Positions 1-44,922 of a stretch of DNA of 44,922 bases are shown piece by piece; the stretch's first letter is position 1; every line of letters starts with the position of its first letter. The stretch is from positions 1 to 44,922 of IMG/VR virus record IMGVR_UViG_3300032240_001350. One strand, written 5' to 3'. The notes beneath the pieces are model-generated. The model was not told the origin of the DNA. It saw only the letters and a list, made by a program, of their open reading frames with translations, and ran no database searches. This DNA is from a virus. Both the position numbers and the translations under genes were made by a program.

Positions 1-2643
1 AGCCTTAGTGCTGCAGTATCATTTTTACTTGACTCTATTGGATTCTCTAACTATTCTTTTAAAAGAGTTGATGGAGAAGTAGATCTAGTTATTCCGTTCT
101 TCTTTATTCCAACAGATAAAAACATTGCAGAAATATTACAAGACCTTGCAAGATCCACTCAGACAGCAATGTTTTTTGATGAGTACAATAATTTTATCTG
201 CATGAGCAAGTCTTACATGATGCCAACAGAAGCAGAGAGAGCGTCTGACGTTACGTTATCAAAAGAATTTAACATTATTGATGTATCTTCAAAAAATAAT
301 TCAGTTTATAACAATGGATCTCTTAATTACGAGACAAGGTCAATACAAAAAAACTACGGATCAATTAAACAAGCAAGCCTAATTGATTCTGATAAAACCT
401 GGATATACAAGCCAGTTCTTTTATGGGAAGTAACTGGAACAGAAAATACAAAAACGTCTACTGGCCAAATAACAAACCAATCAGACTACACCCTCAGCGC
501 AATCCCCCTAAATTCAAACCTGTCGGCTACAGTTCCATATGTAAAAAATAATATAGTTGTTGATAATATTATTGACTTTGGAGAAGGAGTTTATTGGATA
601 TCAAGATATAATGGATATTTTTACTCTAATGGAGAAATTATTAAATATGATGCTGTAGAGTACAGCGTCTCTGGACAAGGAAATGTTTGGATATCTAGCA
701 CACAAGAGTATTCTAATTATTTTTCTAAAATATCTTTTAATGGAAAACTTTATCCAACTGGAAGAGTTAGAATCTATTCTCTTCCTAAATATGAAACTGT
801 ACAAGGTGTTTTAAAATTAAAAAACGGAGTAGTTGAAGAACATGGTCGTGGACAGTTTGGCACCGATATTGTTGCACACAATGCAACCATATCAGATCAC
901 TGGCTAGACGCAGCCAACGTAAGAGGTTGCGATATGAATTCAGACTACTTATTTAAGACCGATTATGGAGTAGCAACTGGCACTGTTGCTGCAGCAGGAG
1001 TAAATTCTGCTACTGCTCAAAAAAGTGGAAGAACTAATATAATTAAAAACTTTTTATCAACAACATTTGTAGATGAAAAAACTATTAACTCAATAAGGTC
1101 AACACAAACTGGAACAGTTCAGTCGTCAGCATTTATTTTATCTGGCCCAAGTTTTTCTGCACAAGAAACTCCAATTAACTTTTTGTCATATGTTAAAAAA
1201 CCATTAACAGATAAGTTTAAACATTTTGGAACAAGAATGAGAATTATTGGAAAAGTTGAAAGTGGTCTATCCAATTCACAGTCAGCAGTTGGAAATACAA
1301 CGTACTATGTTGTTCCAGGAACTACACCAGATAAAAATATTAACGTTTCAGGAGGATCTGGTGGGCTTGCAGTTTTGTTAAACCCAGAAACAAATGTGGG
1401 ATATTATTTTGAAATTATAGCATTGGGATCAAACAATATCAGTTCTAATTCAAAAGCAAATGTAAACAATATTATGTTTTATAAAATACAAAAAGACTCA
1501 TCTAGTGATAAAGCGGTTCCAATTAAACTTTGGGAAGGCTTAGGTAATATAATTGTAGACAATGGGTTATTTACTGGTCAATATAGAATGGCGTCTGAAC
1601 AGAACCCAACAGTTTATGATCTTGCAGTTGAGTATATAGATATTGGAAACATTAGAAGGTTTTACTTATATATAAACGGGGTATTAATAAAAACCGTTGA
1701 CGATGCATCTCCACTACCAACATATAACAACATGGCTTTATTTACCCGTGGCTCATCAAAGATGATGTTTGAAAATATATATGCGTTAACAACAAACTAT
1801 AGTCAAAACACCTCCAACATTCTTGAAACGCCAGTTCAATCTGTATATGGGGATGATGCTGTGGATGTTCATGAGTCATTTAAAAAATATGCCTTAAGTG
1901 GTATGATTCAAAATACCTATCTTTCAGGTATTGATCCATCACAACCACCAAAATATAATATATACTTTGAAGAGTTTGGAACAATCATGAGAGAGTGTGC
2001 AACATTTAATGTTAAATATGATAAGGCTTATCCAGCGCTTTACGCAAAACTATCTCCAACCTTTAACTCATTAAAAACATATTCGGTATCTGGATTTAGG
2101 GCTGGATCGTACGGCGCTGAGTTTATGGTATTTAATGCAACAGATACTGCAATCAGTTTAGATTCATCAAGTGGAAACTATCTAAGAATACAGGGTGTAA
2201 CATTTACGCAGCAAAGTGCTAACAAATTGACAGTCGATGAATTTTTTAATAAGGGTAGTGATTTTTCTGATCCACAATTTGCTGGCTCAAATCTTGTGTC
2301 ATCTCCATTTAAAGTAAAAAAACAATATGAAGGAATTAAACTAAGTAGAATGCTTCATGGTAATAAAGATTTTTCTTTAGATGTTCCCTATGTTCAATCT
2401 TCAGACGAAGCAAACTCTTTAATGTCCTGGCTAACACAAAGAATCATGAAACCTAGAAATTCTATTGGACTTAAAATTTTTTCATTGCCAACAATGCAAC
2501 TAGGAGATATTGTAAAGATTGATTATTTAGATAATAATATTGATGTCTTAGACTCAAAAGATAAGCGATATGTTGTATATAGCATAGACTATACTAGATC
2601 TATAGCGGGTCCAGAGATGACAGTATACTTGGGGGAAATATAA
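1..2643 (+). CDS. Tail-tip/minor tail protein with a jelly-roll domain (5' partial)
   Basis: The frame is open from base 1, so the gene starts upstream; the first ATG at 169 is internal. At least 880 residues are present. Bases about 1200-1800 encode a beta-rich stretch resembling a laminin-G/concanavalin-type jelly roll, with a phrase like RFYLYINGVLIKTVD followed by FENIYAL. Such modules in phage tails bind glycans. The C-terminus has the pattern of tail-hub/tail-tip proteins (LGDIVKIDY, RYVVYSIDY, GPEMTVYL). The next gene follows after 1 base, inside a run of virion-type genes. Placement in the tail tip or baseplate and a carbohydrate-binding role are inferred from composition and position; no catalytic motif is visible. 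Confidence 0.65.
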   Translation, partial: SLSAAVSFLLDSIGFSNYSFKRVDGEVDLVIPFFFIPTDKNIAEILQDLARSTQTAMFFDEYNNFICMSKSYMMPTEAERASDVTLSKEFNIIDVSSKNNSVYNNGSLNYETRSIQKNYGSIKQASLIDSDKTWIYKPVLLWEVTGTENTKTSTGQITNQSDYTLSAIPLNSNLSATVPYVKNNIVVDNIIDFGEGVYWISRYNGYFYSNGEIIKYDAVEYSVSGQGNVWISSTQEYSNYFSKISFNGKLYPTGRVRIYSLPKYETVQGVLKLKNGVVEEHGRGQFGTDIVAHNATISDHWLDAANVRGCDMNSDYLFKTDYGVATGTVAAAGVNSATAQKSGRTNIIKNFLSTTFVDEKTINSIRSTQTGTVQSSAFILSGPSFSAQETPINFLSYVKKPLTDKFKHFGTRMRIIGKVESGLSNSQSAVGNTTYYVVPGTTPDKNINVSGGSGGLAVLLNPETNVGYYFEIIALGSNNISSNSKANVNNIMFYKIQKDSSSDKAVPIKLWEGLGNIIVDNGLFTGQYRMASEQNPTVYDLAVEYIDIGNIRRFYLYINGVLIKTVDDASPLPTYNNMALFTRGSSKMMFENIYALTTNYSQNTSNILETPVQSVYGDDAVDVHESFKKYALSGMIQNTYLSGIDPSQPPKYNIYFEEFGTIMRECATFNVKYDKAYPALYAKLSPTFNSLKTYSVSGFRAGSYGAEFMVFNATDTAISLDSSSGNYLRIQGVTFTQQSANKLTVDEFFNKGSDFSDPQFAGSNLVSSPFKVKKQYEGIKLSRMLHGNKDFSLDVPYVQSSDEANSLMSWLTQRIMKPRNSIGLKIFSLPTMQLGDIVKIDYLDNNIDVLDSKDKRYVVYSIDYTRSIAGPEMTVYLGEI

Positions 2644-2644
2644 T

Positions 2645-3136
2645 ATGGCAGTAGACGCATCATCAGCAACACCTACAACTAATAGCGCAACATCTCAAAG
2701 TGCTGTAAAGATACCAACACCAGATCTGGTTCTTTTTAATACTGCCCCAATGCCAATTGAGGTAATGAGCGATTTAATATTTGAAGATATTGGCGGTATA
2801 GAGTTACTAAGCCTATCAAGATCAGATATGGTAAATGGACAAGATATATTGTACTCTCCAATTAGTAATTTAAGTAGTATATTCTTTCAGTACAACCCAC
2901 TAAACCTGATTGCGATGCAAGGAACAATTCAGTCAACATTTGATGCTTTCCCCTTAAAGTTTGAACAATACGTTCCAGAAAACGGAAGCGGTACAGATGG
3001 TGCTATTGTTTATATTGATAGCGCTACAGGAGACCTAGTAATCAATGTTGTCAATCTTGGTAGTGACGAAAATGTACGTGTTGAAATACAGGTAAATGGG
3101 ACCAAGTATAATGATACAATATATAGGGCGGGATAA
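2645..3136 (+). CDS. Putative structural (tail) protein of unknown function
   Basis: A 163-residue protein without a recognised family. The first 20 residues are Ser/Thr/Ala-rich, and the rest alternates short hydrophobic and polar stretches, as in small beta-rich virion proteins. The C-terminal half (GDLVINVVNLGSDENVRVEIQ) looks like a beta sandwich. It lies 1 base after the tail-tip gene and 2 bases before a fibre-like gene, so it is probably co-translated with them. No signal peptide, membrane segment or catalytic motif is visible. A baseplate or fibre-connector role is inferred from position only. Confidence 0.5.
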   Translation: MAVDASSATPTTNSATSQSAVKIPTPDLVLFNTAPMPIEVMSDLIFEDIGGIELLSLSRSDMVNGQDILYSPISNLSSIFFQYNPLNLIAMQGTIQSTFDAFPLKFEQYVPENGSGTDGAIVYIDSATGDLVINVVNLGSDENVRVEIQVNGTKYNDTIYRAG

Positions 3137-3138
3137 AT

Positions 3139-4341
3139 ATGATAACTAATACTGGCAAAAACATACTAGCAAAATACCTTATCGGGCAGGCACCAGCCTA
3201 TGCCTCATATATTGCTATAGGCTGTGGACCAAAACCTGTTGACTCTAGCCATGCATTTACAAATCAGGAAGTATCTGATATGAGCAATAAAACTAGCCTT
3301 GATTTTGAGATGCAGAGAGTTCCGATTACATCAAGAGGATATGTCAAAGAAAATGGTGTGTCTAAAATTGTATTTACTGCAGAACTAGACTCAACCCCAA
3401 GATACGAAATATCAGAAGTTGGAGTATTTTCTGTTGGATCTAATACTGCTAACGGAGCATATGATAGTAAGTCTTTATTCTCTTGGGCTAATAACGAAAA
3501 CTGGAAACTATATAGTCCTTCATCTGGCTCAGGAACAATTACAGAAATTCCACAAATACTAGACCCGCTTAGTACTAATACAGTTACAAGCGCTGTGACA
3601 AATAATATCCTTGGGTCATACAATGTAGGAACAAATGGAGCACTTGTTGAATGCCCAGTAATAAAAACAAGTGCAGAAAACACTATCTTTAACTCAAGCG
3701 TAAGAATTGCAAGAAATGAAAGATCTAGATTTTTAAATGAAACAGTTTTAGTGCGGGGAGATTCTGCAACAATAACAAAAGCAAGTGGAAGACTCTCAGC
3801 GTCTGCAACATCCAAATGTTTAATCTATACTGGAGTCTCTATTGACCTAACAAGAAACTCATCGGTTGATGAGTTAAAACTTGCCTTTTCTGTTGTTAAC
3901 AAAAATGAAACTGGGTTAGATCCAGAAAAATTTAAAATCATTCTAGAGTTTGCATCAACAGATGGAACTCAAACTGCAAGAATGGAAATTGACTCAGATG
4001 ATATGTCAATAGATCTTTCTTCAAATAGATATTTTGTTGTAACAAAGCAATTACAGGAGTTATTCTATAACTCTGGGTCAACTCCATTTTCTTGGAATTC
4101 TGTTAATTTAGTAAAGGCCTATGCTTCTGTATTTAGAAAAAATTCAAGTAATGCTTATGTTGTTTCATCAGACTACTATGTATCCTTTGATGGATTGAGA
4201 CTAGAAAATAAGTCTACATCAAACCCACTTTATGGACTTACTGGTTACTCTATTGTTAAAAATGTAGATGCAAAGCCAATTGTTAAGCAGACTGCATATT
4301 CTGGTTATATTGAATTTAGATTTGCTATTGAGGTGCAATAG
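3139..4341 (+). CDS. Putative tail fibre/appendage protein
   Basis: A 400-residue protein whose N-terminus (ITNTGKNILAKYLIGQAP, then YIAIGCG) resembles the attachment domain of phage tail-fibre and tail-collar proteins, which often open with a statement about an object with constant geometry and then EISEVGVF. That phrase occurs near residue 90 (RYEISEVGVFSVG). The remainder is Ser/Thr/Asn-rich and beta-like, typical of fibre shafts. It overlaps the next gene by 1 base. It probably takes part in host recognition. The family match is by eye; a baseplate wedge protein is an alternative. Confidence 0.5.
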   Translation: MITNTGKNILAKYLIGQAPAYASYIAIGCGPKPVDSSHAFTNQEVSDMSNKTSLDFEMQRVPITSRGYVKENGVSKIVFTAELDSTPRYEISEVGVFSVGSNTANGAYDSKSLFSWANNENWKLYSPSSGSGTITEIPQILDPLSTNTVTSAVTNNILGSYNVGTNGALVECPVIKTSAENTIFNSSVRIARNERSRFLNETVLVRGDSATITKASGRLSASATSKCLIYTGVSIDLTRNSSVDELKLAFSVVNKNETGLDPEKFKIILEFASTDGTQTARMEIDSDDMSIDLSSNRYFVVTKQLQELFYNSGSTPFSWNSVNLVKAYASVFRKNSSNAYVVSSDYYVSFDGLRLENKSTSNPLYGLTGYSIVKNVDAKPIVKQTAYSGYIEFRFAIEVQ

Positions 4342-4784
4342 TGGCAACACCAGATCCAGGTATAAAAAATATTATAATTCAAAAAAAAGATCTACCAGCC
4401 TACGATGGTAAAAATAGTTCTTATACAATAAGATATAAGATAGTCTCTTCTGATGGAAATAGATCATCACATTGGTCTCCACAAAGAACTATTATCGTTG
4501 CAAAACCATTAAATATGAATTTTAATGTTGCAGTATCTGGTCCAAATGTTGTAGCAGTTTGGGATCATTCAAGTGGAAATATTTCTGACAAATTTGATGT
4601 TTATGTTAAATGGTCTGGAGATACAGAATGGTCTTTTGTTACTACAGTATCTTCATCTTATTTTGCAACATTAAAGAAACAGGCCAAAACAACTGTTCAG
4701 GTTGCAGTACAACAGGAGACATATCAAAAACAAAGATTTAATAATTCTACCCTATGGGAAAGCGGAGTTATATCACTGGCTTAG
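4341..4784 (+). CDS. Small fibronectin-III/Ig-like tail protein
   Basis: A 147-residue protein that starts at GTG; the G is the last base of the previous TAG stop. Residues about 25-140 look like one fibronectin type III-like beta sandwich: YTIRYKIVSSDGNRSSHWSP, then VVAVWDHSSG, then DKFDVYVKWSG and WSFVTTVSSSYF. FNIII domains are common in phage tail proteins, where they may contact cell-surface polysaccharide. There is no signal peptide, so it is probably a virion part. A promoter begins directly after its TAG stop, so it closes the tail transcript unit. Confidence 0.5.
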   Translation: MATPDPGIKNIIIQKKDLPAYDGKNSSYTIRYKIVSSDGNRSSHWSPQRTIIVAKPLNMNFNVAVSGPNVVAVWDHSSGNISDKFDVYVKWSGDTEWSFVTTVSSSYFATLKKQAKTTVQVAVQQETYQKQRFNNSTLWESGVISLA

Positions 4785-4793
4785 TGGTATAAT
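4785..4793 (+). promoter_or_regulatory. Extended -10 promoter, leaderless type
   Basis: TGGTATAAT follows immediately after the TAG stop of the upstream gene. Five bases separate TATAAT from the ATG at 4799, so a normal start site 6-7 bases downstream of the -10 would fall on or next to the ATG. No SD lies in the gap. No good -35 is visible around 4765-4770 (GAGTTA). Confidence 0.6.
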
Positions 4794-4798
4794 TAAGT

Positions 4799-5242
4799 AT
4801 GGCAAAAATTCCCCTCCCTGAGCGTGGTCAACCACTAGATGTAACATATGTCTATCAGATGGCTAATTCTATTAATGATCTTGCCTCAGCAATATCTCCA
4901 TCAACGTATAAGTATGTTACTGTGGATGCAGGTTCAGCAGGAAAGCAAAGCGTAAGAACTTCAGAAGCAAGAATTATTGGTGGATATGTTTCTATTAATA
5001 ATAATACATCTGTAACTGCTTCAGAAGAAAAAGATTTTTCATATGATTTTTCAACAGATTTTAAATATGCTCCAATAGTTGTTGCAACTGTTGTAAATGC
5101 GGGAGGAACCGATGCTGGTAGTGATATGTCAGTAATCATCAAGCCACCATCTACTAACAAAGTAGAAGGGTCTGTTAGATTTAACAAAGGTGGCATTGTG
5201 ACCGCTGGAGTTAATCTTATTATCATCGGCATACCAAATTAA
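4799..5242 (+). CDS. Putative small virion/fibre-tip protein
   Basis: A 147-residue protein. Residues about 40-147 form a probable beta-sandwich domain (FKYAPIVVATVVNAGG, then SVRFNKGGIVTAG) of the sort seen in receptor-binding tips and H-type-lectin-like modules of tail fibres. The family is not certain. Its start is set by a promoter with only 5 bases between TATAAT and ATG, so it is probably translated from a leaderless message. Its stop overlaps the next ATG by 1 base. It ends the tail-like genes and may be transcribed with the regulatory genes that follow. Confidence 0.5.
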   Translation: MAKIPLPERGQPLDVTYVYQMANSINDLASAISPSTYKYVTVDAGSAGKQSVRTSEARIIGGYVSINNNTSVTASEEKDFSYDFSTDFKYAPIVVATVVNAGGTDAGSDMSVIIKPPSTNKVEGSVRFNKGGIVTAGVNLIIIGIPN

Positions 5243-5433
5243 TGCTGAGATGCTTAAAATGCAAAGGAAGAATGTTCTTAGACAGGATATACTCATCCCC
5301 AATGCATCTCGAATCATATTGTATGCTCTGTGGATCTAGAAGGTTTTTTAATCCACCCAATAGTTCGGAAGAGGGAAAATGGCTACTAAAAAAGGAACTA
5401 CAGAGGTCGAAGGCTACAATCTCCTCCCTATAA
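5242..5433 (+). CDS. Small zinc-ribbon protein
   Basis: 63 residues with two Cys pairs: CLKC near residue 4 and CMLCGSRRF near residue 28. This is a four-Cys zinc-ribbon arrangement. The ATG shares a base with the previous TAA stop, and the 3' end overlaps the next gene by 55 bases in another frame. The overlap makes the last third less certain, but the Cys spacing argues for a real gene. Likely nucleic-acid or protein binding; no specific role can be assigned. Confidence 0.55.
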   Translation: MLRCLKCKGRMFLDRIYSSPMHLESYCMLCGSRRFFNPPNSSEEGKWLLKKELQRSKATISSL

Positions 5434-5924
5434 TTCCTGGCAACAAAAAAGTTTGGTTTTTAAATAAAGATCTTGTTCGCATTTATCACTACAACCAGTC
5501 CAATGGAATAATGTCTGTTTATAATATTACTAAAGATCAAATTGAAAGTTGTTTAATTAGTGATTTTAAAAATAAAAGAGAGCGAGCATATACGGTAGGC
5601 CAGACTGCTGATTTAGTTAATCGTCATAAAAAATATATGCCATCATTAATGAAACGAGGAGTCATTCCATTTCCTACGGGATCACAAAAAGGCGGGGACA
5701 GAGGATGGCAAGTAAGATCATACTACTCAGAATCCCAAGTAAGAGAGATACGTGATATACTTGCTACACACCATATTGGTAGACCAAGAAAAGATAATTT
5801 AATAACAAACGATATAACACCCACAAAGGCTGAATTGACAAGACGAATGGGGGATGGTATACTTAAATATACGAAAACTGAAGATGGAAGATTTATTCCA
5901 ATTTGGAACGAATCAATTAATTAA
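5379..5924 (+). CDS. MerR/excisionase-like helix-turn-helix protein
   Basis: 181 residues. Residues about 70-125 read as a MerR-type winged helix: YTVGQTADLVNRHKKYMPSL, then MKRGVIPFP, then a Gly/Arg wing and YYSESQVREIRDIL. A MerR domain normally binds promoter DNA as a dimer. The ATG has a strong SD (GAGGG) 4 bases upstream. No ligand-binding C-terminal domain is evident; the tail is short and basic/polar. It sits just upstream of the replication genes and may regulate them or act in DNA maintenance. Confidence 0.6.
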   Translation: MATKKGTTEVEGYNLLPIIPGNKKVWFLNKDLVRIYHYNQSNGIMSVYNITKDQIESCLISDFKNKRERAYTVGQTADLVNRHKKYMPSLMKRGVIPFPTGSQKGGDRGWQVRSYYSESQVREIRDILATHHIGRPRKDNLITNDITPTKAELTRRMGDGILKYTKTEDGRFIPIWNESIN

Positions 5925-5934
5925 GGGGTATAGA

Positions 5935-6141
5935 ATGAATAACGAAGAGACAAAAGTATCTGTAACACTAGGATACACACTTAACCTAGGTAATTTTCAA
6001 TCACTCAGACTTGATCTTGGTGTTGTAGAAAATCGCAAGAATGGTGAAACAGTTGACCAGGCTTTTGAACGTGTGTACAAGTTTGTTGAAGACAAACTGA
6101 CGGCTAAGATTAACGAAGCAAAGTCTGAAATAAACGAGTAA
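5935..6141 (+). CDS. Conserved small phage protein
   Basis: 68 residues if started at 5935, where AAGGGG lies 7 bases upstream; an in-frame ATG at 5854 lies inside the previous gene and has no SD. The N-terminal half is beta-like (VSVTLGYTLNLGNFQSLRLD). The C-terminal half is an amphipathic helix (DQAFERVYKFVEDKL, then IEAKSE-like charge). I recall similar short proteins in many actinobacterial phages, without a known function. It overlaps the next gene by 1 base. Confidence 0.55.
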   Translation: MNNEETKVSVTLGYTLNLGNFQSLRLDLGVVENRKNGETVDQAFERVYKFVEDKLTAKINEAKSEINE

Positions 6142-6449
6142 TGGCCGAACGCAAAGACCGAATGGCTTTGCTTTCAAGATACAGTAAGTATCACACAGCA
6201 AGGTACGAGTCAAAGCCATCATTAAATTTAAACGTTGAGCAATGGGCTTCTGACGCACTTGTAGAGTCCTACGGAATAGGAGAATGCTATGATTTACTTG
6301 AATACTATTTTAGTGTTGCTTCCTCTCCTTCTTGGAATTACTTTGCATACAATGCAGAAAAAATATTACAAGCAAGACTAGACAAGAAAAAAGACGACAA
6401 AGAACGATTAGAGCGCAGAGCAAAAGCAAAGGAGTGGCTAAGTGAGTAA
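6141..6449 (+). CDS. Small helical protein upstream of DnaB
   Basis: 102 residues, helical, with a very basic/acidic C-terminus (KKKDDKERLERRAKAKEWL). It shares one base with the previous stop and overlaps the DnaB gene by 8 bases. No family is recognised. Phage helicase loaders are often encoded next to the helicase and are short and helical, so a loader or helicase-partner role is possible, but this is inferred from position only. There is no P-loop, so it is not a DnaC-type AAA+ loader. Confidence 0.5.
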   Translation: MAERKDRMALLSRYSKYHTARYESKPSLNLNVEQWASDALVESYGIGECYDLLEYYFSVASSPSWNYFAYNAEKILQARLDKKKDDKERLERRAKAKEWLSE

Positions 6450-7662
6450 TACAGAATCAAAGTTAATTTCTGCAGTATTAAAAGATAAACAAGCCCACGT
6501 CCTGCTTCAAGCCAACATTGATTCAATACTTAGAACCCACGGAGATATTTGGACATTTATCCGAAAATATTTTGAGGTTAATGGATCCACCCCACCAGTT
6601 AGTTTAGTTATTGAGAAGTTTAGAGACTTTATCCCCACAGAAGATATTGGGGCAACAAAGCACCACTTAGAAGAGTTACGTGCAGAATATTTAACAGATA
6701 GTCTTAAAGATATAATTAGGTCAGCAGCATCAGATGTTCAGTCTGGCCATGGTCCAGAGGCCTTAGATTCTTTGATTACTTCCACATCGGCATTAAAAAA
6801 GAATACATCTTCAATTCGTGATATTGACGTTACAGATCTAGACTCTGCAGTTGCATACTTTGAAAATGTAAAGAAGATGCAGGCTTTAGGGCACGTAGGA
6901 ATTAAGACTGGTCTTCCAGGTTTTGACAACTACCTTCCAGCAGGAATCATGCCAGGGCAATTAGGAGTCTTCCTTGCATACCCAGGTATTGGAAAGTCCT
7001 GGCTGGCTCTCTACTTTGCTGTACAGGCCTGGAAACAGGGTCGTAGCCCAATGGTCATTAGCCTTGAAATGAGCGAGACAGAAGTCCGTAACCGTGTGTT
7101 TACTATTATGGGTGAAGGTCTTTGGTCACACAGAAAGATTTCGAATGGTCAAATTGAAATAGATATGCTTAAGAGTTGGCATGCAAAGAATATTCAAGGA
7201 AAGCCAGAGTTCCATATTATTTCAAATGATCAGGGTGGAGAAATTAATCCATCCGTTCTTCGTGGAAAGATTGATCAGTATAAGCCAGACTTTGTAATCG
7301 TTGACTACCTTCAGTTAATGGCTCCTAATCAGAAGTCAGATAATGAAACGGTAAGAATGAAGAACCTTTCACGAGAACTTAAACTTATGGCAATTAGTGA
7401 AGAGGTTCCTATTATTGCTATCTCATCTGCAACCCCAGATGATGTAAATGACTTATCAACTGTTCCAACTCTTGGACAGACTGCTTGGTCAAGACAGATT
7501 GCCTATGATGCCGACTGGGTGCTTGCCCTTGGTCGTGGAACTAATAGTGATATTATTGAGTGTGCTTTCCGTAAAAACCGTAATGGATATATGGGAGACT
7601 TCTTAGTCCAGTGTGATTTTGACAAGGGATACTATAGATACAAAGACTTTGAGGATAAGTAA
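6442..7662 (+). CDS. dnaB: DnaB-like replicative DNA helicase
   Basis: 406 residues, GTG start with GGAG 8 bases upstream. The RecA-like motor domain is clear: Walker A YPGIGKSW (residues 180-187), an ISLEMSETE motif near 206, and Walker B FVIVDYLQLM (Asp288), followed by a DnaB-type sensor/arginine region. The N-terminal ~150 residues are short and diverged relative to bacterial DnaB (about 450 residues). It unwinds duplex DNA 5'-3' at the fork. It is the first of the replication genes; primase, DnaE and RecA follow. The stop lies just before a leaderless-type promoter. Confidence 0.93.
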   Translation: MSNTESKLISAVLKDKQAHVLLQANIDSILRTHGDIWTFIRKYFEVNGSTPPVSLVIEKFRDFIPTEDIGATKHHLEELRAEYLTDSLKDIIRSAASDVQSGHGPEALDSLITSTSALKKNTSSIRDIDVTDLDSAVAYFENVKKMQALGHVGIKTGLPGFDNYLPAGIMPGQLGVFLAYPGIGKSWLALYFAVQAWKQGRSPMVISLEMSETEVRNRVFTIMGEGLWSHRKISNGQIEIDMLKSWHAKNIQGKPEFHIISNDQGGEINPSVLRGKIDQYKPDFVIVDYLQLMAPNQKSDNETVRMKNLSRELKLMAISEEVPIIAISSATPDDVNDLSTVPTLGQTAWSRQIAYDADWVLALGRGTNSDIIECAFRKNRNGYMGDFLVQCDFDKGYYRYKDFEDK

Positions 7663-7671
7663 ACATATGGG

Positions 7672-7677
7672 TATAAT
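7672..7677 (+). promoter_or_regulatory. -10 promoter, leaderless type
   Basis: GGGTATAAT lies 9 bases after the DnaB stop. Six bases separate TATAAT from the ATG at 7684. The T of a TGn extension is missing (GGG instead). The expected transcription start falls at the start codon, and there is no SD. Confidence 0.55.
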
Positions 7678-7683
7678 TAATGT

Positions 7684-8028
7684 ATGGAAAGCGTACACCA
7701 CAAACCAATTAAAAGGTTTAACCTATCAGGGGTTATTCACGATGAGTCAGCCCTAGGCAGGCTCAAGTTAGAATATATCAGGCTGCTAGTATCAGAAATG
7801 AAACTAACAGGGTACGTTCCAAGGTTTGACATAGAAGTAGATTTTACTGTAGACTATAATAGTAAAAAGAAATATTTTGAGTTTGAGATCACGGTACATG
7901 GAATATACGTAGGAAGAAAGCAGAGCGAATGGATAGATGGAATAGACGGGCACAAGGTGATTTATACACCGCCGAACAAATTAAAAGAGTCCTCACGGGC
8001 GCAGGCATTGAAGTCGAATCTGACTTAG
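7684..8028 (+). CDS. Unknown protein overlapping the primase gene
   Basis: 114 residues with no recognised family. Residues about 15-85 mix helix (GRLKLEYIRLLVSEMK) and long strands (FDIEVDFTVDY, then YFEFEITVHGIYVG). It starts 6 bases after a TATAAT box, which supports the start and suggests a leaderless message. The last 100 bases overlap the primase gene in another frame, an unusually long overlap here, so its final ~33 residues are dually constrained. Possibly a primase-associated factor, judged only by position. Confidence 0.5.
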   Translation: MESVHHKPIKRFNLSGVIHDESALGRLKLEYIRLLVSEMKLTGYVPRFDIEVDFTVDYNSKKKYFEFEITVHGIYVGRKQSEWIDGIDGHKVIYTPPNKLKESSRAQALKSNLT

Positions 8029-8873
8029 ATTTAAACTACATTATATTTTGCCCTTTCCATAATAACAGTCGCACACCAGCAGGAGAGGTTCACAAAGAGA
8101 ATGGATTGTTTTTCTGTTTCTCTTGTCAAAAGACCGCACCTCTTATTGAGGTTGTCATGCATTCATCTGGCAGATCATACTTTGAGGCAGCCAGATTTAT
8201 AAAATCAAAAGAAGGTGAAACTAACCTTGAAGCAGAAGTACAAAAACAACTATACGCAAAACCAGAGTTCCTTCCATTTGACGAGGTAGTCTTAAAGCGT
8301 TTATACAATGGACTGCTAGTTTCAGATAGAGCAAAAAACTATTTTAAATATAGAAAAATAAATACGGAATCCTGGTCAAAGTTTTCTTTGGGCTACTCTA
8401 TCAAGCAAGATATGGTTACAGTTCCAGTACACAGTCCAGACGGAATGCCTATAGGTTTTGTTGGAAGATCTGTTGAGGGTAAAGAGTTTAAAAATACTCC
8501 AGGTCTACCAAAAGCAAAGACTTTATTTAATTTACATAGAGTAAAGACGTCAGATAATGTATACATTGTTGAATCTTCTTTTGATTCAATTAGACTAGAC
8601 CAAGTAGGCATCCCGTCAGTTGCTACACTTGGCGCAAATGTATCTAAGGCGCAAGTAGAATTGCTTCAGAAATATTTTAACAATGTAGTAGTTGTTGCTG
8701 ATAATGATGAGGCAGGAGGAAACATGAAAGACAGGATAATTGAAAAACTTGGATCTCGTGTTTCCGTTATAAAGTTAGACACAAAATATAAAGACATAGG
8801 CGATATGGATGATGACTCAATTGCTGGATTACAGTTCCAGTTTGACAAATCCATCATGTCTATGCTAAACTAA
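7929..8873 (+). CDS. DnaG-like DNA primase (CHC2 zinc finger + TOPRIM)
   Basis: 314 residues, about half the length of bacterial DnaG, a common phage form. A CHC2 zinc-binding domain is at the N-terminus: Cys41-x2-His44 and Cys63-x2-Cys66. A primase core follows. The TOPRIM domain has the glutamate motif VYIVESSFDSIRL and the acidic motif VVVVADNDEAGG. It makes RNA primers for DnaE, presumably with the adjacent DnaB. The start lies inside the preceding gene; the zinc finger begins at residue 41, so no later start would keep the domain. No C-terminal helicase-interaction domain is seen. Confidence 0.9.
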   Translation: MDRWNRRAQGDLYTAEQIKRVLTGAGIEVESDLDLNYIIFCPFHNNSRTPAGEVHKENGLFFCFSCQKTAPLIEVVMHSSGRSYFEAARFIKSKEGETNLEAEVQKQLYAKPEFLPFDEVVLKRLYNGLLVSDRAKNYFKYRKINTESWSKFSLGYSIKQDMVTVPVHSPDGMPIGFVGRSVEGKEFKNTPGLPKAKTLFNLHRVKTSDNVYIVESSFDSIRLDQVGIPSVATLGANVSKAQVELLQKYFNNVVVVADNDEAGGNMKDRIIEKLGSRVSVIKLDTKYKDIGDMDDDSIAGLQFQFDKSIMSMLN

Positions 8874-8897
8874 GATAACAACACAAAGGAGAATAAT

Positions 8898-9554
8898 ATG
8901 AGCGTAGTAAAGGGACTAAAAGCAATCAATGCCCTGCTCGATAAGCCAAAGTATGATGAAAACTCACCAAAGGTTAAGTGGCTAAAACTTGCCGATGGAC
9001 AAGCAGTTAAGATTCGTTTTATTGAAGAATTAGACGAAGACTCTGCAAACTATAATGAAAACCGTGGCCTTGCTCTTGTAGTTAAGGAACACACAAATCC
9101 AAAGGACTACAAGCGTAAGGCTGTAGACACAATGGAATCAGAAGGCCGTGACTGGGCTGAAGAAATGCATCGTAAGGATCCAAAGGCAGGATGGCGAGCA
9201 CGTCTTCGTTTCTATTGCAACGTTCTTGTTGATGATGGAATTGAAAAACCATATGTTGCAATTTGGTCAATGGGCGTTAGTAAGCAATCAGCATTCAACA
9301 CAATTCGTGAGTATGCACTAGAAACAGGAAGCATCTCAAATCTTGTTTGGAAGGTAAAGCGTAACGGTCAGGGAACTGAAACAAGTTACACTTTGATTCC
9401 ATCTGCTCCAGATAAGGAACCATTCAACTGGGAAGGCACAGAGCCATACCCTCTTGAACTTGCACTTCGTAACATTCCTTACGCAGAACAAGAAGCATTC
9501 TATTTGGGCTTTGATGGCCCAACAACCACATCTGCAACAAACGCAGACTGGTAA
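8898..9554 (+). CDS. Putative single-stranded DNA-binding protein
   Basis: 218 residues with a strong SD (AAAGGAG) before the ATG. The middle has an arrangement seen in phage gp32-type SSBs: aromatic/basic strands (KWLKLADGQAVKIRFIEEL), a RARLRFYCNVLVDDG segment, and a Ser/Thr-rich C-terminal tail ending in Asp-Trp, comparable to the acidic/aromatic tails with which SSBs contact partners. Its place between primase and DnaE fits. G and GC-ending codons look slightly enriched here, as in highly expressed genes. SSB identity is inferred; no zinc site of T4 gp32 type is obvious. Confidence 0.6.
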   Translation: MSVVKGLKAINALLDKPKYDENSPKVKWLKLADGQAVKIRFIEELDEDSANYNENRGLALVVKEHTNPKDYKRKAVDTMESEGRDWAEEMHRKDPKAGWRARLRFYCNVLVDDGIEKPYVAIWSMGVSKQSAFNTIREYALETGSISNLVWKVKRNGQGTETSYTLIPSAPDKEPFNWEGTEPYPLELALRNIPYAEQEAFYLGFDGPTTTSATNADW

Positions 9555-9556
9555 GA

Positions 9557-12500
9557 ATGAACTACGTAGGTTTACACGTCCACACACACTATTCATTATT
9601 TGATGGTGTTGCTACTCCAGAAGAATACGTTGACCGTGCAGTTGAGTTGGGGATGCCAGCAATTGCTATCACCGACCACGGTACTTTATCTGGGCACAGG
9701 GAACTGCACCGTGTTGCAAAAGCAAAGGGCGTTAAACCGATTCTAGGTCTAGAAGGATACATGTGTGCAGATATATCTGATACACGAGATAAATCTGAAA
9801 GAGAAGGTCAACAAGATCTTGTCTATAATCACATTATCCTTCTAGCCAAGAATAAAATTGGCTTAGAGAATTTGAATAAGATTAGCGAACTATCTTGGAC
9901 TGATGGATTCTTTAAGAAACCAAGGTTTGACTTTACAATATTAGAAAAATACAAAGAAGGAATTATTGTAACCTCTGCCTGCCCAAGTAGCGTTTTGGTC
10001 AAAGCCTTAGAAGAAGAAGAATTTGCACTTGCCAAGAAGTACATCTCCTGGTTTAAAGATCGTTTTGAAGATGACTACTACATTGAAGTAATGCCTCACA
10101 ATGAAGCAGGCATTAATAAACATCTTATTGCACTTGCAGATGAATTCAATATTAAAGTTGTTGTAACTCCAGACTGCCACCATGTTGACCCATCACAAAA
10201 AGAAATTCAAGAGTTTAAACTATTAATGAATACTCACGAAAAAATAAGCAAAGATACAACATACGCTAAGTCAGCAAAGATTGAATCTATGATGGAGCGC
10301 CTTGATTACCTATATGGGGAAGATCGTCAAATAACATTTAATAAATTTGATATTCACCTTCTATCCTATGAAGAGATTAAGACTGCCATGGAATCGCAGG
10401 GGATAAACAGAGCAGACATCTATTCAAACACATTACTATTATCAGATACAGTAGAAGACTATGGCATAGAAGAAGGTTTAAACTTGCTTCCAGTGCAGTA
10501 TAAGAGTCCAGATAAGCAATTGCGAAAGATTGCATTTGAAGGTTTAGAGTTAAAAGGTTTGTCAGATAATGAAGAATATATTGCTAGAGTTGAAGAAGAA
10601 TTAGAGATTATTAAAAATAAGAAGTTTGCTCCGTACTTCCTTGTTGTTCAAAGCATGATTGCTTGGGCAAAGAAGGAAGGAATTATGGTTGGTCCAGGTC
10701 GAGGATCTGCAGCAGGTTCTTTAGTATGCTACGCACTTGGAATAACAGATGTTGATCCATTAAAGTATGGACTACTGTTCTTTCGTTTTATTAATCCAGA
10801 ACGTAACGATTTCCCAGATATTGACACGGACATTCAAGATTCTCGCCGTGATGAGGTTAAAGATTATTTAGTTAGACAGTATAGACACGTTGCATCTATT
10901 GCTACCTTCTTACAGTTTAAAGACAAAGGAGTCGTACGAGATGTTGCACGAGTATTAAATATTCCATTAACAGATGTTAATAAGGTTCTGAAGATGGTTG
11001 ATACCTGGGATGAATACTGTACCTCAAAATCAACTAGAGAGTTTAGAGATAAATATCCAGAGGTGGAGATGTATGGAGAACAACTACGTGGTCGAATTAG
11101 GGGTACTGGTATTCATGCTGCAGGAGTTGTTACTAGTAAAGATCCAATCTTTAGGTATGCGCCGATGGAAACTCGCTCTTCTCCTGGATCTGACGATAGG
11201 ATTCCAGTGGTTGGCGTTGACATGGAAGAAGCGGAAAAAATTGGTCTAATTAAAATTGACGCACTTGGATTAAAGACGCTAAGCGTTATTCAAGATGCAG
11301 TTGCAATGATTAAAGAAAACCACTATAAGGATATTAATTTAGACTCTCTTGATCTTGCAGATTCAAAAGTTTATGAAATGCTTTCTGATGGATATACTAA
11401 AGGTGTATTCCAGTGTGAAGCAACTCCATATACAAACCTTCTTGTAAAAATGGGGGTAAAGAATTTTAACGAACTTGCTGCATCTAATGCACTAGTTAGA
11501 CCAGGAGCAATGAATACAATTGGCAAGGACTATATTGCACGTAAGCATGGCAAGCAAAACGTTTCTTATAGTCACCAAATTATGAAACCATTCACGGAGG
11601 ACACCTATGGCTGCATCCTATACCAGGAGCAAGTTATGCAAGCATGCGTACACCTTGGACAAATGTCCATGTCGGAAGCAGATAAAGTTAGAAAGATCAT
11701 TGGAAAGAAAAAAGATGCTAAAGATTTTGACGAGTTCAAAGAAAGGTTTGTCGAGGGTGCTTCTGCCTTTATTAGTCCCAATCAGGCTCGTGATCTATGG
11801 CATGACTTCGAAGCACATGCTGGGTACTCGTTCAACAAGTCTCATGCGGTTGCTTACTCTACGCTCTCGTATTGGACGGCATGGCTAAAGTATTATTATC
11901 CACTTGAGTTTATGTTTGCTCTTCTAAAGAATGAGAAGGATAAAGACAATAGAACTGGATATCTTATTGAGGCAAAACGTATGGGTATTTCAGTAAAACT
12001 TCCACACATTAACGACTCCGACTTTGACTTTAAAATTGAAGGCAAGGGCATTAGGTTTGGACTTACTGCAATTAAGTATATTTCTAATAATATTGCTGAA
12101 AAGTATATTGCTGCTAGACCTTTTAAATCTTATAAGGAAGTAGAAGAGTTTACTTTTACAAAAGGCAATGGAGTTAATAGCCGTGCACTACAGGCTATGA
12201 ATATGATTGGTGCACTAACATTTTCAGACAATGAAAGAAATGATACTCAGATTAAAGAAAACCTTTATGAGTATTTAAACCTTCCAGAATTTAATATTAC
12301 TATTCCCTCACACTATTACGCATTTATTCAGGACGTATGTGATTTTGAAGAGAAGGGATCCTATATCCTTCTAGGCATGGTTAAAGCAATTAAACGAGGA
12401 ACTGGCTGGTCAAGAGTTGAAGTATTAGATAAGACTGGCAGTGTTGGAATCTTTGATGATGAGGGAACAACTATTGAAACTGGTCGTACTTATCTTATTC

Positions 12501-12832
12501 TTGCAAATGATAATAGGATTGTTTCTGCAGTTCCTGCTGATGAAATAAAAACATCAAGCAACGCATTAGTAAAATTTCTTAGTTACAGGCAGTTACCCTT
12601 TACCGAAGAGGAAATGTTTGTGGTATCCTTTAAGCCAAGGATTACAAAAACTGGAAAGAAGATGGCATCATTAACACTTGCTGATACATCTAGAGATCTT
12701 CACTCTATCACAGTATTCCCTACATCTTTTGCTAGAGCATACATGAATCTAGAAGAAGGAAAATCTTATAAGTTTAGTTTTGGAAAGACAAAAGACGGGA
12801 CAGTTACATTGGAGGATATACATGTCGGTTAG
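9557..12832 (+). CDS. dnaE: DNA polymerase III alpha subunit (DnaE-type)
   Basis: 1091 residues, near the usual DnaE length. An N-terminal PHP domain (about 1-270) keeps its metal ligands: HVHTHYSLFDG, ITDHGTLSGH, GLEGY, HIILLAKN, TPDCHHVD, so an active PHP exonuclease is possible. The palm has GPGRGSAAGSLVCYALG and the catalytic acidic motif FPDIDTDIQDSRR. Later come GTGIHAAGVV, RPGAM and YQEQVMQ, a helix-hairpin region, and an OB-like C-terminus. It replicates the phage genome. It starts 2 bases after the SSB-like gene and overlaps RecA. The full-length enzyme suggests partial independence from the host polymerase. Confidence 0.95.
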   Translation: MNYVGLHVHTHYSLFDGVATPEEYVDRAVELGMPAIAITDHGTLSGHRELHRVAKAKGVKPILGLEGYMCADISDTRDKSEREGQQDLVYNHIILLAKNKIGLENLNKISELSWTDGFFKKPRFDFTILEKYKEGIIVTSACPSSVLVKALEEEEFALAKKYISWFKDRFEDDYYIEVMPHNEAGINKHLIALADEFNIKVVVTPDCHHVDPSQKEIQEFKLLMNTHEKISKDTTYAKSAKIESMMERLDYLYGEDRQITFNKFDIHLLSYEEIKTAMESQGINRADIYSNTLLLSDTVEDYGIEEGLNLLPVQYKSPDKQLRKIAFEGLELKGLSDNEEYIARVEEELEIIKNKKFAPYFLVVQSMIAWAKKEGIMVGPGRGSAAGSLVCYALGITDVDPLKYGLLFFRFINPERNDFPDIDTDIQDSRRDEVKDYLVRQYRHVASIATFLQFKDKGVVRDVARVLNIPLTDVNKVLKMVDTWDEYCTSKSTREFRDKYPEVEMYGEQLRGRIRGTGIHAAGVVTSKDPIFRYAPMETRSSPGSDDRIPVVGVDMEEAEKIGLIKIDALGLKTLSVIQDAVAMIKENHYKDINLDSLDLADSKVYEMLSDGYTKGVFQCEATPYTNLLVKMGVKNFNELAASNALVRPGAMNTIGKDYIARKHGKQNVSYSHQIMKPFTEDTYGCILYQEQVMQACVHLGQMSMSEADKVRKIIGKKKDAKDFDEFKERFVEGASAFISPNQARDLWHDFEAHAGYSFNKSHAVAYSTLSYWTAWLKYYYPLEFMFALLKNEKDKDNRTGYLIEAKRMGISVKLPHINDSDFDFKIEGKGIRFGLTAIKYISNNIAEKYIAARPFKSYKEVEEFTFTKGNGVNSRALQAMNMIGALTFSDNERNDTQIKENLYEYLNLPEFNITIPSHYYAFIQDVCDFEEKGSYILLGMVKAIKRGTGWSRVEVLDKTGSVGIFDDEGTTIETGRTYLILANDNRIVSAVPADEIKTSSNALVKFLSYRQLPFTEEEMFVVSFKPRITKTGKKMASLTLADTSRDLHSITVFPTSFARAYMNLEEGKSYKFSFGKTKDGTVTLEDIHVG

Positions 12833-13832
12833 TTTAGAAGAAGCGTTTGCACAACTAGATCCAAAGTTGAGAAAGAAATTAGGCAATGGTGTTGGAGTTT
12901 CATATGAGTTTCAGCCAACGCCAAGTTTTGGATTAAATAAGGCTCTAGGCGGTGGCTTGCCATACGGAAGACAAGTCCTTATCTGGGGATCAAAGTCCTC
13001 TGCAAAGTCCTCTATGTGCCTTCAAATGATTGCTCTAGCACAGTCAGAAGGAAAGTTATGTGCTTGGATTGATTCAGAAATGTCATACTCAGAAAACTGG
13101 GCCAGACAACTTGGGGTAGATCCAGAAAAATTAATTTACTCACAGGCAAGAACTATTAGTGATATGGTAGATGTTGGTGTAGGATTAATGAATGCAGGAG
13201 TTGATTTAATTGTGGTAGACTCTATTACATCAATGCTTCCTGCAATTTACTTTGAGAAAGATACTGATGAAATGAAGGCTTTAGAAAATACTAAGCAGAT
13301 TGGAGCAGAATCCCGTGACTTTAGCAATGCATGGAAGATGCTTAACTATGCTAATAATAAAGTTAAGCCTACTTTGCTTGTCCTTATTAGCCAGTCTCGC
13401 AATAATATTAATGCTATGTATACTAGTCAGCAGCCTTCTGGTGGTCAGGCTACTAAGTTTTATTCCTCTTGCATTATTAAGTTATTTAGTTCCGAGTCCG
13501 ACAATCAGGCGATTAAAGGAAAGATTAAAGTAGGAGATAAGTTGATTGAGGAAAAGGTTGGAAGAAAAATTAAGTGGGAACTTCAGTTCTCAAAAACTTC
13601 CCCAGGATTTCAATCAGGAGAATATGATTTCTATTTTAGAGGAGACTCAATCGGCTTAGATGCAGTTGGAGATCTTGTTGATACAGCAGAATTAGTTGGC
13701 TTAGTTGAAAGAACTGGGGCGTGGTACTTGTTGCCAGACGGAACTAAGGTTCAGGGTAGAGATGGATTTATTAATCGTGTTAGAGAAGATCTTGATTTAC
13801 AAGATGACCTTAAAAGAAAGTTGTCTTTATGA
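12822..13832 (+). CDS. recA: RecA/UvsX-like recombinase
   Basis: 336 residues from the ATG at 12822, which has GGAGG 6 bases upstream; an in-frame ATG at 12780 lies deeper in dnaE. It has a RecA core: P-loop GSKSSAKSS (56-64), Walker B VDLIVVDSITSML, and LVLISQSRNNI followed by a loop-2-like stretch. The P-loop has Ala61 where most RecA proteins have Gly before the Lys; T4 UvsX also departs there with Phe. It catalyses strand exchange in recombination-dependent replication or repair. It overlaps dnaE by 11 bases and the next gene by ATGA. Confidence 0.9.
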   Translation: MSVSLEEAFAQLDPKLRKKLGNGVGVSYEFQPTPSFGLNKALGGGLPYGRQVLIWGSKSSAKSSMCLQMIALAQSEGKLCAWIDSEMSYSENWARQLGVDPEKLIYSQARTISDMVDVGVGLMNAGVDLIVVDSITSMLPAIYFEKDTDEMKALENTKQIGAESRDFSNAWKMLNYANNKVKPTLLVLISQSRNNINAMYTSQQPSGGQATKFYSSCIIKLFSSESDNQAIKGKIKVGDKLIEEKVGRKIKWELQFSKTSPGFQSGEYDFYFRGDSIGLDAVGDLVDTAELVGLVERTGAWYLLPDGTKVQGRDGFINRVREDLDLQDDLKRKLSL

Positions 13833-14380
13833 TAAAATCTGCATTTGTTCTAAAAAATATATTCTCTGCCGAAGAGGTTGAAAAATTAAAAAATTTTATT
13901 CAAATTCAGAGTAAGGGTAGAGAAACTTTAAATTTTCTAAACCCAGAGCCAGTAGATCCAGATAAAGCAAATCATATAAAGATATATTCAAAATGGGGAA
14001 GAAAAGATATTCCCCAGGTTAGGTTACCATCACAAGTTACAGATAAAGTACAGAAAATTATTAATGATACCTTTACTGATGGAAAATACTTTGTTAATTC
14101 AAATGAAATATTAGTTTCAACATACTCAGCAGAATACGGTACCCCAATGCTGCATGGACACAAAGATGGTGGCACCTCTTCATTTTTAGTTGACTACCAA
14201 CTAGACTCCAACACTAACTGGGATATTACTGTTGACGGAAAAGATTATTCTATTAGCAATAACGATGCCGTAGTTTTTAATCCAGTAAAATTTGAACACT
14301 CAAGACCATCTAAGATTTTTTCTGATCGTGAATTTATTACTATGATTTATTTTAGGTTTACTAGACAAGGCGATAAGTAA
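13829..14380 (+). CDS. 2OG/Fe(II) oxygenase-family protein, replication-module type (copy 1)
   Basis: 183 residues. A double-stranded beta-helix oxygenase core is indicated by His111-Lys-Asp113 (HKD), a DYQLDSNTNW strand, and distal His157 with Arg159 (EHSRP). In the family, HxD...H binds Fe(II), and a nearby Arg/Lys holds 2-oxoglutarate. Four other genes here (14834, 15481, 16065, 36519) share the order HxD, Y-x-[LM]-x-SN-x-x-W or its equivalent, and H-x-R. This copy has HSR where the others have HWR. It overlaps RecA by ATGA. Its substrate is unknown; nucleic acid or a protein is possible given the neighbours. Confidence 0.75.
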   Translation: MIKSAFVLKNIFSAEEVEKLKNFIQIQSKGRETLNFLNPEPVDPDKANHIKIYSKWGRKDIPQVRLPSQVTDKVQKIINDTFTDGKYFVNSNEILVSTYSAEYGTPMLHGHKDGGTSSFLVDYQLDSNTNWDITVDGKDYSISNNDAVVFNPVKFEHSRPSKIFSDREFITMIYFRFTRQGDK

Positions 14381-14381
14381 C

Positions 14382-14558
14382 TTGGCATCGTATACAGTAT
14401 ATTCTGGGCAATGGCCATGCCACACTTGCAAAGCAATTGTACTAACTTTAAGATGTTATGCTGATACTAAAACTTTAACTTGGATGTGTAAAGATAAACA
14501 TCTTACAACAGTTTATTTAGGAAAAAGAAAGAAGAGCGATTTTGACGGAAAAGAGTGA
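14382..14558 (+). CDS. Small Cys/His zinc-ribbon-like protein
   Basis: 58 residues from a TTG start 1 base after the previous stop, with AAGG upstream. Four Cys and a His are grouped as PCHTCK, LRCY and MCKDKH, followed by a basic tail (LGKRKKS). That is a treble-clef or zinc-ribbon pattern suited to nucleic-acid binding. It overlaps the next gene by 17 bases. The function is unknown; position suggests a nucleic-acid role beside the nuclease that follows. Confidence 0.6.
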   Translation: MASYTVYSGQWPCHTCKAIVLTLRCYADTKTLTWMCKDKHLTTVYLGKRKKSDFDGKE

Positions 14559-14826
14559 AAGTAAAAGAATAGGTGCTAAACAGCACAAGAACTCTGGTCG
14601 TGGCACACATAAAGGTGATGCCTCTTGGGGAAACTTTACTGTAGACTTTAAAGAGGTTGGAAAATCTTTTACATTGAATAAAGCAGTATGGGCAAAGGCA
14701 ACAACTGATGCAATTAAAAACGGTAATGATCCAGCAATCATTGTTGTAATTGGAGAGGGTAATGCCAAAGTAAGACTTGCAATAATTGAGATGAGCATAT
14801 TAGAGCAGATTGTAGATGGTGTATAA
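14542..14826 (+). CDS. Small PD-(D/E)xK-type nuclease candidate
   Basis: 94 residues, TTG start. The N-terminus is basic and Gly-rich (SGRGTHKGD). It is followed by Asp26 and the pair Asp35-x-Lys37 in VDFKEVGKSF, a GD-x8-DxK spacing expected of PD-(D/E)xK nucleases such as archaeal or phage Holliday-junction resolvases. A helix follows. Such enzymes cut branched DNA. The neighbours RecA, a Cas4-like nuclease and a RuvC-like gene fit. The assignment is by motif only. Its stop TAA lies inside the -10 box of the next gene. Confidence 0.5.
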   Translation: MTEKSESKRIGAKQHKNSGRGTHKGDASWGNFTVDFKEVGKSFTLNKAVWAKATTDAIKNGNDPAIIVVIGEGNAKVRLAIIEMSILEQIVDGV

Positions 14827-14827
14827 T
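14822..14827 (+). promoter_or_regulatory. -10 promoter, leaderless type, overlapping a stop codon
   Basis: TATAAT at 14822-14827 contains the TAA stop of the upstream nuclease gene. Six bases separate it from the ATG at 14834. No SD is present. This supports ATG 14834 rather than the in-frame codon at 14816 that would lie upstream of the transcript start. Confidence 0.5.
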
Positions 14828-14833
14828 ATAATT

Positions 14834-15484
14834 ATGAGAAATAATCAGATCGATAATGTATTTACACCTGAAGAGATTCAAGAGATTAAAGCAGTCATTG
14901 AGCAAGAACTTGCTACCCGTGAAGTTGTTGAGTGGGATGATGCAATAGATGGAAAGTGGCATGAATCGAAAATTATTAGAATTAAAAGAAATAATCTTGG
15001 CAGACTTGACATTAATGATTTACCATTGCCCTCTTATATTATTGACAAGGTAACAAAAATAGCAAGAGATAACTGTCAGATAGATGTTCATATTGAAAGA
15101 CTTATTAGTGTGACATATGCTGAGTATAGTTTAAAGTATGGGCAGCCAAAGTTGGAGGTACACAAAGATCGCAATCCTGCAAAAGGAACTGAAGAAGAGA
15201 TCTCAGGTGGTGCGGGGGTAGTGCTTACTTATCAACTTGAATCAAACGTTTCTTGGCAAGTTGGAAGTAATAAAGAGTTGTACACAATACCAGACAATGG
15301 AATTTTTATGCTATACCCATGGCAAGATTATCACTGGCGAACTATTCGTGAGTGGAAAGAAAATGACTTTGTAAAGGTTTTATTTTTTGAAATGTTAACT
15401 CCAGATGTTCCCCCAATAGTTGAAGATAATAGTTTACTTGAAGAGATTAGAAATTTTAGAAAAGACTTAGGAGAAAATAAATGA
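14834..15484 (+). CDS. 2OG/Fe(II) oxygenase-family protein, replication-module type (copy 2)
   Basis: 216 residues from ATG 14834. The iron site is His110-Lys-Asp112 and His167; Arg169 completes an HWR motif. LTYQLESNVSW (residues about 131-141) matches the signature strand of its sister genes. Between HKD and that strand is an insertion of about 15 residues rich in Glu and Gly, absent from the other copies. The C-terminal 25 residues are an acidic helix. It is the first of three oxygenase genes in direct succession (ATGA and TAATG overlaps). The substrate is unknown. Confidence 0.72.
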   Translation: MRNNQIDNVFTPEEIQEIKAVIEQELATREVVEWDDAIDGKWHESKIIRIKRNNLGRLDINDLPLPSYIIDKVTKIARDNCQIDVHIERLISVTYAEYSLKYGQPKLEVHKDRNPAKGTEEEISGGAGVVLTYQLESNVSWQVGSNKELYTIPDNGIFMLYPWQDYHWRTIREWKENDFVKVLFFEMLTPDVPPIVEDNSLLEEIRNFRKDLGENK

Positions 15485-16065
15485 AATATAATGAATCAAA
15501 TACAATAGTTAAAGATGTCTTAACTGATGAAGAAATTGCAAGCATTTATAAGATGCTAGAAACGCCATCACAGAAGTATGTAATGAAAAGATTTAATCAA
15601 AAAATTTCTGATTTTCAGTTACCTCCAAGCGTTGCAAAAAAGATTGTAGATCATTGTGAAAAAATATCTGGAGAGTCTGGATTGGTTATTTCAGAATATC
15701 AGTTTGCAAGATATACAAACATATATGAAGAGGATGGTACTTTGGGGGCACCTCTTCTATCTCCACATTATGACGAAACATTTAAGGAGCCAAGATTTAC
15801 ATTTGACTATCAAATGAAATCAAATACTACTTGGCCACTTGTAGTTGAAGAACGTGAGTATCCATTAGAAGATAACCAAGCGTTAACATTTTCTGGAACA
15901 CATCAAATTCACTGGCGAACAAAGAAAGTATTTTCTGATGAAGAATTTATAGACATGATCTTCTTTCATTTAAAGAAATCTGATGCTGAACCAAAGGGTG
16001 CAGACGTTAATAGTATTATGAATGAAAAAGCAAAGCACTTTATTAAAGTATATGAGGAGCAATAA
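15481..16065 (+). CDS. 2OG/Fe(II) oxygenase-family protein, replication-module type (copy 3)
   Basis: 194 residues. The iron site is His96-Tyr-Asp98 and His144; QIHWRTKKVFSDEEF carries the HWR motif with Arg146. FDYQMKSNTTWPL is the signature strand. This copy is closest by eye to the distant copy at 36519, which shares HYD, WPL and the phrase FIDMIFFH/YVDMIFFH. It overlaps its neighbours by 4 bases and 1 base. An expressed, probably active dioxygenase is inferred from intact ligands; the substrate is not known. Confidence 0.75.
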   Translation: MKYNESNTIVKDVLTDEEIASIYKMLETPSQKYVMKRFNQKISDFQLPPSVAKKIVDHCEKISGESGLVISEYQFARYTNIYEEDGTLGAPLLSPHYDETFKEPRFTFDYQMKSNTTWPLVVEEREYPLEDNQALTFSGTHQIHWRTKKVFSDEEFIDMIFFHLKKSDAEPKGADVNSIMNEKAKHFIKVYEEQ

Positions 16066-16853
16066 TGGCTGAGTTACATAAGTACTTAACTGGTTTTGAT
16101 AAATATACAAAGCCTCTACCATTCTATGTTGATAACCTTTTTACACCAGAGCAAGATAAAAAAATTAGAGATATCATTGAAGAAAATAGAAAATTAGAAC
16201 CATTTATTATTGGTGATAGGATTGAAGATGGATACATTAGAATGTCTGAGTTCAGAAGTAGGTTTCAACCAAAGATAGCAAAGAATATGTCACGAACTCT
16301 TATTGAGTTTGATATGCCAGAAGATTGCGAAAAGCGTTTAGATGAAATTGCTAAGCCACTTTATAATGGAGACATTGCTTTATGTCATTGGAATTATATT
16401 GACTATAATATAAACTATGGATATGGAGATAATTCTCCTGCACTTCCACCACATCTTGATGCAGATGAAAATCTTGTAACAATAAACTATTGCCCAGACA
16501 CAAACATTGAGTGGGACCTATATGTAAGCAATTGGAATGATACAAGTAATTTCACTAAGTACTCACTCAGTGGTGGTCAGACTATTGTCTTTAGCGCAGT
16601 GAATCAGATACACTGGAGACCAAAGCGTAAATTTGAAGAGGGAGAGTTCTGTGAGATTATAAGTATGGATTATTGCCCAACAACAAGTTATCGATTTACT
16701 GGGGAGCACAATCCAATAGATCCAGAGCACTATCCAGCCAAAAGAACAGAGTACCTAAATGAACTTCAGTCAAGGCCAGATATGCAGGCAGCGTTTAAAC
16801 TTTGGGAAGAAGAAGGATTAAGAGACGGAATATCAAAGAAATCGATGGGATAA
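16065..16853 (+). CDS. 2OG/Fe(II) oxygenase-family protein, replication-module type (copy 4)
   Basis: 262 residues, the longest of this family. The iron site is His130-Leu-Asp132 and His183; QIHWRPKRKF carries HWR with Arg185. The signature strand has become NYCPDTNIEW. It has an N-terminal extension of about 25 residues and a C-terminal extension of about 60 (NPIDPEHYPAKR and a helix) that the others lack. That divergence suggests a different partner or substrate. It ends the tandem oxygenase array. Confidence 0.7.
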   Translation: MAELHKYLTGFDKYTKPLPFYVDNLFTPEQDKKIRDIIEENRKLEPFIIGDRIEDGYIRMSEFRSRFQPKIAKNMSRTLIEFDMPEDCEKRLDEIAKPLYNGDIALCHWNYIDYNINYGYGDNSPALPPHLDADENLVTINYCPDTNIEWDLYVSNWNDTSNFTKYSLSGGQTIVFSAVNQIHWRPKRKFEEGEFCEIISMDYCPTTSYRFTGEHNPIDPEHYPAKRTEYLNELQSRPDMQAAFKLWEEEGLRDGISKKSMG

Positions 16854-16855
16854 AA

Positions 16856-17161
16856 ATGGAACAAAACGGTACAACAATAGATATGATAAACGGTCTGTCA
16901 GAAATTGCAGACTATATGAATGACGAAGAACTTACAACTGCTTTGACTTTTATTGCCAAGGTTATCCTTAAGCCAGATATCCCACTAAATGTTGCGACTG
17001 TTGAGATAGTTAGACTTCAAGCAATTGCAGCAAAAATGGCACTAAAGGCTACATGGATGGCCAATGTAGATAAGTCAGATCGTGGAAAGAAAAACTTATA
17101 CTACACCGCAGCCGAAGCAATTAACAATCTTGTTTCTGCATTAAAGTACACAACCAGGTAA
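16856..17161 (+). CDS. Unknown all-helical protein
   Basis: 101 residues from ATG 16856, 2 bases after the previous stop; an in-frame codon at 16802 would overlap the previous gene. The sequence is helical and Ala/Leu-rich (IADYMNDEELTTALTFIAKVI, TAAEAINNLVSALKY). There are no Cys pairs, transmembrane segments or catalytic motifs. It lies between the oxygenase array and the Cas4-like nuclease. I cannot assign a function; a small DNA-metabolism accessory factor is plausible from position. Confidence 0.55.
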   Translation: MEQNGTTIDMINGLSEIADYMNDEELTTALTFIAKVILKPDIPLNVATVEIVRLQAIAAKMALKATWMANVDKSDRGKKNLYYTAAEAINNLVSALKYTTR

Positions 17162-17165
17162 TTTC

Positions 17166-17174
17166 TGCTATACT
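17166..17174 (+). promoter_or_regulatory. Extended -10 promoter (TGCTATACT)
   Basis: TGCTATACT lies 4 bases after the previous stop. The ATG of the Cas4-like gene is 28 bases downstream of the hexamer, so this transcript would carry a short leader with a weak SD (ACGAG). Confidence 0.45.
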
Positions 17175-17202
17175 TATATGAACGGAAACGAGAATAAAAA
17201 CA

Positions 17203-18018
17203 ATGACAAAAAATTTACTAAAATCAATAATGATCAAGCCAGAACCATTTCCAGAGGACAGTTTTGATACAACGGAAATGATTCAAAAAATCCAGTCTGG
17301 ATATCTTGAAGGACGTGGACCAAAGCATACGCAAAAGAAGACCTTTGCCCCATCAACAATTGCCTACGGGCATGGAGAGTGCCCTAGATACTGGTATCTT
17401 GCCTTCGATGGCCAAACCTTTGAAGATAATAATGATGCATATGGTGTTGCCAACATGACTGCTGGAACAAAGTCACATGATAGAATTCAAGATGCAATGA
17501 TGGCTTCTGGAATTGCAGAGATTTATCGTGATGCAGATAATAATCCTACTACAGAATTTAAGATTACTAATCAAGATCCACCAATTTTTGGATATGGCGA
17601 TGCTATGTTAAATTGGCAAGATGAGCAAATTGTTGGAGAAATTAAAACAATGATGAGTGAAGGCTTTGAATATAGAAAAGCAAAGCGAAAGCCAAAGACT
17701 GGACACTTAATACAATTGCTTATTTATATGAAGATCCTAAAGAAGTCAAAGGGTGTTCTTATTTATGAGAATAAAAACAATCACGAGTTACTAGTTCTTC
17801 CCGTAACAGTGAACGATCATTACCGTCGGTGGGTAGACCAGGCATTTGATTGGATGAGAGAAGTTCGTAGGGCTTGGGTAGACAGAACTCTTCCTAAGAA
17901 AAACTATAGAGCAAATTCCAAAATATGCAAATCATGCCCAGTACAAAAAGCGTGTGCGTCAGCAGGCGAAGGGGATCTTAAAGTCAAATCCTTGGAGTCA
18001 TTGGATGAAGAATTGTAA
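17203..18018 (+). CDS. Cas4/RecB-like PD-(D/E)xK exonuclease with Fe-S cysteines
   Basis: 271 residues with the full Cas4-type layout: Cys60 (ECPRYWYL), His92, Asp133 (GYGDAML), Glu146-x-Lys148 (VGEIKTM), Gln171, and a C-terminal cluster Cys242-x2-Cys245-x5-Cys251. Together with Cys60 these four Cys would hold a 4Fe-4S cluster. Family members are 5'-3' or 3'-5' DNA exonucleases. There is no CRISPR array or cas1 in the window, so this is a phage recombination nuclease rather than an adaptation gene. It probably prepares ends for the RecA-like protein. Confidence 0.82.
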   Translation: MTKNLLKSIMIKPEPFPEDSFDTTEMIQKIQSGYLEGRGPKHTQKKTFAPSTIAYGHGECPRYWYLAFDGQTFEDNNDAYGVANMTAGTKSHDRIQDAMMASGIAEIYRDADNNPTTEFKITNQDPPIFGYGDAMLNWQDEQIVGEIKTMMSEGFEYRKAKRKPKTGHLIQLLIYMKILKKSKGVLIYENKNNHELLVLPVTVNDHYRRWVDQAFDWMREVRRAWVDRTLPKKNYRANSKICKSCPVQKACASAGEGDLKVKSLESLDEEL

Positions 18019-18283
18019 TTGGTGCGATAACCAATTTAAGTCTACTGTATCATATCAGGTATATTGTTCTGCAATATGTCGAGAGGCTGCTACAAAGCAA
18101 AAGATTGCATCCAGGTATCTTCATGCAAGAAGACAAAAACGCATAGGCAAAAAACGTTTATGTAAAAATTGTCAACTTGAATTATCGATATACAATGATG
18201 AGCCAATTTGTTTTGAGTGTAACATTAATCCATCAGATGTCAAAAAGGTTTTAAAAGAAATTAAGCGGATGGCAAAAGAATGA
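18005..18283 (+). CDS. Double zinc-ribbon protein
   Basis: 92 residues from ATG 18005 with GGAG 6 bases upstream, overlapping the nuclease gene by 14 bases. It has two Cys sets: CNWC with a later CSAIC, and CKNC with CFEC. A strongly basic helix lies between them (RYLHARRQKRIGKKR). Two zinc sites flanking a basic helix suggest DNA or RNA binding. It lies between two nuclease genes and may help them. It overlaps the RuvC-like gene by ATGA. Confidence 0.6.
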   Translation: MKNCNWCDNQFKSTVSYQVYCSAICREAATKQKIASRYLHARRQKRIGKKRLCKNCQLELSIYNDEPICFECNINPSDVKKVLKEIKRMAKE

Positions 18284-18867
18284 AGTTGTCCTTAATAGAT
18301 CAGAACCTCCCAAAAAGTATTTGCGCTATAGACGCAAGCACCAATAGTTTAGGTTTTGCGCTTTTTGATACACAACAGGAAACTCTGGGTGCTGTTGGAA
18401 AGATTAAATTTCAAGGTAATAATACCTACGAAAAAGTTATGGATGCTGGTAAAAAGGTAAAGGCATTCTTTGATTACTATGGAGGGTTTGAAGCAATAGT
18501 AATTGAGCATACTGTGTTCATGAATAGTCCAAAGACAGCAGCAGACCTTGCACTTGTTCAAGGATCAATCCTTGGCGCTGCAGGTTTGACTGGTACAAAA
18601 GTAATAGGCAGGGTTGCCCCAATTACATGGCAAAACTATATAGGTAATAAAAAAATATCCACTGATGAAAAATTATATATTAAATCTCAAAATCCTGGCA
18701 AGTCGGAGTCATGGCTTAAGACTTATGAAAGAGATTTAAGAAAACAAAGGACTATTCGATATATCAACACAATGTATGATAGAACTATTACAGATAACGA
18801 TGTTGCAGATGCCTGCGGTATAGGTCATTGGGCAATTAATAATTGGGAGAAAGCAGTACAGTTATGA
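18280..18867 (+). CDS. RuvC-like Holliday junction resolvase
   Basis: 195 residues with an RNase H/RuvC fold. The first strand is ICAIDASTNSLGFALFD (Asp18), the second acidic residue Glu76 is in IVIEHTVF, and the C-terminal DNDVADACGIGHWA supplies Asp174 and Asp177. These match the four acidic residues of RuvC. Such enzymes cut four-way junctions; phages use them to clear branches before packaging. It overlaps both neighbours by ATGA. Together with the PD-(D/E)xK candidate at 14542, the phage may carry two junction-directed nucleases. Confidence 0.8.
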   Translation: MKLSLIDQNLPKSICAIDASTNSLGFALFDTQQETLGAVGKIKFQGNNTYEKVMDAGKKVKAFFDYYGGFEAIVIEHTVFMNSPKTAADLALVQGSILGAAGLTGTKVIGRVAPITWQNYIGNKKISTDEKLYIKSQNPGKSESWLKTYERDLRKQRTIRYINTMYDRTITDNDVADACGIGHWAINNWEKAVQL

Positions 18868-19037
18868 GTCGGGAACCATTTAACTTTAAACAAGAAGAAG
18901 AGGATGTAATCCTTATCGTTAGAACCTTATGTCCAGAAAAATGGCTACTCGTAGATCGTGAAACTGGACAGGTGTATGTTGGAAATCCTGGGGGATACTG
19001 GGACAAAATGAAACCAATTTACAGGGTTGACAAATAA
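18864..19037 (+). CDS. Small unknown protein
   Basis: 57 residues from ATG 18864 (ATGA overlap with the RuvC-like gene). The N-terminus is acidic (FKQEEEDVILIV), followed by CPEKWLLVDRETGQVYVG and GYWDKMKP. The fold is probably a small beta sheet. The single Cys does not suggest metal binding. No family is recognised. Co-translation with the resolvase is the only functional hint. Confidence 0.55.
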   Translation: MSREPFNFKQEEEDVILIVRTLCPEKWLLVDRETGQVYVGNPGGYWDKMKPIYRVDK

Positions 19038-19041
19038 CGCT

Positions 19042-19197
19042 ATGGCTGCTAAACTATATACAAGTGAATCTTTTATGCGTAAGAGATATATTATGGACAA
19101 AAAGACACCAGAAGAGATTGCAAAGGAGTGCGGAGTTAGCCTAGAGACTATCTACGTATACCTTGCAAAATTTGGATTAAGGAAATCAAAGAGATGA
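19042..19197 (+). CDS. Small helix-turn-helix protein
   Basis: 51 residues. Residues about 19-47 form a resolvase-like helix-turn-helix: TPEEIAKECGVSLETIYVYL followed by AKFGLRKSKR. Such proteins bind DNA; a role in regulating the downstream terminase genes or in packaging-site recognition is possible. The ATG lies 4 bases after the previous stop. The stop overlaps the next ATG by ATGA. Confidence 0.6.
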   Translation: MAAKLYTSESFMRKRYIMDKKTPEEIAKECGVSLETIYVYLAKFGLRKSKR

Positions 19198-19331
19198 AAA
19201 ATACAAGTAAAGCATTAGTTATTTTATCATTAGCCATGTCTGCTGGACTGGCCTACACACTTTTAACACTTAGAAACCTACCAGAAGGTTTTGATTGGGA
19301 TCTAGAAGAGGAGATAGACAATGAGTTCTGA
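19194..19331 (+). CDS. Single-pass small membrane protein
   Basis: 45 residues. One hydrophobic segment (ALVILSLAMSAGLAYTLL, residues about 7-24) follows a Lys-containing N-terminus. The C-terminus is strongly acidic (DWDLEEEIDNEF). The N-in/C-out or reverse orientation cannot be decided. ATGA overlap upstream and an 11-base overlap with the next gene indicate coupled translation. The function is unknown; there is no lysis motif or lipobox. Confidence 0.55.
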   Translation: MKNTSKALVILSLAMSAGLAYTLLTLRNLPEGFDWDLEEEIDNEF

Positions 19332-19593
19332 GACACAGTTTACAATTGGTCAGGTTTGTGATGAGATTAAGAACATGCTTATTACAAAGAATAAATCTTA
19401 TGGAGACTCAGCGCTAAATCCAGTTCGTATTTTTTCTATCTCTGATAATATTGAACAGTTACATGTTCGAATTGATGACAAACTTTCTAGAATTACCAGA
19501 GGCGGAGCATTCATTGGCGATAACGATATTGATGATTTGATTGGCTACCTCATACTATTAAAGATAGCAAGGGAGTTAAATCATGTCGACTGA
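19321..19593 (+). CDS. DUF1599/Nmad1-like nucleotide-modification-associated protein
   Basis: 90 residues. The sequence follows the DUF1599 (nucleotide modification associated domain 1) pattern: ITKNKSYGDSALNP, then VRIDDKLSRI, then DIDDLIGYLILLK. The conserved acidic residues resemble a MazG-like all-helical nucleotide-binding scaffold. Members often occur in phages near base-modification enzymes, although the activity is not established. Here it lies directly upstream of terminase and some 2.5 kb from the oxygenase array. It overlaps the terminase small subunit gene by 11 bases. Confidence 0.7.
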   Translation: MSSETQFTIGQVCDEIKNMLITKNKSYGDSALNPVRIFSISDNIEQLHVRIDDKLSRITRGGAFIGDNDIDDLIGYLILLKIARELNHVD

Positions 19594-20116
19594 AGAAGAT
19601 CTAGTTAAACATCTTGACCAAGTTAACCTTGTTGTTGAAGAGTACCTAAAGGGAAATGATCCAACAGTAATTTCTAAACAACTGGATATTCCACGCACAC
19701 GTGTTGTGACATTAATTAATGAGTGGAAAGTTATGGCATCTGCAAACGATGCAATTAGAGCACGTGCTAAAGAAGCACTTGCTGCTGCCGATACACACTA
19801 CAGCAAACTTATATCAAAGTCTTACGAAGTAATTGACGAGGCATCAATGACAAATAACCTTGGAGCAAAGACTCAGGCAATTAAACTAGTCATGGATATT
19901 GAATCAAAAAGAATTGATATGCTTCAGAAAGCAGGACTTCTTGAGAACAAAGAACTTGCTGATGAAATGATTGAGATTGAAAATAGACAGATGGTATTAA
20001 TGTCAATCCTAAAAGATATTGCGTCAGAGTATCCACAAGTTCGTGATGAGATTATGAAAAGACTTTCATCTATTGCTAAAAAAGATGAAGTTATAACTGT
20101 GGTTCAAGATGTATGA
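19583..20116 (+). CDS. Putative terminase small subunit
   Basis: 177 residues immediately upstream of, and overlapping by 8 bases, the terminase large subunit. The N-terminal part has a helix-turn-helix (DPTVISKQLDIPRTRVVTLI, residues about 30-50). It is followed by a long coiled-coil (RARAKEALAAADTHYSKLI and onward). DNA-binding HTH plus oligomerising helices is the usual small-terminase layout. It would recognise the packaging site and regulate the motor. The identity depends mostly on position and architecture. Confidence 0.72.
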   Translation: MSTEEDLVKHLDQVNLVVEEYLKGNDPTVISKQLDIPRTRVVTLINEWKVMASANDAIRARAKEALAAADTHYSKLISKSYEVIDEASMTNNLGAKTQAIKLVMDIESKRIDMLQKAGLLENKELADEMIEIENRQMVLMSILKDIASEYPQVRDEIMKRLSSIAKKDEVITVVQDV

Positions 20117-21896
20117 TGAATTTTTAGAAGCCCTCAAAGATAATAACTTTGAAGAGATTCCAGTAGACGCCAAAACATTTATTGAGGGTGATGCCTACCT
20201 TGGCCAGCCTGGCTTGTCTGATATCCAGTATGACATTGTTGAGGCAATGAGTCAGATATATAGAAAAGAAGACTTAATAGAATTAATGGGGGAAGAAGAA
20301 GGATCCCAATACTACGACAAGTACACAAAGAACGAAATCATTCTGCAACTTGGCAAGGGATCTGGAAAAGACTTCACATCAACCGTAGCATGTTCATACA
20401 TTGTATACAAGTTACTATGTTTAAAAGACCCAGCAAAATACTTTGGCAAGCCTTCTGGAGACGCTATTGACCTAATTAACGTTGCTATTAACGCACAACA
20501 AGCAAAGAACGTTTTCTTTAAAGGTTTTAAAACAAAGATTGAAAAGTCACCATGGTTTGCTGGAAAGTATTATGCCAAGGCAGATTCAATTGAGTTTAAT
20601 AAATCTATTACTGTTTACTCTGGACACTCAGAACGTGAGTCACATGAAGGTTTGAATCTTTTGCTTGCAGTTCTTGATGAGATTTCAGGTTTTGCATCTG
20701 AGGTTAGTACAGGAAATGATCAAGGAAAAACCGCAGATAATATATATAAGGCTTTCCGTGGATCTGTTGACTCCCGTTTTCCTGACCTTGGTAAGGTTGT
20801 TTTGCTTTCATTTCCACGTTATCCAGGAGACTTTATTTCAGAAAAGTATGATGAAGTAATCTCTGAAAAAGAAGTTATAGATCGTACACATAAGTTTGTA
20901 ATTAATCCATTGCTTCCAGAAGATAGTGCAGACAATACATTTGATATAACTTGGGATGAAGATCATATAGTTTCATATAAATATCCTGGGGTCTTTGCAC
21001 TCAAGAGACCAACATGGGAAGTAAACCCAACAAGAAAGATTGATGATTTTAAGATTGCTTTTATGACAGATCTTGGAGATGCCATGATGCGTTTTGCCTG
21101 TGTCCCAACTTTTGCATCGGATGCATTCTTTAAGCAGCATGAGAAGGTAAGATCTTGTATGACAACAAGAAATCCAATAGATGCTTTTAAAAGATTTGAT
21201 GAATCATTTAAACCAGATCCAACTAAAAAATATTATGTACACGCTGACCTTGCACAAAAGCATGACAAGTGTGCTGTAGCAATTGCCCACGTAGAAAAAT
21301 GGGTAAATATCCAAGTAATCAATAACTACGAACAGGTAGCACCAATTGTAGTAGTAGATGCAGTAGCATGGTGGGAGCCAAAGATTGAAGGCCCAGTTAA
21401 CCTTTCAGAGGTAAAGCAGTGGATTCAAAACCTTAGAAGACTTGGATTTGATATTGGACTAGTATCTTTTGACCGTTGGCAGTCATTTGATATTCAGAAT
21501 GAATTAAATCAGGTTGGAATGAGAACTGATACTGTTTCTGTTGCTAAAAAACATTATGAAGATATGGCAATGCTTGTTTATGAAGAGAGGCTAGTTATGC
21601 CAGCAATCGAACTTCTGTTCGAAGAACTAACCCAGTTAAAGATTATGAAAAATGATAGAGTTGATCACCCACGCAAGAAGTCAAAGGACTTGGCTGATGC
21701 AGTGTGTGGAGCAATATTTGGGGCAATATCACATACCCCAAAAGATATAAATACTGAGATAGAGGTCCATACTTATAAAGATAGGCCAAAGACTCCAGAG
21801 GAACAATTTGACATGGATTCTCGAAATGTGATACAATATAAACCTAGCCAATTAAAAGACATTGAAGATTATTTGGCTGGACTAAATACACTATAA
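20109..21896 (+). CDS. Terminase large subunit
   Basis: 595 residues. The ATPase domain has Walker A LGKGSGKDFT (81-90) and Walker B LLLAVLDEISGF near residue 185. The C-terminal nuclease is RNase H-like: YYVHADLAQKHDKCAVA near 378, VSFDRWQS in the middle, and DLADAVCGAIFG near 525. It drives DNA into the procapsid and cuts concatemers. Normally portal and capsid genes follow, but here two secreted-protein genes do, so the head module must be elsewhere. Confidence 0.92.
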   Translation: MYDEFLEALKDNNFEEIPVDAKTFIEGDAYLGQPGLSDIQYDIVEAMSQIYRKEDLIELMGEEEGSQYYDKYTKNEIILQLGKGSGKDFTSTVACSYIVYKLLCLKDPAKYFGKPSGDAIDLINVAINAQQAKNVFFKGFKTKIEKSPWFAGKYYAKADSIEFNKSITVYSGHSERESHEGLNLLLAVLDEISGFASEVSTGNDQGKTADNIYKAFRGSVDSRFPDLGKVVLLSFPRYPGDFISEKYDEVISEKEVIDRTHKFVINPLLPEDSADNTFDITWDEDHIVSYKYPGVFALKRPTWEVNPTRKIDDFKIAFMTDLGDAMMRFACVPTFASDAFFKQHEKVRSCMTTRNPIDAFKRFDESFKPDPTKKYYVHADLAQKHDKCAVAIAHVEKWVNIQVINNYEQVAPIVVVDAVAWWEPKIEGPVNLSEVKQWIQNLRRLGFDIGLVSFDRWQSFDIQNELNQVGMRTDTVSVAKKHYEDMAMLVYEERLVMPAIELLFEELTQLKIMKNDRVDHPRKKSKDLADAVCGAIFGAISHTPKDINTEIEVHTYKDRPKTPEEQFDMDSRNVIQYKPSQLKDIEDYLAGLNTL

Positions 21897-21912
21897 AAAG
21901 AAAAGAGATAAA

Positions 21913-22929
21913 ATGAATTCATTCAAGAAAGTATCGCTAATCATCGCTGCAGCCCTGACTAGCACAATGCTTGTAGCAACATCTGCAAGCGCTGCCACGA
22001 CAACCCTAACGGTTGCGGGTTCTGCAGCAACAGGTGGTACAGTATCAACAACTCCTGTAGCACTTCCAGTTCCAGCAGATAACAGTATCGATGCAGCAGA
22101 TGCATTAAAGATTGCTGTTTCATCTGTAGATACAGGCACAGCAGTTTCAGCAGTTGCAGTAAATGCAACAATTGTTCCTGCTCTTGCAACATCAACCGCA
22201 CCAGTGACAGCGTCATCTGGATCATCATCACTAACAATTAATACAGGAACAGGAACAACAGCAGACTTCTATGTTTACACAAAGACTACTGCAGTTGGAA
22301 CAGTTGTTGTAACAGTTGGTGGAAATTCAACAACATATTATGTACAGGGTACCGCAGGTGCTTTGAACTCAATCACTCTGACTGCCCCAGCATCTGGCGC
22401 AGCAGCAACAATTGCAACTCTTAAGGTAACAGGATACGACGTATTTGGTAACGTAAAGGGTGGAGCAACAATCAATACTTTGGTAAGCGCAAATGGTGCA
22501 GCAACTGCAACAGCACTTACAACAGACACAGCAGTAGCAACACTTGGAACTAAGGAGCAGTCAGTTACACTTCCTGCTTCAGGTTCAGTAACTGTTACAG
22601 CATATGCAACAGTAGCAACAGCAGTGACTGGTCTTTCAGCACCAGTTGGTTCTGTAGTTGCAACAATAGTAGTTCGTGATCTTGCAGGGGAACTTGCAGC
22701 AAAGAACGCAGAACTATCAGTTGCTAATGCAGCACTTGCTGCAGAACGTGCTGGCCGTGCAGCAGATAAAGTTGCAGCAGATAAGGCACTTGCAGACGCA
22801 AAAGCAGCAACAGTAACAGCAACAGCAGCAGCAGATCTTGCTAATGCTACTTACATCGCAGAGTACAATGCTCTTGCAAAGAAGTGGAACGCAAAGAATC
22901 CAAAGGCTAAGGTTGCTTTAAAGAAGTAA
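21913..22929 (+). CDS. Secreted Ala/Thr-rich protein with Ig-like domains and a coiled coil
   Basis: 338 residues with a Sec signal peptide (MNSFKKVSLIIAAALTS, then ATSASA, cleavage near residue 27). Residues about 30-255 are Thr/Ala/Val-rich beta strands like bacterial Ig-like (invasin/Big) repeats (GALNSITLTAPASG, then LKVTGYDVFGNVKGG). Residues about 258-325 are an Ala-rich coiled coil with a basic end (AKKWNAKNPKAK). There is no sortase or transmembrane anchor. Codons favour GCA strongly. It may coat the host surface or be an exported adhesin; such proteins are unusual right after terminase. A terminator follows. Confidence 0.6.
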   Translation: MNSFKKVSLIIAAALTSTMLVATSASAATTTLTVAGSAATGGTVSTTPVALPVPADNSIDAADALKIAVSSVDTGTAVSAVAVNATIVPALATSTAPVTASSGSSSLTINTGTGTTADFYVYTKTTAVGTVVVTVGGNSTTYYVQGTAGALNSITLTAPASGAAATIATLKVTGYDVFGNVKGGATINTLVSANGAATATALTTDTAVATLGTKEQSVTLPASGSVTVTAYATVATAVTGLSAPVGSVVATIVVRDLAGELAAKNAELSVANAALAAERAGRAADKVAADKALADAKAATVTATAAADLANATYIAEYNALAKKWNAKNPKAKVALKK

Positions 22930-22944
22930 CTTAATCCAACAACT

Positions 22945-22977
22945 GAGGGGGTTAGCCAAGTGCTAGCCCTCTTTTTT
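22945..22977 (+). terminator. Rho-independent terminator
   Basis: A 12-pair stem (5' arm 22945-22956, 3' arm 22962-22973, with G-T pairs) and a 5-base loop, CAAGT, precede a T run ending at 22977. It lies 16 bases after the stop of the secreted-protein gene and separates it from the promoter at 22989. Confidence 0.85.
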
Positions 22978-22988
22978 GTTTAATAAAA

Positions 22989-22997
22989 TGGTATAAT
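22989..22997 (+). promoter_or_regulatory. Extended -10 promoter
   Basis: TGGTATAAT lies 12 bases after the terminator T run, in an otherwise non-coding gap. The expected start near 23004 gives a leader of about 30 bases that carries the SD GGGGG at 23024-23028 and AAAGG after it. Confidence 0.6.
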
Positions 22998-23036
22998 CAT
23001 CCTAGCAGACATTGTTTGCATAAGGGGGAAAGGTAA

Positions 23037-25844
23037 ATAAAATCACTTCTTGTCAAATCTGGATTAATAGGTTTGCTTTTAACTTTATGGATGTTATTCT
23101 CTCCAGCAGATCACGCACATGCTGATGAAGTCCCAGCACCAGCAGAGCAGGTAGTAGTAAGCCCTGCACAGCAAGCAGTAAATACAGCCTTAGCAACAGC
23201 CACCACAGAGGTAGCCCAAGCAATCTCAGCCTCAGATACCGCAACAGCCACGATAGCAACAGCAGTTCAAGCAGTCAATGCATCTAATACAGCAGTCACA
23301 GCAGCCAACACAGCAGTGGCCACAGCAATATCTGCAGTAGCAGAGGTATCCAATGTTTCCCCAGTAGTAGAAACAGCAACAGCAGTTACCCAGACAGTTA
23401 CTCAAACAGTCATTGGCGTTACTCAAGCAGTAGCAGCAATTCCAGTAAGTGCTACAACACAAACACCAGAGGTCGCTGCAGCACAAGAAGTTGTTACAGC
23501 AGCAGCCACGGTTGTTGAATCTGCAACTACATCCTTAACACAGGCGGTTGCAACAGCAGCAACTCCAGCAGGGTCACCTATTCCACCTGTTACTGTAGAG
23601 CAAGTTGCTACAGCAATTGCAGCAGAAGTTGCACAATCTGTAACAGCATCTACTGCAGTTCAAGCAGCACAGACAGCAGTAACAGTAGCAAATGCTGCAA
23701 TATCTACAGCAACCACTGCGGTAGCAGCAGTAACGCCTGCACGGACAGAGGCACAAACACAATTAACTCAGGCAAACGTAGCAATTAATAATGCTCAAGA
23801 TGCAGTAAATGCATTGGCAGCAACAATTGGAGCATCAACAAATGTATTAGCAAATACAGATGATGCTGGCGTTCGTATGAACCTTCCATTTAATTTACGT
23901 ATGGGAAACACTGTTTATAACAATGTGTATGTAGGATCTAATGGAACAATTATGTTTGGAGTAAATGAAGGACAAAATTATTATTCAACTCCCAGTGCCC
24001 CATCAATTTCTGTAGCAGGATATGACTGGACTACTTGGAGTAATGGCTCTGGAGTTACATACTCAACAACCACCAATACACTTTCTGTAGCCTGGGATGT
24101 TCGTCCATATCCACAAGTAACTGCTGACACTCAAATGACACAAATTAGATTTAATGCCGATGTCAACCCAGCAGATGGTGCCTGGGTAGCAGATGTTAGT
24201 GTCACTGGGCCTATTCCAAATGGTGCTCGTTTTAATACTAGATCAAGCACTAATGGAACAATTACTCCTATTACTGATACAAATTCTGGACCTGGATTTA
24301 ATGGAACTATTAGTCAAGGTGCATCATTTACACCTACACCAGATCCTTCAACAGCAGCAATACAATCAGCAATTGATACAGCAAATGCACAAATTGCTAC
24401 ATTAAACTCAGCAATTACAGCAGTTGTAGCAGCAAATACAGCAAATACAAATGCAGTAATTGCTCCTATTGCAACAGTTTCACAAAATACTGTGACCGCA
24501 TTAGCAACAGCAAACACAACATTAACTGCAAAAGTAGCAGATCTTGCAATTGTTTCTACAGCAGTAGAAAAAGTAACTGCTGCACCTGCAATAATTGCAG
24601 AGGCACAAACAGTAATTAGTGCAATTCCAACACCACCTCCACCACCCGCTCCTGCACCTGAACCTGCACCAGATACATCAGTGCAAGATGCTGCAAACGC
24701 AGCAGCAGCACAAGCAGCACAGGAGGCAGCCAACGCAGCCCAAGCAGCAGCGGAGGCTGCATCACAAGCAGCAGCAGAAGCCCAAGCAGCCCAGGCTGCA
24801 GCAGAGGCTCAAGCAGAAGCAGACGCTCAAGCAGCAATAGATGCTTCTAATGCTCAAGCAGCAGCAGAGGCTCAAGCAGCGTTAGATGCACAAGCAGCAG
24901 AAGATGCACAAGCAGCACAAGAGGCTGCTGAAGCACAAGCCCAACAGGATGCACAGGCTCAAGCAGATGCAGAGGCTGCTCAGGCAGAGGCACAGGCACA
25001 AGCAGAAGCAGATGCACAGGCACAAGCAGATGCTGAGCAATCGGCAGCAGAAGCAGAACAAGCAGCATTAGATCAAGGCACACCAGAAGCAGTAAACAAT
25101 ACCGTAACAGATGCCTTGGCAGATGGCAAACTAGATTCAACAGAGTTAGCAGATATTGCAGATGTTATGGCAGCAGATGGTAAGGTTGATGCAAAAGAAA
25201 CTAATCAATTAATTAATGCATTAGCAGCAGATGGAAAAATTTCAGTAGCAGATGAAAAATCTGTGCTAGATGCCCTTGCTTCAGATGGTAATGTTTCAAA
25301 AGAAGACGTCGCAGCAATTGTTGCATTAGCAAGTTCAGATGGTAAATTATCTCAAGCAGAAAAAGAAATTGTTGCTAATGCATTGATTCAATCAGTTGCA
25401 CCAGGTGAAAATCTTACTAAAGAACAGGTTGCAGATGCTGGAATTAAATTAGCAGACTTGCCACCACAAACACCAGTAGATGTTCGCACATCTGAAAATG
25501 GTGATTCAGTTGTAATTACAGCAGAAGTTGCAGTTCAAGTTGAGTTAGTGTCAGACCCAGCAGCCTTTGCAGCAGAATTATTTAATGATCCAGGAGCAGC
25601 ATTAGCAGCACTTGGAAGTATTGGAGCAGATATGACTCCAGGTGAAAGAGAAGAAGCAACAAAAATGGTTGTGGCTACAGTAGTAGCAACAGGAGCAGCA
25701 TTGAATGCTGTGGGCGCCGTCACTGGCGCAGCCACTGGAGGATCTACAGGAGGCTCTCGCACAGGCGGAAGTAATTCTGGTGGGTCAGGTGGAGGAGGAG
25801 CCTCTGGCGACTCTAAAGGAATAAGGAGAAGAAAAAATGATTAA
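23037..25844 (+). CDS. Large secreted Ala-rich coiled-coil protein with a NIDO-like domain; apparent AUA start
   Basis: The frame opens after a TAA at 23034. The first ATG/GTG/TTG is TTG 23073, but it has no SD and would remove the basic start of the signal peptide. Started at ATA 23037, 8 bases after GGGGG, the protein (935 residues) opens with KSLLVKSGLIGLLL, a hydrophobic core and a cleavage site after HAHA. Order: Ala/Thr/Val helical region (about 30-270); a beta domain like NIDO-type modules (VYVGSNGTIMFG, about 275-430); a second helical region; a Pro linker; an Ala/Gln coiled coil (about 545-680); five ADGK-type acidic repeats resembling degenerate EF-hands (about 690-790); a Gly/Ser tail ending RRRKND. 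It overlaps the next gene by 8 bases. Probably exported; function unknown. Confidence 0.6.
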   Translation: MKSLLVKSGLIGLLLTLWMLFSPADHAHADEVPAPAEQVVVSPAQQAVNTALATATTEVAQAISASDTATATIATAVQAVNASNTAVTAANTAVATAISAVAEVSNVSPVVETATAVTQTVTQTVIGVTQAVAAIPVSATTQTPEVAAAQEVVTAAATVVESATTSLTQAVATAATPAGSPIPPVTVEQVATAIAAEVAQSVTASTAVQAAQTAVTVANAAISTATTAVAAVTPARTEAQTQLTQANVAINNAQDAVNALAATIGASTNVLANTDDAGVRMNLPFNLRMGNTVYNNVYVGSNGTIMFGVNEGQNYYSTPSAPSISVAGYDWTTWSNGSGVTYSTTTNTLSVAWDVRPYPQVTADTQMTQIRFNADVNPADGAWVADVSVTGPIPNGARFNTRSSTNGTITPITDTNSGPGFNGTISQGASFTPTPDPSTAAIQSAIDTANAQIATLNSAITAVVAANTANTNAVIAPIATVSQNTVTALATANTTLTAKVADLAIVSTAVEKVTAAPAIIAEAQTVISAIPTPPPPPAPAPEPAPDTSVQDAANAAAAQAAQEAANAAQAAAEAASQAAAEAQAAQAAAEAQAEADAQAAIDASNAQAAAEAQAALDAQAAEDAQAAQEAAEAQAQQDAQAQADAEAAQAEAQAQAEADAQAQADAEQSAAEAEQAALDQGTPEAVNNTVTDALADGKLDSTELADIADVMAADGKVDAKETNQLINALAADGKISVADEKSVLDALASDGNVSKEDVAAIVALASSDGKLSQAEKEIVANALIQSVAPGENLTKEQVADAGIKLADLPPQTPVDVRTSENGDSVVITAEVAVQVELVSDPAAFAAELFNDPGAALAALGSIGADMTPGEREEATKMVVATVVATGAALNAVGAVTGAATGGSTGGSRTGGSNSGGSGGGGASGDSKGIRRRKND
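24685..25075 (+). repeat. Low-complexity Ala/Gln/Glu coding repeat
   Basis: Imperfect GCA-CAA-GCA-GCA repeats encode (A-Q/E/D-A)n inside the large secreted protein. Period-3 composition and short direct repeats such as GCTCAAGCAG and GCACAAGCAG recur many times. It is a candidate site for slippage-driven length change, and it produces the spurious long reverse-strand open frames in this stretch. Confidence 0.7.
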
Positions 25845-26019
25845 CTATATTAAGAAAGTAATTCAAGATATGATAGATCAACTATGGACACTCCTAGGTA
25901 TGTTTATTGCTTGGGTAGTCCTTGATGGTTCCGCAAAGACGATAGTGGGGTATGCAATTATATGTACATTAATTGCATGGGCAATCACATATCCGATTAG
26001 AAATAGAGATGATGAATAA
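25837..26019 (+). CDS. Small two-helix membrane protein (holin-like)
   Basis: 60 residues with two hydrophobic segments: LWTLLGMFIAWVVL (about 17-30) and TIVGYAIICTLIAWAITYPI (about 35-54), then a charged end NRDDE. The SD AAGGAGA lies upstream of the ATG, which overlaps the previous gene. The next gene is also a two-helix protein and shares a base with this stop. A holin/antiholin pair is a reasonable reading. The pair is far from the CHAP lysin at 34543, so the assignment stays tentative. Confidence 0.5.
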   Translation: MINYIKKVIQDMIDQLWTLLGMFIAWVVLDGSAKTIVGYAIICTLIAWAITYPIRNRDDE

Positions 26020-26306
26020 TGGCAACTAAAAAAATAGCAGCAGAAGCACCCAAGAAAGAAAACTCACAAAAAGCATTAACAAATATCCTAATGAGAATTT
26101 TGGCGGTATTTGCAGCATCAGGACTATCAGTCCTAGGAGCAGGAGCAGTGGTAGGAATAGATACAATTCAGGCAGTATTCTTAGCAGGATTGCTTGGTGT
26201 AGCCAGCGTAATTGAAAGGCTTGCAAGGGCTTTCTTAGACGATGGAAGACTATCTCTTACAGAGATAAATGAGGCTTTTAAGTCAGTAGATAAAAAGGCT
26301 AATTAG
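26019..26306 (+). CDS. Putative holin
   Basis: 95 residues. After a basic, Ala-rich N-terminus come two hydrophobic helices: ILAVFAASGLSVLGAGAVVG (about 28-47) and TIQAVFLAGLLGVASVI (about 49-65). An acidic amphipathic C-terminus follows (RAFLDDGRLSLTEINEAF). This looks like the small two-helix holins annotated in many actinophages. It would form membrane lesions that let the endolysin reach peptidoglycan. A terminator-like hairpin follows. Confidence 0.6.
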   Translation: MATKKIAAEAPKKENSQKALTNILMRILAVFAASGLSVLGAGAVVGIDTIQAVFLAGLLGVASVIERLARAFLDDGRLSLTEINEAFKSVDKKAN

Positions 26307-26316
26307 TCATTAATTG

Positions 26317-26369
26317 AAAAACCCCTCTGGATGGTATACTTATAAGGTATCTATATAGAGGGGCTTTTC
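26317..26369 (+). terminator. Terminator-like hairpin enclosing a promoter
   Basis: CCCCTCT at 26322-26328 pairs with AGAGGGG at 26357-26363; A residues before and TTTTCTTT after extend the fold. The loop is long (28 bases) and contains TGGTATACT, plus a possible inner ATAC/GTAT pair. It lies 10 bases after the holin stop. The long loop weakens the terminator call. Confidence 0.4.
26332..26340 (+). promoter_or_regulatory. Extended -10 promoter inside a hairpin loop
   Basis: TGGTATACT. The expected start near 26347 leaves a leader of about 24 bases, in which AGAGGGG (the 3' arm of the hairpin) lies 7 bases before the TTG at 26371 and can serve as SD. Confidence 0.5.
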
Positions 26370-26370
26370 T

Positions 26371-27162
26371 TTGCGCTATCAAATTCAAGACACGCTACAA
26401 AAAAATTTATTCAGAAAAAGCATAGTCTTTGGTGCTTTGCCAATTGGAGATCCAGCAGATATTAGTTTATCTGCTATTGAGCATATCAAAACTGCAGATG
26501 TTATTTTAGTAGAAAATCATAGACAGTTTTCTAGATTGATTAATGCTATCAACTATCTTAATATTGAAGAGAGACCAAACATAAATCCAAGAGGTATCAT
26601 ACTTCAATACAACCTTGAGTCTGATCCTGCTCACGTTGATGATATGAAAAATGTTTTGCTTGAGCATGTAAAAAATAGAAAAAAAATATTTGCTGTTTCA
26701 GATGAGGGATCTTCAGTTTTTCTTGAGCCTATGTCACAATTCAAGTCAATGCTTGTAGAGATGAATATTTCTTATCAAGTTTTATCTGGCCCCAACTCAG
26801 TTATAAGTGCAGTAGTTAATGGAAAGCGAAATGTTCATTCATTTTATTTTGCTGGCAACTTTCAACATTTATCAAATAAAGAAAAAACATTTGAAGAAAT
26901 TAGATTATTAAATAAACCAACAGTCATCATATTAAAATCTAAAGGTTTAGAAGAGGTAATAAAAGAATTATCAGATAATTTTAGTAATGATTGGGAAGCA
27001 GATTTTCAGATGAATCTTAGCATGGACACTGAAGTCCATATTGATGGGGTCTTTGACAAGATACTAGAATTCGTGTATACTAATAGTAGGCTTTGGTCAG
27101 AAGAAGACGAAATACAAAAAGTAATAATAACACTATATCCGAAAGGTTACCACGCAGAATGA
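26371..27162 (+). CDS. RsmI-like SAM-dependent (tetrapyrrole-methylase family) methyltransferase
   Basis: 263 residues, TTG start with AGAGGGG as SD. The order of motifs matches RsmI, which 2'-O-methylates C1402 of 16S rRNA: PIGDPADISLSAIE (24-37), IKTADVILVENHRQ, a hinge, FAVSDEGSSVFLEP (equivalent of SDAGTPGISDPG), then QVLSGPNSVISAVVNG and FYFAGNFQHLSNKEK. The consensus SDAGTP is altered to SDEGSS, so the donor pocket differs. The length matches bacterial RsmI (about 270-290). Its stop overlaps a proteasome-like gene by ATGA. Host ribosome modification is the natural guess; a different substrate is possible. Confidence 0.78.
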   Translation: MRYQIQDTLQKNLFRKSIVFGALPIGDPADISLSAIEHIKTADVILVENHRQFSRLINAINYLNIEERPNINPRGIILQYNLESDPAHVDDMKNVLLEHVKNRKKIFAVSDEGSSVFLEPMSQFKSMLVEMNISYQVLSGPNSVISAVVNGKRNVHSFYFAGNFQHLSNKEKTFEEIRLLNKPTVIILKSKGLEEVIKELSDNFSNDWEADFQMNLSMDTEVHIDGVFDKILEFVYTNSRLWSEEDEIQKVIITLYPKGYHAE

Positions 27163-27683
27163 CTTGTATTGCTGTAGTAAAACATGAAGACAAGATCTAT
27201 ATGGCTGGAGATCGTGGCGCCTCTGACGATGGAACTATCTTAGCGCTTGATGCTCCAAAAGTTTGGAAGATTGGACCATACCTAATTGGTTATGCTGGAT
27301 CGATGGACGGAGAAAGAATTAGATATAACTTTAAACCCTCTACCCCAAACATAAGAGACACTGATAAGTTTATGCAGACTAAGTTTATTAAAGAACTTAA
27401 AGAATTCTACAATGAGTTTTGGGTTGACACTTCAAAAGAAGGAGACCTTGGATTAATAATTGCAATTCGTGGACAAATATATGAACATAGTTCTGCAGAC
27501 ATGTCTTTATCTAAATACACATTACCATACCTTGCTATGGGTTCAGGAGCAGAGTATGCTTACGGTGTTCTATATGCAACAGATAAACAAAAAAATGCAA
27601 GGAGCAGAGTTCTTCAAGCAGTAAATGCTGCAATAAAATTTAACCCATCATGCATGGGGCCAGTTGACATTGTCAGTGTGTAG
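27159..27683 (+). CDS. Proteasome-beta/HslV-type Ntn-hydrolase
   Basis: 174 residues from the ATG at 27159; an in-frame codon at 27093 lies inside the upstream gene. Met1 is followed by Thr2, so methionine aminopeptidase would expose Thr as residue 1. Counted that way, Asp17 (MAGDRGASD) and Lys33 (DAPKVWKIG) fall exactly at the catalytic positions of proteasome beta subunits and HslV. A MGSGAEYAYGVLYA stretch matches the GSG/Ser129 loop. There is no propeptide, as in HslV. It probably forms a ring peptidase or cleaves a small substrate. No ATPase partner is visible in the window. Confidence 0.82.
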   Translation: MTCIAVVKHEDKIYMAGDRGASDDGTILALDAPKVWKIGPYLIGYAGSMDGERIRYNFKPSTPNIRDTDKFMQTKFIKELKEFYNEFWVDTSKEGDLGLIIAIRGQIYEHSSADMSLSKYTLPYLAMGSGAEYAYGVLYATDKQKNARSRVLQAVNAAIKFNPSCMGPVDIVSV

Positions 27684-27686
27684 GGG

Positions 27687-27692
27687 TATACT
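27687..27692 (+). promoter_or_regulatory. -10 promoter, leaderless type (TATACT)
   Basis: GGGTATACT begins directly after the TAG stop of the Ntn-hydrolase gene. Six bases separate TATACT from ATG 27699. No SD is possible in that space. Confidence 0.55.
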
Positions 27693-27698
27693 TATAAT

Positions 27699-27905
27699 AT
27701 GAACTACAGTGACGAAGAAGATTTATCTCCAGAAGAGCAAGAGTTTGGCATATGGCTTTCAAATGGTATTGATCGGGGCTGGGTAACACCACCTTATTGC
27801 AATACACATGATGGCGGTTATGCTTATATGGGTGAAGAAGAAATAGAAGAATGGGAAGAGGGCGGAGACCCTTGTCAGCATGTCATCAGATTGATGATAT
27901 CTTAA
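27699..27905 (+). CDS. Small acidic protein
   Basis: 68 residues, very acidic (EEDLSPEEQEF, GEEEIEEWEEGGDP). A central motif, WVTPPYCNTHDGGYAYMG, and a later DPCQHVIRL give two Cys-x-x-His/Cys-x-His pairs that could bind a metal. The strong negative charge would also fit a DNA mimic. The start is fixed by the promoter 6 bases upstream. I recall similar short proteins in actinobacteria and their phages, without a known role. Confidence 0.55.
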   Translation: MNYSDEEDLSPEEQEFGIWLSNGIDRGWVTPPYCNTHDGGYAYMGEEEIEEWEEGGDPCQHVIRLMIS

Positions 27906-27921
27906 AATGAAAAGGAATAAA

Positions 27922-28695
27922 ATGAAAAAGATCGTAGCATTAGTAGCAGTATTGTTTTCAGTTGTAGTACCAGTACAATCACAAGCAGCAGACACTAAGT
28001 CTCTTGTAATTATTGACTCTTATTTTCAGTCAAATATTGCACAAAATCCAATCACATCAACGGGTGCAGCATGTGCACAGTCAAAACCAATTGCAAACGC
28101 AAAGGCGTCTGATCCGTATAATCATGGAACAGCAATGTATGCTGTAGCAAAATTGCAAAATCCTTCTATTAGTATTATTCCAATTTGTGCAGCAAACGCA
28201 CAATCTGACGTTTTTCCAAGCCAACTTATTTCATCTCTTAATTGGGTAAAGAGCAATAGGAGTAAGGTAAAGGCTGTTTCAATTTCACTAACATTTAATA
28301 AGACCAGTTTAGAATGTACTCCATTTGGACCAGTCAATACACCACAGGCTCGTCTTGCAGACGATGTTGTAATTCGATCACTGATCAACGACTTAGAGTC
28401 TTATGGTATTCCAGTATTTGCAGCAGCAGGTAATGATACTAACAAGTCTGTCAGTTATCCAGGATGTATTGCTAATACTTTAGCAGTTGCACATGCTGAT
28501 GAAAAAGGAAATGCTATATCACGATTTGATGCCAACACAGATTACTTTGCTCGACTATCTTTGGATGGTACCAAATGGGTATACAATACGACTTTTGGTC
28601 CTGTATCACAGACATCATCATCAGCAACAGCAGCAGTAGCATCAATGTGGGTAACGGCTAATACACCAAAGGGAATTGTTAACCCAATTTCCTAG
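27922..28695 (+). CDS. Secreted subtilisin-like serine protease
   Basis: 257 residues from ATG 27922, which has AAAGGA about 7 bases upstream; ATG 27907 is in frame but lacks an SD. A signal peptide (KKIVALVAVLFSVVVPVQSQA) is followed by an S8 subtilase core: Asp32 (VIIDSYF), His68 (YNHGTAMYAV), the oxyanion Asn in FAAAGNDTN, and a Ser in QTSSSATAAVAS. The consensus GTSxA has Gln in place of the Gly. The core is small and has no prodomain. It probably acts outside the membrane on host envelope proteins, on the phage's exported proteins, or after lysis. Confidence 0.78.
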   Translation: MKKIVALVAVLFSVVVPVQSQAADTKSLVIIDSYFQSNIAQNPITSTGAACAQSKPIANAKASDPYNHGTAMYAVAKLQNPSISIIPICAANAQSDVFPSQLISSLNWVKSNRSKVKAVSISLTFNKTSLECTPFGPVNTPQARLADDVVIRSLINDLESYGIPVFAAAGNDTNKSVSYPGCIANTLAVAHADEKGNAISRFDANTDYFARLSLDGTKWVYNTTFGPVSQTSSSATAAVASMWVTANTPKGIVNPIS

Positions 28696-28700
28696 TAGTG

Positions 28701-28706
28701 TATAAT
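28701..28706 (+). promoter_or_regulatory. TATAAT next to tRNA-Asn
   Basis: TATAAT ends at the first base of the tRNA. A start 6-7 bases downstream would fall inside the acceptor stem, so the tRNA may be transcribed from farther upstream. The match may be fortuitous. Confidence 0.25.
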
Positions 28707-28778
28707 GGTCTGTAACTCAGTTGGTAGAGTGCCGAACTGTTAATTCGGATGTCGCAGGATCGAAACCTGCCAGACCAG
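28706..28778 (+). tRNA. tRNA-Asn (anticodon GUU)
   Basis: The cloverleaf folds fully: acceptor TGGTCTG (28706-28712) with CAGACCA (28771-28777), D stem ACTC/GAGT, anticodon stem CCGAA/TTCGG with loop CTGTTAA (anticodon GTT at 28739-28741), T stem GCAGG/CCTGC. The T loop reads ATCGAAA, with A in place of the usual T54. The discriminator is G, and CCA is not encoded. It lies between the protease gene and an accessory operon. It probably helps translate an Asn-rich, A+T-rich phage proteome. Confidence 0.93.
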
Positions 28779-28791
28779 CAAGGAAGTAAAG

Positions 28792-29466
28792 ATGGAACAA
28801 CCACTTATGCTTCACGAAGAAGACAAATATGACTTCAACGTGTGGTACACAACATTTGATCCAGTATTCTCTGAGATCAGTAAAAAGTCTAGACTGCCTG
28901 AAAAATGGACTAGGTATGAGTATGTCCTAAAAGGAAAGTACTCTGATTCAGTAATAAAGCCAATCAATAAATACGTAGAGGCTCTGTATCCAAAACCAGA
29001 ACTGATATCTATAATTGGCAATACTGTTACCTTAAGACAAGGAAATCACGCAGAGTTCTTTTTGTTAATAAAAAAAAGCGGGGAGTTTTTTAATTTAGAT
29101 CGACCTTGGATGAGACAATACTATAGAACAAAAAACACCTATGATAGACCAGAAGATTGCTTCTTGGGATACTATAAGTTTTACGTTCCTTGGTTTATTG
29201 ATGAGGACATTGAGGTAAGGTATGCAAGACCTGACGTGGAGTCTCCGTTTTTTATACAGGAGTCCTCTGCTTCTTATAAAAAAACAGACAAAACTGAGGT
29301 ATACATTGAGCCACACTTTGTTGACTTTAGTTTTAAGAATACTGGGAAGCATATGGTTTCTCCAAAGTTTGGCAAGATTAAAAGGCAGCAACCCATGTTT
29401 GATATGGTTTTTGAAGCAGATGATATAATGATACAGAGAGTTAGGGACTTCTATGAACAAAATTAA
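28792..29466 (+). CDS. Unknown protein
   Basis: 224 residues, with AAGGAAG upstream of the ATG. It is rich in aromatic and charged residues (FYVPWFIDEDIEVRYARP, then FFIQESS) and has no Cys pairs or transmembrane helix. Its beta-rich look and the phrase YYKFYVPWF suggest a globular enzyme or structural domain, but I recognise no family. It is the first gene after the tRNA and overlaps the next gene by 14 bases. The two following genes are paralogues of each other; this one shows at most weak resemblance to them. Confidence 0.5.
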   Translation: MEQPLMLHEEDKYDFNVWYTTFDPVFSEISKKSRLPEKWTRYEYVLKGKYSDSVIKPINKYVEALYPKPELISIIGNTVTLRQGNHAEFFLLIKKSGEFFNLDRPWMRQYYRTKNTYDRPEDCFLGYYKFYVPWFIDEDIEVRYARPDVESPFFIQESSASYKKTDKTEVYIEPHFVDFSFKNTGKHMVSPKFGKIKRQQPMFDMVFEADDIMIQRVRDFYEQN

Positions 29467-30175
29467 ATTTTACCCATTCAGTGAAAAAACTCAAGCGTTT
29501 GCTCCTGAGCCAATTCCAGCGTCTAGACTTGTACCAAAATGGTATAGGGATCAGCCTGGATCTATTGATGACGCAAAGTTTTTGCCAATGGGAAATGTAT
29601 CATCTACAGTAAAAAGATGCATGCCTGTATTTGATTATATGACTGCTGGATATTTGATTTTATGTCCATGTGATATTTATATTGATGCAACAAACCCAGA
29701 AAAAATTGAATGGTCAGTACCAATTACATTGAAGCAATTTGCAGGGGACATGATATCAAAGCATGATGTTCAGCAATATTCTCATTATCCAATAGACAAA
29801 GAACTTTATCATAAAGATCTATTTAGAATTATGCCATTTTATTCTGTTGGAACAGCAGATGGATATAGTTCTATCTTTATGAATCCAGTTCACAAAGATT
29901 CCTCTCCATTCTATGCAATTGGTGCATATGTAGACACTGATAAGTTTATTAGTGATGGTCATCTATCTTTCCTTGTTAGGAAAAATTTTAAGGGTGTAAT
30001 CAAACAAGGTACACCACTTGTTCAGGTAATTCCAGTTCAGCGTGAAGATTGGGAAATGGAGATTGTTGAAAACAAAGAGGCTAATGACATCATAACAAAG
30101 CAAAGACTTAATGTAAGAAGTAATTTTGTTAATGCTTATAAGTTAAAGTTTAGAAGTAAGAAAGAATTTAAGTGA
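29453..30175 (+). CDS. Unknown protein, paralogue of the next gene
   Basis: 240 residues. It shares with the next gene an N-terminal pattern (PIPASRLVPKWYRD), a KRCMPVFDYMTAGYLIL motif, an acidic segment (CDIYIDATNP), and a C-terminal GTPLVQVIPVQREDWEMEI. The last segment suggests a beta-strand-turn capped by a conserved ED-W. No known catalytic signature is visible. The 14-base overlap upstream and GTGA overlap downstream indicate one operon. I recall similar sequences in environmental phages but cannot name a function. Confidence 0.55.
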   Translation: MNKIKFYPFSEKTQAFAPEPIPASRLVPKWYRDQPGSIDDAKFLPMGNVSSTVKRCMPVFDYMTAGYLILCPCDIYIDATNPEKIEWSVPITLKQFAGDMISKHDVQQYSHYPIDKELYHKDLFRIMPFYSVGTADGYSSIFMNPVHKDSSPFYAIGAYVDTDKFISDGHLSFLVRKNFKGVIKQGTPLVQVIPVQREDWEMEIVENKEANDIITKQRLNVRSNFVNAYKLKFRSKKEFK

Positions 30176-30942
30176 AGAAACCTTTATCGATAAAGTTTAC
30201 TCCAGGGTTTACAGGGCATGATGGTAGACTAACTGCTCCAGTTCCAGGAGTAAGCACTGTTCCAGAGTGGTATAAAAGTTTAGCAAGGTTTGATAAATCA
30301 AATGATGATATAACGCTTGGAGTAAAAAATAATATAGGAACAGATGGCGCAATGGTTGCAACAAAAATGTGTATGCCATTCTTTGATGCACTTACTGGTG
30401 GCTACATGTACGTATTAGAAGATGACGTGTATGTAGATCAGGATGAAAATGGTAAGCCTATTGTGTCTTGGAAGGGCGAGGTCATGATGATAGATAAGAG
30501 ACCAACAATTGAACTTCCAGTACCAAACAACTGTCATCCAATACATTACGGCTGGAGAATGAACTGGTATTATGAAACACCCCCAGGCTACTCTGTTTTA
30601 ATTACGCATCCAATGAATAGGTTTGATCTGCCATTTTATACTATGTCTGGAATTGTTGAGTCAGATATTTGGGGACTGCCAGTATTTACTGCATTCTTTT
30701 TACAAAAAGATTTTATAGGCTTGATTCCAAAGGGAACTCCTATATTTCAAATAATTCCTTTTAAGCGTGAGGACTGGGAGAGCGAAGTCCTTGAGACTGA
30801 AGAAGATTTAGACAAGCACGAATTAGCAGCAGAAAATAGAAGATCAAGACTTTATGGATATTATAAAGAGACCGCATGGATAAGAAAAAGATTTGGAATT
30901 AAGAATAGTAAAGAGATAGAAATTGACAACGAAAATGAGTAA
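30172..30942 (+). CDS. Unknown protein, paralogue of the previous gene
   Basis: 256 residues, GTG start overlapping the previous TGA. Matching motifs: STVPEWYKSLARF, KMCMPFFDALTGGYMYVL, DDVYVDQDENG, GTPIFQIIPFKREDWESEV. The order and spacing agree with the upstream gene, so this is a tandem duplication that has diverged strongly. The C-terminal ~40 residues are helical and charged. An 8-base overlap joins it to the glycosyltransferase gene, suggesting a shared pathway. Confidence 0.55.
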   Translation: MKKPLSIKFTPGFTGHDGRLTAPVPGVSTVPEWYKSLARFDKSNDDITLGVKNNIGTDGAMVATKMCMPFFDALTGGYMYVLEDDVYVDQDENGKPIVSWKGEVMMIDKRPTIELPVPNNCHPIHYGWRMNWYYETPPGYSVLITHPMNRFDLPFYTMSGIVESDIWGLPVFTAFFLQKDFIGLIPKGTPIFQIIPFKREDWESEVLETEEDLDKHELAAENRRSRLYGYYKETAWIRKRFGIKNSKEIEIDNENE

Positions 30943-31804
30943 AACTATTGATGTTGTTATTTATTCATACAAGGGTAAAAGGCTAAAAGAAACAGTAACT
31001 AACCTAAAAGAGATGTCCAGTGGAGACAACAAGATAACAGTCTATGTTGCAGATCAACATCCTCTTGACAGGACAGAACTATTTAAGTCTATTGGAGTTA
31101 CGTACTACACTCACATATTTTGGGATTCTCAAAAATCTCCATGCTCAATTAAAAATCAAGCAATTAGAAACTCAAGGGCAGAATATGTCTTGCAGTTGGG
31201 CGACTCCGTAATGCTTACAAAAGATTGGGATAAAAACTTATTAGATTTCGTGCAAGATAAGCAGATCCTTATTTCTGGAAACCATTCTGTAAAACTTTCT
31301 AATAGCAATCTTTTTTATATAGGAGTAGAAAAAGAAGACTGTGAAAACTTTACATTGACTAACTATATAGATAGAGATTTTATTTTTACTACAAAAGAAA
31401 TATTTCATCACCATATGAAGTATCCAGAATACCTAAAATACAATGGAGAAGAAGAAACTATGTCGCTTGACATGTTCTCTGCCAACTTTGATATTTATTC
31501 TTGTCCTACAAAATTTTTTAGCATATCAGAGTCTCCTACAATTGGAAACATATATACCCCATTCTCCTTAAACCATAACTACAATGAGGTAGTCAACCTA
31601 TTAAATACAGGGAAAAGCAAGTTCCTATTTCTTGGGGCAAGAAAAAGAAGCCGTGAAGATTTTGAAATATTTCATGGTATTGATCTTAAACTAATAAAAA
31701 AGTTGCCATTTGATGGAAATGATGTTGCCTATGACCCAGATAAACTAGATTTTAATAAAGTTGATGCCAGAAGATTTGTAGCAAAAACCAAGTCAATTCA
31801 CTAA
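30935..31804 (+). CDS. GT-A type glycosyltransferase-like protein
   Basis: 289 residues from ATG 30935; an in-frame TTG at 30923 is possible. The N-terminus has a GT2-like Rossmann/GT-A fold: VVIYSYKGKRLKETVTNL, then KITVYVADQHP, then NQAIRNSRAEYVLQLGDSVML. The usual DxD is replaced by GDS in the equivalent position. A His-rich segment (FHHHMKYPEYL) resembles GT60-type or UDP-sugar transferases. It is expected to move a sugar from a nucleotide donor to a protein or glycan. It closes an operon and a promoter follows its stop. Confidence 0.6.
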   Translation: MSKTIDVVIYSYKGKRLKETVTNLKEMSSGDNKITVYVADQHPLDRTELFKSIGVTYYTHIFWDSQKSPCSIKNQAIRNSRAEYVLQLGDSVMLTKDWDKNLLDFVQDKQILISGNHSVKLSNSNLFYIGVEKEDCENFTLTNYIDRDFIFTTKEIFHHHMKYPEYLKYNGEEETMSLDMFSANFDIYSCPTKFFSISESPTIGNIYTPFSLNHNYNEVVNLLNTGKSKFLFLGARKRSREDFEIFHGIDLKLIKKLPFDGNDVAYDPDKLDFNKVDARRFVAKTKSIH

Positions 31805-31813
31805 TGGTATAAT
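31805..31813 (+). promoter_or_regulatory. Extended -10 promoter
   Basis: TGGTATAAT starts directly after the TAA stop of the glycosyltransferase. The expected start near 31820 coincides with AGGAGG (31820-31825), so the message would begin at, or just before, its own SD. Confidence 0.6.
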
Positions 31814-31829
31814 TAATACAGGAGGAATA

Positions 31830-32423
31830 ATGCATAGAATAACAGTAATAGAGAACTTCATCTCGCCAGAAGATGCTAAGACATTAATTGACGAGCAACT
31901 AAATCCATCAGAAGTAAATGAGTACCCAAAGTATTACGCTAAAAGGTTTGGTGGTACATCGTTACCGTACAATAAAACGGTACAAGATATTATGATCAAG
32001 TATGGTCACAAATCAAATCAGATGCATAAAGAACTCATGGGCTTTAAAAATGACATCTACGTATTTAAGGCGTTTGGATCACACTGGCAAACTGGAACAA
32101 AGGGCGAACTACACATTGATGCACAAGGTCCAGAGCCTTGGATTGAGTTTAGCACAATCATGTATTTAAATAATGAGTCAGAGTATGATGGTGGAAAAAT
32201 TTATTTCCCAAACCAAGAGTTTGAGTATCAACCAAAACAATATTCTGCTGTATTTTTTCCAGGGGCAGGAACAGAGTATATCCATGGAATTACAACTGTA
32301 ACCAGAGGCAATAGGTACACTGGCCTATACATGCATACATCTCTACCAGCGCATGCTGATCCAGAATTCCATCCTGGATTTAATAAATGGAAAGCAAAGG
32401 ACTACCCACTTGTTAAACTATGA
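31830..32423 (+). CDS. Prolyl-4-hydroxylase-like 2OG/Fe(II) oxygenase
   Basis: 197 residues. The iron site is His95-Ile-Asp97 and His152, with Arg162 ten residues later as the 2-oxoglutarate ligand (HGITTVTRGNRY). The strand MYLNNESEYDGGKIYFP is diagnostic of P4H-type oxygenases. These hydroxylate peptides or small molecules. It has a strong AGGAGG SD 4 bases from the ATG and overlaps the next oxygenase gene by 14 bases. Together with the downstream carbamoyltransferase it may hydroxylate a group that is then carbamoylated. Confidence 0.82.
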   Translation: MHRITVIENFISPEDAKTLIDEQLNPSEVNEYPKYYAKRFGGTSLPYNKTVQDIMIKYGHKSNQMHKELMGFKNDIYVFKAFGSHWQTGTKGELHIDAQGPEPWIEFSTIMYLNNESEYDGGKIYFPNQEFEYQPKQYSAVFFPGAGTEYIHGITTVTRGNRYTGLYMHTSLPAHADPEFHPGFNKWKAKDYPLVKL

Positions 32424-33075
32424 AATACTTGATCTTGGAATGGTTTACTATAAAAATATTGTAAACAAGCCAGCAGAGTTAATTAATAAAATTGAAGAAC
32501 TTGATGCTAGGTATCAAGAAGACAAGCCAACACCATTTAAAACTTCTGTAAAGCCTTGGGTCCCATGGACATATGGTGATGGTGCTAATATGCTTACATT
32601 CAATATGCAAAAATTTATACCGCAAGTAAAGGACATTCCAAAGTCTGATATCTATCTAGATGAGCAAACTTTTATTTCTAATGAATTATTTGGAGCACTA
32701 GATAGAACTCTTGAGCACTACTCAACAGAGTTATATCCATTTGCAGAAAAGAATATTAAGTCTAGAGAAAAAACAATGCATCTTCTTAGATATGATAAAA
32801 CTGGACACCTTCCAGCACATCAGGATCAAGGGATAAGCACTAGGGTTTTATCTGTTCTTTTATATCTTAATGATGATTACGAAGGTGGAGAGATAGAATT
32901 TAGACATTCGGGATTAAAATTTAAACCTGAAGCAGGTAGCGTACTATTCTTCCCATCAAACTTCTTATATGTTCATGAGGTATATCCAGTAACAAGGGGT
33001 CCAAGATATGCCCTACCAAACTGGTATCATAACGTCCCACTAGAACAAAAGAGAGATTCTACTGGAGCAGAATGA
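32410..33075 (+). CDS. Prolyl-4-hydroxylase-like 2OG/Fe(II) oxygenase
   Basis: 221 residues from TTG 32410, which has AAAGGA 8 bases upstream; ATG 32440 would cut off a strand that is conserved in the paralogue at 41412. The iron site is His137-Gln-Asp139 and His189, with Arg199. LYLNDDYEGGEIEF is the P4H-type strand, followed by KPEAGSVLFFPS. It overlaps the upstream oxygenase by 14 bases and the carbamoyltransferase by ATGA, so all three are probably translated together. Confidence 0.8.
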   Translation: MLNYEILDLGMVYYKNIVNKPAELINKIEELDARYQEDKPTPFKTSVKPWVPWTYGDGANMLTFNMQKFIPQVKDIPKSDIYLDEQTFISNELFGALDRTLEHYSTELYPFAEKNIKSREKTMHLLRYDKTGHLPAHQDQGISTRVLSVLLYLNDDYEGGEIEFRHSGLKFKPEAGSVLFFPSNFLYVHEVYPVTRGPRYALPNWYHNVPLEQKRDSTGAE

Positions 33076-34505
33076 TAATACTAGGAGTCAATGAAACCAC
33101 ACATGATGCTTCTGTGTCTTTAATTAAAGATGGAGAAATATTGTTTGCTGGTCATGCCGAAAGATATAGCAAGGTAAAGAATGACTGGTTTACAAATAAT
33201 GAACTTATATCTAATGCGCTTGAGTATGGGACGCCAGATCGGATTGCTTATTATGAAAAACCTTTATTAAAAAAATTAAGAATAAAAACACGAGGTGGTT
33301 TTGGTGGAGACTCTCCGTATTACAAATCAAGTGTTTTGCAAAACATACCATCTAAAAATTTTGCACATCATTACTCTCATGCATCTGCAGGATACTATAC
33401 AAGCCCATACAATAATGCAGTCATTGTGGTGCTTGATGCAATAGGAGAATACAACACTTCAACAATCTGGGTTGGAGAAGGAGACAAAATTAGACTTAAG
33501 TATAAGCAAAACTATCCAGTTAGTTTTGGATTATTTTATTCTGCTTTTACACAATTGATTGGGCTTATGCCAAACCAAGAAGAATATATTATGATGGGTA
33601 TGGCTGCATATGGTGATTGGAAAAAATACTATAGAAAAGTTGATGACTATTTTCCTTCCTATACAAAACAAAAATATAACTTTCATAAAGGAATTACTGA
33701 TTGGGGATGGATTGAATCTGAGCAAGATAAATTTGATATAGCAGCAGCAGTTCAAATGGTATACCAGCAAAGACTTAATGATTTTATGCACATGGCTTAT
33801 ATTCTTACTGGAAAAGAAAATCTTGTATTTATGGGTGGGTGTGCATTAAATTCATCAGCCAATACGCTTCTATGGAACATCTTTGATGATGTTTGGATTA
33901 TGCCAAATCCAGGCGATGCTGGCAGTTCGTTAGGTGCAGCAGCAGCAATGTATGGATCTCATTTAAATTGGAAAAGTCCTTATCTTGGATATGATCTTAA
34001 AGGAGAATATCCAGTTGATAAAATTATTTCGGGAATATTAAAAGATGGAATCGTAGCAGTAGCATCAGGAAGAGCAGAGTATGGTCCAAGAGCATTAGGG
34101 AATAGAAGTATTCTTGCTGATCCAAGAGATCCATTAATAAAAGACAAAGTTAATCTAATTAAGCAGAGAGAACTATTTAGGCCATTTGCTCCAGTTGTTA
34201 TGGAGGAGTTTGCAGACAAGTGGTTTGATATGGACTTTGATTCTCCGTATATGCAGTATACGGTTAAATGTTTACAGCCAGATAAAATACCATCAGTGGT
34301 ACATAAAGATGGAACGTCAAGGGTCCAGACCGTAAATAAAGATCAACACCGTGGCTTGTGGAGGACTTTGAATAAGTTTTACTTACAGACTGGGGTGCCA
34401 GTTCTTCTTAATACTAGCCTTAATATTAAAGGCCAGCCACTACTCAATGATGAACTAGACATTCAAGCATGGGAAAAAGCATACAACTTTACAATTACAC
34501 GCTAA
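33072..34505 (+). CDS. NodU/CmcH-family carbamoyltransferase
   Basis: 477 residues. Motifs follow the family: GVNETTHDASVSLIKDGEI at the N-terminus, HHYSHASAGYYTS (metal His), FMGGCALNSSAN, NPGDAGSSLGAAAA, and the C-terminal SGRAEYGPRALGNRSIL. These enzymes use carbamoyl phosphate and ATP to carbamoylate hydroxyl groups of sugars, antibiotics or, in some phages, modified nucleobases. The upstream oxygenases and glycosyltransferase would fit a hydroxylated or glycosylated acceptor. It is slightly shorter than many bacterial members (about 550-600). Confidence 0.88.
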   Translation: MIILGVNETTHDASVSLIKDGEILFAGHAERYSKVKNDWFTNNELISNALEYGTPDRIAYYEKPLLKKLRIKTRGGFGGDSPYYKSSVLQNIPSKNFAHHYSHASAGYYTSPYNNAVIVVLDAIGEYNTSTIWVGEGDKIRLKYKQNYPVSFGLFYSAFTQLIGLMPNQEEYIMMGMAAYGDWKKYYRKVDDYFPSYTKQKYNFHKGITDWGWIESEQDKFDIAAAVQMVYQQRLNDFMHMAYILTGKENLVFMGGCALNSSANTLLWNIFDDVWIMPNPGDAGSSLGAAAAMYGSHLNWKSPYLGYDLKGEYPVDKIISGILKDGIVAVASGRAEYGPRALGNRSILADPRDPLIKDKVNLIKQRELFRPFAPVVMEEFADKWFDMDFDSPYMQYTVKCLQPDKIPSVVHKDGTSRVQTVNKDQHRGLWRTLNKFYLQTGVPVLLNTSLNIKGQPLLNDELDIQAWEKAYNFTITR

Positions 34506-34516
34506 TCTGGTATAAT
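34488..34516 (+). promoter_or_regulatory. Full promoter with -35 and extended -10
   Basis: TTTACA (34488-34493), a 17-base spacer and TATAAT (34511-34516) preceded by TGG. This is the only promoter in the window where I find a convincing -35. It lies at the stop of the carbamoyltransferase gene. The leader carries AGGAGG before ATG 34543. Confidence 0.7.
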
Positions 34517-34542
34517 TAATACATATCCTATAGGAGGAAAAA

Positions 34543-35037
34543 ATGGCAGAAGATAGAAACCCAAGTGCAGTCAAAGTACTTGCAATAGCAAAAAAGTTTG
34601 TAGATGAAGCATATGCAGAAGAAGGCGATAATCTAACAATTATGGGCAAATGGTATGGCCTTAATGGACAACCATGGTGTGCAATGTTTGTTTCTTATTG
34701 TTTTGATCAAGCGGGATTGGTTCAATTAGTAGCAGCACAGTCAAAGAAAGGCTTTGCATCTTGTGATGCAGGATTAAAGTACTTTGCAAAAAATAACCAA
34801 TTAGTACCAGTTGGACAAGCACAACCTGGAGATATAGTATTTTTTCAATTTGATCAAGATGCTGAGCCAGACCATGTAGGAATTGTATACTCTAATGATG
34901 GAAAGAACCTTGTATGTTTTGAAGGAAATACTAGTGGAGATACAAAAGGATCACAAAGTAATGGCGGAGGCGCATATAAAAAGAAGCGTCCTTATTCATT
35001 AGTAATGGGAGTAGTAAGACCTAAGTGGCCTGCATAA
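34543..35037 (+). CDS. CHAP-domain endolysin
   Basis: 164 residues with no signal peptide. The CHAP (NlpC/P60-like) core has catalytic Cys46 (QPWCAMFVSYCF), His111 (PDHVGIVYS) and a third polar residue around Glu127/Asn129 (FEGNTSG). A QPGDIVFFQF strand precedes the His. CHAP domains cut peptidoglycan amide bonds. No separate cell-wall-binding domain is seen. It would need a holin to leave the cytoplasm; candidates are at 25837, 26019 and 41092. It has a strong promoter and SD of its own. Confidence 0.8.
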   Translation: MAEDRNPSAVKVLAIAKKFVDEAYAEEGDNLTIMGKWYGLNGQPWCAMFVSYCFDQAGLVQLVAAQSKKGFASCDAGLKYFAKNNQLVPVGQAQPGDIVFFQFDQDAEPDHVGIVYSNDGKNLVCFEGNTSGDTKGSQSNGGGAYKKKRPYSLVMGVVRPKWPA

Positions 35038-35237
35038 TGGAATCAACAAAAAAATCAACATTTAAAACATTTACCTGGGAATCATTTCACTTTACAGTTC
35101 TTGCTGCAATAATTTATGTAGTTACTGGTGAATGGGAATATGCAGGATATGGAGCAATTTCTTATATTGCAATTGAATCATTAGGATATTATGTTCACGA
35201 AAGATTATGGTCAAAATTTGGAAGGAAGGTAAAATAA
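35037..35237 (+). CDS. DUF2061-like small membrane protein
   Basis: 66 residues from ATG 35037 (TAATG overlap with the lysin stop). The layout is F-x-W near the start, two hydrophobic segments (FTVLAAIIYVVTG and YAGYGAISYIAIESLG), and the terminal signature YYVHERLWSKF. The last motif is shared with the DUF2061 protein at 37268. Residues expected at the start (K-x-x-T-W) are present as FKTFTWESF. The function of this membrane family is unknown; proximity to the lysin could mean a lysis role. Confidence 0.6.
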   Translation: MESTKKSTFKTFTWESFHFTVLAAIIYVVTGEWEYAGYGAISYIAIESLGYYVHERLWSKFGRKVK

Positions 35238-35335
35238 TGAGAATTAAACTTATCAAAGCATTTGTATCTATTTTGGGATACAAACTAGAAGATACAAAGA
35301 TTAATCTTCCTGTCTGGCAATTAAAGAAAAAATAA
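35237..35335 (+). CDS. Very small protein
   Basis: 32 residues. It has TAATG overlap at the start and directly abuts the next ATG, so it fits the tight spacing of this operon. It is basic (MRIKLIKAFVSILGYKLED, then QLKKK). The N-terminal half is a short amphipathic helix. There is no recognised family. Its existence rests on the gap-free tiling and the open frame. Confidence 0.4.
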   Translation: MRIKLIKAFVSILGYKLEDTKINLPVWQLKKK

Positions 35336-35524
35336 ATGCCAGCGTACGAATATAAATGTACCGCAGGTTGCAACGACATCGTAGTAAAGGTTCGATCAAT
35401 TAAAGAAGATGATCCAGGATATAACTGTGAGACTTGCAATGTTCCTCTGGAACGTGTATACTCTAATATAGGAGCAGTATTCAACGGCAGTGGATTTTAT
35501 TCCACCGACAACAGAAAGCGGTAG
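35336..35524 (+). CDS. FmdB-like zinc-ribbon protein
   Basis: 62 residues. The FmdB/CxxC regulatory family pattern is visible: PAYEYKCTAGCND, a second pair CETC, and the conserved tail FNGSGFYSTD. In FmdB the first pair is CxxC; here it is CxxxC. The zinc ribbon probably binds nucleic acid or protein. It abuts the upstream small gene and ends at a TAG directly before TATAAT. Confidence 0.7.
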   Translation: MPAYEYKCTAGCNDIVVKVRSIKEDDPGYNCETCNVPLERVYSNIGAVFNGSGFYSTDNRKR

Positions 35525-35530
35525 TATAAT
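35525..35530 (+). promoter_or_regulatory. -10 promoter, probably leaderless
   Basis: TATAAT follows the TAG stop immediately. Seven bases separate it from ATG 35538. An earlier in-frame ATG at 35529 overlaps the box, so a transcript from this promoter could only use 35538. Confidence 0.45.
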
Positions 35531-35537
35531 GTTTACA

Positions 35538-35753
35538 ATGATTAAAGATGATGTTCAGCAAGAATGGCAACTTTCCCCTCATGATCGATGTGATAGATGT
35601 AATTCTGAGGCTTTAGTTAAAGTTAATGGTATTGCAGGGGACCTATTTTTTTGTGGGCACCACTACAATAAAGTGATGGACAATGCTATTGGATATGACA
35701 AGATGATGAAGTTTGCAATAAGCATTCTAGATGAGAGAGAGAAACTACGATGA
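35538..35753 (+). CDS. DUF7455-like Cys/His zinc protein
   Basis: 71 residues if started at 35538; in-frame ATG 35529 would add three. The central motif RCDRCNSEALVKVNG with LFFCGHHYNK (C-x2-C ... C-x-HH) matches small actinobacterial proteins of the DUF7455 type. The zinc site is complete. Their role is unknown, but they are typical of Actinobacteria, supporting the host inference. It overlaps the next gene by ATGA. Confidence 0.6.
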   Translation: MIKDDVQQEWQLSPHDRCDRCNSEALVKVNGIAGDLFFCGHHYNKVMDNAIGYDKMMKFAISILDEREKLR

Positions 35754-36517
35754 TAATTCAATTTTTAGGGCTACCAGGCTCAGGTAAAACAGCAATTGCT
35801 GATGCCGTAAGAGATAGAACAAATGCAATACACTTAAACGCAGATCAAATCCGTGCTGGATTAAATAAGGACCTTGGCTTTAGCCCAGAAGATAGAATTG
35901 AACAAGCACGTCGCATGGGAGAATTAGCACGACTCCTTGAAAATATTCAAGATAAGCCAGTTCTTGTGGATTTTGTTTGCCCTACAGAAGAAACACGCAA
36001 AGCCTTTGGTGAAGCAGATGTTGTTGTTTGGGTAGACACAATTAAAGAAGGTCGATTCGAAGATACAAATAAACTTTGGGAAGACCCTATTCACTATGAT
36101 CACAGAATTGAAGTAACTGGAGATGAACACACAGACGCACTTGCAACTCGTGCAATTACTGTGGTCCGCAAATTTGGAATGGTAGACTGGAAAGAAGACA
36201 CAGTCTTGTTGTTAGGTCGCTACCAACCCTGGCATGAAGGCCATAGAGCCTTGTATGAAGAAGCAAAGAAGAAAGCCTACCAAGTTGTTCTTGGAGTTCG
36301 ACATACGCAAGGTATGACGCCAAAAGATCCACTAAGTTTTAGTGATGTAACTAAGTACATTCATGAAGATGTTCCAGAAGCATTTGTTGTTAAGATGCCC
36401 AACATTACAAACATTTCTTATGGTCGTGATGTAGGATATAAGATTGAACAGATTGAACTAGATGCATCTATTCAGGCTATCTCTGCAACAGAGAAGCGAA
36501 AAGAGATGGGTATTTAA
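35750..36517 (+). CDS. APS-kinase-like / nucleotidyltransferase fusion
   Basis: 255 residues. The N-terminal domain (1-140) is close to adenylylsulfate kinase: P-loop GLPGSGKT (7-14), NADQIRAGLNKDLGFSPEDR (30-49), then GRFEDTN. The C-terminal domain (about 150-255) is a nucleotidyltransferase of the NMNAT/cytidylyltransferase type: GRYQPWHEGH (156-165) and ISATEKR (244-250). The order kinase-then-transferase differs from host NadR. It could phosphorylate and then adenylylate one metabolite such as a nicotinamide riboside analogue, or serve sulfate or sugar activation. The substrate is unknown. Confidence 0.8.
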   Translation: MIIQFLGLPGSGKTAIADAVRDRTNAIHLNADQIRAGLNKDLGFSPEDRIEQARRMGELARLLENIQDKPVLVDFVCPTEETRKAFGEADVVVWVDTIKEGRFEDTNKLWEDPIHYDHRIEVTGDEHTDALATRAITVVRKFGMVDWKEDTVLLLGRYQPWHEGHRALYEEAKKKAYQVVLGVRHTQGMTPKDPLSFSDVTKYIHEDVPEAFVVKMPNITNISYGRDVGYKIEQIELDASIQAISATEKRKEMGI

Positions 36518-36518
36518 T

Positions 36519-37178
36519 ATGGATAGTCTAGTTGTTTCGGATCTATTTAATGATGAAGACGTTGTTGTTTTAAAAAATAGCATCTATACATTTTTAAATA
36601 GTTCTGAAGCAATAGACATATCAATTGAGGAAATACGTGAGAACGGAAGACCTATAGACAAACTACTTAATCAACCATGGTCTGGAAGAGTTCTTTTTGT
36701 TGCAGCAAATGTAATACCTCATGAATTAATATCCAAGGTAACTAAATATGTTAATGAAAATCATAACAAAGATCTTGTAGTTGAAGGTGTTGCTTTTACT
36801 AGATACTCAAATAAAACTGGGGAGCCAAGACTTGCTCCTCATTACGATACAGGAAATGCAAAACTAACAGTAGACTATCAACTAGAGTCCAATGTACAGT
36901 GGCCACTTGTTATTGAAGATAAGGTATTTACTCTTACAGATAACTCTGCGTTAGTATTTAGACCTTCATATGAAGTTCACTGGAGAGTTCCACAACTGTT
37001 TACAGATGATCAATATGTTGATATGATATTTTTCCATTATACATCTGGTTCACCAGAAACTAACATTGATCATGAGGCAAAAGCAAAAATTGAAAGATCA
37101 TACCAAGATATTTTTAAAGAAGACTTTAAAAAAGTTCATGGATGGTGCTATTGGCATGGAAGTAGAGATGAAAAATAA
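36519..37178 (+). CDS. 2OG/Fe(II) oxygenase-family protein, replication-module type (distant copy 5)
   Basis: 219 residues from ATG 36519, 1 base after the previous stop; an in-frame ATG at 36462 lies inside the fusion gene. The iron site is His108-Tyr-Asp110 and His154; Arg156 forms EVHWR. The strand VDYQLESNVQWPL matches copies 1-3, 20 kb away. By eye it is nearest to the gene at 15481. This suggests dispersal by duplication rather than separate acquisition. The substrate is unknown. Confidence 0.78.
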   Translation: MDSLVVSDLFNDEDVVVLKNSIYTFLNSSEAIDISIEEIRENGRPIDKLLNQPWSGRVLFVAANVIPHELISKVTKYVNENHNKDLVVEGVAFTRYSNKTGEPRLAPHYDTGNAKLTVDYQLESNVQWPLVIEDKVFTLTDNSALVFRPSYEVHWRVPQLFTDDQYVDMIFFHYTSGSPETNIDHEAKAKIERSYQDIFKEDFKKVHGWCYWHGSRDEK

Positions 37179-37281
37179 AATAAAATATATTTTTTCTAAA
37201 ATATTTAATTTATTTTTAGATAATGATTTAGCAGATAAAGAAACAAGACTATACTTTAAGGATGAAAATGAATGTAACTAA
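37168..37281 (+). CDS. Small basic/acidic protein
   Basis: 37 residues from ATG 37168, with GGAAG upstream; ATG 37156 is an alternative. The N-terminal half is a hydrophobic-basic helix (IKYIFSKIFNLFL); the rest is charged (NDLADKETRLYF). It overlaps both neighbours. The next gene is DUF2061, and a tiny ORF also sits next to the other DUF2061-like gene. The overlap with the oxygenase gene's end (11 bases) is typical here. Moderate support only. Confidence 0.4.
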   Translation: MKNKIKYIFSKIFNLFLDNDLADKETRLYFKDENECN

Positions 37282-37471
37282 ACAAAGATCAGCACTAAAG
37301 GCAATCACTTGGCGAATAATTGGAACGGCAGATACTTTTGTGTTGTCATACTTTATAACACATAAGGCAATTACTGCTGCTTCAATTGCAGGCTTTGAAG
37401 TGTTAAGTAAAACTATACTTTATTATTTTCATGAGCGTGGTTGGAATAAAGTGAAATGGGGAAGAGAATGA
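37268..37471 (+). CDS. DUF2061 small membrane protein
   Basis: 67 residues from ATG 37268 with AAGG 6 bases upstream. The family signature is clear: ALKAITWRIIGTADTFVLSY (first membrane segment), a short loop, then IAGFEVLSKTILYYFHERGW. DUF2061 proteins have two membrane segments and unknown function, and occur in bacteria and their phages. A related protein is encoded at 35037. It overlaps the secreted nuclease-like gene by ATGA. Confidence 0.82.
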   Translation: MNVTKQRSALKAITWRIIGTADTFVLSYFITHKAITAASIAGFEVLSKTILYYFHERGWNKVKWGRE

Positions 37472-38001
37472 AAAAAATATTAACAACAGCAATCATCAGT
37501 ATTGCACTAATTGGAGGAACAGCCCAAGCAGCAAACAAGCCAGATTGGGTAGTTCAAAATAAAAAGGTAACGCCAGGAATGTTAAATCCTACAGTTACAC
37601 AGTCAAATATTGCTACAACAGTTTGCAAGGTAGGCTGGACAAAAACAATTCGTCCAACTGTAACATATACAAACAATCTAAAAGATAAGCAGTTGAAGAC
37701 AACATACAAGTCATATGTTGCTATTTGGGGTCCAACTCCAGGAGCATATGAAGAAGATCACCTTATCTCATTACAACTTGGTGGAGATCCATCAAATGAA
37801 AAAAATCTATGGCCACAACCGTATGCTGATAACGGTGCACGAAAGAAAGATGTTATAGAAACTGCTCTAAAGCGTTTGGTATGTGATGGCACCATTACCC
37901 TAGCAGTTGCACAGAAAGCCATTTTAAATTGGCCTACAGCCTATAAGAAGTATGTTACAGCAGCAGATGTTAAAGCACCAGATACAACTGATAATCCATG
38001 A
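37468..38001 (+). CDS. Secreted HNH-like nuclease candidate
   Basis: 177 residues from ATG 37468 (ATGA overlap, GGGGAAG upstream). A signal peptide (KKILTTAIISIALIGGTAQA) is followed by a mature domain with VCKVGWTKTIRP, then EEDHLISLQLGGDPSNEKNL and WPQP. The DH...N arrangement suggests a beta-beta-alpha-metal (HNH-type) nuclease; related secreted proteins are common in Actinobacteria. A second Cys (RLVCDG) could pair with VCK in a disulfide. It would act outside the membrane, for example on DNA released at lysis or DNA of competing phages. Catalysis is not proven. Confidence 0.62.
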   Translation: MKKILTTAIISIALIGGTAQAANKPDWVVQNKKVTPGMLNPTVTQSNIATTVCKVGWTKTIRPTVTYTNNLKDKQLKTTYKSYVAIWGPTPGAYEEDHLISLQLGGDPSNEKNLWPQPYADNGARKKDVIETALKRLVCDGTITLAVAQKAILNWPTAYKKYVTAADVKAPDTTDNP

Positions 38002-38255
38002 AGAGTGTTTTATACTTTACGGCAGATTGGTGCAACCCCTGCAAAAAAGTTAAACCAGTTGTTGAAGAGTTAAATCGTGAACAGATTATTGCAAAATTTT
38101 TTATAATTGATGCAGATATTGAAAATGAAATGGTAAATGATTTTGGTGTAAAATCAGTACCAACGTTTGTACTAATTAGAGATAATAAAGAGGTATCCAG
38201 AACTACTGGGGCCAAAACAAAAGAAGAACTTCTATCTTTTATTAACGAGGAGTAA
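37998..38255 (+). CDS. Thioredoxin-like protein
   Basis: 85 residues, shorter than the 105-110 of a typical thioredoxin. The active site is WCNPC (Cys12, Cys15) and the cis-Pro loop is KSVPTFVLIRD. There is no signal peptide, so it is cytoplasmic. It could keep the phage polymerase or nucleotide metabolism reduced, or reduce the phage's Fe-dependent enzymes. ATGA overlap with the secreted nuclease-like gene. Confidence 0.88.
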   Translation: MKSVLYFTADWCNPCKKVKPVVEELNREQIIAKFFIIDADIENEMVNDFGVKSVPTFVLIRDNKEVSRTTGAKTKEELLSFINEE

Positions 38256-38257
38256 AT

Positions 38258-38479
38258 ATGAATCCAAGACAGGAAGCGCTAATTGAGCACCTGCTATTAC
38301 AGGATGCAATTGAAATTGATAGCATTGATAATCAAAGTGGAGAAATGCTCTATAAGATTAAAGATAAAATGAAAGAGGTTAGCCCTGAAGTTTTTCAGCA
38401 GTTAACTGATCAATATAATCACCACATGTTTCAGTTGATAGATCAAGGTCCCACAAGAATGACCTGGAGACTTCGTTGA
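38258..38479 (+). CDS. Unknown small protein, paralogue of the next gene
   Basis: 73 residues. The pattern EHLLLQDAIEIDSIDNQSGE followed by MLYKIKDKMKEV recurs in the next gene, so the two are a tandem duplication. The protein is helical in its first half and polar. It has an SD (GAGGAG) before ATG. No function is recognised. It overlaps the next gene by 4 bases (TTGA). Confidence 0.6.
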   Translation: MNPRQEALIEHLLLQDAIEIDSIDNQSGEMLYKIKDKMKEVSPEVFQQLTDQYNHHMFQLIDQGPTRMTWRLR

Positions 38480-38817
38480 ATGAAGATGAGCAGATTGAAT
38501 CAATCATTGAAGATCTGATTCTGTCTGGAGCACTTGAAATTGCGGGGATGGATATAGACACTGGAGAACCACTATACAACTTTACTAGTAAGATGAAGTC
38601 AGTTAATGAAGAACTACATAATGATCTATACACATACTTTACCACAGAGACTATGGCCCTTTGGGAGCATGGTTTTATTGAGATAAACTTCTTGGATGAG
38701 GACCCTACAGTAACCTTGACAGATAAGGCTCTAAATGCAAAAGAAATAATGCAATTAGATAAATCTCAGCAGTATACTTTAAAAGAAATAATAAGAATTG
38801 TTCTTCAACAAAAATGA
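38476..38817 (+). CDS. Unknown small protein, paralogue of the previous gene
   Basis: 113 residues, TTG start with GGAGA upstream. EDLILSGALEIAGMDIDTGE and PLYNFTSKMKSVNEEL parallel the upstream gene. It then extends by about 45 residues with a helix-turn-helix-like region (LTDKALNAKEIMQLDKSQQY). The pair might form a heteromer. The stop codon TGA is part of the extended -10 that follows. Confidence 0.58.
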   Translation: MNEDEQIESIIEDLILSGALEIAGMDIDTGEPLYNFTSKMKSVNEELHNDLYTYFTTETMALWEHGFIEINFLDEDPTVTLTDKALNAKEIMQLDKSQQYTLKEIIRIVLQQK

Positions 38818-38823
38818 TATAAT
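38815..38823 (+). promoter_or_regulatory. Extended -10 promoter using the stop codon
   Basis: TGATATAAT; the TGA is the stop of the upstream gene. The expected start near 38830 gives a short leader with GGGGGG as SD 5 bases before ATG 38845. Confidence 0.55.
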
Positions 38824-38844
38824 TAGTGATATGGGGGGTGTTAA

Positions 38845-39267
38845 ATGGAATATTTTCTTGGCTCTGTGATAACATTTGCCCTTGTATTTTTTACTACAAA
38901 AATAATATCATTAAATGGTTTTAGCAATGATAGATTAGTGGTTAGGTATAGTCAGAGTCACATACACTCTATAGTATCGCCTGTATTGCCCCCACAAGAG
39001 GTTTTAAAGGCACCCAGGAAGTCTCAGTCAATGGAGTTAGAAGCAAAGACAAACATCAAAGTAATCATCGTTGATGGACAGGCCTACTGGATCAAAGACA
39101 ACTCATTCTTTGTTGCTGATTTAGAGGGTAGAAATGTTGATGGATCGACTGCACGTATAGTTGACACCATACATATGGATAAGGTACAATTAGATAAGAT
39201 GCTGTTTATAATGGATAAACTAAGAGACGGGAAAAGTCATGATAGTGGGAGTACAGGGGACAAGTAA
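38845..39267 (+). CDS. Unknown membrane-anchored protein
   Basis: 140 residues. A single N-terminal hydrophobic segment (YFLGSVITFALVFFTTKIISL) serves as an anchor or uncleaved signal. It is followed by a basic linker and a small domain (VIIVDGQAYWIKDNSFFVADL). The soluble part is predicted to have mixed alpha/beta structure with a charged helix at the end. No family match. The 3' end overlaps the next gene by 29 bases. Confidence 0.55.
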   Translation: MEYFLGSVITFALVFFTTKIISLNGFSNDRLVVRYSQSHIHSIVSPVLPPQEVLKAPRKSQSMELEAKTNIKVIIVDGQAYWIKDNSFFVADLEGRNVDGSTARIVDTIHMDKVQLDKMLFIMDKLRDGKSHDSGSTGDK

Positions 39268-39595
39268 TTTTGCAGACTACAATGTTTTTCTTAGAGCCAT
39301 GGCTGTAGCCATGTCAAACCTTAAACAAGACGATAAGACATTCGATCTCTATAGTGCAGGGCCAGGCAATATCAATGCTATGGTGTCAGAGTTTGTAAAC
39401 TTGTCTGAAAGAGGAATGAAGGCAAGAGGAAAAAAAATTAAATATCATATGGTTCCACCAAGTGAGATTGACGAAAAAATGTATGTTGCTGGAATTGATT
39501 ACTTTGTTTTCTTGAGTAATCCCAATGAACAAAAATCTAAACTGGTATACCAAGCAGAACAAAACCAAATTGAAGTAGGAATTTTCCAATACTAA
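39239..39595 (+). CDS. SLOG/YspA-like Rossmannoid protein
   Basis: 118 residues. The N-terminus reads IVGVQGTSNFADYNVFLRAM, like the VTGSRDFxDY motif of the YspA/DUF2493 branch of the SLOG superfamily, which binds nucleotides or nucleotide-derived ligands. A second glycine loop (YSAGPGNINAMVSEF) follows. SLOG proteins act as sensors or processors of small nucleotide signals in bacterial immunity. Here it could bind, sequester or degrade such a signal. The assignment is by motif only. Confidence 0.5.
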   Translation: MIVGVQGTSNFADYNVFLRAMAVAMSNLKQDDKTFDLYSAGPGNINAMVSEFVNLSERGMKARGKKIKYHMVPPSEIDEKMYVAGIDYFVFLSNPNEQKSKLVYQAEQNQIEVGIFQY

Positions 39596-39605
39596 GGGGT
39601 ATAAA

Positions 39606-39815
39606 ATGATCGTAACAGAACTAAAAGACATGGAAACAATCGTGGCATCAAACAACTCTTTGTCATGGGATGGCTGGACAGTAGTCAACTCATACAAAAC
39701 AGATAAAGCACGTACATCACAATATGGGCTATTTAAGGATGGATCTTGGTATATGGCTCGCAGATTTAGTCCAACAAGAAATGGTTGGGATATACCCTCC
39801 AAGTTTGTAGGATAA
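39606..39815 (+). CDS. Small unknown protein
   Basis: 69 residues with AAGGGG 7 bases before the ATG. It contains WDGWTVVNSYKTDKARTSQY and a terminal WYMARRFSP...GWDIPSKF pattern. Aromatic and basic residues dominate, and the fold looks beta-rich. No metal site or membrane segment. It lies 1 base before the WhiB-like gene and may be translated with it. Confidence 0.5.
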   Translation: MIVTELKDMETIVASNNSLSWDGWTVVNSYKTDKARTSQYGLFKDGSWYMARRFSPTRNGWDIPSKFVG

Positions 39816-39816
39816 A

Positions 39817-40098
39817 TTGAATAAGCATTTGTGGAAAGATGAAGCCTTATGTTTGGAGTATGACACAAACATATTTTTTGAAAAGTATGAGGACCAACCA
39901 GAGTTAAGACTTGCAGTTGACAAACTCTGTTCAGAGTGTCCTGTAAAGAAAGAATGTTTTGCTATTGGTATTACTGGTAGAGAGTACGGCGTTTGGGGTG
40001 GCATATACCTTGAAGACGGAAAGATATCAAAAGAATTCAATCGCCATAAAACTAAATTGCAATGGGGAGATACATGGCAGTATCTTACAAACGACTAA
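39817..40098 (+). CDS. WhiB-like iron-sulfur transcription factor
   Basis: 93 residues, TTG start 1 base after the previous stop. The four Cys of a WhiB 4Fe-4S cluster are Cys12, Cys38, Cys41 and Cys47 (CSECPVKKEC). The turn motif GVWGG follows, then a basic tail (FNRHKTKLQW). WhiB proteins bind the primary sigma factor in Actinobacteria and alter promoter choice; phage copies (for example in mycobacteriophages) can repress host whiB genes. This is strong evidence for an actinobacterial host. Confidence 0.88.
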   Translation: MNKHLWKDEALCLEYDTNIFFEKYEDQPELRLAVDKLCSECPVKKECFAIGITGREYGVWGGIYLEDGKISKEFNRHKTKLQWGDTWQYLTND

Positions 40099-40099
40099 G

Positions 40100-40330
40100 A
40101 TGTATACAAACGATATGCAAAAGGCTTTTAGATCAATTACCCCACCTAAAAACTTTAGGCTACAAATCATTGATAACGAACATTTTCTTACAGTAAAGGC
40201 AAGTGAAAAAGATTTTCTTAATCTTTATCATGATGACAAGATTGAGGCTTTTCAGTATATGTTAAAAGTTAAACAGGCACTTGAAGAAAATGGGGCGATT
40301 GTTCTTTTAGTGAGAGATGGTGGAAAGTAA
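40100..40330 (+). CDS. Unknown small protein
   Basis: 76 residues from ATG 40100, 1 base after the previous stop; ATG 40115 is an alternative. Helix and strand alternate: FRLQIIDNEHFLTVKASEKD, then KIEAFQYMLKVKQALEEN. The end (GAIVLLVRDGGK) abuts the next ATG. No family is recognised; the composition is that of a small cytoplasmic regulator or inhibitor. Confidence 0.5.
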   Translation: MYTNDMQKAFRSITPPKNFRLQIIDNEHFLTVKASEKDFLNLYHDDKIEAFQYMLKVKQALEENGAIVLLVRDGGK

Positions 40331-40765
40331 ATGTCAAACATACTAAACTTTATAGGTTTCTTTATTTTTGTAATATTATTTTTTGGTGTTGTTATAGATA
40401 ATATTAGAATGAGACATAGTCTTAAGAGACTTGAAACCAAGATTAAACAAGAGGTTCTTGATTATACTATTAGAATTGAAAATGAAGTTAAAGAATTAAA
40501 AGAAAAGAAAGATCCAGAACCAAAAGAAGATGATGGATTTTTAAAGTTTGTTGCAGACTCCAGAAACTGGGCATACGCCTATATTGAAAATGTACAGGCT
40601 GGCATCTGGAACTTTAAGCAAAGAGTCGGTGGCCACGTAGAGTATTTTGATAAATACGGTAACGTCATGGAGACACCTTTTCACCCTGCTATGAGAGATA
40701 TAAGCCTTGCGTATAAGGAATTAATCAAGTTCATACCAGACGACTATGGTAAAATTGAGGAATGA
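40331..40765 (+). CDS. Membrane-anchored coiled-coil protein
   Basis: 144 residues. An N-terminal transmembrane segment (NFIGFFIFVILFFGVVI) is followed by a charged coiled coil (RHSLKRLETKIKQEVLD, then EVKELKEKK) and a C-terminal globular part with aromatic residues (NWAYAYIENVQAGIW). The layout resembles a spanin or membrane tether, but no lipobox or partner is seen. ATGA overlap downstream. Confidence 0.55.
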   Translation: MSNILNFIGFFIFVILFFGVVIDNIRMRHSLKRLETKIKQEVLDYTIRIENEVKELKEKKDPEPKEDDGFLKFVADSRNWAYAYIENVQAGIWNFKQRVGGHVEYFDKYGNVMETPFHPAMRDISLAYKELIKFIPDDYGKIEE

Positions 40766-40926
40766 TAAAGTTTAAGTCACATGAAGATCTGGCATATGAT
40801 GCATTTTATTCTTGCCAGGTAATTGATTGCAAACTTGAAGCAGAAAAAGTATACGGCACAGAGACAACAATAGTCGATGTGTGTTCAGAACATTATCTAG
40901 AGTTATCAGAAAAGGGTTATCGATGA
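40762..40926 (+). CDS. Small Cys/His protein
   Basis: 54 residues, with ATGA overlaps on both sides. Three Cys and a His are placed as YSCQVIDC and VCSEHYLEL, a C-x4-C ... C-x2-H pattern suited to one zinc ion. It has some similarity in layout to the DUF7455-like protein at 35538, but the spacing differs. Function unknown. Confidence 0.55.
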   Translation: MIKFKSHEDLAYDAFYSCQVIDCKLEAEKVYGTETTIVDVCSEHYLELSEKGYR

Positions 40927-41081
40927 AAGAAGTTTTTCTATCAACACTAACAGGTTTTGGATGCGGAATCGTGTTTGCTGCATTCAAATTACCAGTACCA
41001 GCACCACCAGTTTTTGCGGGAGTCGCAGGAATTATTGGCCTCTGGATTGGTTTTACTACACTAACACAAATTATATCCTAG
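40923..41081 (+). CDS. XapX-domain small membrane protein
   Basis: 52 residues from ATG 40923 (ATGA overlap). The XapX pattern is present: TGFGCGIVFAAFKLPVPAPP, then FAGVAGIIGLWIGF, giving two hydrophobic segments joined by the PVPAPP turn. In bacteria such proteins are small inner-membrane components of unknown function. Next to a holin-like gene it could take part in lysis or membrane remodelling. Confidence 0.75.
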   Translation: MKEVFLSTLTGFGCGIVFAAFKLPVPAPPVFAGVAGIIGLWIGFTTLTQIIS

Positions 41082-41091
41082 GAGGAATAAT

Positions 41092-41361
41092 ATGAATAAC
41101 GAACAAATCAAAGCACTACTAGCGTCATACGGAAGATCAGTACTTGGTGCAGGTCTTGCACTTTATATGTCAGGTGTGACAGATCTTAAGACACTTGCAT
41201 ACTCTCTATTGGCTGCACTTGCGCCCGTAGCAATCCGTGCAATCAATCCTAACGACACAGCGTTTGGACGTCTTCCAGATGCAGCAGTAGTTGATACTGC
41301 AGTTAAGAAGGCAACCGTAAAGAAGGCTCCTGCAAAGAAGAAGCCAGCAGCAAAGAAGTAA
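41092..41361 (+). CDS. Holin-like protein with a Lys/Ala-rich tail
   Basis: 89 residues, with AGGAGG before the ATG. Two hydrophobic helices (SVLGAGLALYMSG and LAYSLLAALAPVAIRAI) are separated by a short turn. A very basic tail (KKATVKKAPAKKKPAAKK) follows, like that of phage holins and of histone-H1-like proteins. G+C-ending codons look more frequent than in the neighbours, so it may be highly expressed. A strong terminator follows. Holin is more likely than a nucleoid protein because of the helices. Confidence 0.6.
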   Translation: MNNEQIKALLASYGRSVLGAGLALYMSGVTDLKTLAYSLLAALAPVAIRAINPNDTAFGRLPDAAVVDTAVKKATVKKAPAKKKPAAKK

Positions 41362-41373
41362 ATTGGCAAAAAG

Positions 41374-41402
41374 AAAGGGGGCCAATCAAGGCCCCCTTTT
41401 TT
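41374..41402. terminator. Bidirectional rho-independent terminator
   Basis: AAAGGGGGCC (41374-41383), a 6-base loop AATCAA and GGCCCCCTTT, followed by T up to 41402. A run of A and T on either side makes it work in both directions. It lies between convergent genes ending at 41361 (+) and 41412 (-). Confidence 0.9.
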
Positions 41403-41411
41403 ATTTAGTCT

Positions 41412-42068
41412 TTATTTTCTTAAGATGTATTCTAGTTTAGGCTGATAAGGAAAGTCTAATGTTTCCATTCTTGCATCTCGTTCTTTTTGTGAGATTTCAC
41501 AAGCAAAGAATACAACCGTATATCTTGTATCTCCACCAGTCTTTTTATGAATCTTGTGTTGATATGAATATCCAGATGGGAAGCATAGAAGTTCTCCAGC
41601 CTTTGGCTTATACTTTAGTCCAAAATGAACAAACTCTAACTCTCCGCCTTCGTAGTTATCATTTGGATAATAAACAAACGATGCAGTTCTTGGTGTTCCA
41701 TATGAGTCGTCGGGATGAACTGAGAAAAATTCATTGTCTTCAAACTTAGTAATTCTAAATGCTTCTCTTGTCAGTGGACCAAGATCCCACATAAATAAAT
41801 ATGAATCAACAACCTCTTCAAAAGCATCAGCCATATCTTCGTTATGGTATACCCAGCAAGTACTTGCCTTCTTCCCAATTTCTTCATCGTAATAATCTTC
41901 ACGATCAAACTGATGAGTGTCTTCCAACTTCTTCATAAACTCCATTGACTCAGGCCAGATATTTCCATACACATGAATGCCTGGGGCAAGTTCCTTAAAT
42001 GTAAACTCATTGCCACGTCTGCTTACAGACTTACCAGCAATCTTATTTGCTAACTTATCTTTATCCAT
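41412..42068 (-). CDS. Prolyl-4-hydroxylase-like 2OG/Fe(II) oxygenase
   Basis: 218 residues on the minus strand with AAGGGGGG before the ATG. The iron site is His118-Pro-Asp120 and His171, with Arg182 as the likely 2-oxoglutarate ligand (TGGDTRYTVVFF). The strand VYYPNDNYEGGELEF and KPKAGELLCFPS match the copies at 32410 and 43819. It is the last gene of the minus-strand cassette and has its own promoter. Confidence 0.8.
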   Translation of the reverse strand: MDKDKLANKIAGKSVSRRGNEFTFKELAPGIHVYGNIWPESMEFMKKLEDTHQFDREDYYDEEIGKKASTCWVYHNEDMADAFEEVVDSYLFMWDLGPLTREAFRITKFEDNEFFSVHPDDSYGTPRTASFVYYPNDNYEGGELEFVHFGLKYKPKAGELLCFPSGYSYQHKIHKKTGGDTRYTVVFFACEISQKERDARMETLDFPYQPKLEYILRK

Positions 42069-42101
42069 TTTGCCCCCCTTATAAGGTCAAACTATTTAAC
42101 A

Positions 42102-42110
42102 ATTATATCA
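42102..42110 (-). promoter_or_regulatory. Extended -10 promoter on the minus strand
   Basis: TGATATAAT when read on the minus strand. The expected start near 42095 gives a leader of about 27 bases with the SD of the oxygenase gene at 42068. It lies in the 48-base gap behind the tiny ORF. Confidence 0.55.
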
Positions 42111-42116
42111 TATAAC

Positions 42117-42200
42117 TCAGTATATGAATTTTTGAGGATTCTTCTTTAACTTCTTGTTAATTTTTCTAAAGCGGTACCAAAATAGTATTTTCTTAATCAT
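42117..42200 (-). CDS. Very small basic peptide
   Basis: 27 residues. The ATG overlaps the end of the SGNH-like gene and the frame is clean to TGA. It is very basic with aromatic residues (FWYRFRKINKKLKKN). The open frame fills what would otherwise be a gap. A leader peptide, antisense noise or a real membrane-active peptide are all possible; support is weak. Confidence 0.3.
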   Translation of the reverse strand: MIKKILFWYRFRKINKKLKKNPQKFIY

Positions 42201-43122
42201 CGAATAAGCCCCTATCTAATGCATGGCGCATAAATTCATCTGCCCACCATTCATGATACAAAACACCAGAATGATTGTCTCGTCTCCTTAAATCTTTATC
42301 TTTAAATTTGCCATCAGGCCTTTTTATTTTTGCATAATCCTCAAAATCTGGTTTATCTAATGGGAAATAACTAGGCATATGGTTATGAAATTTAAGGTTC
42401 CAACTTTCTTCGTAGTTCCAACTAGAGCATATTAATTTAATGTTGCTTGCATTACAAAATGCTTCAAATAGTTTCCACGCAAGACTAAAGTGAACAAAAG
42501 CATCTCTGTATTGATCCAGAGTGGTTACCTGATCAACCATCTCTTCTGGTAAATGTTTTTTATCTGAAGTAAAGGGAAGTTTTTGCTGATAGTTCCAAGT
42601 TTGACGCTCATCACTCCAAACATAATCTCTTGCTACGTTTGGCAATAACACAAAGAAATGAGTTGGCTTGCCATATTTTTTAATATATACTAGAAAGGAC
42701 GATATAACTTTGTGCCAACCTTGTCCAGATTTCCCAAGATTATAGTAACCACCAACATCAAACTTTTCTTTTAATTTTGTATGTACAATTTTTGCCCAAG
42801 CAGTTTCAAGTGGTGATCCAACACCTTCTGTTTCAGAACATCCTGAAAATACAATATGATATTTTTCAGGGTGTTCAGTGGCAAACTCATCACACCTAAA
42901 CCAATCACTATTATAATCATATGTAACTTCTCCATCATCCAACGTGCCAAAAGCCTGTTGTGATTCAGCAGGGTTTACTGTAAAATGTTTTGTTTTGGAG
43001 TATTCTTCGCTTTGTGCCCAAGTTATATCAAACTCATCCCAAAACAAATCCCACACAGATGTACTATCTCTGACTTTGAAAGGATCAAAATTAAAATGCT
43101 CAAAATCTTTCATTGTGCTCAT
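42193..43122 (-). CDS. SGNH/GDSL hydrolase-like protein
   Basis: 309 residues. Block I is FSGCSETEGVGSP with the presumed nucleophile Ser96 (Cys95 stands where GDSL has Asp). Block III may be NLGKSGQGW. The C-terminal block V has RRDNHSG (Asp282, His284). The usual Asp-x-x-His is shortened to Asp-x-His, so the catalytic assignment is uncertain. SGNH enzymes deacetylate or deacylate sugars and lipids. AGGAGG lies 6 bases before the ATG; the start overlaps the upstream methyltransferase by ATGA. Confidence 0.55.
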   Translation of the reverse strand: MSTMKDFEHFNFDPFKVRDSTSVWDLFWDEFDITWAQSEEYSKTKHFTVNPAESQQAFGTLDDGEVTYDYNSDWFRCDEFATEHPEKYHIVFSGCSETEGVGSPLETAWAKIVHTKLKEKFDVGGYYNLGKSGQGWHKVISSFLVYIKKYGKPTHFFVLLPNVARDYVWSDERQTWNYQQKLPFTSDKKHLPEEMVDQVTTLDQYRDAFVHFSLAWKLFEAFCNASNIKLICSSWNYEESWNLKFHNHMPSYFPLDKPDFEDYAKIKRPDGKFKDKDLRRRDNHSGVLYHEWWADEFMRHALDRGLFDD

Positions 43123-43826
43123 GCAATCCTCCTAATGTATATATCATAAAATCCTAAATTGTGTAAAGCAATAGCATCAACAACCCAGTTTTTATTATAC
43201 TGTAAAAATTCATTTACAGTTTGAAATGTTCCATACGGTTCTTCTTCAATAACTCCATCATAAATAAGATAATCATTCATACCTATAACCCCACCGACAG
43301 GTATCATCTTTGATGCATTTCTAATAGCATCTCTTGTTGTAAACCTATAATTAGTTATGTCTATATAAATAAGATCATACTCTTTTTTAGCATCTATTAA
43401 TTTAGGGAGCACTTCTTTTGAATCACCTTTATAGGTTGTTACTTTTGGATAACTAATAAATTTATTAATAATATACTCTTGATGTTTTTCTGGGGTATAT
43501 AGTAATTCATGCTTCATTCCAGAACACTGACATGCTCCAAATTTTCTCCAAGACCAACATCTAAGATCTTGATTAAACCAATCAACAAGATCTGCAGATA
43601 CTGCATTAGTTGCATCAAGAAACATTTTAACAGAGTAGCCCCAGGCAACGCCAACCTCTAAATATCTAATGCCCTGCTTAAAATTCTTTGCATACTCTTC
43701 CCTAGAGGTAAAAAGTTTTGCACCATTTAGTTGTTCTTGACTTATTTTTTCAGAATCTTCTATTTCATCAAAAGCAAATAATTTAAACTCATCTTGACCT
43801 AAAGGATGAATTGGTTTTCTAGGCAT
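43119..43826 (-). CDS. Class I SAM-dependent methyltransferase
   Basis: 235 residues from the ATG at 43826; a longer in-frame start at 43889 lies inside the upstream oxygenase gene. Motif I is RYLEVGVAWGYSVKMFL. An acidic residue ends the next strand (ADLVDW), and motif IV is EYDLIYIDI. A Cys-rich segment (CWSWRKFGACQC) is inserted after motif II and could bind a metal. The pattern resembles Methyltransf_24. The substrate is unknown; the paralogue at 44527 on the other strand shares motif I. Confidence 0.75.
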   Translation of the reverse strand: MPRKPIHPLGQDEFKLFAFDEIEDSEKISQEQLNGAKLFTSREEYAKNFKQGIRYLEVGVAWGYSVKMFLDATNAVSADLVDWFNQDLRCWSWRKFGACQCSGMKHELLYTPEKHQEYIINKFISYPKVTTYKGDSKEVLPKLIDAKKEYDLIYIDITNYRFTTRDAIRNASKMIPVGGVIGMNDYLIYDGVIEEEPYGTFQTVNEFLQYNKNWVVDAIALHNLGFYDIYIRRIA

Positions 43827-44493
43827 GTTCTGGCTTTGCAATAAAATCTTTAAACTTTGACCATTGGGAAAGTGTATATCTTGTACCACTTGTTACTGGC
43901 GCAACACCATGAACGTAGTGTAAATTCCCTGGGAAAAAGATTATCATACCCTTTTTAGGTCTAACTCCAAAATCATGTTCTGGAAAATACAACTCTCCAC
44001 CCTCATATTCATCATTTAAGTAGGCAAGGATTGACAAGTGACCACTCCAAAGATAGGGGAATCTTTCACGCTGTGACTCATATGTATCACCTTCGTAGTC
44101 GGGATCAGTAATATCTAGAATGTCCGTATGAGGATCAATGTATGTTCCAGTTGGATGAACCACATACAAAAACCTTTGATCTCTTAACAATGGCAGACCA
44201 TAAAGTTCTTCACCAAGAGCAACCATCTTTTTCCCAAACTCTTCTGCAAAGATTTTTTCTTCTTGTGTTTCTCCTTTATATCCCTCAGCATTATGAATTG
44301 GATAGGAGTGTGTTGCTGAATGATTTACAGGAATTTTAGAAATAATATTCATTGCTCTTTGGCAATCTTCATCAGATATCCAGTTCTCAATTACCTTAAT
44401 ATTATTAGTATCAATACCTATAATTGAAGAAATATTATCTATCTTTTTTAATTCTGGCCTTGGCCTATACCAAGAAGGGGTCAACGGATGCAT
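43819..44493 (-). CDS. Prolyl-4-hydroxylase-like 2OG/Fe(II) oxygenase
   Basis: 224 residues from ATG 44493; an in-frame ATG at 44535 lies upstream of the promoter and would not be transcribed. The iron site is His122-Thr-Asp124 and His195, with Arg205 ten residues later (HGVAPVTSGTRY). The strand LAYLNDEYEGGELYFP is diagnostic. It is the first gene of the minus-strand operon with a leaderless-type promoter. The 8-base overlap with the methyltransferase indicates coupled translation. Confidence 0.85.
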   Translation of the reverse strand: MHPLTPSWYRPRPELKKIDNISSIIGIDTNNIKVIENWISDEDCQRAMNIISKIPVNHSATHSYPIHNAEGYKGETQEEKIFAEEFGKKMVALGEELYGLPLLRDQRFLYVVHPTGTYIDPHTDILDITDPDYEGDTYESQRERFPYLWSGHLSILAYLNDEYEGGELYFPEHDFGVRPKKGMIIFFPGNLHYVHGVAPVTSGTRYTLSQWSKFKDFIAKPEHA

Positions 44494-44499
44494 ACAATA

Positions 44500-44508
44500 A
44501 TTATAGCA
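44500..44508 (-). promoter_or_regulatory. Extended -10 promoter, leaderless type (minus strand)
   Basis: Read on the minus strand: TGCTATAAT, six bases, ATG (44493). This is the best-spaced leaderless case. It is divergent from the plus-strand box at 44511. Confidence 0.65.
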
Positions 44509-44510
44509 TA

Positions 44511-44519
44511 TGGTATTAT
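44511..44519 (+). promoter_or_regulatory. Extended -10 promoter, leaderless type (plus strand)
   Basis: TGGTATTAT, then 7 bases to ATG 44527. It is two bases from the minus-strand box, so the two polymerases would compete for the same 30-base region. Confidence 0.5.
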
Positions 44520-44526
44520 ATATAGT

Positions 44527-44922
44527 ATGAAACATAATGCAAAAAAAGTGGGGAATTTATGGAGGCTAGACCCACCAGAAAAAATAAAACAACAGTTATG
44601 TCAGTGCAATAAGATAGGTATGCCTGCGGTATCCCCGTATAACATACTCGAAATTAGTGAAGAGCAAGTATCAAAAGCAAAAATTTTACCAAATCGTAAC
44701 TCAATAATAGATATGCTTGCTGGAATGAATAAAGAATTACGGGTTATGGAAGTTGGAACTGCTGCTGGAGATTTTGCCCAGGCTCTTGTTGATGGCCTTA
44801 AACTTAATAAGTTAGTGCTTATAGATACTTTTGATAATCCAGACATGATGCCAAATTCAGAAGATAGATACGATGCAAAAGGCAACTATTCTTTTGTCCT
44901 TGAAAGATTTAAAGATAACCCA
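44527..44922 (+). CDS. Class I SAM-dependent methyltransferase (3' partial)
   Basis: An open frame of 132 codons runs off the right edge. After a 65-residue N-terminal region comes motif I, MEVGTAAGDFAQALVDG, and then the acidic strand end LVLIDTFDNPDMM. This matches the family of the minus-strand methyltransferase at 43119 (EVGVAWG). Position and divergent promoters suggest that the two genes belong to one function. The C-terminal half is outside the window. Confidence 0.7.
   Translation, partial: MKHNAKKVGNLWRLDPPEKIKQQLCQCNKIGMPAVSPYNILEISEEQVSKAKILPNRNSIIDMLAGMNKELRVMEVGTAAGDFAQALVDGLKLNKLVLIDTFDNPDMMPNSEDRYDAKGNYSFVLERFKDNP

Follow-up and report, generated by a model that had tools for sequence, protein, structure and literature searches.

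A proteasome-like peptidase gene and the RsmI-like methyltransferase gene that overlaps it in a phage genome are not a conserved module

The window – the whole stretch of DNA analyzed, an IMG/VR virus record of 44,922 bases with 36.8% G+C – contains two touching genes, and the question is whether their products act together. The first encodes an RsmI-like methyltransferase of the tetrapyrrole-methylase fold (26371–27162, plus strand, 263 amino acids, TTG start), and the second encodes a proteasome-like peptidase with an N-terminal threonine (27159–27683, plus strand, 174 amino acids). Reading of the ORFs confirmed both genes and their overlap: the ATG of the peptidase gene at 27159 sits on the TGA stop codon of the methyltransferase gene, which ends at 27162, giving ATGA. 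The original prediction saw here a pair whose members together could rewire translation or proteolysis in the infected host, and held that neither gene is standard in phages.

The peptidase was described correctly. With its threonine numbered 1, the protein has Asp17 and Lys33, and a propeptide is absent. It matches phrog_1040 ('peptidase HslV family', E=6.9e-22) and the Pfam Proteasome family PF00227 (E=3.2e-5; 24.1 bits, above the cut-off of 22.4). The scores against the 20S proteasome beta model TIGR03690 (16.3 bits) and the HslV model TIGR03692 (20.4 bits) are below the equivalog cut-offs of 191.9 and 157.75, respectively. All three residues are retained in each of the 80 close peptidase loci examined, the best 80 of at least 596 IMG/VR stretches, and in all eight divergent phage homologues hand-picked from tblastn matches, though the Moorella phage homologue has them only with a start 5’ of the annotated one. 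Their invariance in the 70 divergent rows of an alignment, A3, is no evidence, because the search pattern imposed them. Where the oxyanion-hole Gly47 was looked for, the window protein has Gly at position 46 and Ser at 47; the corresponding column of A3 has Ser in 28, Gly in 23 and Thr in 16 of 76 rows. The dN/dS ratio of the gene, 0.04–0.15, indicates purifying selection.

The ATG at 27159 is the likely start codon, since homology begins at MTCI and a promoter-like hairpin lies just upstream in relatives that have no methyltransferase gene. An in-frame TTG at 27093, which would add a propeptide of 22 amino acids, was rejected as the start because the promoter-like hairpin of the relatives is located there.

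Genes of this kind are common in phages, contrary to what had been supposed. Besides the IMG/VR stretches, 155 of 50,697 GenBank phage records match the peptidase at E up to 0.01, and these include phages of Salmonella, Escherichia and Vibrio. A degenerate pattern brought in divergent peptidases, and all 80 of those listed (of at least 120 stretches) match the family profile. The branch that includes the window protein shares 21–37% identity with the divergent phage members in the alignment, with two exceptions at 55%. By its sequence, then, the peptidase is a further member of an abundant, already known phage family.

Alignment A3 – 76 sequences from the window and IMG/VR, including 70 of the 80 listed divergent stretches, with L170 and cut, short or duplicate rows left out – was the input for an AlphaFold model of the peptidase (pLDDT 92.4, pTM 0.88). 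The closest solved fold is BPH (5ovt; Z 20.4, 2.0 Å, 160 residues), followed by HslV (6kr1; Z 20.3, 2.6 Å, 162 residues), and the proteasome beta subunit of Mycobacterium tuberculosis matches at Z 18.9. BPH (also 5ovs and 5ovu) and HslV (also 6kui and 1m4y) resemble the model over ca. 160–166 residues at Z of ca. 19–20, with a sequence identity of only ca. 20%. Structural alignments with BPH, and with HslV entries such as 1m4y and 1e94, open at residue 2 of the model, the threonine, paired with residue 1 of the known chain. Helices at 51–57 and 68–87 precede the central strands. In the model, the peptidase thus has a proteasome-beta fold nearest to BPH and HslV, and this part of the original prediction is borne out.

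Proteasome homologues in phages, named PPH and AAH, were described by Fuchs, Alva and Lupas (2021, PMC8665760). Like the window protein they are compact and phage-borne, with an N-terminal Thr, Asp17 and Lys33, no propeptide, and no identified AAA+ partner; the passages of that study on PPH and AAH give no AAA+ partner, gene context or function for them. The PPH subgroup is described there as phage-borne, with ca. 140 residues and helix H2 missing, while the window peptidase has 174 amino acids. For AAH, the same passages report that no Actinobacteria-specific phage was found with one. A homologous peptidase annotated as 'ATP-dependent protease subunit' is encoded by another lake actinophage, Actinomycetia phage DSL-LC01 from Dishui Lake (OQ999401), though in a different neighborhood, in which a WhiB gene follows. 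This tblastn match was found with the related L153 protein as the query, 61% of which was covered. The main text of the DSL-LC01 paper (PMC10611076) mentions neither HslV nor a protease, and among the portions of the literature searched, including Fuchs et al. (2021), no tested function for a phage proteasome-like peptidase was met.

HslV has an HslU-type partner, and none was seen for the phage peptidase: the unfoldase family AAA_2 was found in 0 of eight phage records, of which five exceed 100 kb (some may be incomplete, and an unfoldase could come from the host), and AAA was above its cut-off in none of the eight, with three weak sub-threshold matches. The lack of a partner in these records would suit a protein that is not a general protease: an amidase or processing enzyme with a narrow target, or a ligase, which might be monomeric like the proteasome homologue connectase. 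We consider this rather unlikely, as the closest solved folds, BPH and HslV, are ring peptidases that align over ca. 160–165 residues.

The surroundings of the peptidase gene bear directly on the question of a pair. Four of the 80 close loci (L016, L062, L075 and L080) have no called upstream ORF; a promoter-like stretch is still readable in two of these, L016 and L080, leaving 78 informative loci. The RsmI-like gene is upstream of the peptidase in eight of them (L002–L009) and missing in the other 70; the loci are the best 80 of at least 596, and the counts are not independent events because many loci are near-identical. Where an upstream ORF is called in loci without the RsmI-like gene, it is usually holin-like or another small membrane protein. 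In most of these loci the peptidase is directly preceded by relatives of a small holin-like membrane protein that the window also encodes (26019–26306, plus strand; phrog_443 holin, E=0.0028; phrog_26427, 'nuclease', E=6e-24).

Most loci also have a putative promoter of the peptidase. A TTGACN-N16–19-TATACT motif is found within 90 bases before the peptidase in 68 of the 70 loci without the RsmI-like gene (among the best 80 of at least 596). In most loci inspected this sigma-70-like site is nested in a GC-rich hairpin, the 3’ arm of which (e.g. GGAGAGGG) resembles a Shine-Dalgarno sequence. The window has a similar hairpin, found by folding at 26316–26369 on the plus strand (−24.9 kcal/mol, z −5.3), with a TATACT −10-like box at 26335–26340 and a possible Shine-Dalgarno sequence in the 3’ arm. 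It sits just before the start of the RsmI-like gene, looks like the promoter-like hairpin found immediately 5’ of the peptidase gene in other phages, and has a −35 box that is degraded relative to its relatives.

When the window and six relatives were folded, five of the seven hairpins were far better than shuffled sequences, and those of L028 and L041 were no better. In 24 hand-picked sequences, 95.1% of the cells in a 6-pair stem were paired, compared to 88.7% in shuffles. Two-sided changes were found at five of the six stem pairs, a number reached in 10 of 500 shuffles, and in 14 stem cells, a number reached in 0 of 500; shifting the stem partner by 1 to 3 columns reduced all of the measures. 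This covariation is support for the stem, not proof, because the 24 sequences are related. Rfam at gathering thresholds gave tRNA only, and no RNA family at the hairpin.

Two further promoter-like sites in the window are exact matches to TTGACA-N17-TATACT. One, at 27053–27081 on the plus strand, is inside the RsmI-like gene and 5’ of the peptidase, and its hexamers and spacing are retained in all nine pair-bearing relatives compared. The other, at 27664–27692 on the plus strand, lies across the 3’ end of the peptidase gene, and a similar, variable stretch is present in the relatives inspected, nine with and six without the RsmI-like gene. It precedes the gene for an acidic protein of 68 amino acids (27699–27905, plus strand), the usual downstream neighbor judging by position in relatives: ORFs of 60–73 amino acids come after the peptidase in most of them. 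The 68-residue protein had no convincing match to a Pfam or PHROG family.

That these promoters and the hairpin function as such, in the window and in relatives, is what their sequences suggest. A transcript begun at the hairpin promoter would contain the 3’ arm alone, and its ribosome site would then be open; a read-through transcript would contain the whole hairpin, with the ribosome site folded away. Cluster K mycobacteriophages have ESAS and SAS elements, in which an upstream inverted repeat is linked to a repeated sequence at the translation start. The arrangement here is likened to them by their general description, with the difference that the −10 box is within the hairpin and the putative Shine-Dalgarno sequence in its 3’ arm.

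The window probably belongs to a phage of freshwater Actinobacteria. Streptomyces phages such as Mandalore, Karimac and BillNye encode a terminase and a DnaE polymerase with ca. 54–55% identity to those of the window. A closer terminase, 63% identical, is encoded in a metagenome-assembled genome (MAG) of Candidatus Nanopelagicales, on a contig where iron-sulfur-assembly and ABC genes lie beside it; the peptidase was not found on that contig stretch. As a link to a host, these sequence similarities are suggestive, not proof. A sample of 99 genomes from around the candidate host, at the level of the order, has PrcB above the cut-off in 62. Any match to PrcB was found in 61 of the 70 genomes larger than 1.7 Mb, compared to 3 of the 29 genomes up to that size, though incompleteness may contribute to such absences. 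An origin of the peptidase in the likely host was also considered and rejected: the peptidase profile matches in 56 of the 99 genomes, those listed are PrcB genes, and the best match among them reaches 30.6 bits over the N-terminal 50 residues. A scan of the genome_contigs set with the window peptidase itself gave no relative.

Small genomes mostly without PrcB (26 of 29, compared to 9 of 70 larger ones), together with a group of lake phages that widely carry the conserved, separately promoted peptidase, lead to a more ambitious reading. If these phages infect such cells, the phage would supply the sole proteasome-type peptidase of a streamlined cell and take over its protein turnover, gated by the hairpin switch, and in one clade the slot before the peptidase gene would have been invaded by an RsmI-derived methyltransferase with a new substrate. 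We regard this as a tentative and, on balance, unlikely proposal.

The methyltransferase itself is divergent from RsmI. It matches PF00590 (E=4.7e-12; 46.7 bits, above the cut-off of 27.8), and its score against the RsmI model TIGR00096, 48.4 bits, is below the equivalog cut-off of 167.9. PHROG gave no convincing match for it or for four other phage RsmI-like proteins (best E=0.05), and a comparison of its profile with that of the peptidase gave no relation. The AlphaFold model is mediocre (pLDDT 73, pTM 0.54). Foldseek nevertheless ranks RsmI first, with 9pzg (E=8e-14, TM 0.41) and 5hw4, as the original prediction of an RsmI fold would have it. VIA gave Z of ca. 15 at an rmsd of ca. 10 Å for 3kwp, 5hw4 and 9pzg (5hw4: Z 15.0 over 220 residues), perhaps reflecting, for 5hw4, a different relative placement of the two domains; entries with a single domain fit at 2.1–2.8 Å over 109–114 residues. 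As modeled, the protein has the class III, or tetrapyrrole-methylase, fold. A dN/dS ratio of 0.03–0.15 indicates purifying selection and suggests that the protein is functional and in use; it also rules out a decaying pseudogene, a possibility that had been considered.

Whether this protein could be a true 16S rRNA C1402 2’-O-methyltransferase, one that supplements or changes the modification of host ribosomes in infected cells, was judged from an alignment of 25 phage rows, nine of them inspected, to a pair of RsmI sequences from the order of the candidate host. The structural matches favor such an activity, as RsmI is the best of them, including the complex of RsmI with the 30S subunit (9pzg). 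The window protein shares with RsmI (5hw4, 9pzg) the class III fold, the pocket Asp and the N-terminal P-I-G-(N/D)..D motif, and the phage proteins inspected retain I-G and, except for L057, the equivalent of Asp100. Which E. coli RsmI residue falls in which aligned motif is in part our assumption. In E. coli RsmI, Asp100 and Ala124 are needed for AdoMet, and Arg174 is a proposed contact to the RNA backbone, according to PMC5053481. A prophage 16S rRNA methyltransferase of a different kind is also on record (PMC10810198).

Against the C1402 activity, beyond the low TIGR00096 score, the window protein has Ser in place of Ala124 (two other phage rows inspected have Ala). The (Y/F)E..HR stretch, the region of Tyr169, Glu170 and Arg174, is absent from the phage proteins inspected and present in the host rows, both of which have Phe instead of Tyr169. 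The C-terminal helical domain is in 0 of the nine phage rows inspected and in both host rows, and the SDAGMP..DPG motif of host RsmI, in the SAM loop, has become SDEGSSVFLEP in the window protein. The loss of RsmI-specific residues and of the C-terminal domain makes 16S C1402 doubtful as a target, and since RsmI is above the cut-off in 93 of the 99 host-order genomes, a phage duplicate would be redundant. We hold a true C1402 enzyme to be quite improbable; judging from the sequence, the protein most likely modifies something else.

The distribution of the RsmI-like gene completes the case on the pair. A gene of the window type is on 10 IMG/VR contigs, each at least 81% identical. The ATGA overlap is kept in all nine that reach the peptidase (the tenth, L091, stops within the RsmI-like gene), making translational coupling possible there. 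As found, the adjacent pair is confined to this narrow clade, the window plus nine of nine informative contigs. Elsewhere, a diverged RsmI-like gene is ca. 1 kb downstream of the peptidase in L057 and L063, two loci that are identical across the 3 kb compared, and the contigs of L026, L033 and L049 have the peptidase 14–22 kb from an RsmI-like gene. Profile searches, which covered complete ORFs only, found no RsmI-like ORF in the stretches around the 80 listed divergent peptidase loci (of at least 120), with a profile that recovered 20 of 20 expected loci among those analyzed earlier.

The reverse search gave the same result. A DEGMPG motif pattern was used to fetch 33 stretches with other phage RsmI-like genes, seven of them on contigs already covered by the analysis, among these the contigs of L026, L033 and L049. 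The RsmI-like profile finds 41 ORFs in 32 of the 33, so several loci contain more than one. The peptidase profile, which recovers 90 loci as a positive control, finds no peptidase within these 33 stretches; L264 yielded no ORF in either this search or the survey of neighbors. Recurrent ORF families do adjoin these other RsmI-like genes. One recurrent upstream neighbor was called SGNH-like by eye, and this was dropped when Pfam was blank for the two tested.

There are also signs that the two genes have different histories. In L009, identity to the window is 80.1% for the RsmI-like DNA and 88.6–95.1% for the other measured features, a contrast that suggests a separate history for the RsmI-like gene; in L002, L007 and L008 it is not more diverged than all of its flanks. 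A survey of 50 of 82 loci found tetrapyrrole methylases in 15 of the 50 phage-group records, 10 of the window type and 5 at other places, and the fact that TP_methylases not of the window type lie elsewhere in this phage group points to insertion of the RsmI-like gene.

The idea of a functional pair, in which the two proteins jointly target translation and proteolysis of the host and are co-translated through ATGA, can draw on the overlap kept throughout the clade and on purifying selection in both genes. It has to contend with the absence of the RsmI-like gene upstream of the peptidase in 70 of 78 informative close loci and from the stretches around the 80 divergent loci listed, the absence of the peptidase from the 33 stretches with other RsmI-like genes, the separate promoter-like site of the peptidase, and the unequal divergence in L009 (a contrast that L002, L007 and L008 do not clearly show). 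We find it very unlikely. The claimed pair is not a conserved module, and conservation of the pair in relatives, the lack of which the original prediction named among its grounds for refutation, was checked and is not found outside the narrow clade. Interference of the peptidase with a 20S proteasome of the host, through mixed subunits or competition for Mpa/Bpa, was also raised there and is weakened to a slim chance: the Nanopelagicales MAG, which is from Baikal and is the one named candidate host, has two adjacent proteasome-family genes, one above the PrcB cut-off, and the M. tuberculosis beta subunit resembles the model, but genomes up to 1.7 Mb mostly have no PrcB match, and the peptidase family is also in phages of Salmonella, Escherichia and Vibrio. 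To our knowledge, 20S proteasomes are not expected in these three genera.

Our preferred reading, which we consider probable, is that the peptidase and the methyltransferase are accessory genes independent of each other, adjoining by chance. Their independence is supported by the 70 of 78 loci (among the best 80 of at least 596) without the RsmI-like gene, the promoter-like sites of the peptidase's own, and the contrast in L009. Removal of Met, as the Met-Thr start suggests, would expose Thr1 of the peptidase, which with Asp17 and Lys33 is predicted to form the catalytic center of a BPH/HslV-like fold. Self-assembly of the protein into a ring or double ring is probable, and its likely substrates are peptides or unfolded polypeptides, which it would cleave with no unfoldase of its own. 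It would normally be transcribed from its own sigma-70-like promoter in the hairpin before the start codon. In one clade of freshwater phages, the RsmI-like gene appears from its distribution to have been inserted between this promoter-hairpin and the peptidase, and the promoter-like site at the 3’ end of the inserted gene would keep transcription of the peptidase independent. The RsmI-like protein would be a separate accessory methyltransferase with a substrate other than C1402.

The RsmI-like family suggests that an rRNA-methyltransferase fold has changed its job in phages. The peptidase group is a compact, conserved and well-modeled example of a phage proteasome homologue with a regulatory signature, and has a tentative link to the abundant freshwater Nanopelagicales. 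Points of interest are the function of phage proteasome homologues, the promoter within a hairpin, and small-genome hosts that possibly have no proteasome of their own. If the phage does supply the only proteasome-type peptidase, the viral enzyme would be a self-sufficient chamber in proteasome-less cells during infection, with the hairpin as a switch: the ribosome site would be hidden when transcription reads through from upstream and exposed when it begins in the loop.

Of the genomes sampled in the order around the candidate host, most of the small ones have no match to PrcB, the 20S proteasome beta subunit: such a match is missing in 26 of the 29 genomes of at most 1.7 Mb, and present in 61 of the 70 that are larger. 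In a Nanopelagicales MAG contig (SHUQ01000020.1), a phage-type terminase adjoins chromosomal-type genes; this is either a prophage remnant or an assembly join.

Downstream of the peptidase, at a short distance, the window encodes a subtilase-like protein (27907–28695; PF00082, 4.7e-5). A tRNA-Asn gene (28706–28779) follows, and then an accessory region (29453–30942 and 32353–34505) that encodes a pair of phrog_7084 paralogues as well as a 2OG-Fe(II) oxygenase and a Nol-like carbamoyltransferase. In another phage, Aeromonas phage 2L372X (NC_048770), two "peptidase HslV family" genes are found in tandem.

The RsmI-like proteins of phage loci L092–L094 and L241–L273 form a family with an SDEGMPG motif. 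The C-terminal domain is absent from those compared, and those tested had no convincing PHROG match. A protein of 310–350 amino acids is a recurrent neighbour of these genes; the two examples tested had no Pfam match. There are 41 RsmI-like ORFs in 32 loci, with more than one on several viral contigs, and in L256 two different ones are in tandem (5590–6354 and the next ORF downstream).

A hairpin with a nested sigma-70-like promoter is found in the window (26316–26369), in two close peptidase loci with no RsmI-like gene upstream (L010, 7936–8003; L022, 3591–3659), and in others. Its 3' arm is a putative Shine-Dalgarno sequence, and sequence comparison points to covariation in the hairpin across freshwater-phage loci. 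In freshwater phages, the hairpin and its promoter may together act as a terminator/promoter/ribosome-site switch.
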